From: Cohaesibacter sp. ES.047
GTDB lineage: Bacteria > Pseudomonadota > Alphaproteobacteria > Rhizobiales > Cohaesibacteraceae
Length of the DNA stretch: 64,000 nucleotides
Direction of reading: 5' to 3'
Assembly: GCF_900215505.1 (NCBI RefSeq)
Contig: NZ_LT907844.1
Coordinates: forward strand, 1,708,501-1,772,500
This document shows, one piece after another, positions 1-64,000 of this stretch. The notes under the pieces were generated by a model, which saw nothing but the letters and a program-made list of their open reading frames with translations, made no database searches and was not told the origin of the DNA. How positions within the stretch are numbered: the stretch's first letter is position 1; every line of letters starts with the position of its first letter. A program made the translations under genes and the position numbers.

Positions 1-2
1 CG

Positions 3-203
3 TATGGGCCGCGCAAGGGACGGCTCGATAGCGAGCGCAATTGCATCTCCAATATCCATGATGATGGACTGTCTCACGAGGCGGCTGCACACAAGATCGC
101 GTGGATTGTGTGCGAGGCCCTGCGCCTAAAACTGACCGGTGTTGCGCTTAAGGAAAACTCACCCGAGGCCGGATTGCTGATCGATGGATCGGATTCCGAT
201 TAG
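3..203 (+). CDS. eutC: Ethanolamine ammonia-lyase small subunit EutC, C-terminal end
   Basis: This frame is open from the window edge and encodes the last 66 residues of a protein. It carries an [21 protein letters not shown]-like stretch followed by a [11 protein letters not shown] tail, which I recognise as the conserved C-terminus of EutC. EutC with EutB forms the adenosylcobalamin-dependent enzyme that splits ethanolamine into acetaldehyde and ammonia. The rest of the gene, and presumably eutB, lies to the left. The family call rests on a short fragment, so it is good but not certain. Confidence 0.72.
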
Positions 204-204
204 G

Positions 205-315
205 TTATATTTTCCAATGCTTTAATTCTCTTTTAGAGCTTTTTCTTGTGTCGAATCCATGCTCTTTGGGACCGCGCTTTTGGGGGTGTGGTCGCGGTGG
301 CGTCTTTTTGGACAT
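205..315 (-). CDS. Possible small basic protein, 36 aa
   Basis: The minus strand holds a 36-codon frame starting MSKKTPPRPHPQKRGPKEHG and ending KHWKI. A GAGGAG ribosome-binding site lies about ten bases before the ATG, which is unusually good for a chance frame. The product would be strongly basic (many Lys/Arg) with no membrane segment. It is convergent with eutC: the two stop codons are one base apart. I recognise no family. It could be a small nucleic-acid-binding protein or a spurious frame; the ribosome-binding site is the main support. Confidence 0.3.
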   Translation of the reverse strand: MSKKTPPRPHPQKRGPKEHGFDTRKSSKRELKHWKI

Positions 316-427
316 CGGAACAAATCTCCTCATCAAGCATTGTTTTACCGAGAGCGACGAGCTTTGAGAGACCTTTTCGGTTTGGCTGTCAGCTCGTTGG
401 AAACAAGTTTGGATTGAAGGAGTATTG

Positions 428-925
428 ATGATGAAACGCGCATTGAAACTGCTGGCCGTTGCTGCCGTTCCGGCCATGTTGATGGGACAGAGTGCTCAGG
501 CCGAGGGCGTCGAGCGAGTCGAGGTTGGTCGGCTTGATTGCGCTGTCAGCAGTGGCGACGGATTCATTTTCCAGTCCACCAAGGATCTGTCCTGTACCTT
601 CCATCCCGCCAATCCCGATGCTGCCGATGAGCCCTATTTTGGCGTCATCAATAAATGGGGCCTCGATATCGGGAAATCGGAGAATGGTGTGATTTCCTGG
701 TTGGTGTTGGCACCGACCAAGGATGACTACCGTCCCGGTGCTCTGGCTGGTGATTATGCCGGTGTGAGCACGCAGGCGACGGTCGGGGCCGGTGTCGGGG
801 CCAATCTGCTACTTGGTGGCTCGAGCGAGACGATTGCCCTGCAGCCGCTGAGTGTTTCGACCCAGACGGGCCTCAACTTCGCACTGGCTGTCAGTCAGAT
901 CGAGCTGCGTACGGCTGTTGACTGA
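428..925 (+). CDS. DUF992 family secreted protein
   Basis: The product (165 aa) begins with a Sec signal peptide (KRALKLLAVAAVPAMLMGQSAQA), so it should be periplasmic. The mature part shows the DUF992 pattern: a VGRLDC start, GFIFQSTKDLSCTF, then a glycine/valine-rich ATVGAGVGANLLLGG segment and IALQPLSVSTQTGLN near the end. The family is common in Rhizobiales and its function is unknown. An AAGGAG site at 417-422 serves either of two adjacent ATGs (428 or 431); 431 has the more usual spacing. A GGAAC box upstream has the wrong spacing for an EcfG promoter, so regulation is not evident. Confidence 0.85.
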   Translation: MMKRALKLLAVAAVPAMLMGQSAQAEGVERVEVGRLDCAVSSGDGFIFQSTKDLSCTFHPANPDAADEPYFGVINKWGLDIGKSENGVISWLVLAPTKDDYRPGALAGDYAGVSTQATVGAGVGANLLLGGSSETIALQPLSVSTQTGLNFALAVSQIELRTAVD

Positions 926-959
926 TAAGCGGACCTAAACCAGCGACACACCCTTGATC

Positions 960-1010
960 GGGGACGATGCAATCGTGAGGACCGGCTTGACCTGTCCCTT
1001 CATCGTCCCC
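960..1010 (+). terminator. Long hairpin after the DUF992 gene
   Basis: A perfect 10-bp inverted repeat (GGGGACGATG and its complement) encloses a 31-base loop and is followed by a C-rich stretch and four T. It may end the upstream transcript, but the T-run is poor and the loop large. It could instead be a processing or regulatory hairpin in the leader of the next gene. Confidence 0.35.
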
Positions 1011-1040
1011 AACCCCTTTTCCAAAAGGAGCTCACGCACC

Positions 1041-1232
1041 ATGTACGGTTATAGCCTTCTTGGCCTTCTTATTCTGATCGCCGATATCTACGCCATCATC
1101 AAGACCCTGCAGAGCGGGGCAAGCACCGGAGCCAAGTTGCTCTGGGTCCTCGGCATCCTGATCTTCCCGGTTATTGGCGTGATTGTCTGGTATTTTGCTG
1201 GCCCCAGTGGCGGGCGCAGCGTTAGGATTTAG
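1041..1232 (+). CDS. PLDc_N-domain small membrane protein
   Basis: The 63-aa product has two hydrophobic helices (about residues 5-22 and 34-54) separated by a short polar loop, ending in a GPSGGRS tail. This matches the PLDc_N domain, found at the N-terminus of cardiolipin synthases and as stand-alone small inner-membrane proteins. The catalytic HKD phospholipase domain is absent, so enzymatic activity is not expected. An AAAGGAG site precedes the ATG by ten bases. Its last 11 bases overlap the 3' end of the convergent kinase gene. Confidence 0.75.
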   Translation: MYGYSLLGLLILIADIYAIIKTLQSGASTGAKLLWVLGILIFPVIGVIVWYFAGPSGGRSVRI

Positions 1233-2868
1233 TCTTCTCGCTGGTTTCGAGCGGGATGATGATCTCGACTGTCAGGCCGTGATCTTCATAGCGCCGCTCG
1301 ATTTTACCGTTCAATTCGCCGACGATATTGGCGTCAATCAGTTTGGTCCCGAATCCCTTGTGGGTCGGGGCCTCTATTCTTTCTGCGCTTTTTTCCTCCC
1401 ATAGGAACGTAAGAAGCCGTTTCTTGCCTTTGATCATTACGTTCCATTTCACCTTCAGCACTTCCTTGGCTGTGGAGACCGCGCTGTATTTCAACGCGTT
1501 GGTTGCAAGTTCGTGGAACGTCAGGGCAAGTGCCTGAGAGGTGGTTTCGTCCAGTTCAACTTTCGGCCCCGATATGCGGTTCTTTATGCCATTTTCTCCC
1601 AGAACCTGCTCAAGCTCCTTGGCGAGTAGATCTGACAGATCGGCGCGTTGCCAACGGGAGCGCGTGAGAGCATCCTGAGCGTTCGCCATGGCCTGTAGGC
1701 GGGCGTTGAAAGACTCGGTGAAGTCATCAATGGTATCCGAGTGGCGGGCTGTCTGGCGGGATATTGCCAGAATGCGGGCAATCGAATTCTTGATGCGATG
1801 CTTCATTTCCTGAAGCAGCAGTTCCTTCTCCTTCAAGTTCTTTTCCGTCAACGCATGCATTGCATGTGCTGTCCTGACTGCGCGCAGTTGCGAATGGGTG
1901 ATCCATGCGAGCATGCCGGCAAGCAGTAGGAACATGACAGCCGAAACGTAGGGCGCCAATGTTTCAAGATCCCACTTGGTGGCCTTGCGTATCCGGACAT
2001 CCAGAACCCAGGTTCTGCCAGCCACGTCCAGTGAGCGCGTCTGGCTTAAGTCGAGATCGAACAGGGCGTCATCATCGTAGGTGGAGGACTTATAGAGCAC
2101 GGGTGTGTCTTTTTCGTCGTCTCGGGCGAGGACTGAAACGGGAATGTTCAGTGACTGCTCAAGTGTCTTTTGAAACAGGTCGCCGGCCCTGAATGGTGAG
2201 TAGATGAGGCCTCTTGATGGCTTTGTGAAGCTGTATGGCGCGCGCTTTATGTCAGCATTCTGATCCTTGATATAGGGAAGATAAAGCAGGAAGCCTGCCT
2301 GCTTTTTAGTTGAGATTTCCTGGACCAGTTCAACCGGAGCCGACGCGGTGACATTCTTGCTGGCAAAGGCCTTGCGAATGGCGTTGCGCCTGACCTCATC
2401 GGAAAACATGTCATAGGCGATGGCAGCTTTATTGCGCACATCCATCGGTTCGAGCAATACGATCGGCGTGCGATAATCCTGATCTGTTTCGGGCCAGACG
2501 GCAACGTCCACATCATAATAGAGCTGAAGTATGGTGTTCAGGGAGTCTTCGTGTCTGGTTTCGATCCATTCGGCAAAGCCTATGCCCTGAAGGCCTGGAT
2601 ATCGCTCGTTTATGTCGAGGCCCTGAACGATCTGGTGAAAGCGCTTTGCGTTGATTCGACTGGGGCTGGCCTGAAAAAAGGCATTTGTTGCCCTCATCAG
2701 CGCGACGCATTCATCAAGCCGTGTCGAGATCTGATTGACGGTTTGGTCTGCGTAGTCCTTTGCTCTGAGATCTTGGTTGGTTTTGGCGCCATTGTGAAGC
2801 GTGAGGGTTACGCCTGATCCAATAATCAGGATCGTCGAAAAAACGATGGGGGCAATCAGTCTGTGCAT
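1222..2868 (-). CDS. CHASE-domain HWE-family sensor histidine kinase
   Basis: This 548-aa membrane kinase has an N-terminal transmembrane helix (about 5-25), an extracytoplasmic CHASE domain (about 60-290, with FFQASPSRI and GFAEWIE), a second helix (about 306-325) and a C-terminal kinase. The phosphoacceptor block KHRIKNS places the histidine at residue 357. The N-box reads HELATNALKYSA and a later LWEEKS supplies the W-x-E signature of HWE kinases; the G box is HKGFGTKLI. CHASE domains bind small extracellular ligands, but this ligand is unknown. HWE kinases near phyR commonly feed the general stress response, so PhyR is a plausible target, inferred from proximity only. Confidence 0.85.
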   Translation of the reverse strand: MHRLIAPIVFSTILIIGSGVTLTLHNGAKTNQDLRAKDYADQTVNQISTRLDECVALMRATNAFFQASPSRINAKRFHQIVQGLDINERYPGLQGIGFAEWIETRHEDSLNTILQLYYDVDVAVWPETDQDYRTPIVLLEPMDVRNKAAIAYDMFSDEVRRNAIRKAFASKNVTASAPVELVQEISTKKQAGFLLYLPYIKDQNADIKRAPYSFTKPSRGLIYSPFRAGDLFQKTLEQSLNIPVSVLARDDEKDTPVLYKSSTYDDDALFDLDLSQTRSLDVAGRTWVLDVRIRKATKWDLETLAPYVSAVMFLLLAGMLAWITHSQLRAVRTAHAMHALTEKNLKEKELLLQEMKHRIKNSIARILAISRQTARHSDTIDDFTESFNARLQAMANAQDALTRSRWQRADLSDLLAKELEQVLGENGIKNRISGPKVELDETTSQALALTFHELATNALKYSAVSTAKEVLKVKWNVMIKGKKRLLTFLWEEKSAERIEAPTHKGFGTKLIDANIVGELNGKIERRYEDHGLTVEIIIPLETSEKTKS

Positions 2869-3088
2869 GTTTTGGTTTTTTTATCCAGTTCTGGGCGTAG
2901 ATTTTCGACGCCTTACCAGATGAAGGATTATAAAACCAGTTTCCCATGGATACATACTAAATTTTGATTTATGGGGCTTTTATCCAAGCAAAAGTGGTAC
3001 GTATAAGTCCTGTTTTGCGTATCCATACGGTTAAATGATCGTAGATTGTACCTAGGCTTTGCTGCCAAACGTTTTGTGTTTCTTTTAA

Positions 3089-3113
3089 GGAACCAATCTG
3101 TTTGAGAGACGTT
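3089..3113 (+). promoter_or_regulatory. EcfG (general stress sigma factor) promoter before csbD
   Basis: GGAAC, 17 bases ending in C, then GTT gives the GGAAC-N16-cGTT consensus of alphaproteobacterial EcfG promoters. It lies about 66 bases before the csbD ATG, the strongest position for a real promoter in this set. Confidence 0.85.
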
Positions 3114-3178
3114 TACAGTATGAAGGGGAGAAAAAGACCCCATTGAATAAGTTTAACTCCAAGAAAGGGAGACTAATC

Positions 3179-3376
3179 ATGAATTGGAATCAGGTCGAAG
3201 GCAACTGGGAACAGTTTAAAGGCAAGGTTCAGGAACAATGGGGCGAGCTGACCAATGATGATGTGGATGTCATTGCTGGTAACCGCAAACAGCTGGCTGG
3301 CAAGATTCAGGAGCGTTATGGCAAAGCCGAAGATGAAGCTGAACGCGAGATCGACAGCTGGATCGCCCGTCACTGA
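3179..3376 (+). CDS. CsbD family stress protein
   Basis: The 65-aa hydrophilic product (MNWNQVEGNWEQFKGK, QEQWGELTNDD, AGNRKQLAGKIQERYG, ending DSWIARH) matches the CsbD family closely in length and pattern. CsbD proteins are small helical general-stress proteins of unknown biochemical role, induced by sigma-B in Bacillus and by EcfG in alphaproteobacteria. An AAAGGGAG site sits eight bases before this ATG, which favours it over an upstream in-frame start at 3143. An EcfG promoter precedes the gene and a strong terminator follows. Confidence 0.92.
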   Translation: MNWNQVEGNWEQFKGKVQEQWGELTNDDVDVIAGNRKQLAGKIQERYGKAEDEAEREIDSWIARH

Positions 3377-3405
3377 CGGCCATGTCTTTAAAGACTTTTA
3401 AAAAG

Positions 3406-3434
3406 CGGAGCCCTCTTCGGGGCTTCGTTTTTTT
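3406..3434 (+). terminator. Rho-independent terminator of csbD
   Basis: An 8-bp GC-rich stem (CGGAGCCC with GGGCTTCG) is followed by seven T on the plus strand, directly downstream of csbD. Confidence 0.85.
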
Positions 3435-3545
3435 GTGTCCTGTTTCTTGGGGGCTCTGTATTTTCGTTGCCTCGCCTGTTTCCTCCCTTTGCGCTTTGGC
3501 CGTGATCCGGCTCAGCCAATCGGGGGGCGGCGGGTAGGCATACAA

Positions 3546-3581
3546 AAAAAGCGGCTCTGCAATGATGCAGAACCGCTTTTT
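3546..3581. terminator. Bidirectional terminator
   Basis: A nearly perfect hairpin (AAAAAGCGG and CCGCTTTTT outside, TCTGCA and TGCAGA inside) has A and T runs on both flanks. It can end transcription from the DUF1328 gene on the minus strand and any read-through from csbD. Confidence 0.8.
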
Positions 3582-3620
3582 GTGAGAGCGATGGCCTTGG
3601 GGGCTGTCGTTCAATTTGTC

Positions 3621-3785
3621 TTATCGACCTCTGAGCAGATGAGCGAAGAGTGAAAGGACAAGAAAGGCCAAGAACAGGAAGAATAGAATTTGAGCTATCC
3701 CTGCTGATGCGCCTGCAATCCCACCGAATCCGAGTACACCTGCGATAAGGGCGATGATAAAGAATACCAAAGCATAATAAAGCAT
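3621..3785 (-). CDS. DUF1328 (YtjA-like) small membrane protein
   Basis: The 54-aa product starts [20 protein letters not shown] and continues [16 protein letters not shown], the hallmark of DUF1328: two short transmembrane helices around a GFGGIAG turn. This start is chosen over an upstream ATG because an AAGGAG site lies seven bases before it and family members begin with MLY(W/Y)A. The function is unknown. The EcfG promoter at 3814-3839 marks it as a general stress gene. Confidence 0.9.
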
Positions 3786-3813
3786 GTCGTTTCTCCTTTT
3801 CATGTGTCTGTAT

Positions 3814-3839
3814 AACGCGAGGAAAGGAGAGTTGGTTCC
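3814..3839 (-). promoter_or_regulatory. EcfG promoter before DUF1328 gene
   Basis: On the minus strand GGAAC is followed by 18 bases ending in C and then GTT (GGAAC-N17-cGTT), one base longer than the other sites but within the known range. The start codon lies about 30 bases downstream. Confidence 0.75.
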
Positions 3840-3851
3840 ACTCTTTATTAT

Positions 3852-4646
3852 TTAAATTTGGTCGTTGTTCGTGCTGTCAAAAAAGAGAGCCTGACTGATC
3901 AGTGCTTTCACCATGTCAGCGTTGAATGGTTTGGTGACGAGGAACGTTGGTTCGGGGCGTTCGCCGGTCAACAGGCGTTCTGGAAAGGCCGTGATGAAGA
4001 TCACCGGGATATCGCTGTCCGAAAGGATGTCGTTGACAGCATCGATGCCTGAAGACCCATCGGCGAGCTGAATGTCGGCAAGAACCATTTTCGGCTTGTC
4101 GCTGTTGTAGAGCTCGATTGCTTCGGTGTGGGTGCGGGCGATGCCGGTGACCCGATGGCCAAGGCTTTCGACCATTTGTTCGATGTCCATGGCGATCAGA
4201 GGCTCGTCCTCGATGATCATGATGTCGGTTGCAACCTGAGAGGAGATTTCCTCCGAGGCCTTGTTGATCAGAGCACCGATCTCGTCTTGCTCGAGATCGA
4301 GAATGGCAGCGGTTTCTTCCGCCGTGAATTCCTCGATCGACGTCAGCAGAAAGGCCTGTCGCGCCTTGGGCGAGACCATCTGCAGATTGCGTGCAGCGCG
4401 ACTCTCCCAGGCATAGGGCGAGTCTGCTGTGGGAACATCCACGTGCGCGCTGTCATAGATCTGAGTGAAAATCCTGAAAACCGACACGCGATCATTTCCG
4501 GTTTCGGGGAAGAGAGTAACGTCGGCGATTAACGCCTCCAGTGTGGCGGCGACATATGCGTCGCCAGAGGTCTGGGATCCTGTCACGGCACGAGCGTAAC
4601 GACGAAGATAGGGGAGATGTGCAGCGACACGGGTAGAGAGCGTCAT
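3852..4646 (-). CDS. phyR: General stress response regulator PhyR
   Basis: The 264-aa protein has the diagnostic PhyR layout: an N-terminal ECF-sigma-like domain without DNA-binding function (about 1-135) fused to a receiver (about 140-255). The receiver shows acidic residues in MIIEDEP, the phosphoacceptor Asp191 in VLADIQLADG, the FATGUY motif in VIFITAFPERLLTG, and the conserved Lys in VTKPF. In the known mechanism phosphorylated PhyR binds the anti-sigma factor NepR through its sigma-like domain and frees EcfG. It is divergent from nepR-ecfG with its own EcfG-type promoter, the usual positive-feedback layout. Confidence 0.97.
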   Translation of the reverse strand: MTLSTRVAAHLPYLRRYARAVTGSQTSGDAYVAATLEALIADVTLFPETGNDRVSVFRIFTQIYDSAHVDVPTADSPYAWESRAARNLQMVSPKARQAFLLTSIEEFTAEETAAILDLEQDEIGALINKASEEISSQVATDIMIIEDEPLIAMDIEQMVESLGHRVTGIARTHTEAIELYNSDKPKMVLADIQLADGSSGIDAVNDILSDSDIPVIFITAFPERLLTGERPEPTFLVTKPFNADMVKALISQALFFDSTNNDQI

Positions 4647-4706
4647 CCGATAGCCTTTCCTTGATGGCAGATTTTACCAAGAATTGATTGCTCAATATTC
4701 TGTGAT

Positions 4707-4731
4707 AACTCTTTACATTGCAAAATGTTCC
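4707..4731 (-). promoter_or_regulatory. EcfG-type promoter of phyR
   Basis: On the minus strand GGAAC is followed by 17 bases and GTT, with A instead of the usual C before GTT. It faces away from the nepR promoter, and the two GGAAC boxes are only eight bases apart. The start codon lies about 60 bases downstream. Confidence 0.8.
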
Positions 4732-4739
4732 GATGGCAG

Positions 4740-4764
4740 GGAACATTTTTGCGAACAAGGCGTT
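4740..4764 (+). promoter_or_regulatory. EcfG promoter of nepR-ecfG
   Basis: GGAAC, 17 bases ending in C, then GTT. It lies 34 bases before the first nepR start codon and indicates EcfG autoregulation. Confidence 0.88.
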
Positions 4765-4798
4765 ATTATAACAAAACTGCGGCAATTCTCTGATCTTA

Positions 4799-5035
4799 AT
4801 GGTGTCACATATGACAAGAAATGAAACGAAACAGGTGGATCCCGGTGCGGAGGCTGGCTCTTTGGGGCAGGGGCTTCGGTCGAATGACGAGTGGAATCCC
4901 AATGATGCAATCTCGCAAAAACTCAAGGCACTTTACACCCGTACCGAGCAGGAGGCGATTCCTGACCGATTTCTAGACCTGCTGGAGCAGCTCGACGATG
5001 CAGAACGAGCGGCCAAAAAAGTCAGCAAGGGGTAA
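4799..5035 (+). CDS. nepR: Anti-sigma factor NepR
   Basis: The product (78 aa, or 74 from the second ATG at 4811) contains the NepR core: ISQKLKALYTRTEQEAIPDRFLDLLEQLD-type helices with the conserved PDRFLDLLE segment at about residues 54-62. NepR holds EcfG inactive and is titrated by phosphorylated PhyR. Neither start has a good ribosome-binding site. The gene ends four bases before the ecfG ATG, so the two are translated from one mRNA. Confidence 0.93.
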   Translation: MVSHMTRNETKQVDPGAEAGSLGQGLRSNDEWNPNDAISQKLKALYTRTEQEAIPDRFLDLLEQLDDAERAAKKVSKG

Positions 5036-5039
5036 TTTC

Positions 5040-5591
5040 ATGCAGCATGATAAAAGCTTCAAGCGCGAAATGCTTGCGGTTCTGCCAAGCCTTCGCGCTT
5101 TTGCGATGTCCTTGTGCGGCAAGCAGGATCGCGCTGACGATCTGGTTCAGGATACGGTTATGAAAGCCTGGGCCAAGCAGGAGAGTTTCGAAGCTGGCAC
5201 CAATATGCGAGCATGGCTCTTCACAATCCTTCGCAATGAATTCTACAGCCAGATGCGCAAGGCTGGACGGGAAATTCAGGACAGCGAGGGGACCTTCACC
5301 AACAATGTTGCAACCCAGCCGACCCAGCACGGCATGATGGATATGCATGACTTCCGCAAAGCCCTTGAAGAGCTTCCGGACAATCAGCGTGAAGCCATCA
5401 TTCTGGTGGGAGCGTCTGGTTTGTCTTATGAAGAAGCTGCTGAGGTTTGTGATTGTGCCGTCGGGACAATCAAGAGCCGGGTTAATCGCGCCAGAGCAAG
5501 GCTGCAGGAGCTGCTGGCGCTGGATGAAAACGGCAATTACCAGCCTGACGAGTCCGCTGCCTCAGTGATGTCGCAGGCCTTTGTGAGCTGA
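5040..5591 (+). CDS. ecfG: ECF sigma factor EcfG (general stress sigma)
   Basis: The 183-aa protein has sigma-70 region 2 (about 10-75, with DDLVQDTVMKAW and FEAGTNMRAWLFTILRNEFY) and region 4 (about 112-160, with LPDNQREAIILVGASGLSYE and VGTIKSRVNRAR). Its place beside phyR and nepR makes it EcfG of the ECF15 group. It should direct RNA polymerase to the GGAAC-N16/17-cGTT promoters listed here. An AAGGGG site lies eight bases before the ATG. Confidence 0.96.
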   Translation: MQHDKSFKREMLAVLPSLRAFAMSLCGKQDRADDLVQDTVMKAWAKQESFEAGTNMRAWLFTILRNEFYSQMRKAGREIQDSEGTFTNNVATQPTQHGMMDMHDFRKALEELPDNQREAIILVGASGLSYEEAAEVCDCAVGTIKSRVNRARARLQELLALDENGNYQPDESAASVMSQAFVS

Positions 5592-5632
5592 TCTCACACG
5601 ATTTTATCTTCTGGTTTTCTTCTGGTTTATTG

Positions 5633-5676
5633 AAAAGCCCCCGGATGGTCATTGTCAGGACATCCGGGGGCTTTTT
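5633..5676. terminator. Bidirectional terminator between ecfG and tspO
   Basis: A 15-bp stem (AAAAGCCCCCGGATG and its complement) with a 13-base loop has an A-run on one side and five T on the other. It serves convergent ecfG and tspO. Confidence 0.88.
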
Positions 5677-5729
5677 CTGTTTAGTGGCCAGTGTGCTGAT
5701 GCCTGTCCTGATGCCGCGCTGGTTGGGTT

Positions 5730-6188
5730 CTAGTTCAGGACCAGCAGGGCCGCGTTGAGATAGGTGGCAAAGCCCACCCAGAGCAGATAGGGCGCAAACA
5801 GGGCGGCCGCGATTGGAACGCGCCTGCTTGCGCTGATAATGAAGAACACGATGGTCGCAAGCAGTGCGATGATCACGAACAGACCCAGTGTCAGGCTGTG
5901 CGCGGAGAAGACAACCGGGCTCCAGACAAAATTGAGCAGCATCTGCAATCCCCAGATCGGCATAAGCTTGCGCACGTGATCGGATCGGAACACCTCGGCT
6001 CCGGCGAGCCCGATGAGGACGTAAAGCAGGGACCAAACCGGTCCGAACAGCCAGGACGGGGGTGTCAGGCTGGGCTTCGCTAAGGCCTGATACCAACTGC
6101 CCGGCAGATTGGTTGCCCCGATGTAAAGCCCGCCACCAAGCGAGATGGCAACAAAGACGCCGATTGTGATGATTTTTTTTCTGGTCAT
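5730..6188 (-). CDS. tspO: TspO/MBR family protein (tryptophan-rich sensory protein)
   Basis: The 152-aa product has five hydrophobic helices and TspO motifs: NLPGSWYQALAKPSLTPPSW, LFGPVWSLLYVLIG, GLQMLLNFVWSPVVF and PYLLWVGFATYLN. TspO proteins are membrane porphyrin-binding proteins linked to tetrapyrrole handling and oxidative stress in alphaproteobacteria. The ATG at 6188 starts the family-typical length; longer in-frame starts add a non-conserved tail. The ribosome-binding site is weak. The dps terminator separates it from the upstream gene. Confidence 0.93.
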   Translation of the reverse strand: MTRKKIITIGVFVAISLGGGLYIGATNLPGSWYQALAKPSLTPPSWLFGPVWSLLYVLIGLAGAEVFRSDHVRKLMPIWGLQMLLNFVWSPVVFSAHSLTLGLFVIIALLATIVFFIISASRRVPIAAALFAPYLLWVGFATYLNAALLVLN

Positions 6189-6280
6189 TCGTCCGGATAA
6201 ATTCTGTTGCGGGCGCTGCCTGCAATTGTCAAAGCAAAGGGTTCGAGCGCAGCTTAACCCATCATGGCGGTTTGGAAAGT

Positions 6281-6323
6281 AAAAAGACACCTCTCCCGCC
6301 GCGCACTCGGGCGGAAAAGGTGT
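6281..6323 (-). terminator. Terminator of dps
   Basis: On the minus strand a stem of about 14 bp (ACACCTTTTCCGCC paired with GGCGGGAGAGGTGT, small bulge) is followed by CTTTTT, about 45 bases beyond the dps stop codon. Confidence 0.78.
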
Positions 6324-6366
6324 GTAAGGGCTATGGTGCGGGCATCGCCAGAGCTGTCGGCTCGTT

Positions 6367-6879
6367 TTAGTCTGTCGCGATGGCGCGCAGCATCCAAAGC
6401 GCCTTCTCGTGGAAGGCGAGACGAGCTGTCAGCATGTCCTCGGTTACCACGTCGTCGTGATCGCCGGCAATCGATGCCGCACGGCGCATGGTGCGAACCA
6501 GATCTTCGTGCATTGTGATCAGGTCCACGATCATGTCATAGGCCTTGCGCTCCTTGATGTCGCCGCTTTCGGGGACAAAGGTATCGAAGCTCACCTGTTT
6601 GACAGGGGCGAGGCTGTCGAGGGCGCGGATGCGCTCGGCGATGACATCGGCTGCTGCGAACAGATCGTTGTAATGGTCTTCGGTTAATTCGTGCAGGGAC
6701 TTGAACAGCGGTCCGACCACATTCCAGTGATAGATGTGACTGATGATGGTCAGCTTGTAGGTGCCGCCGAGAATGTCAGACAGCGCCTCGGATATATCCT
6801 TGCGGTAGGTCTCATCAAGGCCTGTGTTGATTGCGGTGCTGTGTGGTTGAATTTGCAGAACTGCCTGTGAAGTGGACAT
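6367..6879 (-). CDS. dps: Dps-family DNA-protecting ferritin-like protein
   Basis: The 170-aa product has the four-helix ferritin-like pattern and Dps ferroxidase motifs: HIYHWNVVGPLFKSLHE followed by HYNDLFAAADVIAERIRALD, giving the His/Asp/Glu iron ligands at the dimer interface. Dps 12-mers bind DNA and oxidise iron with hydrogen peroxide. The start MSTSQAV is preferred over an upstream GTG because an AGGAAA site lies close to it. A CTCAC-tt-GTGAG dyad (6896-6907) overlaps the 5' leader and could be an operator. No EcfG promoter was found. Confidence 0.92.
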   Translation of the reverse strand: MSTSQAVLQIQPHSTAINTGLDETYRKDISEALSDILGGTYKLTIISHIYHWNVVGPLFKSLHELTEDHYNDLFAAADVIAERIRALDSLAPVKQVSFDTFVPESGDIKERKAYDMIVDLITMHEDLVRTMRRAASIAGDHDDVVTEDMLTARLAFHEKALWMLRAIATD

Positions 6880-6939
6880 TTTCCTTTCCTTCTTGCTCAC
6901 TTGTGAGTCAATGCGTTGAAGTGCTGGGGTGGTCGCCGG

Positions 6940-7350
6940 TTACAGCTTGCCGCGTGTGATATAGCTGGCGGCAGCAAATCCTGCTCCGAGCGCGAGCATC
7001 AGAAGCGGCGTTGTCGTCACCTGGCCCAAAAGGGCGCTGGTTGCTGCTGCTTCACGATTTTGTTCTTTGATTATCGCTCTGCGAATCTGGCGCAACCTTC
7101 GGCGCCTCAGCACGTAGATCAAAATCCCGCCCCCCATCAGGAAGGCAAACGCTCCCATGATGAGTGAGGCAATGATGGCACCCAGCTGCTGCTCGAGAAC
7201 GAGAAAGATCGCGAGCGTTGCAAAGCCAGCGCCTACCAGGCATATCAAGCTTGCCAGACCGAAGAGCAGACCGTCTTCGGCCTGACTACGGACCTGAGCT
7301 TTGATGCCCGGAGCCAGCATGTCAGCCAGGTTTTTTACAAAGGCATACAT
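6940..7350 (-). CDS. Phage-holin-like (Holin-X/YqjE type) membrane protein
   Basis: The 136-aa product has a soluble N-terminal helix with a basic loop, two transmembrane helices (about 31-52 and 57-82) joined by a short turn, a basic stretch (RRRRLRQIRRAI), and another hydrophobic segment near 108-128. This fits the YqjE/Holin-X superfamily, whose members are envelope stress proteins rather than lysis holins. It starts three bases after the DUF883 gene, a pairing like yqjD-yqjE in E. coli. Confidence 0.7.
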   Translation of the reverse strand: MYAFVKNLADMLAPGIKAQVRSQAEDGLLFGLASLICLVGAGFATLAIFLVLEQQLGAIIASLIMGAFAFLMGGGILIYVLRRRRLRQIRRAIIKEQNREAAATSALLGQVTTTPLLMLALGAGFAAASYITRGKL

Positions 7351-7353
7351 GGT

Positions 7354-7689
7354 CTATTTGCGGCTCATCAGACCCACAAGCAAACCAACGCCAGCGGCGA
7401 TGCCAATGGCTGCGAGCGGTTTCTTGCGAATCTCGAGCATCACCTTGGCTTCAGCGCGACCAAGTTCCTTGTTGGCGTCGGTCAGTGCTTCGGTTGCCTT
7501 GTCAGCTGCGGTGAGAGCTGAGGCTTTCGCGCGATCCTGAAAGCGGATCACGTCTTCAGAGCCGCGCTTGGCAAGAATCTGGCTGATGCCCGCGATGTCT
7601 TTGCGCAGTTGATCAATCTGTTCATTGATTGCTGCATCAGAAGTGCTGTCGGTCTTGGTCGTCTGGGTAGATTTGTTGGCTACAGCCAT
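7354..7689 (-). CDS. DUF883 (ElaB/YqjD-like) membrane-anchored protein
   Basis: The 111-aa product has a long charged helical N-terminal part (INEQIDQLRKDIAGISQIL, then Ala-rich DKATEALTDANKELGRAEAK) and a single C-terminal anchor (KKPLAAIGIAAGVGLLVGLMSRK). E. coli relatives bind ribosomes at the inner membrane in stationary phase. The ATG at 7689 follows an AAGGAG site and is preferred over longer in-frame starts. A GGAAC box upstream has no good -10 partner, so EcfG control is uncertain. Confidence 0.82.
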   Translation of the reverse strand: MAVANKSTQTTKTDSTSDAAINEQIDQLRKDIAGISQILAKRGSEDVIRFQDRAKASALTAADKATEALTDANKELGRAEAKVMLEIRKKPLAAIGIAAGVGLLVGLMSRK

Positions 7690-7801
7690 GGTGCAATCTC
7701 CTTCGTTTTGGCAATTACGTTCGTTCCGTTCGATGACAAACCAATGCGAACCCATCGCCAAAGGTTCCGAGAAATCGCGAAGATTTTTCTTAGAAATTTT
7801 T

Positions 7802-7826
7802 GGAACCATCCGTAGCCTTGCGCGTT
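7802..7826 (+). promoter_or_regulatory. EcfG promoter before mscS-kinase operon
   Basis: GGAAC, 17 bases ending in C, then GTT. It gives a leader of roughly 110-130 bases before the MscS start codon. Confidence 0.78.
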
Positions 7827-7966
7827 CAAGACCATAATGAGTGTCTCGCTCTCTGGCATGTGTCTCCACTCCGAGGAGATCCTCTTGCAGGGGTCTTTGT
7901 ATTGGTGAGTGGCATTGCCTGAAGGGCGCAGCACAAAAAAGAATGATCGAGCTGTGGGCAGTATTT

Positions 7967-8866
7967 ATGGAAAACCAGATTGAGACACTTAATCAGAATG
8001 TGAACGCGGCGGTCACGACCCTCAACGGTTTGACCGAGGGCTTTTTTGCCCTGTTGCCTCAGGCGGCTATCGCACTTGTCGTTCTGATTCTGATGGTTGT
8101 TGTTGCATCCATCATCAAGCGGATCGTTGTGCGCGTCGTCACCATGCGCGCCTCATCGGGGGTCGGGGTAGCATTGGGGCGGATTGCCTATACCCTGACG
8201 ATTTTTGCCGGGCTTCTGTTTGCGGTTGCAATCATCGCTCCAAGTATTGGCGCCGCCGAATTGTTGCAGGTTTTGGGCGTTGGGTCGGTTGCCATTGGCT
8301 TTGCCTTTCGGGATATTCTGCAGAATTTCCTCGCTGGGCTTTTGTTGCTGCTGCGCCAGCCCTTCTTTGAAGGTGACTGGGTCAAGTTCGGCAGTCACGA
8401 AGGCATCGTCACGGAGATCTCGACCCGCTCGACCTGGATCAAGACGTTTGACGGGCGGGATATTGCCATTCCAAATGGAGAAATCTTCACCAACTCGCTT
8501 ACGGTCATGACCCGAGATCCGATGATCCGCAGCGATTACGAATTTGGTATCGCCTATGACGCTGATATTGGACAGGCAAAGACCGTGATCCTTGAGGCTG
8601 CCAGAAAGGTGAAGGGCGTTTCAGAGGAAAAGGGGCCCGATATCGGTGTTTCGGACCTTGCGGCTTCATCTGTCAACTTGCGCCTTCGTTGGTGGACCAC
8701 AACGGATGATGTCTATGGTGCGAAACTTGAAATGTTGCAGAAGGTCAAGGAAGCCCTTGATGCAGCCGGCATATCCATTCCATTTCCTCATCGGCAGCTG
8801 ATCCTGGAGGACGCGGCTTTCGAGGTCATTTCCAATCGTTCCGACGCACCTGTTGCGTCGGCTTGA
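7967..8866 (+). CDS. MscS-type small-conductance mechanosensitive channel
   Basis: The 299-aa product has three transmembrane helices (about 28-47, 66-90, 95-120 with the TM3-like GVGSVAIGFAFRDILQNFLAG) and the MscS beta domain (QPFFEGDWVKFGSHEGIVTEIS, RDIAIPNGEIFTNSL). Such channels release solutes on hypo-osmotic shock. An alternative ATG at 7943 adds eight residues; neither has a strong ribosome-binding site. The adjacent kinase gene begins within 30 bases, so the two probably share a transcript from the EcfG promoter. This fits a stress-induced osmotic valve next to osmolyte synthesis genes. Confidence 0.9.
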   Translation: MENQIETLNQNVNAAVTTLNGLTEGFFALLPQAAIALVVLILMVVVASIIKRIVVRVVTMRASSGVGVALGRIAYTLTIFAGLLFAVAIIAPSIGAAELLQVLGVGSVAIGFAFRDILQNFLAGLLLLLRQPFFEGDWVKFGSHEGIVTEISTRSTWIKTFDGRDIAIPNGEIFTNSLTVMTRDPMIRSDYEFGIAYDADIGQAKTVILEAARKVKGVSEEKGPDIGVSDLAASSVNLRLRWWTTTDDVYGAKLEMLQKVKEALDAAGISIPFPHRQLILEDAAFEVISNRSDAPVASA

Positions 8867-8895
8867 GTAACAACACCCACGCGTTCAGACAGAAA

Positions 8896-10383
8896 ATGAC
8901 CAGTCCCGACGTTTTGAATGAAAAACTGACCCCCCTATTGCAAGATAAGGCCCGGCTTCGCACTGTCCAGCAGATTGCGGAGCTCGGCGTGTCTTCAGAT
9001 CCCGATTTCGACACGGCTATCGATCTTATCAAGGCCAAGTTCGGAGCTGAAGCGGCCTTTGTTGCCATCATTGATGAAAGCGAAGTCCACTATCAGACGA
9101 TATCTGGCGAGTCTTTGCCGGATGGCGAGGCGCTTGATGGTATCGCACGGCTGAGCCTTGAGGGCCATTCCGGCCAGATGCTTTTGTCCGGCGAGGGCGA
9201 AGGCGTGAGCGAAGCCAGCGCCAAGATGGTGCTTGGTGTGCCTTTGAGCGTCGGAGGACAACGCATCGGTTCGCTGTGCCTGATCGGTTTGAAGCCCGAG
9301 CAGGAGAGAGCCGCTACAGACGTCGCCCATCAAGGCCTGATGGCGCAAGCGCAGTTTCTCAGTTCCCTGTTCGAGCTGAAGAGATCGGCACGCAAGAACG
9401 CCATGAGCGAGTTGCATTTGTCGCGTGCCAACGTGCGTTATGCGCTGGCGCTCAAGGCAGGAGGGATTGCGACCTTCAGTTGGGATCGTGAGGCGGACAT
9501 CATTGAATGCGATGCATTGTCACTTGAGTTTCTTGATCTTGAGGGGGCATCGCAGATCTCGTCGCGTCGGGTGCTGCGCCAAATCGATCCAAAAGACCTT
9601 CATGCGATTCGGCACACAGCGGAGCAGTTGCTCGGCAGCGATGATGACGTGTCTTTCGAGTTTCGTGTTCGCACGACCGGGCGCTATCTTCTTGCCCTGT
9701 GTCATGTGATGGAAAGCGATGACGAGGGCAAGCCGCTCAAATTGATCGGTGTGGTTCTGGATCTGACGAACAGCAAGCAGTCCGAAGCAAAGATGCGGCT
9801 GCTACTCAGAGAGGTCAATCACCGGGTCAAGAACATGCTCGCGATGTTGCAATCGCTGGCCGGACAGACGCTGCGTCATTCCCAGACGCCCGAGGGCTTC
9901 ACCCGCGCATTCTCTGGTCGTTTGCAGGCGCTTGCCAGTTCTCACAGCCTTTTGTCGGATCAGGAGTGGGATGATATCGAGCTGTCCAATTTGCTGCGCA
10001 CCCAGATCAAGCCCTATGCCAGCCATTTTGACGAGCAGGTCATCATTGAGGGGCCTAGCTACACGGTGGATGCGGATGCGGCCATCGCGCTGGGGTTGGC
10101 GGTGCACGAGCTCGCAACAAATGCCATGCGTCATGGCGCGCTTTCGCGCCGGGAGGGACGCCTACATATCAAGATGCTCGTTCAGGGAGCTGGTGCGTCC
10201 GCGCGGTTGACCATCGCGTGGACAGAGCAAGGCGGGCCTGTTCTCGAGGAACAGGCGCACCGGCAAGGATTCGGCTCTATCCTGATCAAGCACAGTCTTG
10301 ACAAAATCATAGGGAGCCGTGTTCGTATTCGGTTCGATCCGACTGGTGCTGTGGTGGAGTTTTCACTTCCTTTAAAGAAATAG
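8896..10383 (+). CDS. GAF-PAS HWE-family histidine kinase, cytoplasmic
   Basis: The 495-aa protein has no transmembrane segment. A GAF domain (about 20-165: FGAEAAFVAIIDE, LGVPLSVGGQRIGSLCLIG) is followed by a PAS domain (about 175-290) and an HWE kinase with VNHRVKNMLAML (His309), HELATNAMRHGALS, WTEQGGP and GFGSILI. A TTG at 8863 overlapping the mscS stop is an alternative start. HWE kinases with sensory PAS/GAF domains are known inputs to PhyR. Co-transcription with an MscS channel from an EcfG promoter suggests a feedback kinase, by inference. Confidence 0.88.
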   Translation: MTSPDVLNEKLTPLLQDKARLRTVQQIAELGVSSDPDFDTAIDLIKAKFGAEAAFVAIIDESEVHYQTISGESLPDGEALDGIARLSLEGHSGQMLLSGEGEGVSEASAKMVLGVPLSVGGQRIGSLCLIGLKPEQERAATDVAHQGLMAQAQFLSSLFELKRSARKNAMSELHLSRANVRYALALKAGGIATFSWDREADIIECDALSLEFLDLEGASQISSRRVLRQIDPKDLHAIRHTAEQLLGSDDDVSFEFRVRTTGRYLLALCHVMESDDEGKPLKLIGVVLDLTNSKQSEAKMRLLLREVNHRVKNMLAMLQSLAGQTLRHSQTPEGFTRAFSGRLQALASSHSLLSDQEWDDIELSNLLRTQIKPYASHFDEQVIIEGPSYTVDADAAIALGLAVHELATNAMRHGALSRREGRLHIKMLVQGAGASARLTIAWTEQGGPVLEEQAHRQGFGSILIKHSLDKIIGSRVRIRFDPTGAVVEFSLPLKK

Positions 10384-10428
10384 AAAGGGTCTCGCTACCC
10401 GTTGTTGTTGGCTGTGATTATGGTTTGA

Positions 10429-10453
10429 GGAACAATATTCTGTCTGTTGCGTT
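10429..10453 (+). promoter_or_regulatory. EcfG promoter before PRC-barrel gene
   Basis: GGAAC, 17 bases ending in C, then GTT, about 90 bases before the PRC-barrel gene start. Confidence 0.82.
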
Positions 10454-10543
10454 TTGTATTTGAAGGGTTGGAAGAGTGCTTTTAGCCCAACGAAATTTAT
10501 TTCGATTTGTTTGTTGGAATAGGAACGAACAGGAGAGACGAAA

Positions 10544-11365
10544 ATGAAACTCAAGCTGATTGCTACGACTGCAATGATGGCCATTCTATCGACCGGTGCG
10601 ATGGCTGCCGAAAAGACTGATCAGGCTGCCGGAGAGAAGACATCTCCCGAATTGACGTTCAACATCTTTTCATCGACCGTTTCTCCTGAAGCGACCGTGA
10701 GCCGAAACGGCTATCTGTCTGCGAAACCCGGGCAGGTGTTGGCCACTGGTCTGCTTGGCAAGGAAGTTTATTCCGGAGCGCCGAATGGCGATGAGGAGCC
10801 CGAACTGATCGGCGATGTCAATGATATTGTCATGACCGGTGATGGTGTTGCGAAAGCGGCAGTGATCGGCGTTGGCGGCTTCGTCGGCCTTGGCGAGAAG
10901 GATGTCGCTGTGGACTTCAAACGCATTCAGTGGCGAGCCTGGGATGGTGAACCGCATCTTGTTCTGACGACTTCGAAAGAAGATCTGGAGACGGCTCCGG
11001 AATTCAACCGCGAAGGCGTGACCATGATGCAGGATGCCAACATGCTGGTCATCGATCAGAGCAATCTCAGTGCGGATCGTCTGATCGGGACGTCAGTGTA
11101 TGGCAAGGAGCAAGGAGAGCTTGATGACATCGGCGAGATTGGTGATGTGATCCTGACGCCTGACCAGAAGATTGAAGCCTATGTTGTCGATGTTGGCGGC
11201 TTTCTGGGTATTGGTGCCAAGCCCGTCGAGATGTCTGCTTCGCAGTTGACGGTCTATGTCGATGCCGCTGGCGCGTTGCATGTCTACACGCCTTTCACGC
11301 GAGCCGAGCTGGAAGGCATGCCCGCATATGAAGTCGACAATGAACAGATCAGCCTGACGCGCTGA
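10544..11365 (+). CDS. Secreted double PRC-barrel protein
   Basis: The 273-aa product has a signal peptide (KLKLIATTAMMAILSTGAMAAE) and two PRC-barrel repeats. The first is at about 60-140 (LLGKEVYS, LIGDVNDIVMTGDG, VIGVGGFVGLGEKDVAV) and the second at about 180-255 (GTSVYGKEQGELDDIGEIGD, YVVDVGGFLGIGAKPVEM). Such periplasmic PRC-barrel proteins are common stress-induced proteins in Rhizobiales, with no established biochemical role. An AGGAGA site precedes the ATG, and the upstream EcfG promoter ties the gene to the general stress response. Confidence 0.88.
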   Translation: MKLKLIATTAMMAILSTGAMAAEKTDQAAGEKTSPELTFNIFSSTVSPEATVSRNGYLSAKPGQVLATGLLGKEVYSGAPNGDEEPELIGDVNDIVMTGDGVAKAAVIGVGGFVGLGEKDVAVDFKRIQWRAWDGEPHLVLTTSKEDLETAPEFNREGVTMMQDANMLVIDQSNLSADRLIGTSVYGKEQGELDDIGEIGDVILTPDQKIEAYVVDVGGFLGIGAKPVEMSASQLTVYVDAAGALHVYTPFTRAELEGMPAYEVDNEQISLTR

Positions 11366-11434
11366 TGCTCCTGTCCGGCAATTGTCTGGTTGCGGCTTGC
11401 CTTAAAATCGAATGACCCCGTGACCAAATAAAAT

Positions 11435-11480
11435 CGCCTGCCGAACCGCTCCGAGAGTGCTGGAGCGAGTTCGGCAGGCG
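11435..11480 (-). terminator. Terminator of the TRAP/DUF2848 operon
   Basis: A perfect 12-bp stem (CGCCTGCCGAAC) continues as an inner 6-bp stem (CGCTCC/GGAGCG). On the minus strand it is followed by ATTTTATTT. It lies 53 bases beyond the DUF2848 stop codon. Confidence 0.75.
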
Positions 11481-11532
11481 GTCCCCACGTATATAGATTG
11501 AGCGGCCAAGAACGTCCGGCGCACCCTTTTCC

Positions 11533-12195
11533 CTAGCTGATTTCGGGCAGTGTCTTGAGCTCATAGGACAGAGTGATGCTGCGCGACAGGATCGGGTCCT
11601 CCAGTTCCAGCTTGTATTGGCTGGCAGGGCGCACCCCGCCGATTGCGCCGAGGGTTCCGCACAACATGGCGGAGTTACTTGGCAGTCGCGCTCCCTTGAT
11701 CAGCTCCGTGATCGGCCGGATGGCTTTGACCTCGCCTTGCTGATAGAGCGTCCACTCCCCTTTTTCCATGATGAAGCAGCGTAGCACGAGACTGTCGAGA
11801 TGGTCGGCGACGTCTTCATACGGCCACAGTTCGGTTGCCACGGGCTTGGGGCAGATCTGTTTCGAGGCAGCAACGGACGCAGCTTCGATCTTGCGATCCG
11901 TGTGATCCGAGCCAAGGCCGATGTAAAAGCTCTCGCCATCCTTGATCAGCAAAGGCTCGACCTCGCCGGAGGTTTCGTGCCCGAGCACCTCGATGGTGGT
12001 TGACTGGGTGAGAGTGGTCGCCGATACGCGGTAGTAGAGCGGGATCGTTGAAGGGGGGGAAACACCCAAAGCGGACAGTTCGTCGATGTGGTGCTGCACA
12101 GCGCTGGTGTCGCGGCCCGTCCAGCCGGCCACAACGACGTGGCTGATGTCAAGATCGAGGTCATTTCCCAAGCAGGTAAATTTCATTTTGTTCAT
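11533..12195 (-). CDS. DUF2848 family protein
   Basis: The 220-aa product matches DUF2848: an N-terminal VVVAGWTGRD, HHIDELSALGV, PPSTIPLYYRV, GHETSGEVEP, a YIGLGSDHTDRKIE core and ELWPYEDVADHLD. The family resembles the fumarylacetoacetase fold and is found beside catabolic and transport genes; no reaction is established. It is the last gene of an operon with a TRAP transporter and a DUF1445 protein, so it likely processes the imported compound. An in-frame ATG three codons in (12186) may be the true start. Confidence 0.82.
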   Translation of the reverse strand: MNKMKFTCLGNDLDLDISHVVVAGWTGRDTSAVQHHIDELSALGVSPPSTIPLYYRVSATTLTQSTTIEVLGHETSGEVEPLLIKDGESFYIGLGSDHTDRKIEAASVAASKQICPKPVATELWPYEDVADHLDSLVLRCFIMEKGEWTLYQQGEVKAIRPITELIKGARLPSNSAMLCGTLGAIGGVRPASQYKLELEDPILSRSITLSYELKTLPEIS

Positions 12196-12253
12196 TCATC
12201 CTTGCGTTGGCTATCCATGTGTCGGCCCGGAGGCCATATCCATATTCACTGCC

Positions 12254-13543
12254 TTACTGCAGCATTCTGGGCAAAATAAGAGCGAGATCGGGATAGGCGA
12301 TCAATAGCCCCACCATGACCAGCATGGTCAGGGCGTAGGGAGCCGCGCCGAGCATGACTTCGCTCATGTTGCCGCTTTTGCGAGCGCCTTGGACCACATA
12401 GAGGTTGAGCCCGACCGGTGGCGTGATCAAAGCCATTTCCACCAGTACAATCATCAGGATGCCGAACCATATGGGATCATAGCCAAGCCCAACCACGATG
12501 GGAACGACGATGGGAATGGTGACGACCATCAACGACAGGGTTTCGATGAAGAAACCCAGCACAATATAGATGAGCACGATGACCATGATGGTCATGAGGC
12601 TGCCAAATCCAAGCCCTTCGAGAAACCCGCGCATGACACTGCTCAGGCCCGCAGCCGACAGGGTAAAGTTGAGGAAGGATGCACCGATGATCACCAGCAT
12701 GATCATGGACGTCACCTTAATGGTGCCGATGATGCTTTCGGCGATCATGCCCATCGACACGCCGCCAAAGATCAGGGCGATCACAAGTGCGCCACCAACG
12801 CCCACAGAGGCGGCTTCGGTCGGGGTTGCCCAGCCGTTGTAGATGGAGCCGATGATGGCGCTGAAAAGCAGTATGATGGGCAGCAATTCGGCAAGCCCGC
12901 CCAGTCTTTCGCGAAACGTGAATTTGCGCCGTTCTCCGCCTAGATGGGGGGCGATTGTGCAGATGATTGCCGTCACCAGCATGAAAGCCAGTGCCAGCAA
13001 TATGCCCGGCAACAGACCCGCGAGGAATAGCTGCGGGATTGATGTCTGGGTCAGAAATCCATAGACAATCAGGTTGATCGAGGGCGGGATCATAATCCCG
13101 AGCGTGCCGCCCGCGGCAATGGCACCGGAGAAGAGCTTGGGGTCGTAGCCGAGGCGTTCGGCCTGCGGCATGGCGACGGTGGAAACGGTCGCGGCGGTGG
13201 CAACCGAAGAGCCGGATGTCGCCGAGAACATGGTGGCGGTCGCCACGTTGGCATGAATGAGGCCACCCGGCATCCAGGAAACCCACTTGTCGAGGGCCGC
13301 ATAGGTGCGCTCTGCAATGCCGCTACGCACGAGAATCTCGCCGAGCAGGACAAAGAAGGGGATGGCGATCAGCGTGGCGCTGTTGGAGGTGGACCAGACC
13401 ATGTTGCCCAGACCGCGCAGCAATGGAAAGGCGCTGAAGAATTCGTCAATCCCGAAGCCGAGCAGAAACAGAACGATGCCAACAGGAATGGACAGGCTCA
13501 AAAGGCCCAAAAGGCCAATGGTAAGGAAGGGAATCATAGCCAT
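12254..13543 (-). CDS. dctM: TRAP transporter large permease subunit (DctM)
   Basis: The 429-aa integral membrane protein has about twelve hydrophobic helices and DctM motifs: PFFVLLGEILVRSGIAERTY, ATMFSATSGSSVATAATVST, GAIAAGGTLGIMIPPSINLIVYG and ALITPPVGLNLYVVQG near the C-terminus. DctM carries the substrate and sodium path of TRAP transporters. Its start overlaps the DctQ gene by 10 bases, which indicates translational coupling. Confidence 0.95.
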   Translation of the reverse strand: MAMIPFLTIGLLGLLSLSIPVGIVLFLLGFGIDEFFSAFPLLRGLGNMVWSTSNSATLIAIPFFVLLGEILVRSGIAERTYAALDKWVSWMPGGLIHANVATATMFSATSGSSVATAATVSTVAMPQAERLGYDPKLFSGAIAAGGTLGIMIPPSINLIVYGFLTQTSIPQLFLAGLLPGILLALAFMLVTAIICTIAPHLGGERRKFTFRERLGGLAELLPIILLFSAIIGSIYNGWATPTEAASVGVGGALVIALIFGGVSMGMIAESIIGTIKVTSMIMLVIIGASFLNFTLSAAGLSSVMRGFLEGLGFGSLMTIMVIVLIYIVLGFFIETLSLMVVTIPIVVPIVVGLGYDPIWFGILMIVLVEMALITPPVGLNLYVVQGARKSGNMSEVMLGAAPYALTMLVMVGLLIAYPDLALILPRMLQ

Positions 13544-14094
13544 TCCTCCTCTGCATTGGCGATGCCAATCGTTCTTTCACTCGTCTGGAACTCGCCCTTG
13601 ACGATCAAGGCCCCGGCGGCAACAAAAACAATCCATGATGAGATGGCGAACCATATCCAACCGGCAAACCATGGGATCTGCACCCAGATCAGGGGGGTCT
13701 CCAATGGTGTGTTGGCGGTCGAGGAATTCTTGAGGGAGGTTGCAACGACGGGCCAGCATTGCTTGGCGATGATGCTGACGGTCAATGACAGCATCAACAA
13801 TGCAAAAAGATCAAGCATGGCGCGGCCCTTCTGCGGGGCAAGGCTCCGCAGAAAGTCAATTCGGACGTGAGACAGCTCTGTCAGAGCGAAGCTCATGCCC
13901 CAGGCGGTGGCGATTGCCATCACATATCCAGTGATTTCATCCGTTCCACCGAAAGAGGAGCCAACCTGGCGCAGCGTGATATCCGCAAGCACCAATGTCG
14001 CGCAGGCAAACAGAATTGCGCCGACCAGCAGCGCAATCCATTTGTTCAGTATGCGGACGCCCCGAAGGGTGCTTTCCGCTCTGTCTACAAGCAT
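13534..14094 (-). CDS. dctQ: TRAP transporter small permease subunit (DctQ)
   Basis: The 186-aa product has four transmembrane helices (about 18-38, 55-75, 97-115, 143-163). The segment ELSHVRIDFL after helix 2 is typical of DctQ, which pairs with DctM in the membrane. It lies 24 bases after the solute-binding gene and overlaps dctM. Confidence 0.92.
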   Translation of the reverse strand: MLVDRAESTLRGVRILNKWIALLVGAILFACATLVLADITLRQVGSSFGGTDEITGYVMAIATAWGMSFALTELSHVRIDFLRSLAPQKGRAMLDLFALLMLSLTVSIIAKQCWPVVATSLKNSSTANTPLETPLIWVQIPWFAGWIWFAISSWIVFVAAGALIVKGEFQTSERTIGIANAEEEWL

Positions 14095-14118
14095 CTCGGT
14101 TTCCCTGTCTTGAGGTAC

Positions 14119-15156
14119 TTATTTGACAGGGACGGTGACACCGACCACTTTGCCGACGCTGTCGTTCCAACGGGCTGCCCAGTCGCTACCAGCGCGTTCC
14201 GCCCATTCTGGCAGCACCTTGGTTTCGAGGATTTCACGGGCCTTGGCGATATCAGCATCAGATGCTTCAACGAGGGTCATATCGCGAACTTCACCGGACT
14301 TGCATTCACCTTCGCCTGTCAGGCAGGCAACGTCGTTGACCAGAGCACCCTGAGCGGAAGCCCATGCTGGTGCTTCGAAATTCTCGGCAACCTGCGTGGT
14401 GATCAGCTCTTGGGTTTCGGCGTCAAGCGCGTTCCACTTGTCCATGTTCATGGCGGTGACAACCGGATCCCAGCCACCAAGCGGGATGGTCAGCAGATGG
14501 GTGGAAACTTCCCACCAGCCAGCGCTGTAGCCAGACCCAGCACCGGTGACGGCACAGTCGACAACACCTTTTTGCAGTGCGCCCGGCACTTCAGAGAAGG
14601 CCACGTTGACGCCTTCTGCCCCGAGGGCTTCAAGGAATTTGGCGGTCATGCGGCCGGATGCCCGCACTTTCAGGCCCTTCAGGTCGTCAAGATTGTTGAT
14701 TTCCTTGTTGCAGAAAACGACCTGTGGCGGATAAGGCGCGATGGCCAGAAGCTTGGAGTTGAAACGATCCTTGAAGATGTCAGCAACCATCGGGCGGGCG
14801 GCGTCGACCGCTGCCTTGGCTTTGTCCGCATCCATGGCGACGAGCGGCACGTCGAGGCCTTCAAGCTCTGGGGCATCGGATACGGCATAGTCGCCGACGG
14901 TCATGCCAACGTCATAGACGCCCTGACCGAGCAGGCGGAAGACATCGGCAACGCCGAGGTTCATTTCGTTGTGGGTGGTAACCTGCGTGGTAATCTTGCC
15001 GCCCGAAGCCTCGGGCAGGGTTTTGCCCCAGAAGGGGGCTTCATATTGATTGTAAAGTGGCAGGCTTGACCAGCTGCCAACCACCGAAAGCTCTTCGGCC
15101 ATGGCCGGCATTGTAAAAGCAACAGCAGCAGTGAAGGCGAGAAGTGTCCGTTTCAT
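14119..15156 (-). CDS. TRAP transporter solute-binding protein (DctP family)
   Basis: The 345-aa periplasmic protein has a signal peptide (KRTLLAFTAAVAFTMPAMA) and the DctP fold: NNLDDLKGLKVRASGRMT (with the Arg that usually binds a substrate carboxylate), FSEVPGALQKGVVDCAV and GWDPVVTAMN. The ligand is probably a carboxylate. Neighbouring DUF1445 and DUF2848 genes suggest an amino-acid-derived or oxo-acid compound, but this is inference. Confidence 0.92.
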   Translation of the reverse strand: MKRTLLAFTAAVAFTMPAMAEELSVVGSWSSLPLYNQYEAPFWGKTLPEASGGKITTQVTTHNEMNLGVADVFRLLGQGVYDVGMTVGDYAVSDAPELEGLDVPLVAMDADKAKAAVDAARPMVADIFKDRFNSKLLAIAPYPPQVVFCNKEINNLDDLKGLKVRASGRMTAKFLEALGAEGVNVAFSEVPGALQKGVVDCAVTGAGSGYSAGWWEVSTHLLTIPLGGWDPVVTAMNMDKWNALDAETQELITTQVAENFEAPAWASAQGALVNDVACLTGEGECKSGEVRDMTLVEASDADIAKAREILETKVLPEWAERAGSDWAARWNDSVGKVVGVTVPVK

Positions 15157-15180
15157 ATGGAATCTCCGTTGTCGGTTCCC

Positions 15181-16005
15181 TTATTTGGAATTTGGAAGGT
15201 TTATTATTGGCACCTCTGCATCATTTGGTATGTCCGTGACGAGCATGTGCCCCGGTTTATGTGTGATGCAGATCGGCAGTTTTGCGTTTTGTATCGAGGC
15301 TTGGGGTGTGACACCGCAGGCCCAGAATACGGGCACGTGATTGTCCAGTTCCGGAGCGGGATCGCCCCAGTCTGGTTTTGAAAGATCGCTGATGCCGATC
15401 TCGGCAGGGTCTCCGACGTGAACCGGAGCGCCGTGCGCCAGCGGGAATTTTCGGGTGATGGCTTTTGCCTCTTCTACCCGATCTTTCGGAATCATCCGCA
15501 TGGATACCACCAGAGAGCCGGAAAAGGGCCCGGCTGGCACGGTGGGGATTGCGGTCTTGTACATGGGAACTGTCGTATTGTTGGTAATATGCCAGACATC
15601 GATGCCTGCGGCCAGCAGGGCATGCTCGAATGTGAAGGAGCAGCCAAGGGCAAAGGCAACCATATCATCGGTCCAGAGGTCGGAGACATCCGTGACCTCT
15701 TCCGACAGCAGCCCGCCGCGGTAGATGTAGTAGGCCGGAACATCGGTGCGGATGTCAATGTCCTTGCCAGCGGTCGACATGATCGGATTACCGGTGTCAG
15801 AGACCGCAATGAGCGGGCAGGGCTTGGGGTTTCTTTGACAAAATCTCATGAAATCGAGCGCTTGAATCGCTGGCATAATGACAACGTTGGCTTGCAACAT
15901 GCCATCGCCCAGCCCGGCGGTGTGGCGGGAATAGTCGCCATGCCGAATGACCTGTCGCAGGGCATCGGTCGTTTTTGATTTCAGTGATTGATAGTCCGGG
16001 GCCAT
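15181..16005 (-). CDS. DUF1445 putative hydro-lyase (D-glutamate cyclase family)
   Basis: The 274-aa product shows the DUF1445 pattern: RQVIRHGDYSRHTAGLGDG, ANVVIMPAIQALDFMRFCQRN, a GCSFTFEHALLAAGI block, PAGPFSGSLVVSMR, and THKPGHMLVTDIPN near the C-terminus. The mammalian relative turns D-glutamate into 5-oxo-D-proline; bacterial members are annotated only as putative hydro-lyases. It is the first gene of the TRAP operon and divergent from the LysR gene, so it may act on the imported acid. Confidence 0.88.
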   Translation of the reverse strand: MAPDYQSLKSKTTDALRQVIRHGDYSRHTAGLGDGMLQANVVIMPAIQALDFMRFCQRNPKPCPLIAVSDTGNPIMSTAGKDIDIRTDVPAYYIYRGGLLSEEVTDVSDLWTDDMVAFALGCSFTFEHALLAAGIDVWHITNNTTVPMYKTAIPTVPAGPFSGSLVVSMRMIPKDRVEEAKAITRKFPLAHGAPVHVGDPAEIGISDLSKPDWGDPAPELDNHVPVFWACGVTPQASIQNAKLPICITHKPGHMLVTDIPNDAEVPIINLPNSK

Positions 16006-16060
16006 GGCTCATCCTTTGCTTTCCAAAAATCAAGCGGATGGCGGAGTAAAAATCAAATCG

Positions 16061-16097
16061 ATATTTTTACGTCATAATGATAAAAATATTTTATCAT
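16061..16097. promoter_or_regulatory. Nested dyads, likely LysR-regulator operator
   Basis: Two overlapping inverted repeats lie in the divergent gap: ATATTTTTA with TAAAAATAT eleven bases apart (16061-16089), and ATGATAAAA with TTTTATCAT three bases apart (16077-16097). LysR proteins bind T-N11-A dyads in this position to control the divergent operon and themselves. Confidence 0.7.
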
Positions 16098-16145
16098 CTT
16101 TGCGCGGTGCCTGACCAAATGGGCCCTTTGAGAGGGAATGAGTAC

Positions 16146-17084
16146 GTGAAAATCCGGAATCTTGATACATTTTACTGGGTCTCCACTCTGGGTAGTTTTC
16201 GTGCCGCTGCTATCCATCTCAATATCAGCCAACCGGCCATATCGGCGCGCATTCACATGCTCGAGCAAGATCTGGGGGCGTGGGTTTTTCTCAGGGACGT
16301 CAGAAATGCCGAGCTGACACCGGAGGGGCGCAAGTTGCTGCCCTATGCGGAGCGAAGTATGGCTCTGGAGCAGCAGATCATCGATGCCTTTTCCTCGACG
16401 ACGCGGATCGTGCAGACCATACGTCTTGGGGCTGCTGAGACCATCGTAACCAGTTGGCTGCCGGAGTTTCTTGCCTATGTTGGCAAGACAATGCCGGGGA
16501 TTGCGTTCGAGCTGTCGGTTGATACGACCAACAATCTGCGCAATGCCCTGTTGTTGCGAGAGGTGGATCTGGCGTTTCTCATGGGACCCGTTGCCGAATC
16601 CAGCATCGCCAACAATCCGATCTGCGGCTATGAGATGGTGTTGTCCACGACACCGGATATCGCCTCGCAACATACCCATTGGAGTGCACCGGATATCGCT
16701 GCCAACCGGATCCTTACATTCTCACAGGAAACCCGGCCGACCAAAGAAATCCGGTCGCGGCTTGTCGCGGTCTCGGACGTGCCGCTTGACATGACGACAT
16801 CGACCTCGGTCGGAGCGCTGATTGAACTGGCCTGTTCCGGTTACGGGATCTGCGCCCTGCCGCGTGCGATCATTCAGCAGGCCCTGAGCAGTGGCAAGCT
16901 GGTGGAACTCAATACCGACCTGCAACTTCAGGACCTCTCCTTCACAGCGTCTTATGTTCAGAGCGCCGTGACCAGCGAAATGGTGCGCAAGATCACCGAG
17001 AGTCTGACGACCTTTCTTGAGCCGCGCCTGCGCGACGGGATCTATTTTACCGGAGCGTCCCAGAGTGCCATCGAGCGTATCTGA
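16146..17084 (+). CDS. LysR-type transcriptional regulator
   Basis: The 312-aa product has an N-terminal winged HTH (about 1-60: LDTFYWVSTLGSFRAAAIHL, ISQPAISARIHMLEQDLG, FLRDVRNAELTPEG) and a LysR effector domain (about 88-290). I use the GTG at 16146 because an AGAGGG site precedes it by about ten bases; an ATG at 16119 is possible. The ATG at 16077 is unlikely because it lies inside the operator dyad. It most likely controls the divergent DUF1445-TRAP-DUF2848 operon. Confidence 0.9.
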   Translation: MKIRNLDTFYWVSTLGSFRAAAIHLNISQPAISARIHMLEQDLGAWVFLRDVRNAELTPEGRKLLPYAERSMALEQQIIDAFSSTTRIVQTIRLGAAETIVTSWLPEFLAYVGKTMPGIAFELSVDTTNNLRNALLLREVDLAFLMGPVAESSIANNPICGYEMVLSTTPDIASQHTHWSAPDIAANRILTFSQETRPTKEIRSRLVAVSDVPLDMTTSTSVGALIELACSGYGICALPRAIIQQALSSGKLVELNTDLQLQDLSFTASYVQSAVTSEMVRKITESLTTFLEPRLRDGIYFTGASQSAIERI

Positions 17085-17585
17085 GAGCGCCGGCCGCCCC
17101 GTTGCTCAAGGCCTTGCGGCGGCCTTTCGACCGCCGATGGGGCTATGGGTGCTGTTGTATTGGTATGAACTGAAATCGGAAACGTCTGATATTGGGCGCT
17201 TGTTCTGAAATTTTTTTTGCTTTTTTGGGGAACCTTTGCGGCAATCGTGCGTTGTTGAGAGCGTTAGAGAAGTGAAGGAAATCGGATTTAGTTGACCAAA
17301 AGTGTCGGAATCGCGATTTCAGTTATTTCTTGCACTTTCCGGGTGTAACTCTGTTGCGTCCGATTTCTTTTCTAATCTTGCGAATTTGTTGCGCTGCGGC
17401 AGGATTGACTTGCAAAAGCGGAAACGAGTTTTATGATGTTTATGTTAGCAAGAATGACCAAACAATATCATGGCACTGCCACTCGCAGCTTTTTGAGTTC
17501 CCTTTTCGGGGGCCGGAACCCTGACATAAAGCGTCGGAATTCTCCACGTGCGGTTCCTGCTTCGAGCAAAAACGAACGAGACCTT
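17085..17585. other. Intergenic leader region, no gene seen
   Basis: This 500-base gap holds a GC-rich hairpin just after the LysR gene (GGCCGCC/GGCGGCC, 17091-17129, weak terminator) and the EcfG promoter at 17229-17253. No convincing ribosome-binding site plus coding frame was seen. The stress promoter would give a leader of about 330 bases. Confidence 0.6.
17229..17253 (+). promoter_or_regulatory. EcfG promoter before glucosylglycerol cluster
   Basis: GGAAC, 17 bases ending in C, then GTT. It is oriented towards the glycerol-3-phosphate dehydrogenase, phosphatase and GgpS genes, with a leader of about 330 bases. The long leader lowers confidence somewhat. Confidence 0.7.
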
Positions 17586-18734
17586 ATGGATATCGAAACC
17601 TCTCAATCAGAAGAAGACTCTCTGAAAATGAGCGCACACCCCTTCTCCTCCCTGACGGTGGTAGGCGCTGGTTCTTGGGGCACAGCACTGGCGGCAACCG
17701 CCGCACGCGCTGGTGCACGGACCATTCTTTGGGGGCGGTCTGAAGAGACGATCTCGGAAATCAACGAAAACCACACCAACTCTGTCTTTCTGCCTGACTG
17801 CGAGCTTCCCCCCACGCTCGCAGCAACGGCTGATATTGAAAAGGCGCTGAAAGGCGCCGAAGCCCTGATGATCGTCGTGCCTTCGCGCGCCATCCGATCT
17901 GTTTGCAAGGTTGTTGCGCCTTTTGTTCCAGAGGGCATTCCCATTGCGGTTTGTGCCAAGGGGATTGAGGCGGAAACAGGGTTTTTGATGACACAGGTTG
18001 CCGAAGTCGAGCTACCGAACCATCCGGTCGGTGTGGTCTCCGGCCCAACCTTTGCCCGCGAAACGGCCCTCAATCATCCCACAGCTGTCGTCTCTGCCTT
18101 TCCGTTCACTTATGCTGACCGGCTGATGCCGAGCGAAAGCCCGGCGGTTCGGTTTGCCATGACGCTGAGCACTGAATCCTTCCGCGCCTATGTCTCTGAT
18201 GACTTGGTGGGCGTTGAAATCGGTGGCGCGGTCAAGAACGTGATTGCCATCGCTTGCGGCATGATGGATGGGGCCGGGTTTGCAGAAAATACCCGAGCGG
18301 CCCTGATCACGCGCGGCGTTGATGAAATGAAGGCACTTGCCCAGGCGCTGGGTGGTCGACGGGAAACGGTGACCGGGTTGTCCGGTGTTGGTGATCTGTC
18401 GCTGACCTGTTCCTCGCCAACCTCGCGCAACATGCGTCTTGGTCTGCAGCTAGGACAGGGCATCAAGCGCGAAGACTGCTTCGATGGCCAGAAGGTCGTG
18501 GTAGAGGGCGAGATCAACGCCCGCTCGATCACTGATCTGGCCCATCGGCTTGGCGTGTCCATGCCGATCTGTGAAGCGGTGCGGGAAGTTCTTTATGAGG
18601 GCGCTGATATGGGCAAGACATTTGCAGCCCTGTGGTCCCGGCCGATTGAGGCAGAGCCGCAGGCGATGGATCTGTCCTTCACGCATCCGGCCCAGCCTCA
18701 TGACGTTGCCAAATTTGCAGAGAAGATCTCCTGA
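17586..18734 (+). CDS. gpsA: NAD(P)-dependent glycerol-3-phosphate dehydrogenase
   Basis: The 382-aa product is a GpsA-type enzyme that reduces dihydroxyacetone phosphate to sn-glycerol-3-phosphate. It shows the Rossmann GAGSWGTALAATAARAG, an NSVFLPDCELP segment, VCAKGIEAETG, VVSGPTFARE, the catalytic-lysine block GGAVKNVIAIACGM, and SGVGDLSLTCSSPTSRN. It carries about 25 residues before the Rossmann fold beyond typical GpsA; a shorter start at 17628 is possible. Its place before a phosphatase and GgpS suggests a dedicated supply of glycerol-3-phosphate for glucosylglycerol rather than lipids. Confidence 0.9.
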   Translation: MDIETSQSEEDSLKMSAHPFSSLTVVGAGSWGTALAATAARAGARTILWGRSEETISEINENHTNSVFLPDCELPPTLAATADIEKALKGAEALMIVVPSRAIRSVCKVVAPFVPEGIPIAVCAKGIEAETGFLMTQVAEVELPNHPVGVVSGPTFARETALNHPTAVVSAFPFTYADRLMPSESPAVRFAMTLSTESFRAYVSDDLVGVEIGGAVKNVIAIACGMMDGAGFAENTRAALITRGVDEMKALAQALGGRRETVTGLSGVGDLSLTCSSPTSRNMRLGLQLGQGIKREDCFDGQKVVVEGEINARSITDLAHRLGVSMPICEAVREVLYEGADMGKTFAALWSRPIEAEPQAMDLSFTHPAQPHDVAKFAEKIS

Positions 18735-18777
18735 TCTTCTCTGACCCTACTGCAAAACTTGCATAGCCGGAGATATT

Positions 18778-19554
18778 ATGAACGATCTCAGTTCAACTAT
18801 CGCGCCGGACATCGCGCAAAAGCGTTTTGTTCTGGCGACCGATCTTGACGGAACCTTCCTAGGCGGAAGCGCTGATGACCGCAAAGCCCTTTACGATTGG
18901 ATCGAGGCGCATCGCGACAGCGTCGGATTGGTTTTTGTAACGGGGCGCGACCCCGAATTTATTGTCGATCTGACGGGACGCCAGGGTGTCCCGCGCCCGG
19001 ATTATGTTGTCGGCGATGTCGGCACCACGATCGCTCAGGTCATGACTGATGGCTCGGTTGCGCCCATTCCGGCGCTTGAGCAGGACATTGCTGCAACATG
19101 GAACGACAGCGGCGATGCCGTGCGTGAGGCGCTCGAGGGAGCGCCCGGCCTGACACTGCAGCCCACCGCTTTCCGCTATCGTGTCAGCTATGACATGGAC
19201 CCGGACACCTTTGACAAGCACGCATGCGAAGTGGTCGAGGATATGGGCCATGACTGGCTGATTTCGGCAAACTGCTATTTCGACGTTTTGCCCAAAGGCT
19301 TCTCCAAGGGACCATCGCTGCTCAAGCTGATCGACCATTTGGGTCTCGATCAACAGAAGGTTCTGGCAGCTGGCGATACGCTCAACGATCTCTCCATGCT
19401 GGAGTGCGGTGTTCCCGCAGTCGCAGTCGGCGGGTCCGAAGAGCCGCTTTTGTCGCGGGTGCGGTCTCTTGATCATGTTCACAAGGCCTCTGCTATCGGA
19501 GCGGCTGGTATCACCGAGGCCATTCGCGCCTTCAATCTGCATCCGGAGGTCTGA
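18778..19554 (+). CDS. HAD-superfamily sugar-phosphatase, probable glucosylglycerol-phosphate phosphatase
   Basis: The 258-aa product belongs to the HAD IIB / sucrose-phosphate-phosphatase-like group: motif I LATDLDGTFLG (Asp22, Asp24), motif II VFVTGRD, a lysine in the SKGPSLLKLIDHLG block, and motif III AAGDTLNDLSML. Close relatives dephosphorylate sucrose-6-phosphate or mannosylfructose-phosphate. Between a glycerol-3-phosphate dehydrogenase and GgpS, the likely substrate is glucosylglycerol-phosphate. It would then replace the unrelated cyanobacterial StpA. The substrate is inferred from context. Confidence 0.82.
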   Translation: MNDLSSTIAPDIAQKRFVLATDLDGTFLGGSADDRKALYDWIEAHRDSVGLVFVTGRDPEFIVDLTGRQGVPRPDYVVGDVGTTIAQVMTDGSVAPIPALEQDIAATWNDSGDAVREALEGAPGLTLQPTAFRYRVSYDMDPDTFDKHACEVVEDMGHDWLISANCYFDVLPKGFSKGPSLLKLIDHLGLDQQKVLAAGDTLNDLSMLECGVPAVAVGGSEEPLLSRVRSLDHVHKASAIGAAGITEAIRAFNLHPEV

Positions 19555-19613
19555 TCCCAGCCAAACAAGACCATTATTTATTCATTCAGCAATAAGGAAA
19601 TAGAGCTAGACCC

Positions 19614-21143
19614 ATGTCTTCAGATCTCGTCATCGTCTACCATCGCCAACCCTATGAAGAAGTTGAAGTCAACGGCAAGACCGAGCTTCGGGAAAACAAG
19701 AGCCCGAACGGCATCGTGCCGACACTGAAAAGCTTTTTCGGGGCAGCCGACCACGGCGCCTGGGTGGCTTGGAAACAGGCCGATGATCCTTCCAATCCGG
19801 AATTTGAACAAATTATCGAGGTGGAGGACGACTTTGGCAAATATTCTGTCTCCCGCCTGCCCCTATCCGCCCATCAGGTCAAGGAATTCTATCACGTCAC
19901 CTCGAAAGAGGCCTTCTGGCCAATCCTTCATGGCTTTCGTGAGCGTTTCAACTATGACCCGGTCGACTGGCCAAACTTCCGCGAAGTGAACTGGGCTTTT
20001 GCCGAGGCCGCCGCTGCTGAAGCCGCTGATGGCGCAATGATCTGGGTGCATGACTATAACCTGTGGCTGGTCCCGGGATACCTGCGCAAGATGCGTCCGG
20101 ATCTTCGGATTGCCTTCTTCCATCACACGCCTTTCCCGTCGGCTGACATGTTCAACATTCTGCCTTGGCGCAAGGAGATCATCGAAAGCCTGCTGAATTG
20201 CGACGTTGTCGGCTTCCACATTCCGCGGTATGCAGCCAACTTTGTGTCCGCCGCCAGCAGTCTTCTGGATGTGGAAGTGCTGCGCCGTGAAAAGGTCAGC
20301 GACGACATGATTTTCGAAGGAACGGCTCTGACCGAGCGCCGGGTTCCGACCCTGCTTAGCTGGGAAGATCGTGAGATCGGTGTCTCTGTTGCTCCGGTCG
20401 GTGTTGATGTCAAATATATTGCCGAATGCGCAACGGAACAGAAAACCCTTGATCGCGCCGCGGAAATCCGTGAGGAAATGGGCGACTCGCAGCTCATTCT
20501 GTCAGTTGGCCGGACCGATTACACCAAGGGCGGTGCCGAGCAGCTGGAAAGCTTCGAGCGGCTTCTTGAAAGCAACAAGGACCTGCATGGCAAGGTGCGT
20601 CTGATGCATGTGTCGGTCAGCGCCAACCGTGGCATGAGTGCCTATGAAGAAATCCAGAATGATATCGAGGCGGCAGCCGGGCGCATCAACGGCCGGTTCG
20701 GTACGCTCGACTGGCATCCTGTGGCGCTCATCTCGCGCGCGATTCCCTTCACCGATCTGGTTGCCTACTATCGCGCTGCCGATATTGCCTGGATCACCCC
20801 TCTGGTGGATGGCATGAATCTGGTGGCCAAGGAATATGTGTCCTCTCGCGTGGACGGGGATGGTGTTCTGGTGCTGTCCGAGTTCGCCGGGGCTGCGGTT
20901 GAGATGGGATCTGCCGTGATCACCAACCCCTTCTCGCACAAGTCCATGGATGAGGCGATTCTGACGGCTTTGAAGATGCCTGAGGAAGAACGCCGTGCCC
21001 GCATGGAGCTCTTGCGCAATGCGGTCGCCCGACGGGATATTGCCGCATGGGGTGATCAGCTTGAAGCGGAATTTGGTGCGTTGAAGGCGGCCCAGAAGCG
21101 CCGGACCTTCCATTCGGCCTATCATTATGGGGCCCAGAGCTAA
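19614..21143 (+). CDS. ggpS: Glucosylglycerol-phosphate synthase (GT20)
   Basis: The 509-aa GT20 enzyme begins LVIVYHRQPYEEVEVNGK and SPNGIVPTLKSFF, which I associate with GgpS rather than with trehalose-phosphate synthase OtsA. Other GT20 marks are WVHDYNLWLVPGYLR, FFHHTPFPSADMFNILPWR, VGRTDYTKGG and PLVDGMNLVAKEYV. It should join ADP-glucose and glycerol-3-phosphate to glucosylglycerol-phosphate, the precursor of the compatible solute glucosylglycerol. The preceding G3P dehydrogenase and phosphatase genes support this over trehalose. A strong terminator follows. Confidence 0.87.
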   Translation: MSSDLVIVYHRQPYEEVEVNGKTELRENKSPNGIVPTLKSFFGAADHGAWVAWKQADDPSNPEFEQIIEVEDDFGKYSVSRLPLSAHQVKEFYHVTSKEAFWPILHGFRERFNYDPVDWPNFREVNWAFAEAAAAEAADGAMIWVHDYNLWLVPGYLRKMRPDLRIAFFHHTPFPSADMFNILPWRKEIIESLLNCDVVGFHIPRYAANFVSAASSLLDVEVLRREKVSDDMIFEGTALTERRVPTLLSWEDREIGVSVAPVGVDVKYIAECATEQKTLDRAAEIREEMGDSQLILSVGRTDYTKGGAEQLESFERLLESNKDLHGKVRLMHVSVSANRGMSAYEEIQNDIEAAAGRINGRFGTLDWHPVALISRAIPFTDLVAYYRAADIAWITPLVDGMNLVAKEYVSSRVDGDGVLVLSEFAGAAVEMGSAVITNPFSHKSMDEAILTALKMPEEERRARMELLRNAVARRDIAAWGDQLEAEFGALKAAQKRRTFHSAYHYGAQS

Positions 21144-21200
21144 GGCGCTCTCGGCTCCCACGTTGCCCTCAGAAGGGCTGCGGACATAAAGAAAAACACG

Positions 21201-21229
21201 AAAGCCGGGACACATGTCCCGGCTTTTTT
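21201..21229 (+). terminator. Terminator of the ggpS operon
   Basis: An 11-bp stem (AAAGCCGGGAC and its complement) with a 4-base loop is followed by T residues, 58 bases beyond the ggpS stop. Confidence 0.9.
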
Positions 21230-21322
21230 GTGCCCGCGTCGCGCTTCAGGCGATGCCCGAGTGTTCAGCTTGTTTCCAGTCTAAGTGTTCCCGTCTATCC
21301 TGTTGCTCTGCTCTGAGTGTGA

Positions 21323-21432
21323 GAGCAAGGGCAGGTCCGTAAAAGGGGGGGCTGGATGATGCCTCTTGATGGTGGGTGGAATGCTGACCCTGCTTTTTGT
21401 TTCGGCAGGCGCAGACCATTCTTTGGTTGTCT
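21323..21432 (-). pseudogene. Degenerate duplicate of the quinoprotein gene 3' end
   Basis: This stretch resembles the 3' end and terminator region of the neighbouring quinoprotein gene (21496-21593). Matching blocks in the same order are GAGCAA-GGGCAGG, TAAAA-GGGG, CTGGATG or CCGGATG, CTTGATGGTGGGTGG versus TTTATGGTGGTTGG, and TTTCGGCAGG-GC-AGACC. The copy encodes a frameshifted relic of the VYALPK ending. It looks like a decayed tandem duplication; nothing in it is likely to be expressed. Confidence 0.6.
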
Positions 21433-21514
21433 CTTATTCCGTGTGATTTGCGCGCTTCAGATCCCTCCGCACTGGCTGGGAGCGTCTGATTGCGCGAGCA
21501 AAGGGCAGGCACAT

Positions 21515-21542
21515 AAAAAGGGGCGCCGGATGGCGCCCCTTT
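21515..21542 (-). terminator. Terminator of the quinoprotein operon
   Basis: On the minus strand AAGGGGCGCC-atcc-GGCGCCCC is followed by TTTTTAT, 30 bases beyond the quinoprotein stop codon. Confidence 0.88.
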
Positions 21543-21571
21543 ATGGTGGTTGGACTGTTGATCCCGATGTC

Positions 21572-23731
21572 TTATTTCGGCAGGGCGTAGACCGCTATCT
21601 GGTCGCCGACCGTCGGCTTGAGGATCGAGTTGCCGCCGCTGATAAAGGCCACATACTCTTGTCCCATATATTGATAGACGGCAGGGTTGGCGACGACCGG
21701 GGCTTCGAGTTGGTCGGACCACAGCGTCTTGCCGGTTTTGAGGTCATAGGCTCTGACCTTGCCGTCCATGGTGGACCCGATGAAGACGAGGCCGCCGGCG
21801 GTAACCGCTGGACCACCAATCGTCGGGGAGCCCATGCTCTCTGGCATGAAAAAGCCGTATCTCTGGGATTCACCGATTGGCTTGCGCCATTTCACGTCAC
21901 CGGTGGTCATGTCCAGTGCGACCAGTTCACCAAACGGAGGCTCCCAGCAAGGCATGCCGAGCCAGTTCATGGCATTCATCAGCGACATGCCATAAGGCGA
22001 GCCAAGCTGCGGGTGGAAGCCCTGCTCGTTGCCCGAACTGCCGTTGATTTGATCATAGTCTTTGCGGGCAAAGAGCTTGATATACTGCACAATGTGGCTG
22101 GTGTTGACGATAGCCGTCTGGCTTTCCGGATCGAAGGCCACGCCACCCCATTGGACGCCACCGGCGCTATCGGGATAGGTCAGTACACCTTCACCTTTAG
22201 TGGTCGGCGGGGAATACATGCCGTTGTAGCTGAGATCATCGAACAGGGCCGAGCAGGAGCCGCCGCCGACAAGATCGGCAAGCCACCAGACATCAGGTTT
22301 TTTCGACTGATCCAGAAGCGGGGCAGGCTTGGTCGGGAAGGGCTGCGTTGCGGCATAAACCTCACCCTCGACGCTGCCGTCGCCCTGAGGCACAGGGCGT
22401 TCTTCGATCGGCCAGACGTCTTCACCGGTTTCGCGATTGACCACGAACAAGAAGCCCATTTTGGTGGCCTGAAGCAGTGCCGGGATCTCTTTGCCGTCGA
22501 CGGTGATATCCATCAGGGTCGGGGCGGAGTTGATGTCATAGTCCCAGACGTCGTGATGGACCCACTGACGCGACCAGACAACCTTACCTGTATCAAGGTC
22601 GAGTGCTGTCGTTGATGTGGCATAGGGGATCTGTTGCTTGCGATTGCCACCCCAATAGTTGGGAGAGGGCGAGGCGACCGGTAGGTAGACAAGCCCGAGA
22701 GCCTCGTCCACGGACATGGCAGTCCAGACGTTTGCCGTACCCGTTTGCTGGCGGATGTTTTCAGGGATCGTGTCGAATGACCACTGCAATTCGCCAGTCT
22801 GCGGGTCAACCGAGAAGACCGCGCCCGGTGGCGCTTCGGAATATTGCCAATCGCTGCCGGCCCAGCCCATGATCAGGTGATTGTCGGTGACGGTTGGTGG
22901 CTGAAGCATGGACAGCGGAAAGCGATCCTTGCGGGTGTTCCACTGGTTGACGTCGAGTGCACCATTGTCGCCGAAATCGGCGCATGGCTTGCCTGTGTCT
23001 GCGTCAACTGCAAACAGGCGGGCATCCATCGTGCCGATGTAGACGATTTTTTGACAGGCTTCCCCTTCGACTGGGTCTTCTGCCTGCCAGTAGGCCACAC
23101 CACGGTTTTTCAGGGCTGGCTGGGTGAGCGCCTTGAGTGTCGATTTGGTATCAAACGCCCATTTTTGCGCGCCGGTTGCCGGATCAAGTGCAAGGATGCG
23201 ATAGAAAGGGGTGCCGATATAAAGGGTGTCGTTGGCAAAAACCGGGGTTGCCGACCAGACGGTTGCCGGCAGGTCGCCGCTACCATCCGAGATATCTCCG
23301 GTGTGGACTTCCCAGACCTTTTCGAGATCGCCAACGTTGTTGGCGTTGATTTCGCTGAGGGGGGAGTATTTCTGGGCGCTCAACTGACCGTGGAAGCTGT
23401 CCCAAACGGGCGAATCCGGCACAAGCGGAATGCTTTTCTTGTCGCGCGGCTCGGTGTTGAGGATCGGCTCGACGATCGCCTCGTCGACATCCCGGATCGG
23501 GGCCGGCGCGACGTAATTGCTGTTGGCTGCCGCGTTTTCAGCCGCGTTTTCAGACTCTGTGGCGGCCTCAGTGTCTGCTTCTGCGTCGGGTGTTGCAGAC
23601 GGTGCGGACATTGTTGGGGAAACCGTAAGCGGTTTTTCCGTCTCGCTTGTTTCCTGAGCGACGGATGTCTGTAACCCGAAGGACAGGAAGACCGTGCTGG
23701 CGAGGAGGACGCCTAGTGTTTGCTGTCTCAT
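21572..23731 (-). CDS. PQQ-dependent dehydrogenase, membrane glucose/quinate dehydrogenase family
   Basis: The 719-aa product has a signal peptide (MRQQTLGVLLASTVFLSFG) and an acidic, Ala-rich linker (about 30-75). An eight-bladed quinoprotein propeller follows, with W-motifs such as VWEVHTGD, AQKWAFDT and GELQWSFDT. Marks of the membrane glucose/quinate/shikimate subgroup are ASPSPNYWGG, WVHHDVWDYDINSAPTL and GMPCWEPPFGELVALD. It oxidises a sugar or polyol in the periplasm and passes electrons to quinone. Unlike classical mGDH it lacks N-terminal membrane helices; a separate four-helix protein is encoded just upstream with a 4-base overlap. An AAGGAG site supports this start. Confidence 0.9.
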   Translation of the reverse strand: MRQQTLGVLLASTVFLSFGLQTSVAQETSETEKPLTVSPTMSAPSATPDAEADTEAATESENAAENAAANSNYVAPAPIRDVDEAIVEPILNTEPRDKKSIPLVPDSPVWDSFHGQLSAQKYSPLSEINANNVGDLEKVWEVHTGDISDGSGDLPATVWSATPVFANDTLYIGTPFYRILALDPATGAQKWAFDTKSTLKALTQPALKNRGVAYWQAEDPVEGEACQKIVYIGTMDARLFAVDADTGKPCADFGDNGALDVNQWNTRKDRFPLSMLQPPTVTDNHLIMGWAGSDWQYSEAPPGAVFSVDPQTGELQWSFDTIPENIRQQTGTANVWTAMSVDEALGLVYLPVASPSPNYWGGNRKQQIPYATSTTALDLDTGKVVWSRQWVHHDVWDYDINSAPTLMDITVDGKEIPALLQATKMGFLFVVNRETGEDVWPIEERPVPQGDGSVEGEVYAATQPFPTKPAPLLDQSKKPDVWWLADLVGGGSCSALFDDLSYNGMYSPPTTKGEGVLTYPDSAGGVQWGGVAFDPESQTAIVNTSHIVQYIKLFARKDYDQINGSSGNEQGFHPQLGSPYGMSLMNAMNWLGMPCWEPPFGELVALDMTTGDVKWRKPIGESQRYGFFMPESMGSPTIGGPAVTAGGLVFIGSTMDGKVRAYDLKTGKTLWSDQLEAPVVANPAVYQYMGQEYVAFISGGNSILKPTVGDQIAVYALPK

Positions 23732-24108
23732 GCTACAGCTCCTTTCGCGCCATGTGTGCTTGATTGGGATTTGTCTGCTACGCCCCATATGGCACCGATC
23801 AGTGCGACGACCATGGCTGCGATAAGCCACCATTCATGGAGAAAATATCCGGCTGCGATCGTGCAAAGAATGTCGGCAACGATCAGGGCCTTGACCGTAA
23901 AGCGGAAAGCCCCTTTAGGGAGCATAGGGTGAATGAGTGCGGCGAGAAGCATGATGCCGGTCGAGAAGATGACAAGGGCCGCCCCAATCGTCCCGTTCAC
24001 GCCAGTCAGTGGTGTCAGATAATAATAAAGCGATATTCCCAGCCCAGCCGCTGATCCCAGAAGGATCAGGCCTGTGGCGAGTGAATACCGTTGGGAAATG
24101 GCATTCAT
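23728..24108 (-). CDS. Four-helix membrane protein, likely anchor of the quinoprotein
   Basis: The 126-aa product has four transmembrane helices (about 9-28, 36-60, 68-85, 90-108) and a short soluble tail. It resembles the N-terminal membrane domain of membrane-bound glucose dehydrogenases, which is normally fused to the propeller. The stop overlaps the quinoprotein start (ATGA), so the two are translationally coupled. A role as membrane anchor or quinone site is inferred from size, topology and position. The EcfG promoter at 24249-24273 drives the pair. Confidence 0.68.
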   Translation of the reverse strand: MNAISQRYSLATGLILLGSAAGLGISLYYYLTPLTGVNGTIGAALVIFSTGIMLLAALIHPMLPKGAFRFTVKALIVADILCTIAAGYFLHEWWLIAAMVVALIGAIWGVADKSQSSTHGAKGAVA

Positions 24109-24248
24109 GATGAAACCTTTCGGATGCTTGTATTCTGTCTTTCAACCTTCATGGTGGCAGCAGCTTGGGAACGCGCCTGTCATGAGGGCCGTTTCGAGAC
24201 AATCAAAGACCAAGCGAACTTTCTTTCGCCGAGGACTTGCAACCGTTA

Positions 24249-24273
24249 AACGTTTCGGTGATGGGATTGTTCC
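24249..24273 (-). promoter_or_regulatory. EcfG promoter of the quinoprotein operon
   Basis: On the minus strand GGAAC is followed by 17 bases ending in C and then GTT. It lies about 140 bases before the four-helix protein gene. Confidence 0.8.
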
Positions 24274-24441
24274 GTTTTTGTGCAGATTGTTTTGAAAAGG
24301 TGTCGACGCTCGATGTGGCTGCGCACGGAAACGCAGCCAACACGTGACAAGGGGGACTTTGCCGGCTTTTCTGTGTGCCTGATGTGCTGTCAGGCTCTGC
24401 CTCTGGTCATCGGGGGAGGAAGCCAGAGGCGGTCGAGCGTG

Positions 24442-25701
24442 TCAGTCGGTCTGAGGCGAAAAGAACAGGATCATTCGACAGTTTTCGCCGTTTTCGTCAC
24501 TTTGAACGTAGCCGGAGAGCATGGTCGTCACTCTCTCGCCGGTCTCCTGTTGCAACTGGCATTCGGTGGCGTTGACAAAGCCTTTCACAAACCATCCGGT
24601 GCGGACGGGCTCGCTGCCAAGGTGACGCGATTGCGTCGTCAGAAGAGATGACAGCTTCTGATCGACGAGGTCTTCGGGATCTTTCTCCAGTGTTGACGAA
24701 ATCTGGTGATTGGCCTGAAGGATCTCTCCCTGTTCGTTGATCACAATGGCTGGCAACGGCATTTTCTGGATCAGTTCGTCGATCTGCGCAGCATTGTGAC
24801 TTGCCTGGCGCTCGGCTGTTCTGTGATCCGTGACATCGTGCAGGGAAATGACGGCGCCGATCTTCTTGCCTTGCTGATCAAGGATCGAGCGGCCATGGGT
24901 GCTGACAATGTGTGGCGTATCGCCGTAACGATCAACGACAATCTCGGACTGGTTCTTGTGGTTGTCATTGAAGGCCCGTGTCAGCGGGCTGTTGCCCATG
25001 TCCAGCGGCGTGACGCCGTCGGCCTTGAACAAGCGGTGGCTGGTGATCAGAGGCATCAAAAGGCTGAGAGAATTCTCGATGCCGAGCATTTCGCTGGCGC
25101 TCTTGTTGAACAGAACCGGAAGGCCATTGTCATCGCAGGCGATGATGCCATCCTGCGCATTGTCGAGAACGGCGCTGAGATATTCCTGCTCGATTTCGAG
25201 TTCGTGGGTCTTCTCCTGCACCAGTTCTTCGAGATGCTCGTTGGCGGCGGCCAACTCTTCCTTGGCGAGCTTGCGAGAAATGTGCGCGAACATGCGGGCG
25301 CCCAGGATCGTGAAATTGACAGGCTTTTCAATGTAGTCTACGGCACCGCTTTGCAGAGCCTCGACATGATCCCTGGTTTCTTCACGCGCCGTGACGACGA
25401 CGATCGGCAGATCCAGATGCGGATAGAGCTCCTTGACACGCAACAGAACGTCGTACCCGCTCATTCCCGGCATGACAAGGTCCAGCAGCACAAGATCGGG
25501 CGTTTCGTTCTCAATGGCCGCGAGCGCTTCTTCGCCCGTTGCAGCCAGAACGACTTCGTAGCCTTCATAGTCGGCAAACAGTCCGAGGATTTCTCTCAGT
25601 TCATTGTCATCATCAACGATCAGAACCTGCGGTTTCTGCCGGTTGTGCTGTTTATCGAGGTGCGGAGGCGCGCTCAATGCGTTCATCATGTCGGTTTTCA
25701 T
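24442..25701 (-). CDS. Response regulator with two PAS domains (no output kinase)
   Basis: The 419-aa product has a receiver domain (about 24-145: VLIVDDDNE, phosphoacceptor Asp74 in LVLLDLVMPGMSG, Lys in YIEKPVNF), a coiled-coil linker (about 148-180, KEELAAANEHLEELVQEKTH) and two PAS domains (about 180-300 and 305-415). It ends without a kinase, GGDEF or DNA-binding domain. It is the last gene of a phosphorelay set after a sensor kinase, receiver and Hpt protein. It may act by protein contact or as a phosphate sink. Confidence 0.85.
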   Translation of the reverse strand: MKTDMMNALSAPPHLDKQHNRQKPQVLIVDDDNELREILGLFADYEGYEVVLAATGEEALAAIENETPDLVLLDLVMPGMSGYDVLLRVKELYPHLDLPIVVVTAREETRDHVEALQSGAVDYIEKPVNFTILGARMFAHISRKLAKEELAAANEHLEELVQEKTHELEIEQEYLSAVLDNAQDGIIACDDNGLPVLFNKSASEMLGIENSLSLLMPLITSHRLFKADGVTPLDMGNSPLTRAFNDNHKNQSEIVVDRYGDTPHIVSTHGRSILDQQGKKIGAVISLHDVTDHRTAERQASHNAAQIDELIQKMPLPAIVINEQGEILQANHQISSTLEKDPEDLVDQKLSSLLTTQSRHLGSEPVRTGWFVKGFVNATECQLQQETGERVTTMLSGYVQSDENGENCRMILFFSPQTD

Positions 25702-25747
25702 TCACTCTCTCCATTGATCTTTCTTGCTGTCTGATACGGCCCACTTT

Positions 25748-26125
25748 CTACTTTCTGTTTTGAAAGGCGGGGATCTGGGCATCGTATAGGGTTGATTGTT
25801 CGGGGCTGGCTTCTTCCACCAGATCCTTGAGGTCGCTGAACAATGCTTCGATCCTTATTTCCTGTTCCTGGGTGATCGGGCCTGCCGTGTTTCCCAGTTC
25901 CTTGAGATATCGTTCCAGTTTGGCGGCCGACTGGCTGATTTCGTTGAACCCGATGGTTCCGCTGCTGCCCTTGACCTTGTGTGCACGGTCTGCGGCTTCA
26001 ATGGCTATGTGCTGGCACTGGTCTCCAGCACAGTGGAGCCGGGTCAGGCTGAGATCGATCTCAGCGAGTTCCTGTCCCAGCGTGGTGCAATGCCTCTTGA
26101 TCAGGGCCCGCAGTTGCTCAATCAT
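25748..26125 (-). CDS. Histidine phosphotransfer (Hpt) protein
   Basis: The 125-aa all-helical product carries the Hpt motif AHKVKGSSGTIGF with the phosphorylatable His49. Such domains shuttle phosphate between receivers in multistep relays. Its ATG overlaps the stop of the receiver gene by four bases (ATGA), so it is translated with it. Confidence 0.88.
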   Translation of the reverse strand: MIEQLRALIKRHCTTLGQELAEIDLSLTRLHCAGDQCQHIAIEAADRAHKVKGSSGTIGFNEISQSAAKLERYLKELGNTAGPITQEQEIRIEALFSDLKDLVEEASPEQSTLYDAQIPAFQNRK

Positions 26126-26529
26126 CCTGTTGCGCGCTCCTCACCCAGATAGTTCTGCCAGATGCAGGATACCTTGTAGGGCAATTCAATTGGATCGAAT
26201 GGCTTGATGATCACGTCAATGGCACCGTTGTCGCGATATTCCTTGACCTCGTGGCGCTGAGCCTTGGCTGTGAGAAACACCACCGGGATGTTGGCTGAGG
26301 CGGGGTCTTTTTTCAGTTTCTCGAATGTTTCGGTTCCATCCATGCCCGGCATCATGACGTCCATCAGGATCAGGTCTGGGGCGAATTGTGGCACTTTTTC
26401 AAGCGCTTCCTGACCACTGGCGCAAAGGTCGATGGCGAAACCGCCAAGGGAGCCGAGCGCGAGTTCGGCAATCGCTCGAATATCTGGATCATCCTCGACA
26501 TAGGTTATGCGTTTGAGTTGCTGTTGCAT
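26122..26529 (-). CDS. Single-domain response regulator (CheY-like)
   Basis: The 135-aa product is a lone receiver: acidic pair in YVEDDPD, phosphoacceptor Asp57 in LILMDVMMPGMDG, Thr in VVFLTAKAQ, Lys in VIIKPFDP. With the kinase just upstream (17-base gap) and the Hpt protein downstream it forms a four-part phosphorelay. It has no output domain. Confidence 0.92.
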   Translation of the reverse strand: MQQQLKRITYVEDDPDIRAIAELALGSLGGFAIDLCASGQEALEKVPQFAPDLILMDVMMPGMDGTETFEKLKKDPASANIPVVFLTAKAQRHEVKEYRDNGAIDVIIKPFDPIELPYKVSCIWQNYLGEERATG

Positions 26530-26546
26530 TGTTTTCAGCCTCCTTT

Positions 26547-28928
26547 TTAGGCAATGCCTCTTAGTGGCTCCGTTGTCGTGTCTTGTTCTTCGGGTATCTC
26601 GAGTGCGGACGTTTCAGCGACCTTGAGGCGCACATGGAAGGTAGTGCCCACGCCCTCCTCGGTTTCAAAGCTGATGTCACCACCATGTGCCCTGACGATT
26701 TCTTTCGAGATGGCAAGGCCCAGTCCGGACCCCCCTGTGCGCCGGTTGCCGGAATTGTCTGCCTGGGCGAATTTCCCGAAGACCTGCTCCTGGAAGGCTG
26801 CCGGGATCCCCTTGCCATGGTCCGTGACGGAGATGTGCAAGCGATCCTTTTCGCGTTCCGCAGCGATCCGCACCTCACCGCCGTCCGGTGAATGCTTGAC
26901 GGCGTTCGATATGAGGTTGGTCATGACCTGTTCGATACGGTACGGGTCGGCCGATACAACAAGGTTTTGGCTATGGCATTCAAGCTTGAGTGACACACCA
27001 TACTGGCGGCCGTATGCACGATTTTCACGGATGTTTCTTTCGAGAAGGTCCACAATCCGGATTGGCTCGACGTCATAGGTCAATTTGCCGGCCTCGATTT
27101 TTTCCATGTCGAGGATGTCGTTGACCAGATGGGTCAGCCGGTCACAGTTGTCGTAGGCGATATCGAGCATTTTACGCGGTTGCTCTGGCAGATCGCCGGG
27201 CATGATCGAGCGAACCAGACCAAGAGACCCCTTGATTGACGTAAGGGGTGTGCGCAGCTCGTGGCTGACCTTCGAGACGAACTCGCTTTTCATTGTCTGG
27301 ACTTTTTGCAGCTCCGTCAGATCGGTCATGATGCCGGTGTAATAGGTCTCGCCTTTGACGCGCAGTTTGCTGACGGCCAGATGCACCTGAACCGATGAAC
27401 CATCCTTGCGAACGGCGGTGACCTCGCGTCCGACGCCGATGATATTGGGCTTGCCTCCGCTGGCGAAACGCCTCAGATAGTCGTTGTGTCGCTCCCGATC
27501 ATAGGCATTCATCAGCATCGAAACATTTTTGCCAATCATTTCCTCGCGGTCGTATCCGAACAAACTGCTTGTGGCCTGATTGACGTCTTTGATGATCCCG
27601 CGCTTGTTGATCGACAGAATCGGGTTTTCTGCTGTCGCAAGAATGGCTTTGATGCGTTCCTGCTTCTCTTCGAGGCTGGCCGCCATTTGATAGACGGACC
27701 GCAGCAGGATACCGACTTCATCGCGGCGCTTCCGGCCTTCGACCTTCAAGCTTTCAAGTGGGGCTCCCATTGAAAGGTTCGATGTTGCCTTGGTCAGCAA
27801 TTGCAAGGGGCTGGCCATGTAGCGGGTCAGAATGGAGGCAATGATCGTCGCCACGACAACCAGCATCAGTGTGATGACGATGATCTGGTCGCGCATGACA
27901 ATGCTCTGCTCCATCAATAAAGACATCGGCGCGACAGCTGCGATCAGAATGGAGTGGTGCTGCAATTCCTCGGAAAGATGCAGCCGTGCAACTCGCGCCA
28001 GATAGTCATCGGTTTGCACGCTCCAGCTTTGGCCTTTGGCTGAGTGGGCTGCGCCTTGGAGCAATTGGCCAATGGCCGGATATTCTTTCTGCAATCTGTA
28101 GGGCGTCCCCAGATCGCGACCGAATGTTTTCGTTTCATCGGGATGAGAGAGATAGGCACCGGTTTTGTCGGTCATCAGGAAAATCTTTTCCCGCTCCATA
28201 ACATTCGTCAGCCGTTTGATCACCCGGGACATGTTGGTGTTGATGACGATGACACCAAGCAGTTCAGCGTCGCGCCCATAGACCTTGCTGGCCACGCGCA
28301 TCACGGCAACGTGGGGCGTCTCGATCTCATTGCGTTCACGGTTCAGGTCAATGCCGAAAAAACGCACCCTGTCCTGCAAGTCGGCCAATGTTGCGGCAAA
28401 ATATGCCCGAGTACTCTTGTCCTGCAGACCATTGCCTTTGACGCGTGTGGGATTGCCTTGGCCATTGTTGATCCGGACCAGTTCCATCCCTGTCTTGTCG
28501 ATCAGACGGATCTGCAAGAGATCCGGGTTGCTTTCTGCCAGTGAGAGAAAGATCTGGGCCAGTCGGTCTTTCCAGACGGCTTCCTTGATGTTTGCGATCT
28601 GTTCGCTACCGCTTTCGGCGCGCGCGTTCAGAATGCCCTGAATGGGAGGGGTTCCGGCAAGCATCCTGACATTGCGCTTGGCATCGTCTGTTGCGATCTT
28701 CAGATCACGGGCGGCCTGTTGAACCGCGAAGTCAAGTCTTTCACTCTCTCTAGAAATATTCGTTTCCTGATTTTGCCAGTATTGTAAAAAACCGACAAAA
28801 ATCGACGTACACAAAACAAGACCAATCGCCATAGCAAGAAAAGGCGTGAAAATGCTATCCGAAATATTTATGTCTTTTTCTTCGTAAATGTTCATTGTTG
28901 TACATTTCAAAAAGAAGGGCGTGCTCAT
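26547..28928 (-). CDS. Membrane sensor histidine kinase (Cache-HAMP-PAS-HisKA-HATPase)
   Basis: The 793-aa kinase has a first transmembrane helix (about 28-50), a large extracytoplasmic Cache-type sensor (about 55-340, including FLMTDKTGAYLSHPDE), a second helix (about 343-365), HAMP, then PAS (about 425-540: NPILSINKRGIIKDVNQATS). HisKA follows with VSHELRTPLTSIKGS (His556) and HATPase_c (NLISNAVKHSPDGGEV, DHGKGIP, GGSGLGLAISKEIV). It lacks its own receiver; the next genes supply receiver and Hpt in trans. An ATG at 28895 is an alternative start, and neither start has a clear ribosome-binding site. Confidence 0.92.
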   Translation of the reverse strand: MSTPFFLKCTTMNIYEEKDINISDSIFTPFLAMAIGLVLCTSIFVGFLQYWQNQETNISRESERLDFAVQQAARDLKIATDDAKRNVRMLAGTPPIQGILNARAESGSEQIANIKEAVWKDRLAQIFLSLAESNPDLLQIRLIDKTGMELVRINNGQGNPTRVKGNGLQDKSTRAYFAATLADLQDRVRFFGIDLNRERNEIETPHVAVMRVASKVYGRDAELLGVIVINTNMSRVIKRLTNVMEREKIFLMTDKTGAYLSHPDETKTFGRDLGTPYRLQKEYPAIGQLLQGAAHSAKGQSWSVQTDDYLARVARLHLSEELQHHSILIAAVAPMSLLMEQSIVMRDQIIVITLMLVVVATIIASILTRYMASPLQLLTKATSNLSMGAPLESLKVEGRKRRDEVGILLRSVYQMAASLEEKQERIKAILATAENPILSINKRGIIKDVNQATSSLFGYDREEMIGKNVSMLMNAYDRERHNDYLRRFASGGKPNIIGVGREVTAVRKDGSSVQVHLAVSKLRVKGETYYTGIMTDLTELQKVQTMKSEFVSKVSHELRTPLTSIKGSLGLVRSIMPGDLPEQPRKMLDIAYDNCDRLTHLVNDILDMEKIEAGKLTYDVEPIRIVDLLERNIRENRAYGRQYGVSLKLECHSQNLVVSADPYRIEQVMTNLISNAVKHSPDGGEVRIAAEREKDRLHISVTDHGKGIPAAFQEQVFGKFAQADNSGNRRTGGSGLGLAISKEIVRAHGGDISFETEEGVGTTFHVRLKVAETSALEIPEEQDTTTEPLRGIA

Positions 28929-29179
28929 ACATGTCTTGTTCTTATTATTTCATTCGGCTGATGTAGAAAAAGTTAAGCGATCAAATTGCAATCAAAATAT
29001 AATTATTATTATAAATGTCCAAAATTATTTTTGTATATTCATATTTTTACTTAAGTAGACGATCCGTTTTATCAAAATCTTGTTTTGTGTTGTTGATGGT
29101 AACTTTTTGAAAACTTAGAAGTGAGATTTTGATGGTTAACACTCTTTGTTAGGCAAGCTGCAGGATTAGTAGAAACTCG
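28929..29179. promoter_or_regulatory. AT-rich divergent promoter region
   Basis: This 251-base gap separates the phosphorelay genes from the receiver/zinc-ribbon gene cluster. It is far richer in A and T than the surroundings (for example a run of ATAATTATTATTATAAAT near 28998). No EcfG box was found. Both transcripts should start here, and a nucleoid protein or dedicated regulator may bind. I could not place specific -35/-10 boxes. Confidence 0.55.
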
Positions 29180-31039
29180 ATGACTGCTTTACATCAAATC
29201 AAACCGATTGCAGATTCCACCGAGCCCATGGATATCAAGTCTGACGGGCTCAGGATTCTGGTGGCTGAAGACAGTTCGATCACGCAGGATCTGATCAAAC
29301 TGGTCCTGTCTCAACGTGGCCATCTCGTTGATATTGTTGATGATGGAGAAGAAGCTCTGCGGGCCTTGCGGGGCAAGATCTATGATGTCGCATTGCTCGA
29401 CTATCACCTACCCAAGCTGGATGGCGTTGACCTGCTGGCGCAATTCCTGTCCGAGGCTGGCAATCGACCGCTACCGTGTTTTGTTGCCGTGACGGGCGAT
29501 GTAGAAGGCTTGTTGGCACATCGGTCCAATTGCGAGCATTTCGACCGGATCATTCCCAAACCTCTCAATGTCGAGGAAATCCTTTCGCTTGTCGATGAGA
29601 TTGGCGGCAAAGAAGGGCTGGGCCCGGAGCAAGGCAAAACTGCAGAAGGGACTAGACCAAAGACTGATCCACAGCCCGAGGCTTTCGAGCAGATCCCGAC
29701 GCGCAAGTCGAACCGGGTTCATCATTCGGTTCTGTCAAGCATTGGCTCTGATTGCCACTTTCTGCGTTGGCCAGCCGACTTTCAGGACAAGGCTGGGTCT
29801 GAGGGTTGGCCGGATGCTGATGAAGGGGCGGGGGCATATGATGGCATTCTGATCGAAGAAGCCGCAACGGCAGCGTCCCTTGACAGTTTGTGGCAGAGAC
29901 CGGGATTGCATCTGCTTCCTCTCATTGATCTTGTCGGAGGTCTTGGCCCTCTGGCAGATGTGGATGCCTCGAAGCTGGCCGTGACCGCTGGCAATGTCAT
30001 CGAGGAGACAATCGAGAGATTTCACCAAAGACGCAATGCGCTTCACCGCGACATTCTCATGTCCAAGGTTCTGGCCGACAAGCTGCTGGCGCGCATTTAT
30101 GTATCCAGCCGACCGCTGGAGCCGTTCTATTCCTATCAGAGCCTTGAGGCGGTGATCTACAACATATCGCTGGAAAGCCGGATCGTGCTGGAGGAGGCTG
30201 GCAAACTTGCTGAGAACGGATTTTTGAAGCCTGCCTTTTTCGAGCGCTTTCATACTTGCGGTGGCTGCGGAAGTTCCCAGTTCAATGTGCGCGAGGAATG
30301 CCCAACCTGCCGGTCTTCGAACCTGCACGAGGACAATTATCTGCATCACTTCAAGTGCGCCCATCAGGCGCCCGAAGCGGATTTCATGCAAGGGGATGAG
30401 TTGGTCTGTCCCAAATGCCGCCAACGCCTGCTGCATTTCGGGAGCGACTATGACAAACCGGGCACGGTCATCACCTGCCAATCCTGTCACCATTCGACGT
30501 CCGAGCCCAACATCGGGTTCGTGTGCCTTGCTTGCGGGGCTCACACCGATGGCGATGCCATTCGGACGCGGGATGTGTTCGGCTTCAGTCTGACGGACAA
30601 GGCTGTCGATTTCCTCCGTGCTGGTCAGTCTTATCTGGGGTTCACCGAAAATGTCCTCAAATTCTCGGATCTGCCACTTGATCTGGTGGTGGCTCTCAAT
30701 GAGGCCGCGCGGCAGTTCAACGAAACGGGCACGCCATTTGCCCTGTTGGAGATCAGGTATGATCGGGCGCGGGAGCTGGAGCGGGAACACGGGCCGCGGC
30801 TGTTCCGGAAAATGCGGGAGCAGTTTTTAGAGAATCTGCGCAACCTCTTTGCAACCGCTCAGGTCGGGGCAACGATGAAAAGTGTTCGAGGCCATTCCTT
30901 CGATTTTGCCTTGCTGCACCAGACCGATCCGGACCGTTTCAAGACAATGACGAACGATCTGATTGCGCGGGCCGGGCAAGGGCTGCGGGATGATCTCAAG
31001 GCACGGATTGCCGTGTTCGGCCCCGGAGACCTGTTCTGA
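29180..31039 (+). CDS. Receiver plus TackOD1-like zinc-ribbon output protein
   Basis: The 619-aa product starts with a receiver domain (about 24-145: ILVAEDSS, Asp74 in ALLDYHLPKLDG, Lys in IIPKPLN). A variable linker and a helical region follow, then a cysteine-rich module at about 360-452 with CGGC, CPTC, CPKC, CQSC and CLAC pairs plus an HHFKC segment, likely binding several zinc ions. The C-terminal 160 residues look like a degenerate cyclase-type domain without a GGDEF signature. The cysteine module resembles TackOD1 output domains as I remember them, not verified. It overlaps the next gene (TGATG) and probably controls it. Confidence 0.75.
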   Translation: MTALHQIKPIADSTEPMDIKSDGLRILVAEDSSITQDLIKLVLSQRGHLVDIVDDGEEALRALRGKIYDVALLDYHLPKLDGVDLLAQFLSEAGNRPLPCFVAVTGDVEGLLAHRSNCEHFDRIIPKPLNVEEILSLVDEIGGKEGLGPEQGKTAEGTRPKTDPQPEAFEQIPTRKSNRVHHSVLSSIGSDCHFLRWPADFQDKAGSEGWPDADEGAGAYDGILIEEAATAASLDSLWQRPGLHLLPLIDLVGGLGPLADVDASKLAVTAGNVIEETIERFHQRRNALHRDILMSKVLADKLLARIYVSSRPLEPFYSYQSLEAVIYNISLESRIVLEEAGKLAENGFLKPAFFERFHTCGGCGSSQFNVREECPTCRSSNLHEDNYLHHFKCAHQAPEADFMQGDELVCPKCRQRLLHFGSDYDKPGTVITCQSCHHSTSEPNIGFVCLACGAHTDGDAIRTRDVFGFSLTDKAVDFLRAGQSYLGFTENVLKFSDLPLDLVVALNEAARQFNETGTPFALLEIRYDRARELEREHGPRLFRKMREQFLENLRNLFATAQVGATMKSVRGHSFDFALLHQTDPDRFKTMTNDLIARAGQGLRDDLKARIAVFGPGDLF

Positions 31040-32315
31040 TGTCGGGCCATCTTGCAGACGGAATTGACTTCCTTTCTGCCCAGAGCCCAGCGGGCCTGCT
31101 GGCGCTTTACTGGTTTGTGCTTCTTTTCGAGGTGCCGCGTTATGCCCTGTCCTTTCTGGTGGCGGCTTTTACGACGCGAAGCGACGACAATGTGGCCAGC
31201 ACATCGGATGGCGCGACGGTTTGGGACGGGCGCCTGTCCGTCATCATCGCCGGGCATAATGAGGAAAATTCCATCGAACGCTGCGCTCGCAGCTTGTGGG
31301 AACAAAGCCTGAAGCCGGATGAGATCGTGGTGATCAGCGATGGCTCGACGGACAATATGGCCCGCACCCTGCGCCGTTTGCAGGTGGAGGGGATCGTGCA
31401 AAAGGTGCACTGCACCCATTTGCGGGCGGGCAAATCTGCGGCAACCAATCTGGCGGAACGACTTGCTGACGGCGATGTTCTCGTCAATGTGGATTGTGAC
31501 TGCTCGTTTGACCGGCATGCGCTTCGCAGCATTGTTGCGCCAATGGTGGACGAGAGAATTGGCGCGGTTTCAGGCAATATCCTTATCAGGGCGCAGGAGA
31601 AAAGCCTCTGGTCGGCCTTTCAGGCAATTGAGTATCTGATCTCGATTTCGCTGGGCAAGCGGGTGCAGTATATGTTGGATCAGGTGACATGTGCGTCGGG
31701 AGCCTTTGCGGCTTTTCGGGCGACGGCCTTGCGGGGTGTCGGGGGCTGGATGCCGGGGGCGGCGAGGATCTTGATGTCACCTTGCGGCTTCGGCGGAAGG
31801 GCTGGAAGATCGCCTTTGCGGCCGGTGCAATCTGCTATACCGATCCACCGCAAACAGCGACCGCGCTCGTCAAGCAAAGGTTCCGCTGGGAGCGGGATGC
31901 CGTGCGTCTTCGCTATCGCAAGCATGTCGGGCTGATGAACCCCTTCCATGCTGGTTTCAGGCCGCTGGAACTCATGCATGAGTTGGAGTTCCTGATCTTC
32001 AATGTCATTGCTGCGGTGGCTTTGCCCTTTTATCTGGTCTGGTTGTTTGCAACCTATGGAGATTTGGCCTTGCCGGTCCTTTTGGGCGCGCAGATTGGCC
32101 TGTTTTTGCTCGATTTCCTTGTTTTCTTCATCGCCGGTTTTGCAACGCCCAAAGCCCAGTCGTTCCAGCTTATCCCGTTCGTTGCCGGCTACAGCATCTT
32201 CTATGGCAATTTTCTGAGGATCATCCGATTGCTGGCCTATGGGCAGGAGTGGTTTTTCCGCAGTTCCTACAAGGATAGCTATGTGCCCGACAAGGTTCAC
32301 GATGTCAGGGAATGA
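31039..32315 (+). pseudogene. Processive GT2 polysaccharide synthase, interrupted by a frameshift
   Basis: The first part (31039 to about 31755) encodes an N-terminal membrane segment and the GT2 core: SVIIAGHNEENS, ISDGSTDN and the VNVDCDCS metal/nucleotide motif. At the G-run 31755-31759 the frame breaks. In the next frame the protein resumes with GGEDLDVTLRLRRKGW, the QRFRW motif of processive synthases (cellulose, hyaluronan or alginate type), and four C-terminal helices. One extra G would restore a protein of about 425 residues. It may be a true mutation, a slippage-variable site, or a sequencing error. An HlyD-type adaptor gene follows. Confidence 0.85.
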
Positions 32316-32388
32316 GGGGTGAAACGAACATGCCATATCTGATGCCGAACGTCTTATCGGCCAACCATTGCCAGAGGAGGGTCTTGAT

Positions 32389-33384
32389 ATGAGAAGTCTT
32401 AAAAAGCGTCCGCGGTCCGACAATCTGGTCAACCAGTCACGCCGCCACTCAGGTTCACTTGGTCGCCGGATCTATCTGGGCTTGCTGATTGTCTTTGTCT
32501 TTTTCGTTGCGAACTATTTCTGGGGTGATCTTATTTTCCTCAGAGGGGATGGTCTGGTGATGCGCGACAAGACCGTGATTGCAGCGAGCTATGTCTCTCG
32601 CATTGACGAGGTTGCCGTGACGCCGGGGGCCGTGGTCAGCGAGGGGGAAGAAATCCTCCACATCGCGTCGCCCGAGCAACTGGAGCGGCTGGCTGACCTT
32701 TCAACGCGGCAGGCGGATCTGATCCAGCGATCGGCCGAGTTTCGTCTGCGCAAGCAGATCGCAGACCGAATGCTGCCTCTTGCCAAGGAACGCCAGCAAA
32801 AGACCGGTGAGCTTCTGGATATGGTTGGGGGGCTTAAAAGCAGCGGCAACCTCAGCAACGAGCGGTATCATGACATTCTGGCGGAAAGCTTCGACGCGAG
32901 CTCGCAGCTGGCCAGATTGATGGCGGATCAGGACACGCTGTCCGATCAAATGGCGTCGCTGGAGACGGCCCGAACCGAGGCGCATATGGCTTTGAAGAAC
33001 CTTCAGGATCATTATTCACAAGGCGTGATCCGGTCGCCGGTCACCGGTACGGTGGGAGCGCATGTTCCGGTCCCAGGTTCGGTCTATCGCTCGGGAGATC
33101 CGATGGTGTCGATCTTTTCGGGGGACGCCTATGTGTTGACCTATTTGCCGCGCCGCTATCTCTTTGCCATCGAGGTGGGCATGGAGGTCAACGTTTCCAG
33201 CGGCAGGCAGTCGGTGGCAGGGGTGATCGATGCCATTCTGCCCGTCTCGGATATGCTGCCGCAGGAGTTCCAGAGCAATTTCAAGCCGCGCGAGCGGAGC
33301 CAGTTGGCAAGGATCCGACTGGTCGAACCGGACCAGTTCCCTCTTTATGAAAAAGTCAGTGTATCCAGCCGCTTGATGTGGTGA
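32389..33384 (+). CDS. HlyD-family membrane fusion protein
   Basis: The 331-aa product has one transmembrane helix (about 27-45), a biotinyl-lipoyl-like half motif (VIAASYVSRIDEVAVTPGAVVSEG), a coiled-coil hairpin (about 90-205) and the second half motif (GVIRSPVTGTVGAHVPVPGSVY), then a beta-barrel. This is the periplasmic adaptor layout. It resembles Alg44 without the PilZ domain. A GAGGAGG site eight bases before the ATG fixes the start. Together with the GT2 synthase it suggests export of a polysaccharide across the envelope. Confidence 0.87.
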   Translation: MRSLKKRPRSDNLVNQSRRHSGSLGRRIYLGLLIVFVFFVANYFWGDLIFLRGDGLVMRDKTVIAASYVSRIDEVAVTPGAVVSEGEEILHIASPEQLERLADLSTRQADLIQRSAEFRLRKQIADRMLPLAKERQQKTGELLDMVGGLKSSGNLSNERYHDILAESFDASSQLARLMADQDTLSDQMASLETARTEAHMALKNLQDHYSQGVIRSPVTGTVGAHVPVPGSVYRSGDPMVSIFSGDAYVLTYLPRRYLFAIEVGMEVNVSSGRQSVAGVIDAILPVSDMLPQEFQSNFKPRERSQLARIRLVEPDQFPLYEKVSVSSRLMW

Positions 33385-33405
33385 GGCAAGTGGCCGGACT
33401 TGCCT
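33384..33405. terminator. Weak hairpin between convergent genes
   Basis: AGGCAAG and CTTGCCT form a 7-bp stem with an 8-base loop just after the HlyD stop. There is no good T-run, so termination here is uncertain. Confidence 0.35.
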
Positions 33406-33408
33406 TGC

Positions 33409-34692
33409 TCAGTCGGCTTTGTGGCGGCGCGTGATGCTATCGGGGCGTCCGGGCAGGGAGAGACGCATATCGCCCTTGGGTCGCTGGGCGATGACCTTGC
33501 CCTTGGCGATGACGCAGAGGCGGTCGGCACGCAGGCGAATGGCCTCGATCGGGTTGCCTGCATCCAGAATGACCATGCTCGCCTTCTTGCCTACGTCGAG
33601 CCCGTAATCTTCTAGGCCCATGATCGCGGCACTTTCTTTGGTGACCATATCGAAGCAGCGGCGCATATCGTCCGGGCTGGTCATCTGGGCGACGTGAAGA
33701 CCCATGAATGCGACATCAAGCATGTCTGCGGTGCCCAGCGAATACCACGGATCGAGCACACAATCCTGACCAAAGCCGACGCGAATACCGTAGGACAGCA
33801 TTTCCGGCACGCGAGTCTGGCCGCGGCGCTTGGGGTATGTGTCGTGGCGGCCTTGCAGCACGATGTTGATGAGCGGGTTGGGAATGGCCGAAACTTCGGC
33901 CTCCGCCATCAGCGGCAGGAGTTTGGAGACGTAATAATTGTCCATCGAATGCATGGATGTGAGGTGCGAGCCTGCGACGCGTCCCTGCAGCCCGAGGCGC
34001 TGGGTCTCAAAGACAAGCTGTTCGATATGGCGCGACAGCGGGTCATCGCTTTCATCGCAATGCATGTCGACCATGAGGCCGCGCTCGGCGGCGATTTCGC
34101 AAAGCTCGGTGACCGAGCGTTTGCCGTCTTCCATGGTGCGTTCGAAATGGGGGATGCCGCCGACCACATCGACGCCCATATCAAGCGCTTCGATGGTACA
34201 GGCTCTCGCGTCCGCGGCGCGATAGAAGCCATCCTGCGGAAAGGCGACCAGTTGCAGGTTGATATAGTCCTTCACCTTGTCCTTGACTGACAGGAGTGCG
34301 CGCACGCCCTTAAGACCGTCCCGATCCGACGTGTCGACGTGGCTGCGAATGGCAAGCAGGCCCATGGAGGCGGCCCAGTCGCAATAGGTGAGGGCGCGGG
34401 CTTCGATCTGCTCTTCGGTCTGGATCGGCTTTAGCTCGCCCCACAGGGAAATGCCTTCAAGCAGGGTGCCGGAGGCATTGATGCGCGGGGTGCCGTAGGA
34501 GAGCGTGGCGTCCATGTGAAAATGCGGGTCGACCAACGGCGGGGCGACGAGATTGCCACTGGCGTCAATGACCTCTGCGGCCTCGGCCTCGATGTTTGGC
34601 TCGATGGCCGCAATCACGCCGTTGGAAATCGCGATGTCGGCTTGTCTTCCATCGGGAAGACTGCCGCCCTTGACGATCAGATCGAAGCTCAT
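33409..34692 (-). CDS. CodA-like amidohydrolase (cytosine deaminase family)
   Basis: The 427-aa product has the length of E. coli cytosine deaminase and its landmarks: DPHFHMD metal site, RSHVDTSD, LQLVAFPQDG, MHCDESDD, AGSHLTSMHSMDN, NPLINIVLQGRHDTYPKRRG. The metal Asp loop reads FGQDCVLDPWYSLGT where E. coli has GHDDVFDPW: the metal Asp (Asp313 equivalent) stays, but the next, substrate-contacting Asp314 is Cys. The substrate may therefore not be cytosine; another cyclic ureido or aminated base is likely. It overlaps the permease gene by four bases and belongs to the BMP transporter operon. Confidence 0.85.
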   Translation of the reverse strand: MSFDLIVKGGSLPDGRQADIAISNGVIAAIEPNIEAEAAEVIDASGNLVAPPLVDPHFHMDATLSYGTPRINASGTLLEGISLWGELKPIQTEEQIEARALTYCDWAASMGLLAIRSHVDTSDRDGLKGVRALLSVKDKVKDYINLQLVAFPQDGFYRAADARACTIEALDMGVDVVGGIPHFERTMEDGKRSVTELCEIAAERGLMVDMHCDESDDPLSRHIEQLVFETQRLGLQGRVAGSHLTSMHSMDNYYVSKLLPLMAEAEVSAIPNPLINIVLQGRHDTYPKRRGQTRVPEMLSYGIRVGFGQDCVLDPWYSLGTADMLDVAFMGLHVAQMTSPDDMRRCFDMVTKESAAIMGLEDYGLDVGKKASMVILDAGNPIEAIRLRADRLCVIAKGKVIAQRPKGDMRLSLPGRPDSITRRHKAD

Positions 34693-35633
34693 CTTTCACC
34701 TTTTTGGTAGGGAACCATCAGGGCCTTGGGATAGGTGGCCCGGCGGGCCATCACAATGAGGGCCAGAATGGATAGAAGGTAGGGCATCATCAGGAAGACC
34801 TGATAGGGAATGACGCCACCGGTCAATTGTTGCAGGCGGACCTGATAGGCATCGAAGGCGGCAAACAGGATCGTGCCCAGAAGAGCCTTGCCCGGCCGCC
34901 ATGAGCCAAAGACCACCAGCGCGATGCAGACCCAGCCGCGCCCGTTTACCATCTCGAAGAAGAAGGAGTTGAAGGCAGACATGGTCAGGAATGCACCGCC
35001 GATGGCCATCAAAGCGCTGCCGACCATCACCGCCCCCATGCGCATGGCGACGACGGAAATGCCCTGCGCCTCAACGGACTCGGGGCTTTCGCCCACGGCA
35101 CGGACCGCAAGGCCGAGCGGGGTCTTGTAAAGGATATAGGCCACAAGTCCGGCGCAGAGGAAGGCGAAATAGGTGAGTGGTGTCTGGGTGAAAAGCGCTT
35201 CACCCAAAAACGGAATGCTGGACAGGCCGGGGATCGCGAAAGGCTCGAAGGCGTCGATTTTCGGGGGGGAGGTCACTTTGGGCAGCACAAGGCGATAGAT
35301 ATAATAGGTCAGCGACGTGGCCAGCAGGGTGATGCCGATGCCTGTGACATGCTGGGACAGGCCGAGCGGCACCGTAAGCAGCCCGTGCAGCGCGCCGATT
35401 GACAGGCCGATGAAGGCTGCGATCATGATGCCGAACCAGAGATCGCCGCCGAGATAGACCGTTACCCAGCCAGCAAAGGCGCCTGCGGTCATGATGCCTT
35501 CGATGCCAAGGTTGAGGACGCCTGCGCGTTCGCAGATCAGTTCGCCCATTGTGGCAAAGATCAGCGGCGAAGCAATGCGGATGGTTGCGACCCAGAAACT
35601 GGTGGTCAGAAGGATGTCGAGAGCTTCCATCAT
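34689..35633 (-). CDS. ABC transporter permease (nucleoside/base, BMP-type system)
   Basis: The 314-aa product has about nine helices and the BPD_transp_2 pattern of nucleoside importers: GELICERAGVLNLGIEGIM near the N-terminus and RAVGESPESVEAQGISV in the cytoplasmic loop. It starts five bases after the other permease with a GGAG site. With that permease, the double ATPase and the BMP lipoprotein-like binding protein it forms a complete importer. Confidence 0.92.
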   Translation of the reverse strand: MMEALDILLTTSFWVATIRIASPLIFATMGELICERAGVLNLGIEGIMTAGAFAGWVTVYLGGDLWFGIMIAAFIGLSIGALHGLLTVPLGLSQHVTGIGITLLATSLTYYIYRLVLPKVTSPPKIDAFEPFAIPGLSSIPFLGEALFTQTPLTYFAFLCAGLVAYILYKTPLGLAVRAVGESPESVEAQGISVVAMRMGAVMVGSALMAIGGAFLTMSAFNSFFFEMVNGRGWVCIALVVFGSWRPGKALLGTILFAAFDAYQVRLQQLTGGVIPYQVFLMMPYLLSILALIVMARRATYPKALMVPYQKGER

Positions 35634-35637
35634 GGGT

Positions 35638-36687
35638 CTATCTCCATCTGACGCGGTAGCGGGTGAGCATGATGGCAACCACCATGGTGAGAAGAGCGGT
35701 GGCAACCATCACGTCGGCAATGTAGCTGGGGACACCAGCCGAGCGGCTCATGGCATCGGCACCAACGAAGATGCCTGCAACGAAAATCGCCGACAGAAGC
35801 ACGCCAAGAGGATTGAGCAGCGCCAGCATGGCAACAACCACGCCGGTCATGCCGTAGCCGGGCGAGAGATCAAGGGTCAGATTGCCTTTGAGGCCCGCGA
35901 CTTCCGAGAAGCCCGCGAGGGCTGCAAGGCCACCGGAGAGAAGGGCGGTCTTGGCCAGAACCCGATTGACCGGAATGCCCGCAAAGCCTGCAGCCTTGGG
36001 ATTGTGGCCGACGGCGCGCATCTCGTAGCCAAGGGTGGTCTTTTTCATGATCACCCATGTGATGATGGCCGAGGCGACCGCGATGACGAAGCCATAATGC
36101 AGCCGCTTGCCCTTGACGATGCGGCCAAGGCGACCTTCCGGGTCGATGCTTTCCGAGCGGGGCCAGCCAAGGCCCATCGGGTCCTTGAGAGGGCCTTCGA
36201 GCAGCATCGAGACAAACAGCAGGATGACGAAATTGAGCAGCAGGGTCGTGACCACCTCGTCGACACCAAAACGGGTCTTGAGAAGGGCGGGGCCGAGCAG
36301 CATCAGCGCGCCGCCAATCATGGTCGCGAACATGATGGATGGGATCAGCAGATAGGCTGGCAGCGGCAGAGCGCCGGTGCCCATGATGACCGTGACCGTT
36401 GCGCCGACATAAAGCTGGGCCTCTGCACCGATGTTCCAGAGCTTGGCGCGGAAGGCAACAGCCACGGCAAGGCCGGTGAAGATGAGCGGTGTTGCCCGCG
36501 TCAGGGTCTCGAACAGCGCAAATTGGGAGCCTGCGGCACCCTTGGCGACCAGATAGAAGACAGAAAGGGGCGAGGCTCCCGCCAGGAGTACCAATATCGA
36601 GGCGAAGATCACCGTGGCGGCAATTGCGCCCAAGGGATACAGGAAGGTCGTCTTGAGCGACGTGGACTCTTTGGGTTCAAGCCGCAT
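35638..36687 (-). CDS. ABC transporter permease (nucleoside/base, BMP-type system)
   Basis: The 349-aa product has about ten helices and typical motifs: LFETLTRATPLIFTGLAVAVAF, KLWNIGAEAQLYVGA and RAVGHNPKAAGFAGI. The start at 36687 lies inside the end of the ATPase gene (11-base overlap), a usual arrangement in these operons. It pairs with the second permease. Confidence 0.92.
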   Translation of the reverse strand: MRLEPKESTSLKTTFLYPLGAIAATVIFASILVLLAGASPLSVFYLVAKGAAGSQFALFETLTRATPLIFTGLAVAVAFRAKLWNIGAEAQLYVGATVTVIMGTGALPLPAYLLIPSIMFATMIGGALMLLGPALLKTRFGVDEVVTTLLLNFVILLFVSMLLEGPLKDPMGLGWPRSESIDPEGRLGRIVKGKRLHYGFVIAVASAIITWVIMKKTTLGYEMRAVGHNPKAAGFAGIPVNRVLAKTALLSGGLAALAGFSEVAGLKGNLTLDLSPGYGMTGVVVAMLALLNPLGVLLSAIFVAGIFVGADAMSRSAGVPSYIADVMVATALLTMVVAIMLTRYRVRWR

Positions 36688-38233
36688 CGGGTGCTCCCGC
36701 GTTGGTGTCCTTGTGGCCTGCCATGAGCACGCCAAGTTCCTGCACGCTGCGTTCGCCGCGCGCCGAGGGGCTCGACAATTGTCCCTCGCTGATGACGACG
36801 ATGCGGTCCGACAGGGTGCGGATCTCGTCCAGATCTTCCGATATCAGCAGGATCGCCGCGCCGCGCTTTCGCGCTTCCAGCAAACGATTGTGAACATAGG
36901 TGACCGCGCCGACATCAAGCCCGCGGGTCGGCTGGGCGGCGATGATGAGCTTGGGGTTGTCATCCAGCGCACGGGCCAGAATGAGCTTTTGCATGTTGCC
37001 GCCCGAGAGCAGGCGGATGCGGGCGTCGGGCGAGGGACATTTGACGTCGTAATCGTCAATCGCCTGTTCGGTGAAGCTTCGAGCCGCTTTCCAGTCCAGC
37101 CATCCGGCGCTGGAGAAGGGCTTGTTGCGGTAATTCTCGGAAATGGCGTTTTCCATCACGGACATGTCGCCGATGGCGCCCATGGCGTGGCGATCTTCGG
37201 GGATACGGCCAACACCCTTTTTGAGGGCTTGGCGCGGTGACCACTTGTCCACTTCCTTGTTGCCGAGAAGCATGTTGCCCGTCTCTGGCGAGATCATGCC
37301 AGACAGGAGCGCTGCGAGCGCGACCTGTCCGTTGCCGGAAACGCCCGCAAGGCCGGTGATTTCGCCTTCGCGCAGGACGAGGTCGACATTTTCGAGCGGT
37401 GTGGACGTTCCCTGACGGCCAGTCGACACCTTGATCAGTTCCAATACGGGCTTGCCCGGCTCGACCGGCTCGACTTCGGGCACCTTGATTTCTTCACCCA
37501 CCATCAAGGCGGCCAGTTCGTGGCGGTCAGTTTCGCCGGTGTTGCGCTCGCCAGTCAGTTTGCCGGAGCGCAGCACAAGCACGCGGTCGCTGATTTCGAC
37601 GACTTCATGCAGCTTGTGGGAGATGAAGATCACCGACATGCCCTTGGCGATGAGCATCTTCAGCGTCTTGAAGAGGGCATCTGTTTCAAGCGGTGTCAGA
37701 ACGGCGGTGGGCTCATCCAGAATGAGGATGCGGGCGTCGCGGTAGAGCGCCTTCAATATTTCAACGCGCTGGCGCTCGCCAACCGTGAGTTCTGAGACCA
37801 TGGCATCCGGATTGACCGAGAGGCCAAAATCGCTGGAGAGCTTTTGGATTCGGGCGCGGGCAGCCTTGCGGTCAAATTTCCATGACCACAGGCTTTGGGT
37901 ACCAAGAGCGATGTTGTTGAGCACCGACAGATTGTCTGTCAGGGTGAAGTGCTGATGCACCATGCCGATGCCTGCATCCAGAGCGGCGGCGGGGTCGCCC
38001 GGGGGCAACTGTTGGCCGAAAATCTCGACCGTTCCTTCGTCGGCAACATAGTGGCCGAAAAGGATGTTCATCAATGTCGTCTTGCCAGCACCATTCTCAC
38101 CAAGCAGAGCGATGACTTCGCCCTTTTTTAGCTCGAACGCGATCGCGTCATTGGCCACCAGAGGACCAAATCGCTTGGTGATGCGGTCGAGGCGGAGAAC
38201 AATCTCCGCCTCTCTCGGGGTTTGGTTGGCCAT
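36677..38233 (-). CDS. ABC transporter ATP-binding protein, two fused ATPase domains
   Basis: The 518-aa product has two ABC domains. The first is complete (Walker A LLGENGAGKTTL, signature LTVGERQRVE, Walker B ILILDEPTAVLTP). The second has a degenerate Walker A (GVSGNGQVAL) and signature LLSGGNMQKLI. This is the standard layout for BMP-type nucleoside and ribose-like importers. It overlaps the binding-protein stop by one base (TAATG). Confidence 0.93.
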   Translation of the reverse strand: MANQTPREAEIVLRLDRITKRFGPLVANDAIAFELKKGEVIALLGENGAGKTTLMNILFGHYVADEGTVEIFGQQLPPGDPAAALDAGIGMVHQHFTLTDNLSVLNNIALGTQSLWSWKFDRKAARARIQKLSSDFGLSVNPDAMVSELTVGERQRVEILKALYRDARILILDEPTAVLTPLETDALFKTLKMLIAKGMSVIFISHKLHEVVEISDRVLVLRSGKLTGERNTGETDRHELAALMVGEEIKVPEVEPVEPGKPVLELIKVSTGRQGTSTPLENVDLVLREGEITGLAGVSGNGQVALAALLSGMISPETGNMLLGNKEVDKWSPRQALKKGVGRIPEDRHAMGAIGDMSVMENAISENYRNKPFSSAGWLDWKAARSFTEQAIDDYDVKCPSPDARIRLLSGGNMQKLILARALDDNPKLIIAAQPTRGLDVGAVTYVHNRLLEARKRGAAILLISEDLDEIRTLSDRIVVISEGQLSSPSARGERSVQELGVLMAGHKDTNAGAPDAA

Positions 38234-39264
38234 TAACTGGATTTCGGTTCAGAATCGTTGATTTCAACAGTGAATGAACCATCCTTAATGGCAGCTTCCT
38301 TTTCCTTGATCAAGGTCAGGGCTTCTTCGGGAATCTTGCCTTCGAAGGTGCCAAAAGGAGCTAGCGAGCAGCCACCTTCTTTCATGAAGGAATAGACGCC
38401 GTAGTCTTCGGCGGTGAAGCTGCCGGCTTTGAGCTGGGCAATGGCGTGATCAAGCGTGGGCTCGAAATGCCACAGGGCGGACGCAACCACGGTCTCGGGA
38501 TAATCCGGCTGGGTGTCGATCACGTTGCCAATTGCCAGAAGGCCTTTTTCCTTGGCGGCGTCGGAGACACCAAAGCGTTCGGCATACAGAATGTCCGCAC
38601 CGGCCTCGATCTGGGCAAAAGCGGTTTCCTTGGCTTTGGGCGGATCAAACCAGGAGCCGATGAAAGCAACCTGGAAGGTGATGTCCGGCTGGACTTCCTT
38701 GGCTCCGGCCATGAAGGCATGCATCAGGCGGTTAACCTCGGGGATCGGGTAGCCGCCGACCATGCCGATGTTGTTGGTTTCGGTCATCGCACCGGCGATG
38801 ATGCCCGACAGGTAGGAGGCATCCTGAATATAGTTGTCGAAGGTGGCGAAGTTGGGCAGATCTTCCTTGGACTTGAAGCTCGACCCCATCAGGAAAGCCA
38901 CGTCAGGATAGTCGGCTGCCACGCTACGGGCGGCTTCTTCCACGCCAAAGACTTCACCCAGAATCAGCTTGTGGCCCGCTTCGCAATATTCGCGCATGAC
39001 GCGTTCATAATCGCTGTTGGATGTGTTCTCCGAATAGACATATTCGATGTCGCCACGCTCAGCGGCTGCTTCGGCTGCAATATGAAGGCGGCTCACCCAC
39101 TGCTGTTCCACTGGAACGGTGTAGATCGCTGCCGTCTTGATCGGTTCGGCAGCATAGGCCCGATGGCCAAGGCCACCCAGGGTCAGAGCGGCGGCCCCTG
39201 CACCGGTCAGCTGCATGAAGTGTCGCCGTGACACAGATGGAAAGAAAATTTTGTTATCGGCCAT
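38233..39264 (-). CDS. BMP-family substrate-binding protein
   Basis: The 343-aa product has a twin-arginine-like signal (SRRHFMQLTGAGAAALTLGG) and a BMP/PnrA-type fold: TVPVEQQWVSRLHIAAEAAAER, DYPDVAFLMGSS, NNIGMVGGYPIPEVNR and AGADILYAERFG. BMP proteins bind nucleosides or bases. The next genes are its ATPase, permeases and a CodA-like deaminase, so a purine, pyrimidine or related heterocycle is the likely ligand. The start at 39264 follows GGGGAC and gives the normal length. Confidence 0.92.
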   Translation of the reverse strand: MADNKIFFPSVSRRHFMQLTGAGAAALTLGGLGHRAYAAEPIKTAAIYTVPVEQQWVSRLHIAAEAAAERGDIEYVYSENTSNSDYERVMREYCEAGHKLILGEVFGVEEAARSVAADYPDVAFLMGSSFKSKEDLPNFATFDNYIQDASYLSGIIAGAMTETNNIGMVGGYPIPEVNRLMHAFMAGAKEVQPDITFQVAFIGSWFDPPKAKETAFAQIEAGADILYAERFGVSDAAKEKGLLAIGNVIDTQPDYPETVVASALWHFEPTLDHAIAQLKAGSFTAEDYGVYSFMKEGGCSLAPFGTFEGKIPEEALTLIKEKEAAIKDGSFTVEINDSEPKSS

Positions 39265-39467
39265 TGAAGTCCCCGTTTTTGGTTTATTTCGCCCTACTTT
39301 CGGCGAAGTTTTGCGGATTTTCAAGGCGAAAGTGATGTAATTTTTATCACTCGATAGAGGGAGGTTAATTTTTGGGCAGATTGACTTTGCTGCGGACCAT
39401 GCCATCAGCAAACAAAACAGTGGATGATTGATCTGGCGCTGGTCGGTTGCGGGGGGGTGTTGCGCGG

Positions 39468-40181
39468 TCACTTGGATGGCGGACTAAAAACATCCGACAG
39501 AGACCGTTCACTTGTCTTGCGTTCCGAGAGATTGAGACCTGAATGCAAATCGACAATGTGGCTCTTCATGATCTGCTCTGCGGATTCCTCGTCCTTGTGC
39601 TCGAATGCGGTGAGAAGCGCGTGATGGGAGTGGCTCTCACAGGCGGCATCGGCGCGTTGGCCATAGAGCGCGATGGCGAGTGACGAACGCGAAATCAGCG
39701 AGTGGAGAATCTGGGTCAGGATGTTCTGGCTGGCGATCTCGGCAATTGCGAGATGAAACGCGCCTGACAGCGACAGGGCCAGCCCCATCTCGCCCTTCTC
39801 CAACGCATCGTGTTCTGCGTCGATATGCTCTTGCAGACGGGCAAGGGCTTCATCTGACATGGCTTTTGCCGCGAGTCTGGCGATTCTCGGCTCGACCAGA
39901 GTTCGGGCTTCGAAGACCTCCTGCGCTTCGCGTACACTGGGGGTGGAGACGAAGGCGCCGCGGTTGCGCTCGATGGTGACCAGACCGCCGTGTGCCAGTG
40001 CCTGAAGCGCTGTGCGCGCAACGGTGCGGCTCACACCGAACGTCTCACCCACCTCATCTTCGGGAAGTTTCATGCCCGGTCGTACGCGATGACCAAGGAT
40101 CGCGTCTTCTATCTGCTCGCATATTTCCAGAGCGCGCCCCGGTGGCAGGGAATAGGCACGGTTGATTGGGGTTTGGTCCAT
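39468..40181 (-). CDS. GntR-family regulator (FCD/FadR subgroup)
   Basis: The 237-aa product has a GntR winged HTH (about 15-80: EQIEDAILGHRVRPGMKLPE, FGVSRTVARTALQALAHGGL, IERNRGAFVS) and an all-helical FCD ligand domain (about 90-220) with Asp/His metal ligands (FHLAIAEIA, SHHALLTAFE). It sits between two importer operons; the palindrome at 40273-40286 upstream is its probable operator. It is a candidate repressor for both, with the imported heterocycle as inducer, by inference. Confidence 0.9.
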   Translation of the reverse strand: MDQTPINRAYSLPPGRALEICEQIEDAILGHRVRPGMKLPEDEVGETFGVSRTVARTALQALAHGGLVTIERNRGAFVSTPSVREAQEVFEARTLVEPRIARLAAKAMSDEALARLQEHIDAEHDALEKGEMGLALSLSGAFHLAIAEIASQNILTQILHSLISRSSLAIALYGQRADAACESHSHHALLTAFEHKDEESAEQIMKSHIVDLHSGLNLSERKTSERSLSDVFSPPSK

Positions 40182-40272
40182 GTTGTCGGGAACTCCGTGA
40201 ATCAGCGCCGCATCTGCATGCAGGCCGTCTTTCCTTCTAAATACGCCGGTGTTGGCATTCGATCAATAGCTT

Positions 40273-40286
40273 GATTGTATACAATC
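40273..40286. promoter_or_regulatory. GntR-type operator palindrome
   Basis: GATTGTATACAATC is a perfect 14-bp palindrome with the TTGTATACAA core typical of FCD-group GntR sites. It lies in the divergent gap between the regulator gene and the PotA-type ATPase gene. Confidence 0.8.
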
Positions 40287-40448
40287 TTTGTTCAATATGT
40301 ATTCAATATGACTAATAATTGAGCACATGACTGAATGCGCAGTATCTTGCAGAATTTTGAATATATTTTTTATTTCATATGGTTAGGTCGTTTTTCGGTT
40401 TTGGCACGTGGCTTGCAAAACAGATCGGGAATGCATGAGGAGCTATCA

Positions 40449-41435
40449 ATGCCATCAAAATCGGCCCTTGAACTTGTCGGACTGACCAAACGCTACGGAC
40501 CCACGTTGGCCGTTGATTCTGTCAATCAGAAGATACCCAGTGGGACCTACACCTGTCTTCTCGGACCCTCTGGTTGTGGCAAGTCGACAACCTTGCGGAT
40601 GATCGCCGGGCATGAGGATGTCACTGAAGGCGACATCATTCTCAACGATCAGAATGTCACTGACCTGCCGCCTGCCAAACGCGGTACGGCGATGATGTTC
40701 CAGAGTTATGCGCTGTTTCCGCACCTCAGCGTCGCGGACAATGTGGCATTCAGTCTCAAGATGAAGGGGGTTGAGAAGGGTGCGCGCCTTGCCAAGGCAG
40801 TCGAGCTTCTCGAGCTGGTTGATATGGCCTCTTTCAAGGACCGTTTGCCCGCGCAGCTTTCCGGCGGGCAGCAACAGCGCGTGGCGTTGGCCCGGGCGTT
40901 GATTTCCGAGCCAAGCATTCTGCTGCTGGACGAGCCTCTATCCGCGCTTGATCCCTTTTTGCGGATCCGAATGCGCACCGAGCTCAAGCGCCTGCAACGC
41001 GAGCTCGGCATCTCCTTCATGCATGTGACCCATTCGCAGGATGAGGCTTTGGCGCTTGCTGACCATATCATCGTGATGAATGGCGGCATCATCGAGCAGT
41101 CCGGACCGCCGCTTGAGGTGTTCGACGCGCCGCGCACGGAGTTCGTTGCCCGCTTTATCGGTGGACACAATGTGGTTGCGAGCGGATCCGACAAGTTGGC
41201 GGTTCGCGCCGACCGCATCACTTTGTCAAAGGACACGGGGGATGCTGCTGCCCCGGCCACAGTGACCGCCATCGAGTACCTGGGCTCGAGCTACAGCATT
41301 GCTGTTGAATCGGCGGAGCTTGGGGAGCTGAGCGTCAGCATCAACGATTCAGAGTTTTTGACCAATCCAGTTGAACTGGGACAGTCTGTCTTCCTCACGT
41401 GGAAGCCGGAGGATGCCCACACACTCGCGGCTTGA
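40449..41435 (+). CDS. ABC transporter ATP-binding protein (PotA-like)
   Basis: The 328-aa product has Walker A LLGPSGCGKSTTLR, Q-loop MMFQSYALFPH, signature QLSGGQQQRVALARAL, Walker B LLLDEPLSALDP and a C-terminal TOBE domain (about 250-328). It is the spermidine/putrescine type. A GAGGAG site seven bases before the ATG fixes the start. It heads the importer operon that ends with a hydantoin-racemase-family gene. Confidence 0.93.
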   Translation: MPSKSALELVGLTKRYGPTLAVDSVNQKIPSGTYTCLLGPSGCGKSTTLRMIAGHEDVTEGDIILNDQNVTDLPPAKRGTAMMFQSYALFPHLSVADNVAFSLKMKGVEKGARLAKAVELLELVDMASFKDRLPAQLSGGQQQRVALARALISEPSILLLDEPLSALDPFLRIRMRTELKRLQRELGISFMHVTHSQDEALALADHIIVMNGGIIEQSGPPLEVFDAPRTEFVARFIGGHNVVASGSDKLAVRADRITLSKDTGDAAAPATVTAIEYLGSSYSIAVESAELGELSVSINDSEFLTNPVELGQSVFLTWKPEDAHTLAA

Positions 41436-41499
41436 GCCGCATATGAGCCGGCGACATTCTGTCCCGGCCAGTCGCAGGGAACGTAAAGAGGAGCACCCC

Positions 41500-42792
41500 A
41501 TGACGATCAAGCAGGAAAAGAAAGGCATCAGCCGCCGTGCCGTTCTGAAAGGGACAGCAGCGACCGCCGGGGCGGTTGTCGGATCCGGCGCCATTACCGG
41601 TTTCCCGACGGTATGGTCCCAGAATATCAAGGACGTGACACTGCGCCAGTTCGGCACCGGCGTTTCCAACCTCAATGATGTTGCTCAGAAGGTGAAGGAA
41701 GATCTTGGCTTCACGCTTGAAATGACGGCGCTTGATTCCGATGCCGTTACCCAGCGCGCCGCGACACAGCCGGGCAGCTTCGATATCGCCGATATCGAAT
41801 ACTGGATCTGCAAGAAGGTCTGGCCGACCGGCAACCTGCAGGCCATGGATACCTCCAAAATCAAGAATTACGACAAAATCGTCGGTATCTTCAAATCCGG
41901 CAAGCTGACGCCTGACTCCACCATCGCACAGGGCACAGCGCCGCATACTGTCGGCTTTGTTGATGGCCCCGATGGGACCACCTTCTCTGACAGCGAAACC
42001 GGCTGGATGACTCTCGTTCCGACCATCTATAACGCCGATACCCTTGGCATTCGCCCGGACCTGATCGGTCGTCCGATCAACAGCTGGACCGAACTCCTCA
42101 ACCCGGAATTCAAGGGCAAGTCCTCTATCCTCGACATTTCCTCCATCGGCATCATGGATGCTGCCATGGTCTGCGAGGCTATGGGCGAAATCAAGTATGG
42201 CGACAAGGGCAACATGACCCGCGAAGAGATCGACAAGACCATGGCGATCTTCACCGAAGCCAAGCAAAACGGTCAGTTTCGCGCCTTCTGGAAGACCTTC
42301 GATGAGAGCGTCAACCTGATGGCATCCGGTGAAGTGGTGATACAGTCCATGTGGTCGCCGGCTATCACCGCGGTCAAGTCGCGGGGCATTCCATGCGTCT
42401 ACCAGCCGCTGAAGGAAGGCTACCGTTCCTGGGGTGGCGGTATTGGCTTGTCGAGCGCTCTGTCCGGTCTCGAGCTGGAAGCAGCTTACGAGTATATCAA
42501 CTGGTATCTGTCCGGCTGGGTTGGCGGTTATCTGATGCGTCAGGGCTATTATTCGGCGGTTCCGGAAACCTCCAAGGACTTCATGAGCGAGAACGAATGG
42601 GGCTACTGGTTCGAAGGCAAGGAAGCCACGGGCGACATCACCAGCCCGACCGGCGACAAGCTCGTCAGCACTGGCGAAATCCGCGACGGCGGCTCCTTCT
42701 ATGATCGCATGGGATCGGTTGCCTGCTGGAACGCTGTTATGGACGAGAACCAGTATATGGTTCGCAAATGGAACGAGTTCATCGCGGCCTAA
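41500..42792 (+). CDS. Extracellular solute-binding protein (PotD-like)
   Basis: The 430-aa product has a twin-arginine signal (ISRRAVLKGTAATAGAVVGS) and a type-2 periplasmic-binding fold typical of PotD-like proteins (IKDVTLRQFGTGVSN near the start, SWTELLNPEFKGKSSILD mid-protein). It should bind the substrate of this importer. The ligand is unknown; the terminal racemase gene suggests a hydantoin or amino-acid derivative. A GAGGAG site precedes the ATG. Confidence 0.9.
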   Translation: MTIKQEKKGISRRAVLKGTAATAGAVVGSGAITGFPTVWSQNIKDVTLRQFGTGVSNLNDVAQKVKEDLGFTLEMTALDSDAVTQRAATQPGSFDIADIEYWICKKVWPTGNLQAMDTSKIKNYDKIVGIFKSGKLTPDSTIAQGTAPHTVGFVDGPDGTTFSDSETGWMTLVPTIYNADTLGIRPDLIGRPINSWTELLNPEFKGKSSILDISSIGIMDAAMVCEAMGEIKYGDKGNMTREEIDKTMAIFTEAKQNGQFRAFWKTFDESVNLMASGEVVIQSMWSPAITAVKSRGIPCVYQPLKEGYRSWGGGIGLSSALSGLELEAAYEYINWYLSGWVGGYLMRQGYYSAVPETSKDFMSENEWGYWFEGKEATGDITSPTGDKLVSTGEIRDGGSFYDRMGSVACWNAVMDENQYMVRKWNEFIAA

Positions 42793-42918
42793 CTCGATAA
42801 CAAAGAGCTCTCTCGCGTCCCGGCCCCGGCATCATGGTTTGTCATCATGCTTTGCCATCTTACTTTAGCCGGGGCGCGTCCCCTAACATCATCGTCAACG
42901 AATAGCCACGGATCAATC

Positions 42919-43842
42919 ATGACGGACGCGACACACAATATGGAGCTTGACCCAAAGCCCGCAGTTCCGCCCAATCGGCGCAAAAGCCATGGCCTGTCGG
43001 ATGCGGTGTCGGGGTGGCTTCTGTCCATGCCTCTTGCGCTCGTCCTGCTGTTCTTTCTTGTGTTGCCGATCATCATGATTGTGGTGGTCAGCTTCTGGGG
43101 GGCGACGGAATTCTCGATCTATCCGGCTTTCCAGTTTGACAATTATGAGTTTCTTCTGACCTCGCCGGTGACCTACAAGGTGTTTTTCAATACCTTTAAA
43201 TATGCGGTCATTACGTGGGCTTTCACATTGGCCATGGGCTTTACCGTGGCCTATTTCCTTGCCTTTCATGTGCGCACGCTGACATGGCAGATCGTTCTTT
43301 TCCTTTTGTGCACGATCCCTTTCTGGACCTCGAACATCATTCGCATGATTTCGTGGATCCCGTTTCTGGGGCGCAACGGGATTGCCAACTCGTCGCTGAT
43401 TTCCATGGGTCTCATCGACGAGCCGCTCGACTGGCTGCTCTATTCGGATTTCTCGGTCATCCTCGCCTTTGTCCACCTCTATACGCTGTTCATGGTGGTG
43501 CCGATTTTCAACACCATGATGCGGATCGACAAGTCACTGATCGAGGCGGCCTATGACAGCGGGGCAACGGGGTTTCAGACACTGACCAACGTCATCATTC
43601 CTCTGACCAAACCGGGCATCGTCATCGGCTCGATTTTCGTCACCACACTGGTGATGGGCGATTTCATCACCGTGCGCTTCATGTCAGGCAGCCAGTCCGC
43701 CAACGTCGGGCGGCTGATCTCCAACGATATCGCCTTGTTGCAATATCCGTCGGCTGCGGCGACGGCGGTCATTCTCCTGATCACCGTTTTGTTGGTGATT
43801 GCCATTCTCCTGCGCTTTGTCGATATCAGAAAGGAGCTCTAG
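42919..43842 (+). CDS. ABC transporter permease (PotB-like)
   Basis: The 307-aa product has six helices and the EAA loop EAAYDSGATGFQTLTNVIIPL in its cytoplasmic part. It follows the binding-protein gene after 126 bases; that gap holds no terminator that I can see. It pairs with the next gene as the transport channel. Confidence 0.92.
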   Translation: MTDATHNMELDPKPAVPPNRRKSHGLSDAVSGWLLSMPLALVLLFFLVLPIIMIVVVSFWGATEFSIYPAFQFDNYEFLLTSPVTYKVFFNTFKYAVITWAFTLAMGFTVAYFLAFHVRTLTWQIVLFLLCTIPFWTSNIIRMISWIPFLGRNGIANSSLISMGLIDEPLDWLLYSDFSVILAFVHLYTLFMVVPIFNTMMRIDKSLIEAAYDSGATGFQTLTNVIIPLTKPGIVIGSIFVTTLVMGDFITVRFMSGSQSANVGRLISNDIALLQYPSAAATAVILLITVLLVIAILLRFVDIRKEL

Positions 43843-43844
43843 TC

Positions 43845-44684
43845 ATGGAAAAGAGATCCAGATCCTTTTATGTGCTCGCGGCATTCTTCGCCCTCTTTCT
43901 GATCTTCCTTTATGGTCCGACCATCACCATTGCCATTCTGTCCTTTCAGGGGCCGCAAGGGGGGCTGACATTCCCGATGCGCGGCGTGTCGCTGCATTGG
44001 TTTGGGGATCTGTTCGAGCAGCAGGCTGTGGGGGATATCTGGGGCAGTTTTGCCCGCTCGCTCACGCTGGGCTTGATGGTGATGGTGACAACCGTGGTCG
44101 TTTCCGTGATGGGCGGGCTGGCGTTTCGCAAGCGCTTTCCCGGTTCGGGTGTCATCTTCTATCTGATCATCACGTCGCTTGTTATTCCCTCAATTCTGGT
44201 TTCGCTCGGGGTTGGGCTGATCTTCTCGCAATCAGGTCTCAATGTGCACTGGTCGACCTCCGGGTTTGGCTCGCAGCTCACATGGACGCTGCCTTTTGGC
44301 CTGTTGATCATGTTCGCGGTGTTCAACCGCTTTGACAAATCCTATGAGGAGGCCGCGCGGGATCAGGGTGCCAATGCCTGGCAGACGGTGCGCCATGTGG
44401 TGCTGCCGATCATTGCGCCGATGCTGATCGGGGTGGCCCTGTTCGGTTTCACCCTGTCCTACGACGAGTTTGCCCGGACGCTGCTGACGGCGGGCAGTTA
44501 CAACACATTGCCGCTCGAGATCTATGGCATGACGACGAATGTCACGACACCGGTGATTTTTGCGCTGGGGTCGCTGACGACGGCCTTTTCCTTCGGGATC
44601 ATCGCGGTGTTTCTTGTGGCGGTGCTCATCATGAACCGGCGCCGGGCAAGGCTTGGCTCGGACGCTGGCAAGGGCATGGTCTGA
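43845..44684 (+). CDS. ABC transporter permease (PotC-like)
   Basis: The 279-aa product has six helices and the EAA loop EEAARDQGANAWQTVRHVVLP. It starts two bases after the first permease stop and overlaps the racemase gene (TGATG), so the tail of the operon is translationally coupled. Confidence 0.93.
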   Translation: MEKRSRSFYVLAAFFALFLIFLYGPTITIAILSFQGPQGGLTFPMRGVSLHWFGDLFEQQAVGDIWGSFARSLTLGLMVMVTTVVVSVMGGLAFRKRFPGSGVIFYLIITSLVIPSILVSLGVGLIFSQSGLNVHWSTSGFGSQLTWTLPFGLLIMFAVFNRFDKSYEEAARDQGANAWQTVRHVVLPIIAPMLIGVALFGFTLSYDEFARTLLTAGSYNTLPLEIYGMTTNVTTPVIFALGSLTTAFSFGIIAVFLVAVLIMNRRRARLGSDAGKGMV

Positions 44685-45361
44685 TGCATATTCTGGTCAT
44701 CAACCCCAATTCCACAGCAGCGATGACCAAGACGATTGGTGAAGCGGCGCAAAGCATCGTTCGAACCGGAACGCGGATCACGGCGGTCAATCCGACCGAC
44801 ACACCACCGGCCATTCAGGGGCCTGAAGATGGCGCGGCCACGCTGCCGGGCCTCTTTCGGCTGTTTGACAGACTGGTGCTGGAGGAGGGCGGGTTTGATG
44901 CCTGTGTCATTGCCTGCTTTGATGACACAGGCCTTGCCGAGCTAAGGTTGCGGTCGCCCATTCCGGTGATTGGTGTGGGAGAGGCGGCGTTCCACGCGGC
45001 AATGCTGATTGGTGGGCAATTTTCGGTGGTTACCACGCTGTCGGTCTCCATCCCTGTGATTGAAGCCAATCTGGACGCCTATGGCTTCTCTTCCCGGTGC
45101 CATAAGGTGCGGGCGTCCGAAGTGCCGGTGCTGGAGCTTGAGACCAACCCTCAGAGCGCGTGCGAGCGGATCGCTGCTGAAATAGAGCGTTCGATTGCGA
45201 ACGAGGATCCCGGCGCGATCGTGCTGGGCTGTGCGGGTATGGTCGATCTGGCCCACAGTCTGAGTGTTCGCTTCGGGCGACCGGTTCTGGATGGCGTGTC
45301 TACGGCTGTGGCCTTGTGCGAAGCGCTGTTTGCTGCAAGAAATGACCGGGATGCAGCGTAA
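44684..45361 (+). CDS. Asp/Glu/hydantoin racemase family protein
   Basis: The 225-aa product is a hydantoin-racemase-like member of the Asp/Glu racemase fold: ILVINPNSTAAMT at the N-terminus, the first catalytic Cys in VIACFDDTGL, and the second in IVLGCAGMVDLA. Such enzymes racemise 5-substituted hydantoins or related compounds. Coupling to the importer suggests it acts on the imported compound. Confidence 0.88.
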   Translation: MHILVINPNSTAAMTKTIGEAAQSIVRTGTRITAVNPTDTPPAIQGPEDGAATLPGLFRLFDRLVLEEGGFDACVIACFDDTGLAELRLRSPIPVIGVGEAAFHAAMLIGGQFSVVTTLSVSIPVIEANLDAYGFSSRCHKVRASEVPVLELETNPQSACERIAAEIERSIANEDPGAIVLGCAGMVDLAHSLSVRFGRPVLDGVSTAVALCEALFAARNDRDAA

Positions 45362-45400
45362 GGGATGCGGCATAAGAGACAACAAAGCGATCTGGTGTGA

Positions 45401-46264
45401 ATGATGAATGATCTGGTGATCCGCCCGGCAAGTCTGGAAGAGTTCGCAATCGCCGTTGAATGGGCGGTCGGGGAAGGCTGGAACCCCGGTCTTGATGATC
45501 TGGCGGCGTTCCATGCGGCTGATCCGGACGGGTTTCTGATGGGCTTTCTCGATGGCGAGCCGGTTTCTTCGATATCGGTTGTCCGCTATGGGGCGGATTT
45601 CGGCTTTCTGGGGTTTTATATCGTTCATCCTGATCATCGCGGCTCGGGCGTGGGCTATGGGACATGGACGAGAGGCACGCAGCATCTGGACGGGCGAACG
45701 GTCGGGCTCGATGGTGTGCTCGCCCAGCAGGATAATTATATCAGAAGCGGCTATGCTTTCTCTGGTCGCAACATCCGCTACTCCGGTGTCGCCACGGGCG
45801 GAGCAAAGCCCAAAATCGTGATCGACATATCCCCCCTGCGCGGTCAGGATGTGGGTGATCTGCTTGAGCTTGATCGCCAGTGCTTCGGTGCGAAGCGATA
45901 TGATTTCATTCGGAACTGGGTGTTGCCGCAAGCAGGGATTGGCCGCACCACCCTAACGGCCCACGTCGATGAGCGGTTTGTCGGCTTTGGCACGATCCGG
46001 GCTTGCCGGGAGGGGTATAAAATCGGCCCGCTTTTCGCATTGGGGCCTGCGTCTGCCGATGGATTGTTTGCGGCGCTGGTCGCCTGTGTTCCTGCTGACA
46101 GCACAATCATACTTGATGTGCCAGAAGGCAACCGCGAGGCGGTCGCGCTGGCTGAAGGAGCGGGCCTTGAGCCAGTGTTCGAAACGGCGAGGATGTATCG
46201 GGGTGTGGATCCCTGCCTGCCACTCGAAAAGATCTTTGGCATTACGTCCTTCGAGCTGGGCTGA
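45401..46264 (+). CDS. GNAT acetyltransferase with C-terminal YitH-like domain
   Basis: The 287-aa product has an N-terminal GNAT domain (about 5-130; acetyl-CoA loop HPDHRGSGVGYG) and a second half (about 140-285) resembling the Acetyltransf_18/YitH domain (GYKIGPLFALGP, DVPEGNREAVALAEGAGL). The acceptor is unknown. It follows the racemase by 39 bases and may be in the same transcript. A hairpin follows its stop. Confidence 0.85.
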   Translation: MMNDLVIRPASLEEFAIAVEWAVGEGWNPGLDDLAAFHAADPDGFLMGFLDGEPVSSISVVRYGADFGFLGFYIVHPDHRGSGVGYGTWTRGTQHLDGRTVGLDGVLAQQDNYIRSGYAFSGRNIRYSGVATGGAKPKIVIDISPLRGQDVGDLLELDRQCFGAKRYDFIRNWVLPQAGIGRTTLTAHVDERFVGFGTIRACREGYKIGPLFALGPASADGLFAALVACVPADSTIILDVPEGNREAVALAEGAGLEPVFETARMYRGVDPCLPLEKIFGITSFELG

Positions 46265-46362
46265 TTGGTCTTGTTTGAACGGCCCGGGAAGGGTGAAAAC
46301 GCCATCAAATTGGGCAAAAAGTCTAAGGAACGGGCAGTCTGTCCAACCTGCAGGCTAGCGGA

Positions 46363-46384
46363 AAAGCCGTAGGCCTCCGGCTTT
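46363..46384 (+). terminator. Hairpin before tauR
   Basis: AAAGCCG and CGGCTTT form a 7-bp stem with an 8-base loop and a short T-run. It may end the GNAT transcript. Confidence 0.45.
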
Positions 46385-46412
46385 GCCGACTGGCCCGGTT
46401 CTTGCTTTTCAT

Positions 46413-47927
46413 ATGAGCATGAACGTACACAACATCTCATCGGCAAGAGCACATCCCACGGCAACCTGGCAACGTGTGTTCGAAAAACTAGACCGCAAGG
46501 GACCGAGCCTGAATATCCAGATCCGGCGCTCAATTGTCTATGCGATTGAAACCGGGCTGTTGAAGTCGGGAGATCGTTTGCCGTCGAGCCGTCAGCTTTC
46601 CAACCTGCTCAGCATTGCCCGCAATACGGTGACGGCAGCCTACCAGATGCTGATTGACGAAGGGGTGCTGGTCTCACGCGAACGCAGCGGCATTTTCGTT
46701 GCGGACCGTCCGGTGATCATGCGCCGTTCTGTCGGTGAACGTCAGCCGGATAGCGGATGGAGCGCGCGTTTTGCGGCGAGACCGTCCGATTTGCGGCATT
46801 TCAACAAGCCGCGTGACTGGCTGAGCTATCCGCACCCGTTTCTCTATGGCCAGTTCGATCCGACGATCTTTCCGATCAACAATTGGCGTGAGGCAGTGAG
46901 AGTCACTTCGAGCCATCAGGAGATTTGCGGTTGGGCCGGTGATCTCATCGATGATGATGATCCGGATCTGGTCGAACAGCTCTGCGTGCATGTGCTGCCC
47001 AAGCGCGGCATCTTTGCGCGTCCTGAAGAGGTCATCATCACCATCGGCTCTCAGCAGGCCCTTTCGATGCTAGTGCAGCTTCTGTGCGGACCGAAAACGA
47101 AGGTGGGTGTCGAGGATCCCGGCTATCCGGATATGCGCAACATGGTCCAACTGGCGACGGGTGATTATACCCTTCTGACAATGGACAAGGATGGTGTTGT
47201 TCCGGACGACGTGTTTGCAGGCTGCGACATGGCCTATCTGACGCCGGGCCACCAATGTCCGACGACAGCCATTGCGCCGCTTACTCGCCGCAAGGCTCTT
47301 CTGGATCATGGGGTGGCACATGATGTCATCCTCATTGAGGATGACTATGAGGCGGATCTTCTGCTTGAGAATAGCAATGAGCTTGCCTGTCTCAAGAGCC
47401 TTGATACGACGGGGCAGGTCATTTATGTGGGCAGCTTCTCCAAAGCGCTCGCGCCGGGCCTTCGGATCGGGTTCATTGTGGCCCATTCGGCTGTGGTTGA
47501 GGAATTGCGCGTGCTGCGTCGGCTCTTGATGCGACATCCGCCAACCAACAACCAGCGCATTCTTGGCACGTTCATCAGCCTTGGGCATTATCAGCAGCAT
47601 CTGCAAAAGACTGGTCTGGTGCTGGCGCGGCGCGCCGGGTTGATCGCGCAGCTTTTGCCCAAGTATCTGCCCCAATGCAGTTGGAGACGGGATGCCGGAG
47701 CCAAGAGTTTCTGGATCCGTCTGCCCGAAGGCTGCAACAGCCGGGTTCTGGAAAGTCTTGCCAGAGAGCAGGGGGTGCTGGTCGAGGCGGGGGATATCTT
47801 CTTTGCCAATCAGGAGGATGGCGCGCGCTTCATGCGTCTTGGTTTCACCTCCATCGTGGAGTCGCATATCGAAACCGGTCTTGCGATCATCGGCCATCTG
47901 ATCGACCAGTCCCGCACTCCTTCTTGA
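46413..47927 (+). CDS. tauR: TauR, MocR-type PLP-dependent regulator of taurine use
   Basis: The 504-aa product fuses a GntR-type winged HTH (about 25-95: IQIRRSIVYAIETGLLKSG, DRLPSSRQLSNLLSIARNTV) to an aminotransferase-I fold (about 125-500) with the PLP lysine in GSFSKALAPGLRIGF (Lys344). MocR regulators sense amines or amino acids through PLP. Its position directly before a taurine-pyruvate aminotransferase gene matches TauR, described as the activator of taurine genes in Rhodobacter. The ATG at 46419 is an alternative start. Confidence 0.88.
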   Translation: MSMNVHNISSARAHPTATWQRVFEKLDRKGPSLNIQIRRSIVYAIETGLLKSGDRLPSSRQLSNLLSIARNTVTAAYQMLIDEGVLVSRERSGIFVADRPVIMRRSVGERQPDSGWSARFAARPSDLRHFNKPRDWLSYPHPFLYGQFDPTIFPINNWREAVRVTSSHQEICGWAGDLIDDDDPDLVEQLCVHVLPKRGIFARPEEVIITIGSQQALSMLVQLLCGPKTKVGVEDPGYPDMRNMVQLATGDYTLLTMDKDGVVPDDVFAGCDMAYLTPGHQCPTTAIAPLTRRKALLDHGVAHDVILIEDDYEADLLLENSNELACLKSLDTTGQVIYVGSFSKALAPGLRIGFIVAHSAVVEELRVLRRLLMRHPPTNNQRILGTFISLGHYQQHLQKTGLVLARRAGLIAQLLPKYLPQCSWRRDAGAKSFWIRLPEGCNSRVLESLAREQGVLVEAGDIFFANQEDGARFMRLGFTSIVESHIETGLAIIGHLIDQSRTPS

Positions 47928-47952
47928 GCCAAAATCTTCTTGAGCCAAAATC
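47921..47952 (+). repeat. 16-bp perfect tandem repeat across the tauR stop codon
   Basis: TTCTTGAGCCAAAATC occurs twice in direct succession (47921-47936 and 47937-47952). The tauR stop TGA lies in the first copy. It could be a slippage product or a protein-binding direct repeat in the tpa leader; MocR proteins bind direct repeats. Confidence 0.9.
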
Positions 47953-48070
47953 GGTGGCATCCTGCCACATGGACCAGTTCTCACTTTCCATGGAGCCAGA
48001 TGGAAAGCGTCCGCCTCAAAGCCCCACAAACATGATATGCCTTTTGCAAACCCAAGCACGGAGATTGCAA

Positions 48071-49453
48071 ATGGATAGTGTGGCGCACGCAAATGATCTC
48101 GGGCATGTCATCGAGGCGGACAAGAAACATGTCTGGCATCACATGGCCCAGCACAAGTCGTTTGAGCAGGCTGATCCTCGGATCATTGTCGAAGGCAAAG
48201 GAATGACAGTTTGGGATGCGACGGGGCGTGCGTTCCTTGATGGTGTGTCAGGCGGCGTCTGGACCGTCAATGTCGGCTATGGCCGGGAAAGCATCGCCAA
48301 TGCCGTGCGCGATCAGCTCCTCAAGCTGAATTATTACGCCGGGGTTGCCGGATCCGTTCCCGGCGCGATCTTTGCCGAGATGCTGATGGACAAGATGCCC
48401 GGCCTGACCCGCGTCTATTATTCCAACTCGGGATCGGAGGCCAACGAGAAGGTCTTCAAAATGGTGCGGCAGATCTCCCACAAGCATTATGGCGGCAAGA
48501 AGAACAAGATCCTGTTCCGCGAGCGGGACTATCACGGCACGACGCTTGGGGCCTTGGCTGCGGCCGGTCAGGAACAGCGCCGCGCCCAGTATGGACCTTT
48601 CCCCGAAGGCTTCGTCGAGGTGCCGCACTGTCTTGAATATCGGGGTCAGTATGGCGACATCGAGAATTATGGCGAGCGGGCCGCGGATGCCATCGAAGAG
48701 GTGATCCTCACAGAAGGAGCCGACACCATCGGTGCCATCTGTCTTGAAACGGTAACCGCCGGTGGCGGGGTCATCACGCCGCCCAAAGGCTATTGGCAGC
48801 GGGTGCAGGAGATCTGTAGGAAATACGAGATCCTGCTGCATCTCGATGAGGTGGTCTGCGGTGTGGGCCGCACCGGCAAATGGTTTGGCTATCAGCATTA
48901 TGGTATCGAGCCGGATTTCGTGACCATGGCCAAGGGGGTTGCGTCAGGCTATGCGGCGATTTCGGTGACCGCAACGACCGAGCGTGTGTTCGAGATGTTC
49001 AAGGACGATCCGGATGATCCGATGTCCTATTTTCGCGATATCTCGACCTATGGCGGCTGTGTGGCCGGTCCTGCTGCGGCGATGGAAAACATGCGGATTA
49101 TCGAAAATGAAGATCTTCTGGGCAACACGCTTGCCATGGGTGAACGCCTGATGGGCAATCTCCATGCCCTGATGGAGAAACATGAAGTGGTCGGCGATGT
49201 GCGCGGTCTTGGGCTCTTCTGCGGGGTTGAGCTGGTCAGCGACCGCAAGAGCAAGGAGCCTGTGGACGAGAAGCGCGTCGGGGCCGTCATCGCGGAATGC
49301 ATGAAGCGCGATGTGATGATCGGAGCGACCAATCGCTCCATTCCGGGGCTAAACAACACGCTCTGCCTCAGCCCGGCGCTGATCGTGACCGCTGATCAGA
49401 TCGACGCCATCACGCATGCGATTGATGAATCCCTCTTGGCAGTGTTTGGCTGA
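48071..49453 (+). CDS. tpa: Taurine-pyruvate aminotransferase
   Basis: The 460-aa class-III aminotransferase carries Tpa-type sequence throughout: NYYAGVAGSVPGAIFAE, MPGLTRVYYSNSGSEANEK, RERDYHGTTLGALAAAGQ, HLDEVVCGVGRTGKWFGYQH and the PLP lysine in TMAKGVASGYAA (Lys288). It moves the amino group of taurine to pyruvate, giving sulfoacetaldehyde and alanine. It follows tauR directly, and an IsfD-like reductase and TauE/SafE exporter are convergent downstream. No sulfoacetaldehyde acetyltransferase (xsc) was seen in the window. Confidence 0.92.
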   Translation: MDSVAHANDLGHVIEADKKHVWHHMAQHKSFEQADPRIIVEGKGMTVWDATGRAFLDGVSGGVWTVNVGYGRESIANAVRDQLLKLNYYAGVAGSVPGAIFAEMLMDKMPGLTRVYYSNSGSEANEKVFKMVRQISHKHYGGKKNKILFRERDYHGTTLGALAAAGQEQRRAQYGPFPEGFVEVPHCLEYRGQYGDIENYGERAADAIEEVILTEGADTIGAICLETVTAGGGVITPPKGYWQRVQEICRKYEILLHLDEVVCGVGRTGKWFGYQHYGIEPDFVTMAKGVASGYAAISVTATTERVFEMFKDDPDDPMSYFRDISTYGGCVAGPAAAMENMRIIENEDLLGNTLAMGERLMGNLHALMEKHEVVGDVRGLGLFCGVELVSDRKSKEPVDEKRVGAVIAECMKRDVMIGATNRSIPGLNNTLCLSPALIVTADQIDAITHAIDESLLAVFG

Positions 49454-49488
49454 TTGCAGTCCGATTGCTTGGGGAATGGTTCAATGAG

Positions 49489-49516
49489 AAGGCCCGCCAA
49501 TATGGCGGGCCTTTTT
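49489..49516. terminator. Terminator between tpa and the SDR gene
   Basis: An 8-bp GGCCCGCC/GGCGGGCC stem, extended by AA/TT, is followed by TTTTT on the plus strand. It serves tpa and could also work for the convergent SDR gene. Confidence 0.88.
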
Positions 49517-49537
49517 ATCTGGCTGATCAAGGCTGGC

Positions 49538-50290
49538 CTAGGTGCGATGGATCGCGAACGGAGCCCAGGCCTGTGTCACCGGCATGACTTCAAGGCTGTT
49601 GATGTTGACATGCGCAGGCAGTGAGGCGACCCAGTAGACGGTCTCGGCGATGTCTTCGGGTTGGAGCGGATTGGCTCCGGAATAGAGCTTGTCATAGGCT
49701 TCCTTGCTGCCGCCGGTGCGCACCAATGTGAATTCGCTCTCCGCCATGCCCGGTTCGATGGAGGTAACGCGGACCCCCTTGGCGTTCAGATCGCTGCGCA
49801 GGTTGAGAGAGAATTGCTGCACGAAGGCCTTGGTCGCGCCATAGACGTTGGCTCCGGGATAGGACCAGTTGGCGGCAGCCGAGGCGAGATTGACGATCAA
49901 TCCGCGGCGCTCGATCAGTGTGTCGATGACGAGGCGGGTGATGGTGACAAGACCGGTTACGTTGGTGTCGATCATCGTCTTCCACTCTTCCAGATCGCAC
50001 GCCTCGATCGAGCCGGTGCCAAGTGCGAGGCCGGCGTTGTTGACGAGCGCATCGAATTTGGCAAAGTCATCGGGCAGGGAGGCCAGTGCCGTCTTGGTGG
50101 CTTCTTCGTCGCGGATGTCAAAGCAGAGAGGGTAGGCAATTTCGGGGCCGCCAAGTTCGGCAACCAATGCGTCGAGGCGCTCCTGACGACGTCCGGTGAC
50201 GATGACTTTCCAGCCCTCGCTGACAAAACGGCGGGCGATGGCATTGCCGAAACCGGCGGTGGCTCCTGTGACGAGTGCAATTTTGCTCAT
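49538..50290 (-). CDS. Short-chain dehydrogenase, candidate sulfoacetaldehyde reductase (IsfD-like)
   Basis: The 250-aa SDR has the NADP Rossmann motif VTGATAGFGNAIAR with TGRR, NNAGLALG, catalytic Ser in NLASAAANWSYPG and YGATK, and SIEPGMAESEF. It belongs to the YdfG/IsfD group. YdfG reduces malonic semialdehyde; IsfD reduces sulfoacetaldehyde to isethionate in bacteria that use taurine only for nitrogen. Context (tauR, tpa, TauE/SafE exporter) favours the IsfD role. Sequence alone cannot separate the two. Confidence 0.82.
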   Translation of the reverse strand: MSKIALVTGATAGFGNAIARRFVSEGWKVIVTGRRQERLDALVAELGGPEIAYPLCFDIRDEEATKTALASLPDDFAKFDALVNNAGLALGTGSIEACDLEEWKTMIDTNVTGLVTITRLVIDTLIERRGLIVNLASAAANWSYPGANVYGATKAFVQQFSLNLRSDLNAKGVRVTSIEPGMAESEFTLVRTGGSKEAYDKLYSGANPLQPEDIAETVYWVASLPAHVNINSLEVMPVTQAWAPFAIHRT

Positions 50291-50346
50291 GGTTCAAATC
50301 TCCAGTCTACTGACAGTCTTTTGGTAGGTGTTCATTTTCAAGGTGG

Positions 50347-51090
50347 TTAGGCGAGCCACACCGCAAGGGTTTGCAGGGCGCCCGCAAGGGCAATCAGAAT
50401 GAGGCCGATGGAGGATACGCGACGCCAGATCTGATGGGATAGGCGTGACCCGATCAGATGTCCGGCGCCATAGCCAACAAGGGTGATGGGCAGGGTGTAG
50501 AGTAGCATCAAGGGCAGGTCGTTGCCATATTGGTCAAGAGCCAATCGGCTGGTGACGCTGAACAGATCAACCGCACCGAAGAAGACCGCGAGTGTGCCAA
50601 GGGTCGTCTCACGCCTGGTGCCGCCAGCCAGCAGCCAGACGGCGATCAATGGACCGCCGACGGCGAAGGCGGCGAGAAGGACGCCAACCACAAAGGCCGC
50701 AGATGCGCCAAGCAGCCTATGCGCCAGCCAGCGCGGCGGCTCATGGACCATCCCAAGCAGCGCTGACATGCAGACGACCACAGCGACCAGAAGCTTGGTG
50801 GTCGTGGGATCGATCAGACCTGCCAGCAGTCCGCCGAACAGGGCACCCAAGGCTCCACAGATCAACAGGATCGGCGTGATGCTCCAGTCAACCGCGCCGG
50901 TCTTGCGATTGGACAGAATGAGACCGGTGAGCAACAGATCGTTGATCAGGATGGTCGGGATCATATTGTTCGGCGCGAGGGTCGAGGACAGGCCGATGGC
51001 TGCGATCAGCGCAAAGCCAAACCCGGTGATGCCGCGAAAGGCTGCCGCGACAAAAATCGCCAGGGCGGGGATCAGCATTTCGACAAACAC
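50347..51090 (-). CDS. TauE/SafE-family exporter (TSUP), likely organosulfonate exporter
   Basis: The 247-aa product has about eight helices and the TSUP pattern AFRGITGFGFALIAAIGL and GALFGGLLAGLIDPTTTK. Family members export sulfite or sulfoacetate. It is 56 bases before the IsfD-like gene on the same strand, so export of isethionate is the simplest role. The exported compound is inferred. Confidence 0.85.
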   Translation of the reverse strand: MFVEMLIPALAIFVAAAFRGITGFGFALIAAIGLSSTLAPNNMIPTILINDLLLTGLILSNRKTGAVDWSITPILLICGALGALFGGLLAGLIDPTTTKLLVAVVVCMSALLGMVHEPPRWLAHRLLGASAAFVVGVLLAAFAVGGPLIAVWLLAGGTRRETTLGTLAVFFGAVDLFSVTSRLALDQYGNDLPLMLLYTLPITLVGYGAGHLIGSRLSHQIWRRVSSIGLILIALAGALQTLAVWLA

Positions 51091-51115
51091 GGGATGGCCT
51101 CCTCAGAACAAAGAC

Positions 51116-51138
51116 AGCCGGGCACGAGTGTCCCGGCT
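51116..51138 (-). terminator. Terminator of purU
   Basis: AGCCGGG and CCCGGCT (extended by CAC/GTG) form a hairpin beyond the purU stop. The following minus-strand sequence is GTCTTTGTT, a weak T-run. Confidence 0.55.
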
Positions 51139-51226
51139 TGTCATCTTTCTATCTATCCCTCTCGTCGGGGGCTTTATAGGGCCAGCTTGGACAAACCACC
51201 GGTCCAAGGACTTCTTGGCGGTGGGA

Positions 51227-52111
51227 TCAGCCCATGCGCTCGGAGGCGTAGGAGCCCGGAGAGGCGGGGAAGACCACCGTCTTGTTGCCATTGACAAAGA
51301 CCCGGCGATGAATATGGGCATGGATCGCCCGTGCCAGCACCTGTGCTTCGACATCCCGGCCAAGGCTCACATAGTCTTCGGAAGACTGGGCATGGGTGAT
51401 ACGGATGATGTCCTGCTCGATGATCGGGCCTTCATCCAGATCTTCCGTGACATAATGGGATGTTGCGCCGATTAGTTTCACGCCGCGCTCATAGGCTTGC
51501 TTGTAGGGGTTGGCCCCCTTGAAGGACGGCAGGAAGGAATGGTGGATGTTGATGATGCGGCCGGACATGGTTTTGCACATTTCGTCTGACAGGATCTGCA
51601 TGTAGCGGGCCAGCACGATCAGTTCGGCTCCGCTCTCCTCGACAACGCGCATCTGGGCCGCTTCAGCTTCCTTCTTGTTGTCCTTGGTCACCTTGATGCA
51701 ATGGAAGGGAATGTCGTGATTGGCCACCAGTTTCTGGTAATCCATGTGGTTCGAGATCACTGCGACGATATCGATGGGCAGCGCGCCGATCCGCCAACGA
51801 TAGAGCAAATCATTGAGACAGTGGCCAAAACGAGAGACCAAGATGACGACTTTCATCTTTTGGGCTTCATCATGGAAGCTGTAATCCATGTCGAACGGTT
51901 TTGCGGTTGCCGCAAAATCTTTTGTCAGTGTCTCGAGATTGGTCCCCTCTTCCGACAGAAAACTCACACGCATGAAGAAGCGACCGCTCTCCATATCATC
52001 AAACTGGGAGCTGTCCGTAATGTTGCAGCCGTGCTCTGCCAGATAGGTGCCAATGGCGCCAACGACGCCGCGGGTGGACTGGCATGTAACGGTGAGACAA
52101 AAAGTCTGCAT
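51227..52111 (-). CDS. purU: Formyltetrahydrofolate deformylase PurU
   Basis: The 294-aa product has an N-terminal ACT domain (about 1-80) and a formyltransferase-like hydrolase domain: VVILVSRFGHCLNDLLYRW, VISNHMDYQ, LIVLARYMQILS, INIHHSFLPSFKGANPYKQAYERGVKLIGAT. It splits 10-formyl-THF to THF and formate. In bacteria that demethylate glycine betaine derivatives it recycles folate, matching its place after the dimethylglycine-dehydrogenase-like gene (29-base gap). Confidence 0.95.
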   Translation of the reverse strand: MQTFCLTVTCQSTRGVVGAIGTYLAEHGCNITDSSQFDDMESGRFFMRVSFLSEEGTNLETLTKDFAATAKPFDMDYSFHDEAQKMKVVILVSRFGHCLNDLLYRWRIGALPIDIVAVISNHMDYQKLVANHDIPFHCIKVTKDNKKEAEAAQMRVVEESGAELIVLARYMQILSDEMCKTMSGRIINIHHSFLPSFKGANPYKQAYERGVKLIGATSHYVTEDLDEGPIIEQDIIRITHAQSSEDYVSLGRDVEAQVLARAIHAHIHRRVFVNGNKTVVFPASPGSYASERMG

Positions 52112-52140
52112 GTTTTGTTTCCTTCTAAGGGGGGCTTTCG

Positions 52141-54588
52141 TCAGGCCTTCATGCGGGCTGATGTCGGGTCATAGAGAGGTTTGAGGGACGCGGTGGCTGC
52201 ACACCGACGACCGGCGACTTCGATTTCATAGTTTGAGGACAGGAGCGCCTGAACGGACTCCCCGGCGCAAGGGACATAGCCCAGTCCGACTGCGGCTCCG
52301 AGCGAATGACCATAGGCTCCGCTGGTGAGATGGCCAACGACGCTTCCGTCCCTGAGGATTGGTTCGGCGTGATAGAGCAGGGGATCTGGATCTGCAAGAA
52401 GAAACTGCACCATGCGCCGCTCAAGTCCGGTCTCACGCTTTCGCAATACAGCGTCCCGTCCAATATAGTCATTCTTGTCCTTTGCAACGGCAAAACCGAG
52501 ACCGGCTTCAAGGATATGATCCTCGCAGGTGATATCATGGCCGAAGTGGCGAAATCCCTTTTCGAGCCTGAGACAATCCATCATATGCATGCCACAGAGT
52601 TTGGCGTCAATCTTTTTGCCTGCGGCAAGGAGTACCTCAAAGACATGGGCGGCCATGTCGGTCGAGATATAGAGTTCCCAGCCCAGTTCTCCGACGTAGC
52701 TGACCCGGTGGGCGCGGGCAAGTCCCATGCCGATTTCAATTTCCTGCGCGGTGCCGAATGGATTGACTTCGTTGCTGAAATCATTGGGAGAGACCGCTTG
52801 CAAGAGGGTGCGGCTGTTAGGCCCCATGACGCAGATGACGGCTTCGGCGGCGGTCATGTCAATAACGGTGACCCGGTCCTCGCCGACATGGCGGCGGAGC
52901 CATGTCTCGTCGGCAAGGCGGGTTGCTGCCGGTGTGACCATCAGAAAGGCACTTTCGCTGAGGCGTGTGACGGTGACATCGGCCTCGATGCCACCTCGGC
53001 TGTTGAGAAGCTGGCCATAGACGATCTTGCCCACGGGCACCGAATAATTGGCCGCACCGATGCGGTTGAGGAAGCGCTCTGCGTCCGGTCCCTCTATGCG
53101 CAGCTTACCAAAGGAGCTCATGTCATAAAGGCCGACATTGGTTCGGGTGGCTTTGTGTTCGCGGGCGGCATTGCCGAACCAGTTTTGACGCTTCCAAGAG
53201 TAATGATACTCCCGTTCCTGTCCTTTATCGGCGAACCAGTTGGCGCGCTCTCAACCGGCAAATTCGCCGAAGACGGCTCCTTCTCGCGCCAGATGCTCAT
53301 GAAGGGGCGTGCGGCGGACACCGCGCGCGGTCGCCTTCTGGCGATAGGGGAAGTGATCGGCAAAGAGCAGGCCAAGGGTCTCGGTGGAGCGCTCGAAGAG
53401 ATAGTGGCGGTTACCCTGAAAGGGTTGCATCCGGGCGATATCGACGTCGCAGAGATCTAAGGGTTTTTCGCCTGTGTCCATCCACTCGGCCAGCGCCATA
53501 CCCGCGCCACCGGCTGACTGGATGCCGATGGAGTTGAAACCTGCTGCAACCCAGACATTGTCCATTTCCGGGCAGAGGCCGAGATGATAGGCATCATCAG
53601 GGGTGAAGCTTTCGGGGCCGTTGAAGAAGGTATGAATGCCGGTTTCGGCAAGCAGTGGCAGGCGATTGATGGCGGCTTCAAGGATCGGTTCGAAGTGATC
53701 GAAATCTTCGGGCAATTGATCAAACTCGAAACTCTCGGGAATTCCATCCATGCCCCACGGTTTGGCGACCGGCTCAAACGCGCCAAGCAGGAGCTTTCCT
53801 GCCTCTTCCTTGTAGTAGGCGCATTCCTCGGGCACGCGCAGGGTGGGAAGCTGGGTGAGGCCGGGGATGGTGTCGGTGACAATATAGAAATGCTCGCAGG
53901 CATGAAGCGGCACGTTGGTGCCGGTCATCAGACCCAGCTCGCGGCCCCACATGCCGGCGCAGTTGACCACATATTCGCAGGCGATCTCGCCGGTCTCTCC
54001 GTCTTCGCTCTGCCATGAGACACCGGTAACCCGGCGGTCTGTTTTGGCGATCGCGGCGACCTTTGTTCGTTCACAGACGATGGCACCGCCCATCTTGGCC
54101 CCCTTGGCGAAGGCATAGGCGATGTTGCCCGGATCTCCCTGTCCATCCTTGGGTAGATAGACCCCGCCGACCACATCCTCGATGTTGACATGCTCATAGC
54201 GCTCGGCGATCTCGGACGGGCTGATCGGTTCAACCTCGACACCGAAGGCGCGCGCCATGGAGGCCTGCCGCAAGATTTCCTCGTGGCGTTCGTCGCTGAG
54301 GGCCACCGTGATGGAGCCGTTGCGGCGAAAGCCGGTCGCGACCTCGGTTTCCTCTTCGAGCTTGCCGTAGAGCTCCTGACTATAGCGCGCGAGGCGGGTC
54401 ATGTTGTGGCTGGCGCGCAGCTGGGCGATGAGACCCGCGGCATGCCATGTGGTGCCGGAGGTCAGCTGCTTGCGCTCCAGCAGGACAACGTCGGTCCATC
54501 CCTTTTTGATCAGGTGATAGGCGACCGAGCAGCCGATGATGCCGCCGCCGATGATGACGACGCGAGCCTTGTTGGGGGGAGTGGGCAT
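52141..54588 (-). pseudogene. Dimethylglycine/sarcosine-dehydrogenase-like FAD enzyme with GcvT domain, interrupted by in-frame TGA
   Basis: The full frame would encode 815 residues. An N-terminal FAD domain (VVIIGGGIIGCSVAYHLIKKG, TSGTTWHAAGL) is followed by a GcvT-type folate-binding half (YDMSSFGKLRIEGPDAERFLNRI, GQLLNSRGGIEADVT). A TGA stands at codon 446 (53251-53253), where the family has a conserved Trp (GWERPNWF-type; here followed by ERANWF). The frame is unchanged on both sides, so one G-to-A change explains it. The GcvT half could restart at the ATG at 53121, but full activity is unlikely. No SECIS reason for selenocysteine is apparent. The enzyme would demethylate dimethylglycine or a similar amine, with purU next. 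Confidence 0.88.
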
Positions 54589-54663
54589 GGCAATATCCTC
54601 TTGAAAATACGAGGGGCGAACGGTGCTGTTGCTCCGTCCGCATAGACGTGGTTGGAAAAGGGC

Positions 54664-55221
54664 TTAATAGACAGGAGGTGATATGACCCAAACGGCAATT
54701 GCCGGTTCGTCATAAGGGTTGGACCAGCGGAACGGCCTTTGTCGAATGCGGAAACTGTCGCCAGCCTCGACCGTGAACATCTGATCACCAAGCCAGATGT
54801 CCAACCGTCCGCTTACCATGAAAGCCAGCTCCTGCGTTGCCCGCTCAAGTGGCTCTTCAAGCTTTGCACCGGGCTGAAAGGTCGAGTGGACCATTTCGAA
54901 ACTGTCGGTGAGATCAGGGGAAATCAGAGTTTCGATAAGGCCCATTTGTCGTTCGCCGATCATGCGTCGCGCCTGCGCCCGCACGACAAGACCGGATTCC
55001 CCGTTCGTGGCATTGTCTTCCCCGAAGAAGAGCGACAATGGAACATCGAAAACATCGGCCAGTTTTTGCAGATCCGCCAACTTGGGCGTCGACATGTCCC
55101 GTTCGATCTGGGAGACCCAGCCGATTGAGCGGCCCAGTTTTTCAGCCAGATCCTCAATGGTCATGCGACGCGCGGTGCGCAACGCTCTGAGATCTCCGCC
55201 AAGGCTTGTCTGTCTGGTCAT
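54664..55221 (-). CDS. XRE-family regulator with cupin domain
   Basis: The 185-aa product has an XRE HTH (about 8-65: LRALRTARRMTIEDLAEKLG, WVSQIERDMSTPKLADLQKLA) and a C-terminal cupin (about 108-182: RATQELAFMVSGRLDIWLGD, GDSFRIRQRPFRWSNP). Such regulators often govern amine or osmolyte catabolism. It heads the operon with the FAD enzyme and purU, and probably controls it. A palindrome at 55248-55260 is its likely operator. The start at 55221 matches family length better than upstream ATGs. Confidence 0.87.
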   Translation of the reverse strand: MTRQTSLGGDLRALRTARRMTIEDLAEKLGRSIGWVSQIERDMSTPKLADLQKLADVFDVPLSLFFGEDNATNGESGLVVRAQARRMIGERQMGLIETLISPDLTDSFEMVHSTFQPGAKLEEPLERATQELAFMVSGRLDIWLGDQMFTVEAGDSFRIRQRPFRWSNPYDEPAIAVWVISPPVY

Positions 55222-55247
55222 TTCAATGTCTCGTGAAAAAATAGAAA

Positions 55248-55260
55248 ATGAAAATTTCAT
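55248..55260. promoter_or_regulatory. Palindrome, probable XRE-regulator operator
   Basis: ATGAAAATTTCAT is a 6+1+6 dyad 27 bases before the XRE start codon. A related half, ATTTCATGA, recurs nearby at 55265-55273. Confidence 0.55.
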
Positions 55261-55714
55261 CAAAAATTTCATGAGATGGGTGAAGAAATCAAGCCACTTT
55301 TTACGGCCCGAGCCACTGGCGCGTCTGGTCAGGCGGGCGTTGGGCGTGGTGGAGCTTCAGGAAAGAGCTCATGCTCGTTGTTCGTGGTTGAGTGATTTTC
55401 AGATGAGCTTTCCATGCAATTTATTCAATCAATTCAACGCTGAACCTGGTTCTTCTTGCAGAGGGCCAGAGCGCCTGCCGACAGCGGGGCGTTGTCTTTG
55501 ACCGGTCGTTATCCTGTCCATGGCGCGGGGTGTTTCGAGTGAGGGGCCACATCGCAGAATCCGCTGGTCCAGTTGGGTCTTTCTGTTGTGCGAGGTGTGA
55601 TTTCCGTTAAGTTTTTAAGGGAGCAGGGCGGTCGGTCACGCAATCACCGAACCACCAAGACGGGAAAACCCGCGAAGACCTGCAATACACCAAGGGAACA
55701 GCTGGAGTTGTAAC
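55261..55714. other. Intergenic gap, likely divergent promoters
   Basis: This roughly 450-base gap separates the XRE operon from tauABC. I saw no convincing gene. It should contain the promoter for tauA and perhaps TauR sites, but I could not identify specific boxes. Confidence 0.5.
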
Positions 55715-56713
55715 ATGAAGAAATGGACAGGTTTGCTGAGCACCATCGCCACAGTGGCCATGATGGGAAGCTTGCAGGTAGCGAATGCTGCAGAGGAACT
55801 GACTGTCGCGTATTTTCTGGAATGGCCGATGCCTTTCCAGTATGCGAAGGAAAAGGGGCTTTATGAAGAGGCTCTGGGTATCCCCGTCAAATGGGTGTCG
55901 TTCGATACCGGGACTGCCATGTCGGCCGCGATGGCGTCCGGTGACGTACAGATCGCCGTCAGTCAGGGTCTGCCGCCGTTCGTTGTGGCGGCGTCTGCCG
56001 GTCAGGATCTGAAGGTCGTCGATATTGCCGTCAGCTATTCCGAAAACGACAATTGTGTCGTTGCAGAAGCGCTCGAAATCGACAAGACCAACGCCAAGGA
56101 GCTGGAAGGCAAGAAGGTGGGACTGCCGAAAGGCACCGCTGCCCATTATGGTTTCCTTGAGCAGATGAAATATTTCGGCGTTGATATCTCCACCATGGAA
56201 ATCGTCGATATGGCCCCGGCGGAAGGAGCAGCGGCCTTTGCCCAAAGCAACCTCGACATGGTCTGTGGTTACGGCGGTGCGCTTCGCCGCATGAAAGAGC
56301 ATGGCAATGTGCTCCTGACTGGCGCGGAAAAGGAAGAAGTCGGCATTCTCGTCTTTGACGTTATTTCTGCGCCTTCCACCTTTGCGGCCGAGGAAAGCGA
56401 GCTGATGACCAAGTTCCTCAAGGTTACCGAAGAGGCCAACGAAATGTGGAACGCAGGTGAGAAATCTGACGAAATGCTTGCAGTCATCGCCAAGGATTCC
56501 GGTATGGAGCTCGCAGATGCCAAGGCATCGCTCGGTACCTTCTCCTTTCCGGAAATGGAAGAGAAGCTGGGCAAAAAGTGGCTTGGTGGCGGCGTACAGA
56601 TCTTTATGGGCGGCGTGGCTACCGTCTTCAAGGATGCCGGTTCGATCCCTGAGACACTCGATTCTTACGAAGGCTCTGTCGAAGCCAGCTATCTGGCTGC
56701 CGCGGCCAAATAA
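55715..56713 (+). CDS. tauA: Taurine ABC transporter substrate-binding protein
   Basis: The 332-aa product has a signal peptide (KKWTGLLSTIATVAMMGSLQVANA) and the NMT1/TauA-like fold: LTVAYFLEWPMPFQYAKEKG, DVQIAVSQGLPPFVVAAS, KKVGLPKGTAAHYGFLEQM, FAQSNLDMVCGYGGALRRM. The pattern fits taurine-binding proteins of alphaproteobacteria, and tauR/tpa are 6 kb away. The exact ligand is inferred from family and context. It heads a three-gene operon. Confidence 0.85.
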   Translation: MKKWTGLLSTIATVAMMGSLQVANAAEELTVAYFLEWPMPFQYAKEKGLYEEALGIPVKWVSFDTGTAMSAAMASGDVQIAVSQGLPPFVVAASAGQDLKVVDIAVSYSENDNCVVAEALEIDKTNAKELEGKKVGLPKGTAAHYGFLEQMKYFGVDISTMEIVDMAPAEGAAAFAQSNLDMVCGYGGALRRMKEHGNVLLTGAEKEEVGILVFDVISAPSTFAAEESELMTKFLKVTEEANEMWNAGEKSDEMLAVIAKDSGMELADAKASLGTFSFPEMEEKLGKKWLGGGVQIFMGGVATVFKDAGSIPETLDSYEGSVEASYLAAAAK

Positions 56714-56796
56714 TCCCGTCGTGAACAAAGAGATGGTGCCCGAAAAGGCTCCATCTCTTCTCATATTGTCTTCACACTGACGAGGAGTGCTCCACT

Positions 56797-57603
56797 ATGG
56801 ATGGCCTGCATATCGAAAATGTATCCATGCGCTTTGATCTGCCAGATGGCGCGCATGTCCAGGCGCTTGAGGATGTGTCAATCAATCTTGCCAAGGGCGA
56901 AATCATGACGATCCTCGGACCCTCGGGCTGTGGCAAGTCGACCTTGCTGAATATCGTTGCCGGCTTTCTGGCCTCGACCGGTGGTCAGGTCCGCATGAAT
57001 GGCCATGTGGTAACCGGGCCGGATGCCGAGCGCGGCATGGTTTTCCAGAAGGGGGCGCTGTTTGAATGGATGAACGTGCGCCGCAATGTGGAATTCGGAC
57101 CGCGCATGAAGAACATGCCCGAAGGGGATCGCAACACAACCGTTGAATATCTGCTCAAGATCGTTGGGTTGAAGGATTTTTCCGATAAGGCGGTTTATGA
57201 GCTGTCGGGTGGGATGCAGCAGCGTGTTGCCTTGGCGCGGTGTCTTGCCAACGATCCCGATGTCATCTTGATGGATGAGCCTCTGGGGGCCCTTGATGCA
57301 CTGACGCGTGAGAAGATGCAGGGGCTGATCCTGAAGCTCTGGAAGGAGACCGGCAAGACGGTCATCCTGATCACTCATTCGGTCGAGGAAGCCCTGCTTT
57401 TGGGGGAACGTCTTCTGGTGATGGCACCGCGTCCGGGGCGCATTCACAAGGAATACAGGCTCCCCTTTGCCGAACGAGCGGTGGGGGCTGATCTCAGAGA
57501 CGTGAAAAAGAGCGAAGGCTTTGCGGAAACCCGCGAGGAAATCCTCTCGATGATCTGGGAAATGGAAGAAGAAATTATGGGTTCATCGGAGTCTGCCGCA
57601 TGA
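56797..57603 (+). CDS. tauB: Taurine ABC transporter ATP-binding protein
   Basis: The 268-aa product is a nitrate/sulfonate/taurine-type ATPase: Walker A ILGPSGCGKSTLLN, Q-loop MVFQKGALFEWMN, signature ELSGGMQQRVALARCL, Walker B VILMDEPLGALDA, H-loop LITHSVEEAL. It lies 83 bases after tauA and overlaps the permease gene by four bases. Confidence 0.92.
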   Translation: MDGLHIENVSMRFDLPDGAHVQALEDVSINLAKGEIMTILGPSGCGKSTLLNIVAGFLASTGGQVRMNGHVVTGPDAERGMVFQKGALFEWMNVRRNVEFGPRMKNMPEGDRNTTVEYLLKIVGLKDFSDKAVYELSGGMQQRVALARCLANDPDVILMDEPLGALDALTREKMQGLILKLWKETGKTVILITHSVEEALLLGERLLVMAPRPGRIHKEYRLPFAERAVGADLRDVKKSEGFAETREEILSMIWEMEEEIMGSSESAA

Positions 57604-58871
57604 CCGGTTACATCATACTTGCAATTTATATTGGTCTGTTTTTTGCGGCCTATTTCGCCGTTCACTATATTCGCGGCTTCATGCGCCGCAATGATGATTT
57701 CAATGCGCGCAAGACGGTTACCTTTGGCGACGAAAGCGCCATCAAGCCCGACCGGGCCGCATCGATCTTTTCCATTCTTGTCATTTTTCTGATCTGGGGG
57801 GCCTTCACCGGCTCCAAATGGGTGCCATTTCATGTCCCCGGTCCCTTCATTGGCGAGACCGGGTTTGACTATACGGTCAAGGATGCTGAAGGTCAGAGCA
57901 GCAAGGCGTCCGTGCATGTGGCCGTCTCCGAGATCGGCGAGAAGCCCGAGAAGGCCAAGGCCGAAAAACGCAGTGAAGACAGCCCCTTTGCGCTTGATGA
58001 CTTTGCCAATACTGCCGCATGGCGGACGGTCTTTCTCAATGTCACCAAGAATGATGGCGAAGGCGCCAAGGTGACGGCCATCGACGGACAAGAAATCGCT
58101 TCGGGCGAAGAGGTGGATGTTCGCGATGGCAGCGTCACGATGACGGCCAAGGGATCCCTGATCTTCCAGCCCGATCCCGGCCTGCAGATGGAGCCAATCT
58201 GGATGCCGTCGCCCGAGGCTGTGCTCGAGCGCTTCATCGAGATCAGCAAGGAAGGCTATCAGAACTTCACGCTTTGGGAGCATCTGGGCTGGTCGCTGTC
58301 GCGGGTTCTGTCGGGCTTTTTCTTTGGCTCTCTGATCGGCATTCCGCTGGGTTATGCCATGGGCCTGTCCAACTGGGTGCGCGGTTGGTTCGATCCGATC
58401 GTCGAGTTTATGCGCCCCGTGCCGCCGCTCGCGCTGATCCCGCTGGTGATCATCTGGTTCGGGATCTGGGAAACCGGAAAGGTGGTGCTGCTCTTCCTTG
58501 CGGCCCTCTGGATCATGACGATTGCCGCCCGCGCAGGGGTCTCGGGGGTCAATATCACCAAGGTGCATGCGGCTTATTCATTGGGCGCCAATAAGAGGCA
58601 GGTGCTCTGGTATGTGATCGTGCCCAACTCGTTGCCCGAGATCTTCACGGGTGCGCGCGTTGCAATGGGGGTCTGTTGGGGTACGGTGGTCGCTGCTGAA
58701 CTTGTCGCAGCCCAGAAGGGCGCGGGCATGATGATCATCGCTGCCTCCAAGTTCCAGCTTACCGATATCGTGATGATGGGGATCTTCCTCATCGGCATCA
58801 TCGGCTATGGCATCGATATTGCCATGCGCGTGGCCGAGCGGATCCTTGTGCCATGGCAGGGCAAGGCCTGA
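57600..58871 (+). CDS. tauC: Taurine ABC transporter permease with large extracytoplasmic insertion
   Basis: The 423-aa product is much longer than usual TauC (about 275 aa). Two N-terminal helices (about 3-22 and 60-78) are followed by an extra soluble region (about 80-200). The canonical permease part comes last, with six helices and the EAA-type loop VHAAYSLGANKRQVLWYVIVP. The extra region has FDYTVKDAEGQSSKASVHV and SLIFQPDPG, recalling cadherin/VCBS-type Ig-like repeats. It could interact with the binding protein or cell envelope. Confidence 0.86.
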   Translation: MTGYIILAIYIGLFFAAYFAVHYIRGFMRRNDDFNARKTVTFGDESAIKPDRAASIFSILVIFLIWGAFTGSKWVPFHVPGPFIGETGFDYTVKDAEGQSSKASVHVAVSEIGEKPEKAKAEKRSEDSPFALDDFANTAAWRTVFLNVTKNDGEGAKVTAIDGQEIASGEEVDVRDGSVTMTAKGSLIFQPDPGLQMEPIWMPSPEAVLERFIEISKEGYQNFTLWEHLGWSLSRVLSGFFFGSLIGIPLGYAMGLSNWVRGWFDPIVEFMRPVPPLALIPLVIIWFGIWETGKVVLLFLAALWIMTIAARAGVSGVNITKVHAAYSLGANKRQVLWYVIVPNSLPEIFTGARVAMGVCWGTVVAAELVAAQKGAGMMIIAASKFQLTDIVMMGIFLIGIIGYGIDIAMRVAERILVPWQGKA

Positions 58872-58896
58872 TCAGCAAGTCGCTCTTAGAAATGAG

Positions 58897-58931
58897 AAAC
58901 CCCGACGTGCGCTGCATGCCGGGGTTTTTTT
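58897..58931 (+). terminator. Terminator of tauABC
   Basis: AAACCCCG and CGGGGTTT form an 8-bp stem with a 15-base loop, followed by TTTTTTT, 25 bases after the tauC stop. Confidence 0.88.
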
Positions 58932-58964
58932 GTGTCCAATGCTGATGGCCAAGCCTTCCGGGGG

Positions 58965-60482
58965 CTATTCGCCTCGGGGGAAGCGGGCTTCTTCTTCCAC
59001 GCTGTTGAGGTCCATGTGGTTGCGCATGAAGCGGTCGGATGCCTTCTGCAAGGGCTGATAGTCCCACGGATAATAAGCGCCGTTTCGCAAGGCTTCATAG
59101 ACCACCCAGCGCCGGGCCTGACTTTCGCGGATGTCCGCGTCATAGCGCTCCATGTCCCAGCGTTCTTTCACCTTTTCGGTGAAGGAGGCGACAAGCGCCT
59201 CGTGCTCAGTATGGGTTGCCAGATTATCAAGTTCGTGTGGATCTTTTTCCAGATCGAAGAGCTGGGGCGGATCGAGTTCGCAATGGGTGAACTTATACTG
59301 TCCCTCGCGGATGGACACCAGCGGCGCATAGGAGCCCTCGGCTGCATATTCCATATAGACTGGCGCCTGCCTTTCCTCGCCCTTTGCTAAAGGCAGAAGA
59401 GAGAGGCCATCGGTCCATGGCTTCACGTCGCTCAAGTCAATGCCCGCAAGGTCGGCCAGTGTGGGGGTGATGTCCAGATTGGAAACCGCTGTGCTGATCT
59501 GCTCGGGCAGCAGAGTGGGCGCTGCGATCATCAGGGGGACGCGCGATGAGCCTTCAAAGAAGCTCATCTTGAACCACAATCCGCGTTCGCCCAGCATGTC
59601 ACCATGGTCCGAACAGAAGACAACGATGGTGTCCTTTTCAAGGCGGCAGGTGCGCAGGATGTCGAGCAGATCGCCTATCTTGTCATCGAGATAGGAGATG
59701 TTGGCGAAATAGGCGCGGCGGGACCGGCGCACATCTTCCTGGGTGATGTCGAAATGTTTGTAGTCATTTGCCTTGAAGATACGCTGGGAATGAGGATCCT
59801 GCTCGTCGAAGGGCTGCGCACCGACTTCGGGGTCCAAGTGCTCGCAATCTTCATACAGATCCCAGTATTTGCGGCGGCAAACATATGGGTCGTGGGGATG
59901 GGTGAAACTGACCGTAAGGCACCATGGCTTTTCATCGCGGCTGCGCGCCAGCTGATAGAGCTTTTGCGCGGCATGGTGGGCGACCTCGTCGTCATACTCC
60001 ATCTGGTTGGAGATTTCGGCAACGCCCGCGCCGGTGACCGATCCCAGATTGTGATACCACCAGTCAATCCGCTCGCCCGGTTTGCGATAGTCCGGCGTCC
60101 AGCCAAAGTCTGCCGGGTAGACATCGGTGGTCAAGCGCTCTTCAAAGCCGTGCAGCTGGTCGGCCCCGACAAAATGCATTTTGCCCGAAAGGCAGGTGTG
60201 ATAGCCAGCGCGGCGCAGATGGTGGGCATAGGTCGGAATATTCGAGGCGAATTCCGCCGCATTGTCATAGACCCCGGTGCGTGAGGGGAGCTGTCCCGAC
60301 ATGAAAGAGGCGCGAGAGGGGGCACAGAGCGGACTGGCGCAATAGGTGTTGGAGAAGCGAACCGAACGGTTTGCCAGTGCCCGCAAATTCGGTGTGTGCA
60401 GGAAGTCTGCTGGCCCATCGGGAAACAGAGTGCCGTTCAACTGGTCGACCATGATGATCAGGATATTCGGTTGCTTGGTCAT
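58965..60482 (-). CDS. betC: Choline-sulfatase BetC
   Basis: The 505-aa sulfatase has the active-site motif CAPSRASFMSGQLPSRTG with Cys53, converted to formylglycine in this family. Other marks are NILIIMVDQLNG (metal site), FCSDHGDMLGERGLW, and TVSFTHPHDPYVC. It hydrolyses choline-O-sulfate to choline and sulfate. It is the last gene of the choXWV-betC operon, the order known from rhizobial choline uptake plus bet genes. Confidence 0.94.
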   Translation of the reverse strand: MTKQPNILIIMVDQLNGTLFPDGPADFLHTPNLRALANRSVRFSNTYCASPLCAPSRASFMSGQLPSRTGVYDNAAEFASNIPTYAHHLRRAGYHTCLSGKMHFVGADQLHGFEERLTTDVYPADFGWTPDYRKPGERIDWWYHNLGSVTGAGVAEISNQMEYDDEVAHHAAQKLYQLARSRDEKPWCLTVSFTHPHDPYVCRRKYWDLYEDCEHLDPEVGAQPFDEQDPHSQRIFKANDYKHFDITQEDVRRSRRAYFANISYLDDKIGDLLDILRTCRLEKDTIVVFCSDHGDMLGERGLWFKMSFFEGSSRVPLMIAAPTLLPEQISTAVSNLDITPTLADLAGIDLSDVKPWTDGLSLLPLAKGEERQAPVYMEYAAEGSYAPLVSIREGQYKFTHCELDPPQLFDLEKDPHELDNLATHTEHEALVASFTEKVKERWDMERYDADIRESQARRWVVYEALRNGAYYPWDYQPLQKASDRFMRNHMDLNSVEEEARFPRGE

Positions 60483-60521
60483 TCTGTCTCCTTGGAGGGC
60501 GTCGGGCGGGTGGTTTGTGGC

Positions 60522-61559
60522 TTAGCTGTCTTCTCCAAGATGTCCGGAGAGGAAGCGCAGGACCTTTCGCGCCGACAGCTCGCCGACAATTTCGCCCTTG
60601 CGCAGGACGCCGAGCGGCTGATCATTGTTGGCCAGCGTGTCGAGCATGTCTGCGAGGAGGGTTTCCGATCCGACGGTTTCAGCATAGTGATCGGAGCGTG
60701 GTTTGATCATGGCATCGCTGGCGCGCAAGATCGCGAGCGGGTTCATATGGGCCACGAAATCGGAAACATAGTTATCCGCAGGTTTGGTGAAGATCTCGCG
60801 CGGCGTGCCGATTTGGCTGATGCGACCGCCTTCGAGAATGGCAATGCGGTTGCCCAGCTTGAAGGCCTCGTCCAGATCATGGCTGACAAAGAGGATCGTG
60901 CGCTGAAGTTTTTCCTGCAGATCCAGCAACTCATCCTGAAGACGGCTGCGAATGAGGGGATCAAGGGCGGAGAAGGGCTCGTCCATCAGGAGGATCGGCG
61001 CATCTGTCGCAAAGGCACGGGCAAGGCCAACGCGCTGCTGCATGCCGCCGGAAAGTTCTGATACCTGACTATCTGCCCATTCTTCCAGTCCAACAAGGGC
61101 GAGCTGTTCAATGGCTTTCTCTCGGCGCTGTTTTTTGCGCATGCCGGAGAGTTCGAGGCCAAGGCCGACATTTTCGGCCACCGTACGCCATGGCAACAGA
61201 CCGAACTGTTGGAAGACCATGGCGACGCGTTCGCTTCTGATCTGGCGCAGCTGCTGAGCCGAGGCCTCGGTGACATCAAGCAATGTGTCGCCGGTATCGA
61301 CATGCAGGGCTCCCCGAACCACCGGGTTGAGGCCGTTGACGGCTCTAAGCAGGGTGGATTTTCCCGAGCCGGAGAGGCCCATCAGGACGAAGATTTCGCC
61401 TTGCTGGACGTCGAACGTGCAATCGTGAACGCCAAGAACCTGATTGGTCTGGTCCTGAATGGCGTTCCGATCCAGATTTTGATCCATGAGTGGAAGCGCT
61501 GTTTCGGGTTTGTCACCAAAGACGATGGAAACCTGTTCAAACTTGATCGCCGGTGTCAC
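60522..61559 (-). CDS. choV: Choline ABC transporter ATP-binding protein ChoV
   Basis: The 345-aa product is a QAT-family ATPase of the ProV/OpuAA type: Walker A LMGLSGSGKSTLLR, Q-loop MVFQQFGLLPWRT, signature ELSGGMQQRVGLARAF, Walker B ILLMDEPFSALDP. A C-terminal CBS-like region (about 275-345) may serve as an osmotic or ionic sensor. It overlaps choW by four bases. Confidence 0.92.
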   Translation of the reverse strand: MTPAIKFEQVSIVFGDKPETALPLMDQNLDRNAIQDQTNQVLGVHDCTFDVQQGEIFVLMGLSGSGKSTLLRAVNGLNPVVRGALHVDTGDTLLDVTEASAQQLRQIRSERVAMVFQQFGLLPWRTVAENVGLGLELSGMRKKQRREKAIEQLALVGLEEWADSQVSELSGGMQQRVGLARAFATDAPILLMDEPFSALDPLIRSRLQDELLDLQEKLQRTILFVSHDLDEAFKLGNRIAILEGGRISQIGTPREIFTKPADNYVSDFVAHMNPLAILRASDAMIKPRSDHYAETVGSETLLADMLDTLANNDQPLGVLRKGEIVGELSARKVLRFLSGHLGEDS

Positions 61560-62392
61560 TGTTCTTTGTTCCTATGCAGAATGCGGTCGAGGATGATGGC
61601 AACAACAACAATGATGAAGCCACTTTCGAACCCGAGGCTGGTATTGACCTGATTGAGTGCTCGCACGACAGGAACGCCAAGCCCGTCGGCACCCACCAGT
61701 GCGGCGATCACCACCATCGAGAGCGCCAGCATGATGGTCTGGTTGAGGCCCGCCATGATTTGCGGCATGGCATAGGGCAGTTCGGCCTTGAAGAGAACGT
61801 CGCGGTTAGAGCCGCCAAAGGCACGGACGGCCTCTGTCAAACGATCGGGCGTTGACGCGATGCCCAGTTGCGTAAGGCGGATGGGGGCGGGCAGGACGAA
61901 AACGACGGTGGAGATGAGACCCGGGACCATGCCGATGCCAAAGAAGACGATGGCCGGGATCAGATAGACGAAGGTTGGCAGTGTCTGCATCAGGTCGAGG
62001 ATGGGGCGCAGCACTGCATAAAGGCGGGGGCGGTGGGCGGCGGCAATGCCAATGGGAACGCCGATGGCCATGCAGACGGCGCAGGAGGTGAGCACGAGGG
62101 TCAGGCTCTCGGTGGTTTCCCGCCAATATCCCTGATTGAGGATGAAGAGAAAGCCCAGACCGACAAGCAGGCAGGTTTTCCAGTTTCGTTGCAGCAGCCA
62201 CGCGATGCCGACAAAGATTGCGATGACGACCAGCGGATGCGGGGTATGAAGCGCCCATAAAACGCCGTCAATCGTGCTTTCCAGAATAAGACTGAGGATG
62301 TCGAGCGCGCTCTCGGCGTGCGTGCGAATCCATTCGAAAAGGGCGCTCGCCAGATCTCCGACGGGCAGTTTGTGCTCATAGAGCCAATCCAC
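61556..62392 (-). CDS. choW: Choline ABC transporter permease ChoW
   Basis: The 278-aa product is a glycine-betaine/choline permease (ProW/OpuAB type) with about six helices. The cytoplasmic loop AVRAFGGSNRDVLFKAELPYAMPQIMAGL and LMQTLPTFVYLIPAIVFFGIG are typical. It follows choX after a 98-base gap that contains a hairpin. Confidence 0.92.
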   Translation of the reverse strand: MDWLYEHKLPVGDLASALFEWIRTHAESALDILSLILESTIDGVLWALHTPHPLVVIAIFVGIAWLLQRNWKTCLLVGLGFLFILNQGYWRETTESLTLVLTSCAVCMAIGVPIGIAAAHRPRLYAVLRPILDLMQTLPTFVYLIPAIVFFGIGMVPGLISTVVFVLPAPIRLTQLGIASTPDRLTEAVRAFGGSNRDVLFKAELPYAMPQIMAGLNQTIMLALSMVVIAALVGADGLGVPVVRALNQVNTSLGFESGFIIVVVAIILDRILHRNKEQ

Positions 62393-62451
62393 AACTAGCT
62401 TTCCTCATTTGCGGAACCATCAAGGCAGGTGCCTTGGTCCCTGATAATGCG

Positions 62452-62478
62452 ATTGGCCCCGCCGGGGGCGAGGCCAAT
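62452..62478 (-). repeat. Intercistronic hairpin between choX and choW
   Basis: ATTGGCC and GGCCAAT form a 7-bp stem with a GC-rich loop. Hairpins between a binding-protein gene and its permease genes often limit downstream expression or protect the upstream mRNA; this role is inferred. Confidence 0.4.
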
Positions 62479-62490
62479 GTGATCGTTCGT

Positions 62491-63411
62491 TCAGAGACCC
62501 AGAGCCGATTTGGCGGCTGGCAGGGCGGCTTCACCGTCCTTGGTGGTCACGCCATCAAGCCAGGTTTCCAGAACCTCCGGATTCTTCTTGAGCCATGCAG
62601 CGGCGGCATCTTCAGCCTTTTCACCGTCGTCGAGGATAGCTCCCATGATCTCGTTTTCCATTGCGAGTGAGAATTCCAGATTGTTCAGCAGTTTGCCAAC
62701 ATTCGGGCATTCTTTCACATAGCCTTTGCGCACATTGGTATAAACCGTTGCGCCGCCGAAGTCAGGGCCAAAGAAATCATCCCCACCGCTCAGATAGGTC
62801 AGATCGAAATTGGCGTTCATCGGATGCGGTTCCCAGCCGAGGAAGACAATCGGCTTGTCCCGCTTGCTGAGGCGTTCAACCTGACTGAGCATACCCTGCT
62901 CGGAGCTCTCGCGCACCTTGAAATCTTTGAGGCCAAAGGCATCTTTTTCGATCATGTCCATGATCAGGCGGTTGCCATCGTTGCCCGGCTCGATGCCGTA
63001 GATGACGCCCTTGAGTTCGTCTTCATGCTCTGCAATGGCACCAAAGCTATCAATGCCGAGCTTTGCACCGGCCGCGTTGGTTGCCAGCGTATATTTGGCG
63101 CCGTGAAGGTTAGCGCGCAAAGTTTCGACGGTGCCTTTTTCGCGATAAGGCTTGATGTCGGCCTCCATGGTCGGCATCCAGTTGCCGAGGAAGACATCCA
63201 CATCGCCTTCCTCAAGCGAGATGTAAGTAACGGGAACAGAGAGCACGCGGGTGTTGGTCTTGTAACCAATTGCGCCAAGAACGGTTGTCGTAGCTGCGGT
63301 GGTGGCCGTGATGTCTGTCCAGCCGACGTCGGAGAAGGTGACGGTCGAGCAGTCCGCCAAGGCTGCACCGGTGGTCAGGGCGAAGATGGAAGCGGCGACG
63401 GTCAGTTTCAT
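62491..63411 (-). CDS. choX: Choline-binding periplasmic protein ChoX
   Basis: The 306-aa product has a signal peptide (KLTVAASIFALTTGAALA) and an OpuAC/ChoX fold: DCSTVTFSDVGWTDITATTAA, VFLGNWMPTMEADI, FLGWEPHPMNANFDLTYL. It binds choline for the choWV importer. It is the first gene of the operon, divergent from betI across an inverted repeat. The start at 63411 gives the normal length. Confidence 0.93.
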   Translation of the reverse strand: MKLTVAASIFALTTGAALADCSTVTFSDVGWTDITATTAATTTVLGAIGYKTNTRVLSVPVTYISLEEGDVDVFLGNWMPTMEADIKPYREKGTVETLRANLHGAKYTLATNAAGAKLGIDSFGAIAEHEDELKGVIYGIEPGNDGNRLIMDMIEKDAFGLKDFKVRESSEQGMLSQVERLSKRDKPIVFLGWEPHPMNANFDLTYLSGGDDFFGPDFGGATVYTNVRKGYVKECPNVGKLLNNLEFSLAMENEIMGAILDDGEKAEDAAAAWLKKNPEVLETWLDGVTTKDGEAALPAAKSALGL

Positions 63412-63448
63412 TTCGATCTCTCTTTCCAATCTGTAGGTAAGGTTTTTA

Positions 63449-63478
63449 ATATTTATTGATTGACTGATCAATAAATAT
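63449..63478. promoter_or_regulatory. BetI-type operator, large perfect dyad
   Basis: ATATTTATTGAT and ATCAATAAATAT are 12-bp arms around a 6-base centre in the choX-betI gap. TetR-family regulators such as BetI bind this kind of TTGATTGA/TCAATAA dyad near bet genes and release it on choline. Confidence 0.85.
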
Positions 63479-63522
63479 CAGGATAAATCCATTTTGCAAC
63501 CCGCATTGCAGGAAAATCAAGC

Positions 63523-64000
63523 TTGGTCAGAAAATCGGAACAGGAAAGACGCGAAGAGTTGATCGCAGCCACCATTCGTGAGGTGGCGGCCGTGGGCTCG
63601 TTGAATGTAACGACCAGCCAGATCGCCAAGAGCGCCGGCGTGTCTGCAGGTCTCGCCTTTCACTACTTCAAGGACAAGGACAGCCTGTTTCTGGCTGCCA
63701 TGCGCGATATTCTGACACGGTATGGTTCCGATGTTCGAGCCGCGCTTGGCCGGTCGCAGGGCCCGCAAGCACGACTTGAGGCAATCGTACACTCCAGCTT
63801 CAACAACCGCAACTTCACGCGCGAGGCGATTGCGTCCTGGCTGATTTTCTACACATTGGCGCTCAAATCACCGGTGGCGCAACGCCTGCTCTATGTCTAT
63901 CAGCGGCGTCTGCACAGCAATCTGGTGTTTAATCTGCGCGGCCTGATCGGCGGGCGGTCGCCGGATGTTGCACGCCGTGTGGCCGGTCTGATTGACGGGC
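63523..64000 (+). CDS. betI: BetI choline-responsive repressor, N-terminal part (runs off the window)
   Basis: The frame starts at TTG (63523) with an AGGAAA site upstream and runs open to the window edge. The first 55 residues hold a TetR HTH (TTSQIAKSAGVSAGLAFHYFKDKDSL) and the rest resembles the BetI ligand domain (ASWLIFYTLALKSPVAQRLLYVYQRRLHSNL). It probably represses the choXWV-betC operon and the betAB genes expected to the right. At least 159 residues are present. Confidence 0.9.
   Translation, partial: MVRKSEQERREELIAATIREVAAVGSLNVTTSQIAKSAGVSAGLAFHYFKDKDSLFLAAMRDILTRYGSDVRAALGRSQGPQARLEAIVHSSFNNRNFTREAIASWLIFYTLALKSPVAQRLLYVYQRRLHSNLVFNLRGLIGGRSPDVARRVAGLIDG

Follow-up and report, generated by a model that had tools for sequence, protein, structure and literature searches.

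The locus at 24442–33384 of a 64-kb stretch of DNA from the marine bacterium Cohaesibacter sp. ES.047 (hereafter the window) is best explained as an mxdABC-type exopolysaccharide synthase operon, with a regulator that carries a receiver and lacks an I-site motif, fed by an adjacent split phosphorelay. We put the probability of this reading at roughly 0.68. The open reading frame (ORF) list and Pfam matches resolve the locus into two divergent arms separated by an AT-rich intergenic region (28929..29179). The original prediction had placed a sensor kinase, a receiver, an Hpt protein and a receiver-PAS-PAS protein on one arm, and ORFs and Pfam confirmed these with the coordinates and (−) strand claimed. 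The receiver-zinc-ribbon (TackOD1) regulator, GT2 and HlyD-type adaptor expected on the other arm were also present, but the GT2 is not a single open frame. The claim that no described system has this set did not hold, as the synthase half is of the mxdABC type of Shewanella oneidensis. Three points were absent from that prediction: the degenerate GGDEF domain, the GT2 frame break and the resemblance of the operon to mxd of Shewanella.

Results

The regulator (29180..31039, + strand; 619 aa) is of the MxdA type, and the TackOD1-like assignment made for it earlier is borne out by its match to PF18551 (E 3.3e-48). It consists of a receiver (residues ~24–141), TackOD1 (295–470) and a degenerate GGDEF domain (~498–619); residues ~176–290 may form a receiver-like domain (weak), for which we claim no assignment. 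In the first receiver, the residues expected of a phosphorelay response regulator are intact: the acidic pair (E30 and D31), the Asp (D74), T105 and K127. The cysteine pattern given for TackOD1 in passages of PMC5847659, with 11 Cys arranged as five CXXC and one HXXC, was kept at all 12 positions in 56/56 proteins. The degenerate GGDEF domain was assigned from its fold and from the family profile; the Pfam GGDEF model matched 9 of 53 regulator relatives and left the window regulator itself unmatched. A motif check found GG[DE]EF in none of the 71 tree proteins, MxdA or the window regulator. The regulator thus lacks the active site expected of an active diguanylate cyclase. The RxxD I-site motif was likewise absent from residues 496–619 of the window regulator.

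The regulator and GT2 genes overlap in the predicted TGATG stop-start (31037..31041, + strand). Among relatives, the regulator stop follows a TGATG/TAATG-like (21) or an ATGA (16) pattern, together 37 of 56. The synthase is a processive, MxdB-type and PgaC-related GT2 (31039..32315, + strand; Glycos_transf_2, 6.7e-25; Glyco_trans_2_3, 1.9e-10). It reads as two overlapping pieces in different frames (31039–31935 and 31689–32315), both of which match MxdB (7e-21 and 1e-16). Full-length GT2 proteins of relatives have 417–444 aa. The frame breaks at ~31.74–31.77 kb, with a net difference of one base from the closest relative. Such a break is what would be seen in a decaying pseudogene cluster of the window strain, in which the GT2 is dead and the remainder a remnant. 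We regard this explanation as improbable, since changes fall chiefly at third positions both upstream (118/239) and downstream (75/182) of the break, the remaining genes are open, and misassembly of a G-rich stretch may account for the break.

The third gene encodes a HlyD/EmrA-type periplasmic adaptor of the MxdC type (32389..33384, + strand; HlyD_3, 1e-10); its ORF is listed from a TTG at 32368, and its likely start is 32389. A profile of 28 adaptors matched EmrA (1.6e-12), and the adaptor profile, built with the window protein among its members, matched MxdC (1e-18); a BLAST comparison of the window HlyD protein with MxdC was not significant (E 0.17). The idea of a signal-controlled polysaccharide synthase operon, in which a TackOD1 regulator is linked with a GT2 and an adaptor, is supported.

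We compared these genes with known systems. Primers for the S. oneidensis mxd promoter are given in the primer table of PMC3691769, and mxdA, the gene directly 3′ of them, is TackOD1-GGDEF-like and is followed by a GT2 gene and then an adaptor gene. Within mxdABCD of S. oneidensis MR-1, MxdA is a c-di-GMP effector, MxdB a GT2 and MxdC an efflux/adaptor protein. The window has the same order and domain types (TackOD1–degenerate GGDEF regulator, GT2, HlyD-type adaptor), and its regulator is likewise co-encoded with the synthase. In MxdA the receiver fusion is missing and RxxD is retained (as RVTD), whereas the window regulator carries a receiver, has no RxxD at that site and stands alongside a phosphorelay. 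mxdD was not recognised in the window operon, where no + strand gene of at least 90 aa directly follows the adaptor; one other locus (L140) has a possible mxdD of 122 aa with no Pfam match. On these sequence comparisons, the + strand operon is of the mxdABC type.

The best-scoring NCBIfam type for the GT2 was PgaC_IcaA (1.3e-42). The PgaC equivalog (PNAG synthase) was ruled out at 146.2 bits against a cut-off of 422.3, with the GT2 of the Cohaesibacter relative L061 standing in for the broken one of the window; E. coli pgaABCD is annotated with neither a TackOD1 regulator nor an HlyD adaptor. Our first lead was BgsBA, the mixed-linkage glucan (MLG) synthase of Sinorhizobium meliloti, described in passages of PMC9495663 as an HlyD-like protein plus a GT2 encoded by two genes, with a c-di-GMP domain at the BgsA C-terminus according to passages of PMC5567048. 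The BgsA ORF, recognised by the RTGD and HLHY motifs given in the latter passages, has 669 aa, its start lying ~5 codons early. Membership of this family was ruled out by the GT2 profile score (2.9e-18 for the BgsA ORF vs 7e-56 for PgaC) and by length (417–444 vs 669 aa). A set of 'bgr' regulators for MLG had no match in these two papers, and none was rhizobial among the matches listed.

BcsE of enterobacterial cellulose systems, a degenerate REC-GGDEF protein according to passages of PMC7439463, resembles the window regulator as a synthase-associated, catalytically dead GGDEF protein, and may also resemble it in having a neighbouring receiver-like domain (residues ~176–290 of the window regulator). 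Unlike the window regulator, whose first receiver retains the residues for phosphorylation, BcsE has a degenerate receiver and binds c-di-GMP through RxxD, and the BcsE passages of that paper mention no TackOD1. Archaeal REC-TackOD1 proteins (Galperin et al. 2018) are reported at thaumarchaeal type IV pilus loci, and passages of PMC5847659 call their function "obscure". They have the same domain fused to a receiver and the same CXXC pattern, and those passages mention no GT2 partner. Among the matches listed, a literature search found no paper that connects TackOD1 with either MxdA or a bacterial synthase.

A scan with one peptide pattern gave 81 matches; 56 loci were confirmed, and 25 were unconfirmed and dropped. 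The confirmed loci cover a part of the family, because MxdA and some relatives lack the pattern. A GT2 gene lay within 1.5 kb of TackOD1 in 56/56 confirmed loci and an adaptor gene in 55/56. Matches occurred in 155 plasmid records, nine of which were opened; GT2 adjoined TackOD1 in 9/9 and the adaptor was present in 8/9, the ninth (L105) stopping at the record's end. At three sub-cut-off places, neither TackOD1 nor GT2 was matched. Since the same operon recurs in other genomes, it is more than a chance arrangement. Extra conserved neighbours were rejected as core members, as no ORF cluster among the 56 loci belongs to the core. By eye, the neighbouring clusters included ABC exporters at 14 loci, EAL-domain proteins at 6 loci and further groups of 4 loci each that mostly reflect Thalassospira synteny.

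The − strand arm begins with a sensor histidine kinase (26547..28928; 793 aa; HATPase_c, 7.6e-32; HisKA, 5.3e-20; PF21623, 1.5e-19; PAS, 8.9e-17). Its Pfam layout is a periplasmic dCache-like sensor, HAMP, PAS, HisKA and HATPase, with HAMP and dCache_1 under their cut-offs, and its Pfam domains include no receiver of its own. A single-domain receiver (26122..26529, −; 135 aa; Response_reg, 1.1e-26), which is probably the relay intermediate, is encoded by a gene sharing 4 bases with that of the Hpt phosphotransfer protein (25748..26125, −; 125 aa; PF01627, 3.5e-9). The last gene encodes a receiver-PAS-PAS protein (24442..25701, −; 419 aa; Response_reg, 4.7e-28; PAS, 1.2e-14), which is optional, being present in 5/6 fetched relatives of the genus.

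Of the 23 loci with a receiver-bearing regulator, 17 had an Hpt gene within 8 kb, against 0 of 33 others; one of the 17 matches is marginal (L070, 7e-5). These counts include L073, which is broken in several frames, was out of the residue check and was counted by hand as receiver-bearing. At 18 of the 56 loci, less than 8 kb was available on one side; the stricter count, using the other 38, gave 13/16 vs 0/22. Three of the six receiver-bearing loci with no Hpt nearby are on contigs with short flanks. The suggestion that Hpt bridges both arms thus found support in this co-occurrence and none beyond it. A different account is that the Hpt arm feeds only receiver-PAS-PAS and other targets, its adjacency being inherited linkage with no phosphotransfer to the regulator. 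The Hpt gene does adjoin the receiver-PAS-PAS gene, and the associations depend on few events (see below). We nevertheless consider this account doubtful, given that receiver-PAS-PAS was not found beside locus L037, nor at many receiver-bearing loci having Hpt, and that no Hpt lies near any of the 33 receiver-less loci.

Gene models were built from the window and separately fetched stretches, five of which are the same loci as five scan loci. The regulator alignment (A2) held 53 of 57 proteins (L050, L073, L092 and L100 out); the others held 40 GT2 proteins (A3), 28 adaptors (A4) and 30 rows (A5). The GT2 tree was built by a quick method, with SH-aLRT as its only measure of support, and carries long-branch warnings. 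It has 72 rows, near-copies included; L054, L062, L073, L098, L122, L127 and the window (broken GT2) are out, and the fetched stretches contribute only L036 and those shared with the pattern scan. On this tree the fused receiver is limited to one clade, and RxxD occurs in 1/31 rows of that clade and 34/40 rows outside it. Receiver and I-site are no strict one-for-one swap, because RxxD is also absent in Phyllobacteriaceae and Microbulbifer that have no receiver. The receiver state switches only 3 times along the tree, so that few events underlie its associations with Hpt and the I-site. With 3 independent pairs, Hpt against receiver gave a mean of 1.4 agreeing and 0 opposing, which is not significant, and RxxD against receiver gave 0.9 agreeing and 0.2 opposing. 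Given the relatedness of the loci, we do not treat the strong Fisher values as probabilities.

Discussion

The analysis shows which genes and domains are present, that the operon is conserved, that its core is the same as mxdA-B-C, and that Hpt co-occurs with the receiver. The phosphorelay lies outside the mxd core, as an optional extra of one clade. On sequence grounds, the best reading is that an Mxd regulator has moved from c-di-GMP towards phosphorelay input. Alternatively, c-di-GMP might still control the operon by way of a non-canonical site, with the receiver doing no more than tune or localise the regulator, as CheY3 may do for MxdA. The regulator keeps a GGDEF fold, locus L052 carries RxxD alongside a receiver, and in passages of PMC7666153, which report that MxdA binds c-di-GMP and contacts the receiver CheY3, the Shewanella effector and receiver share one network. 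We find continued c-di-GMP control unlikely, though somewhat less so than the alternatives above, as RxxD is missing in 30/31 clade rows and GG[DE]EF is missing as well.

In the preferred phosphorelay reading, the PgaC-related GT2 would make and extrude a polymer at the inner membrane, and the periplasmic adaptor would hand it on. The regulator, a cytosolic TackOD1-GGDEF-like protein whose gene accompanies that of the synthase, would control the GT2. A periplasmic signal would pass from the kinase to the single receiver, to Hpt and on to Asp74 of the regulator's receiver, whose phosphorylation would let the TackOD1–degenerate GGDEF part switch the GT2. We infer this order of phosphotransfer and the contact of regulator with GT2, as well as the sign of control and the polymer's identity. 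Receiver-PAS-PAS probably serves this Hpt as a second acceptor or as a sink. On a more speculative reading, the fused receiver would correspond, in the manner of a Rosetta stone, to the CheY3–MxdA contact in Shewanella.

These results tie TackOD1, an orphan domain of "obscure" function in passages of PMC5847659, to MxdA and GT2 synthases across Pseudomonadota. With the natural fusion, the mode of action of phosphorylated CheY3 on MxdA can be tested within one protein. The receiver fusion and the adjacent sensor relay suggest that an Mxd-type machine for biofilm polysaccharide has come under the control of another type of signal. If this switch of input is true, a biofilm synthase can swap c-di-GMP for phosphorelay control.

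Results

An ORF and Pfam search of the window recovered every gene named in the original prediction, each with its expected domains: a receiver-TackOD1 regulator (29180–31039), a GT2 synthase (from 31039) and an HlyD-type adaptor (32389–33384), with a histidine kinase, a single receiver, an Hpt protein and a receiver-PAS-PAS protein on the opposite strand (24442–28928). The regulator additionally ends in a degenerate GGDEF domain. The host genome is a single contig of 5.11 Mb. The predicted coupling of regulator and synthase also held, the stop and start codons overlapping in TGATG at 31037–31041. By eye, the PQQ-type quinoprotein dehydrogenase ahead of the locus (21572–23833) and the ABC permease pair with its ATPase beyond it (34689–38233) look ordinary.

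In this assembly, GT2 is split into two frames at about 31.74–31.77 kb. Relative to its closest relative (genome G016), changes by codon position were 33/240, 17/240 and 118/239 upstream of the break and 32/182, 11/182 and 75/182 downstream, so the break is either recent or an assembly error. The frame is open in most relatives examined, and loci L054, L062 and L073 look broken too. In L073 (Methyloceanibacter superfactus), several operon frames are broken, through draft errors or decay. In L042 (genome G078), the TackOD1 frame overruns its usual end across the GT2 gene in a different frame, probably through a frame error near its stop.

The core of the system is a three-gene operon of TackOD1 regulator, GT2 and adaptor, found together in all 17 stretches (4 plasmids and 13 genome stretches) fetched around regulator relatives. 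The predicted neighbourhood likewise recurred when 84,980 species genomes were scanned with one peptide pattern from the regulator alignment, which yielded 81 matches and 56 confirmed loci: GT2 lay within 1.5 kb of the regulator in 56/56 and the adaptor within 3 kb in 55/56, the sequence of the sole exception (L098) stopping 272 bases past the regulator. Since the query was the regulator only, its partners were not selected for. A separate draw of 398 phylum genomes contained PF18551 (TackOD1) matches in 18, of which 15 were above cut-off, at 16 places; GT2 adjoined TackOD1 at all 16, the window included.

The stop-start overlap occurs in 37 of the 56 loci. Gene order varies, the adaptor preceding the regulator in L115, L120 and L121 and separating it from GT2 in L083. 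In L135 and L136 (two genomes of the same phylum), an extra large gene (673 and 726 aa) lies directly upstream of adaptor, TackOD1 and GT2, which follow in that order. Chelativorans (L087) has two tandem GT2 genes between TackOD1 gene and adaptor, and in the gammaproteobacterial Microbulbifer (L064, L068 and L081) two GT2 genes flank the TackOD1 gene. These Microbulbifer loci were probably acquired by horizontal transfer, because their GT2 sequences nest within an alphaproteobacterial clade.

We identified this core with the Shewanella oneidensis mxd operon through promoter primers published in PMC3691769. Two primers matched without mismatch in 1 of 129 genomes of one genus, where a third primer site lies just ahead of a 462-aa gene. 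Its product matches TackOD1 (4.7e-71) and GGDEF (1.1e-4, slightly below cut-off), and GT2 and HlyD-type genes follow; these genes are therefore mxdA, mxdB and mxdC. The window regulator matches MxdA directly (9e-21), as do the GT2 pieces MxdB (7e-21 and 1e-16); the adaptor matches MxdC via a profile only (1e-18; BLAST 0.17).

The GT2 profile is closer to PgaC (7e-56) than to BgsA (2.9e-18). Its best NCBIfam match is PgaC_IcaA (146 bits, below the cut-off of 422), and chondroitin and hyaluronan synthases are among its best-scoring solved relatives. EmrA scores highest for the adaptor profile. The ORF list revealed no outer-membrane partner in the window operon. On a Methylocystis plasmid (L108), a TolC-family gene shortly downstream is a possible outer-membrane partner; on a Rhodobacteraceae M382 plasmid (L109), galE directly follows the three genes and hints at the sugar donor.

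The regulator carries a receiver in 23/56 loci. In a quick GT2 tree (72 rows, SH-aLRT support only), all 21 receiver-bearing rows fall within a single 31-row clade (support 95). Receiver-less rows are also nested in this clade, those of Phyllobacteriaceae, Mesorhizobium and Chelativorans to one side and those of Microbulbifer to the other; the receiver requires 3 changes. An RxxD motif at I-site distance ahead of the dead GGDEF occurs in 34/40 rows outside this clade versus 1/31 inside; MxdA, absent from the tree, has it as RVTD. Hpt lies within 8 kb in 17/23 receiver-bearing loci versus 0/33 others (13/16 versus 0/22 where more than 8 kb is available on both sides), an association beyond statistical testing because it comprises only 3 independent pairs. 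Within the same 8 kb, a stand-alone receiver accompanies 13/23 versus 0/33, and a kinase 18/23 versus 1/33. The regulator is found in 7/18 genomes of the genus, this one counted; the other six all have kinase, receiver and Hpt, and five have the receiver-PAS-PAS protein.

Discussion

What the sequences show is the set of parts, that they are conserved and occur together, and that their core is of the mxd type. Around this we propose a pathway in which a signal would activate the kinase, phosphate would pass through the single receiver and Hpt to Asp74 of the regulator, and the regulator would then act on GT2. Receiver action on an MxdA-type regulator is plausible by analogy, because CheY3 is reported to contact MxdA in Shewanella (PMC7666153). 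MxdA is itself reported to bind c-di-GMP (PMC7666153). According to PMC3691769, mutation of mxdA or of mxdB impairs aggregation, and an earlier report had MxdA acting indirectly on c-di-GMP levels.

The original prediction held that no such system had been described. That claim needs narrowing: the locus is the known Mxd machine in a receiver-fused, phosphorelay-linked variant. What it adds is the connection of TackOD1 with MxdA, of which no report was found in the literature searched.
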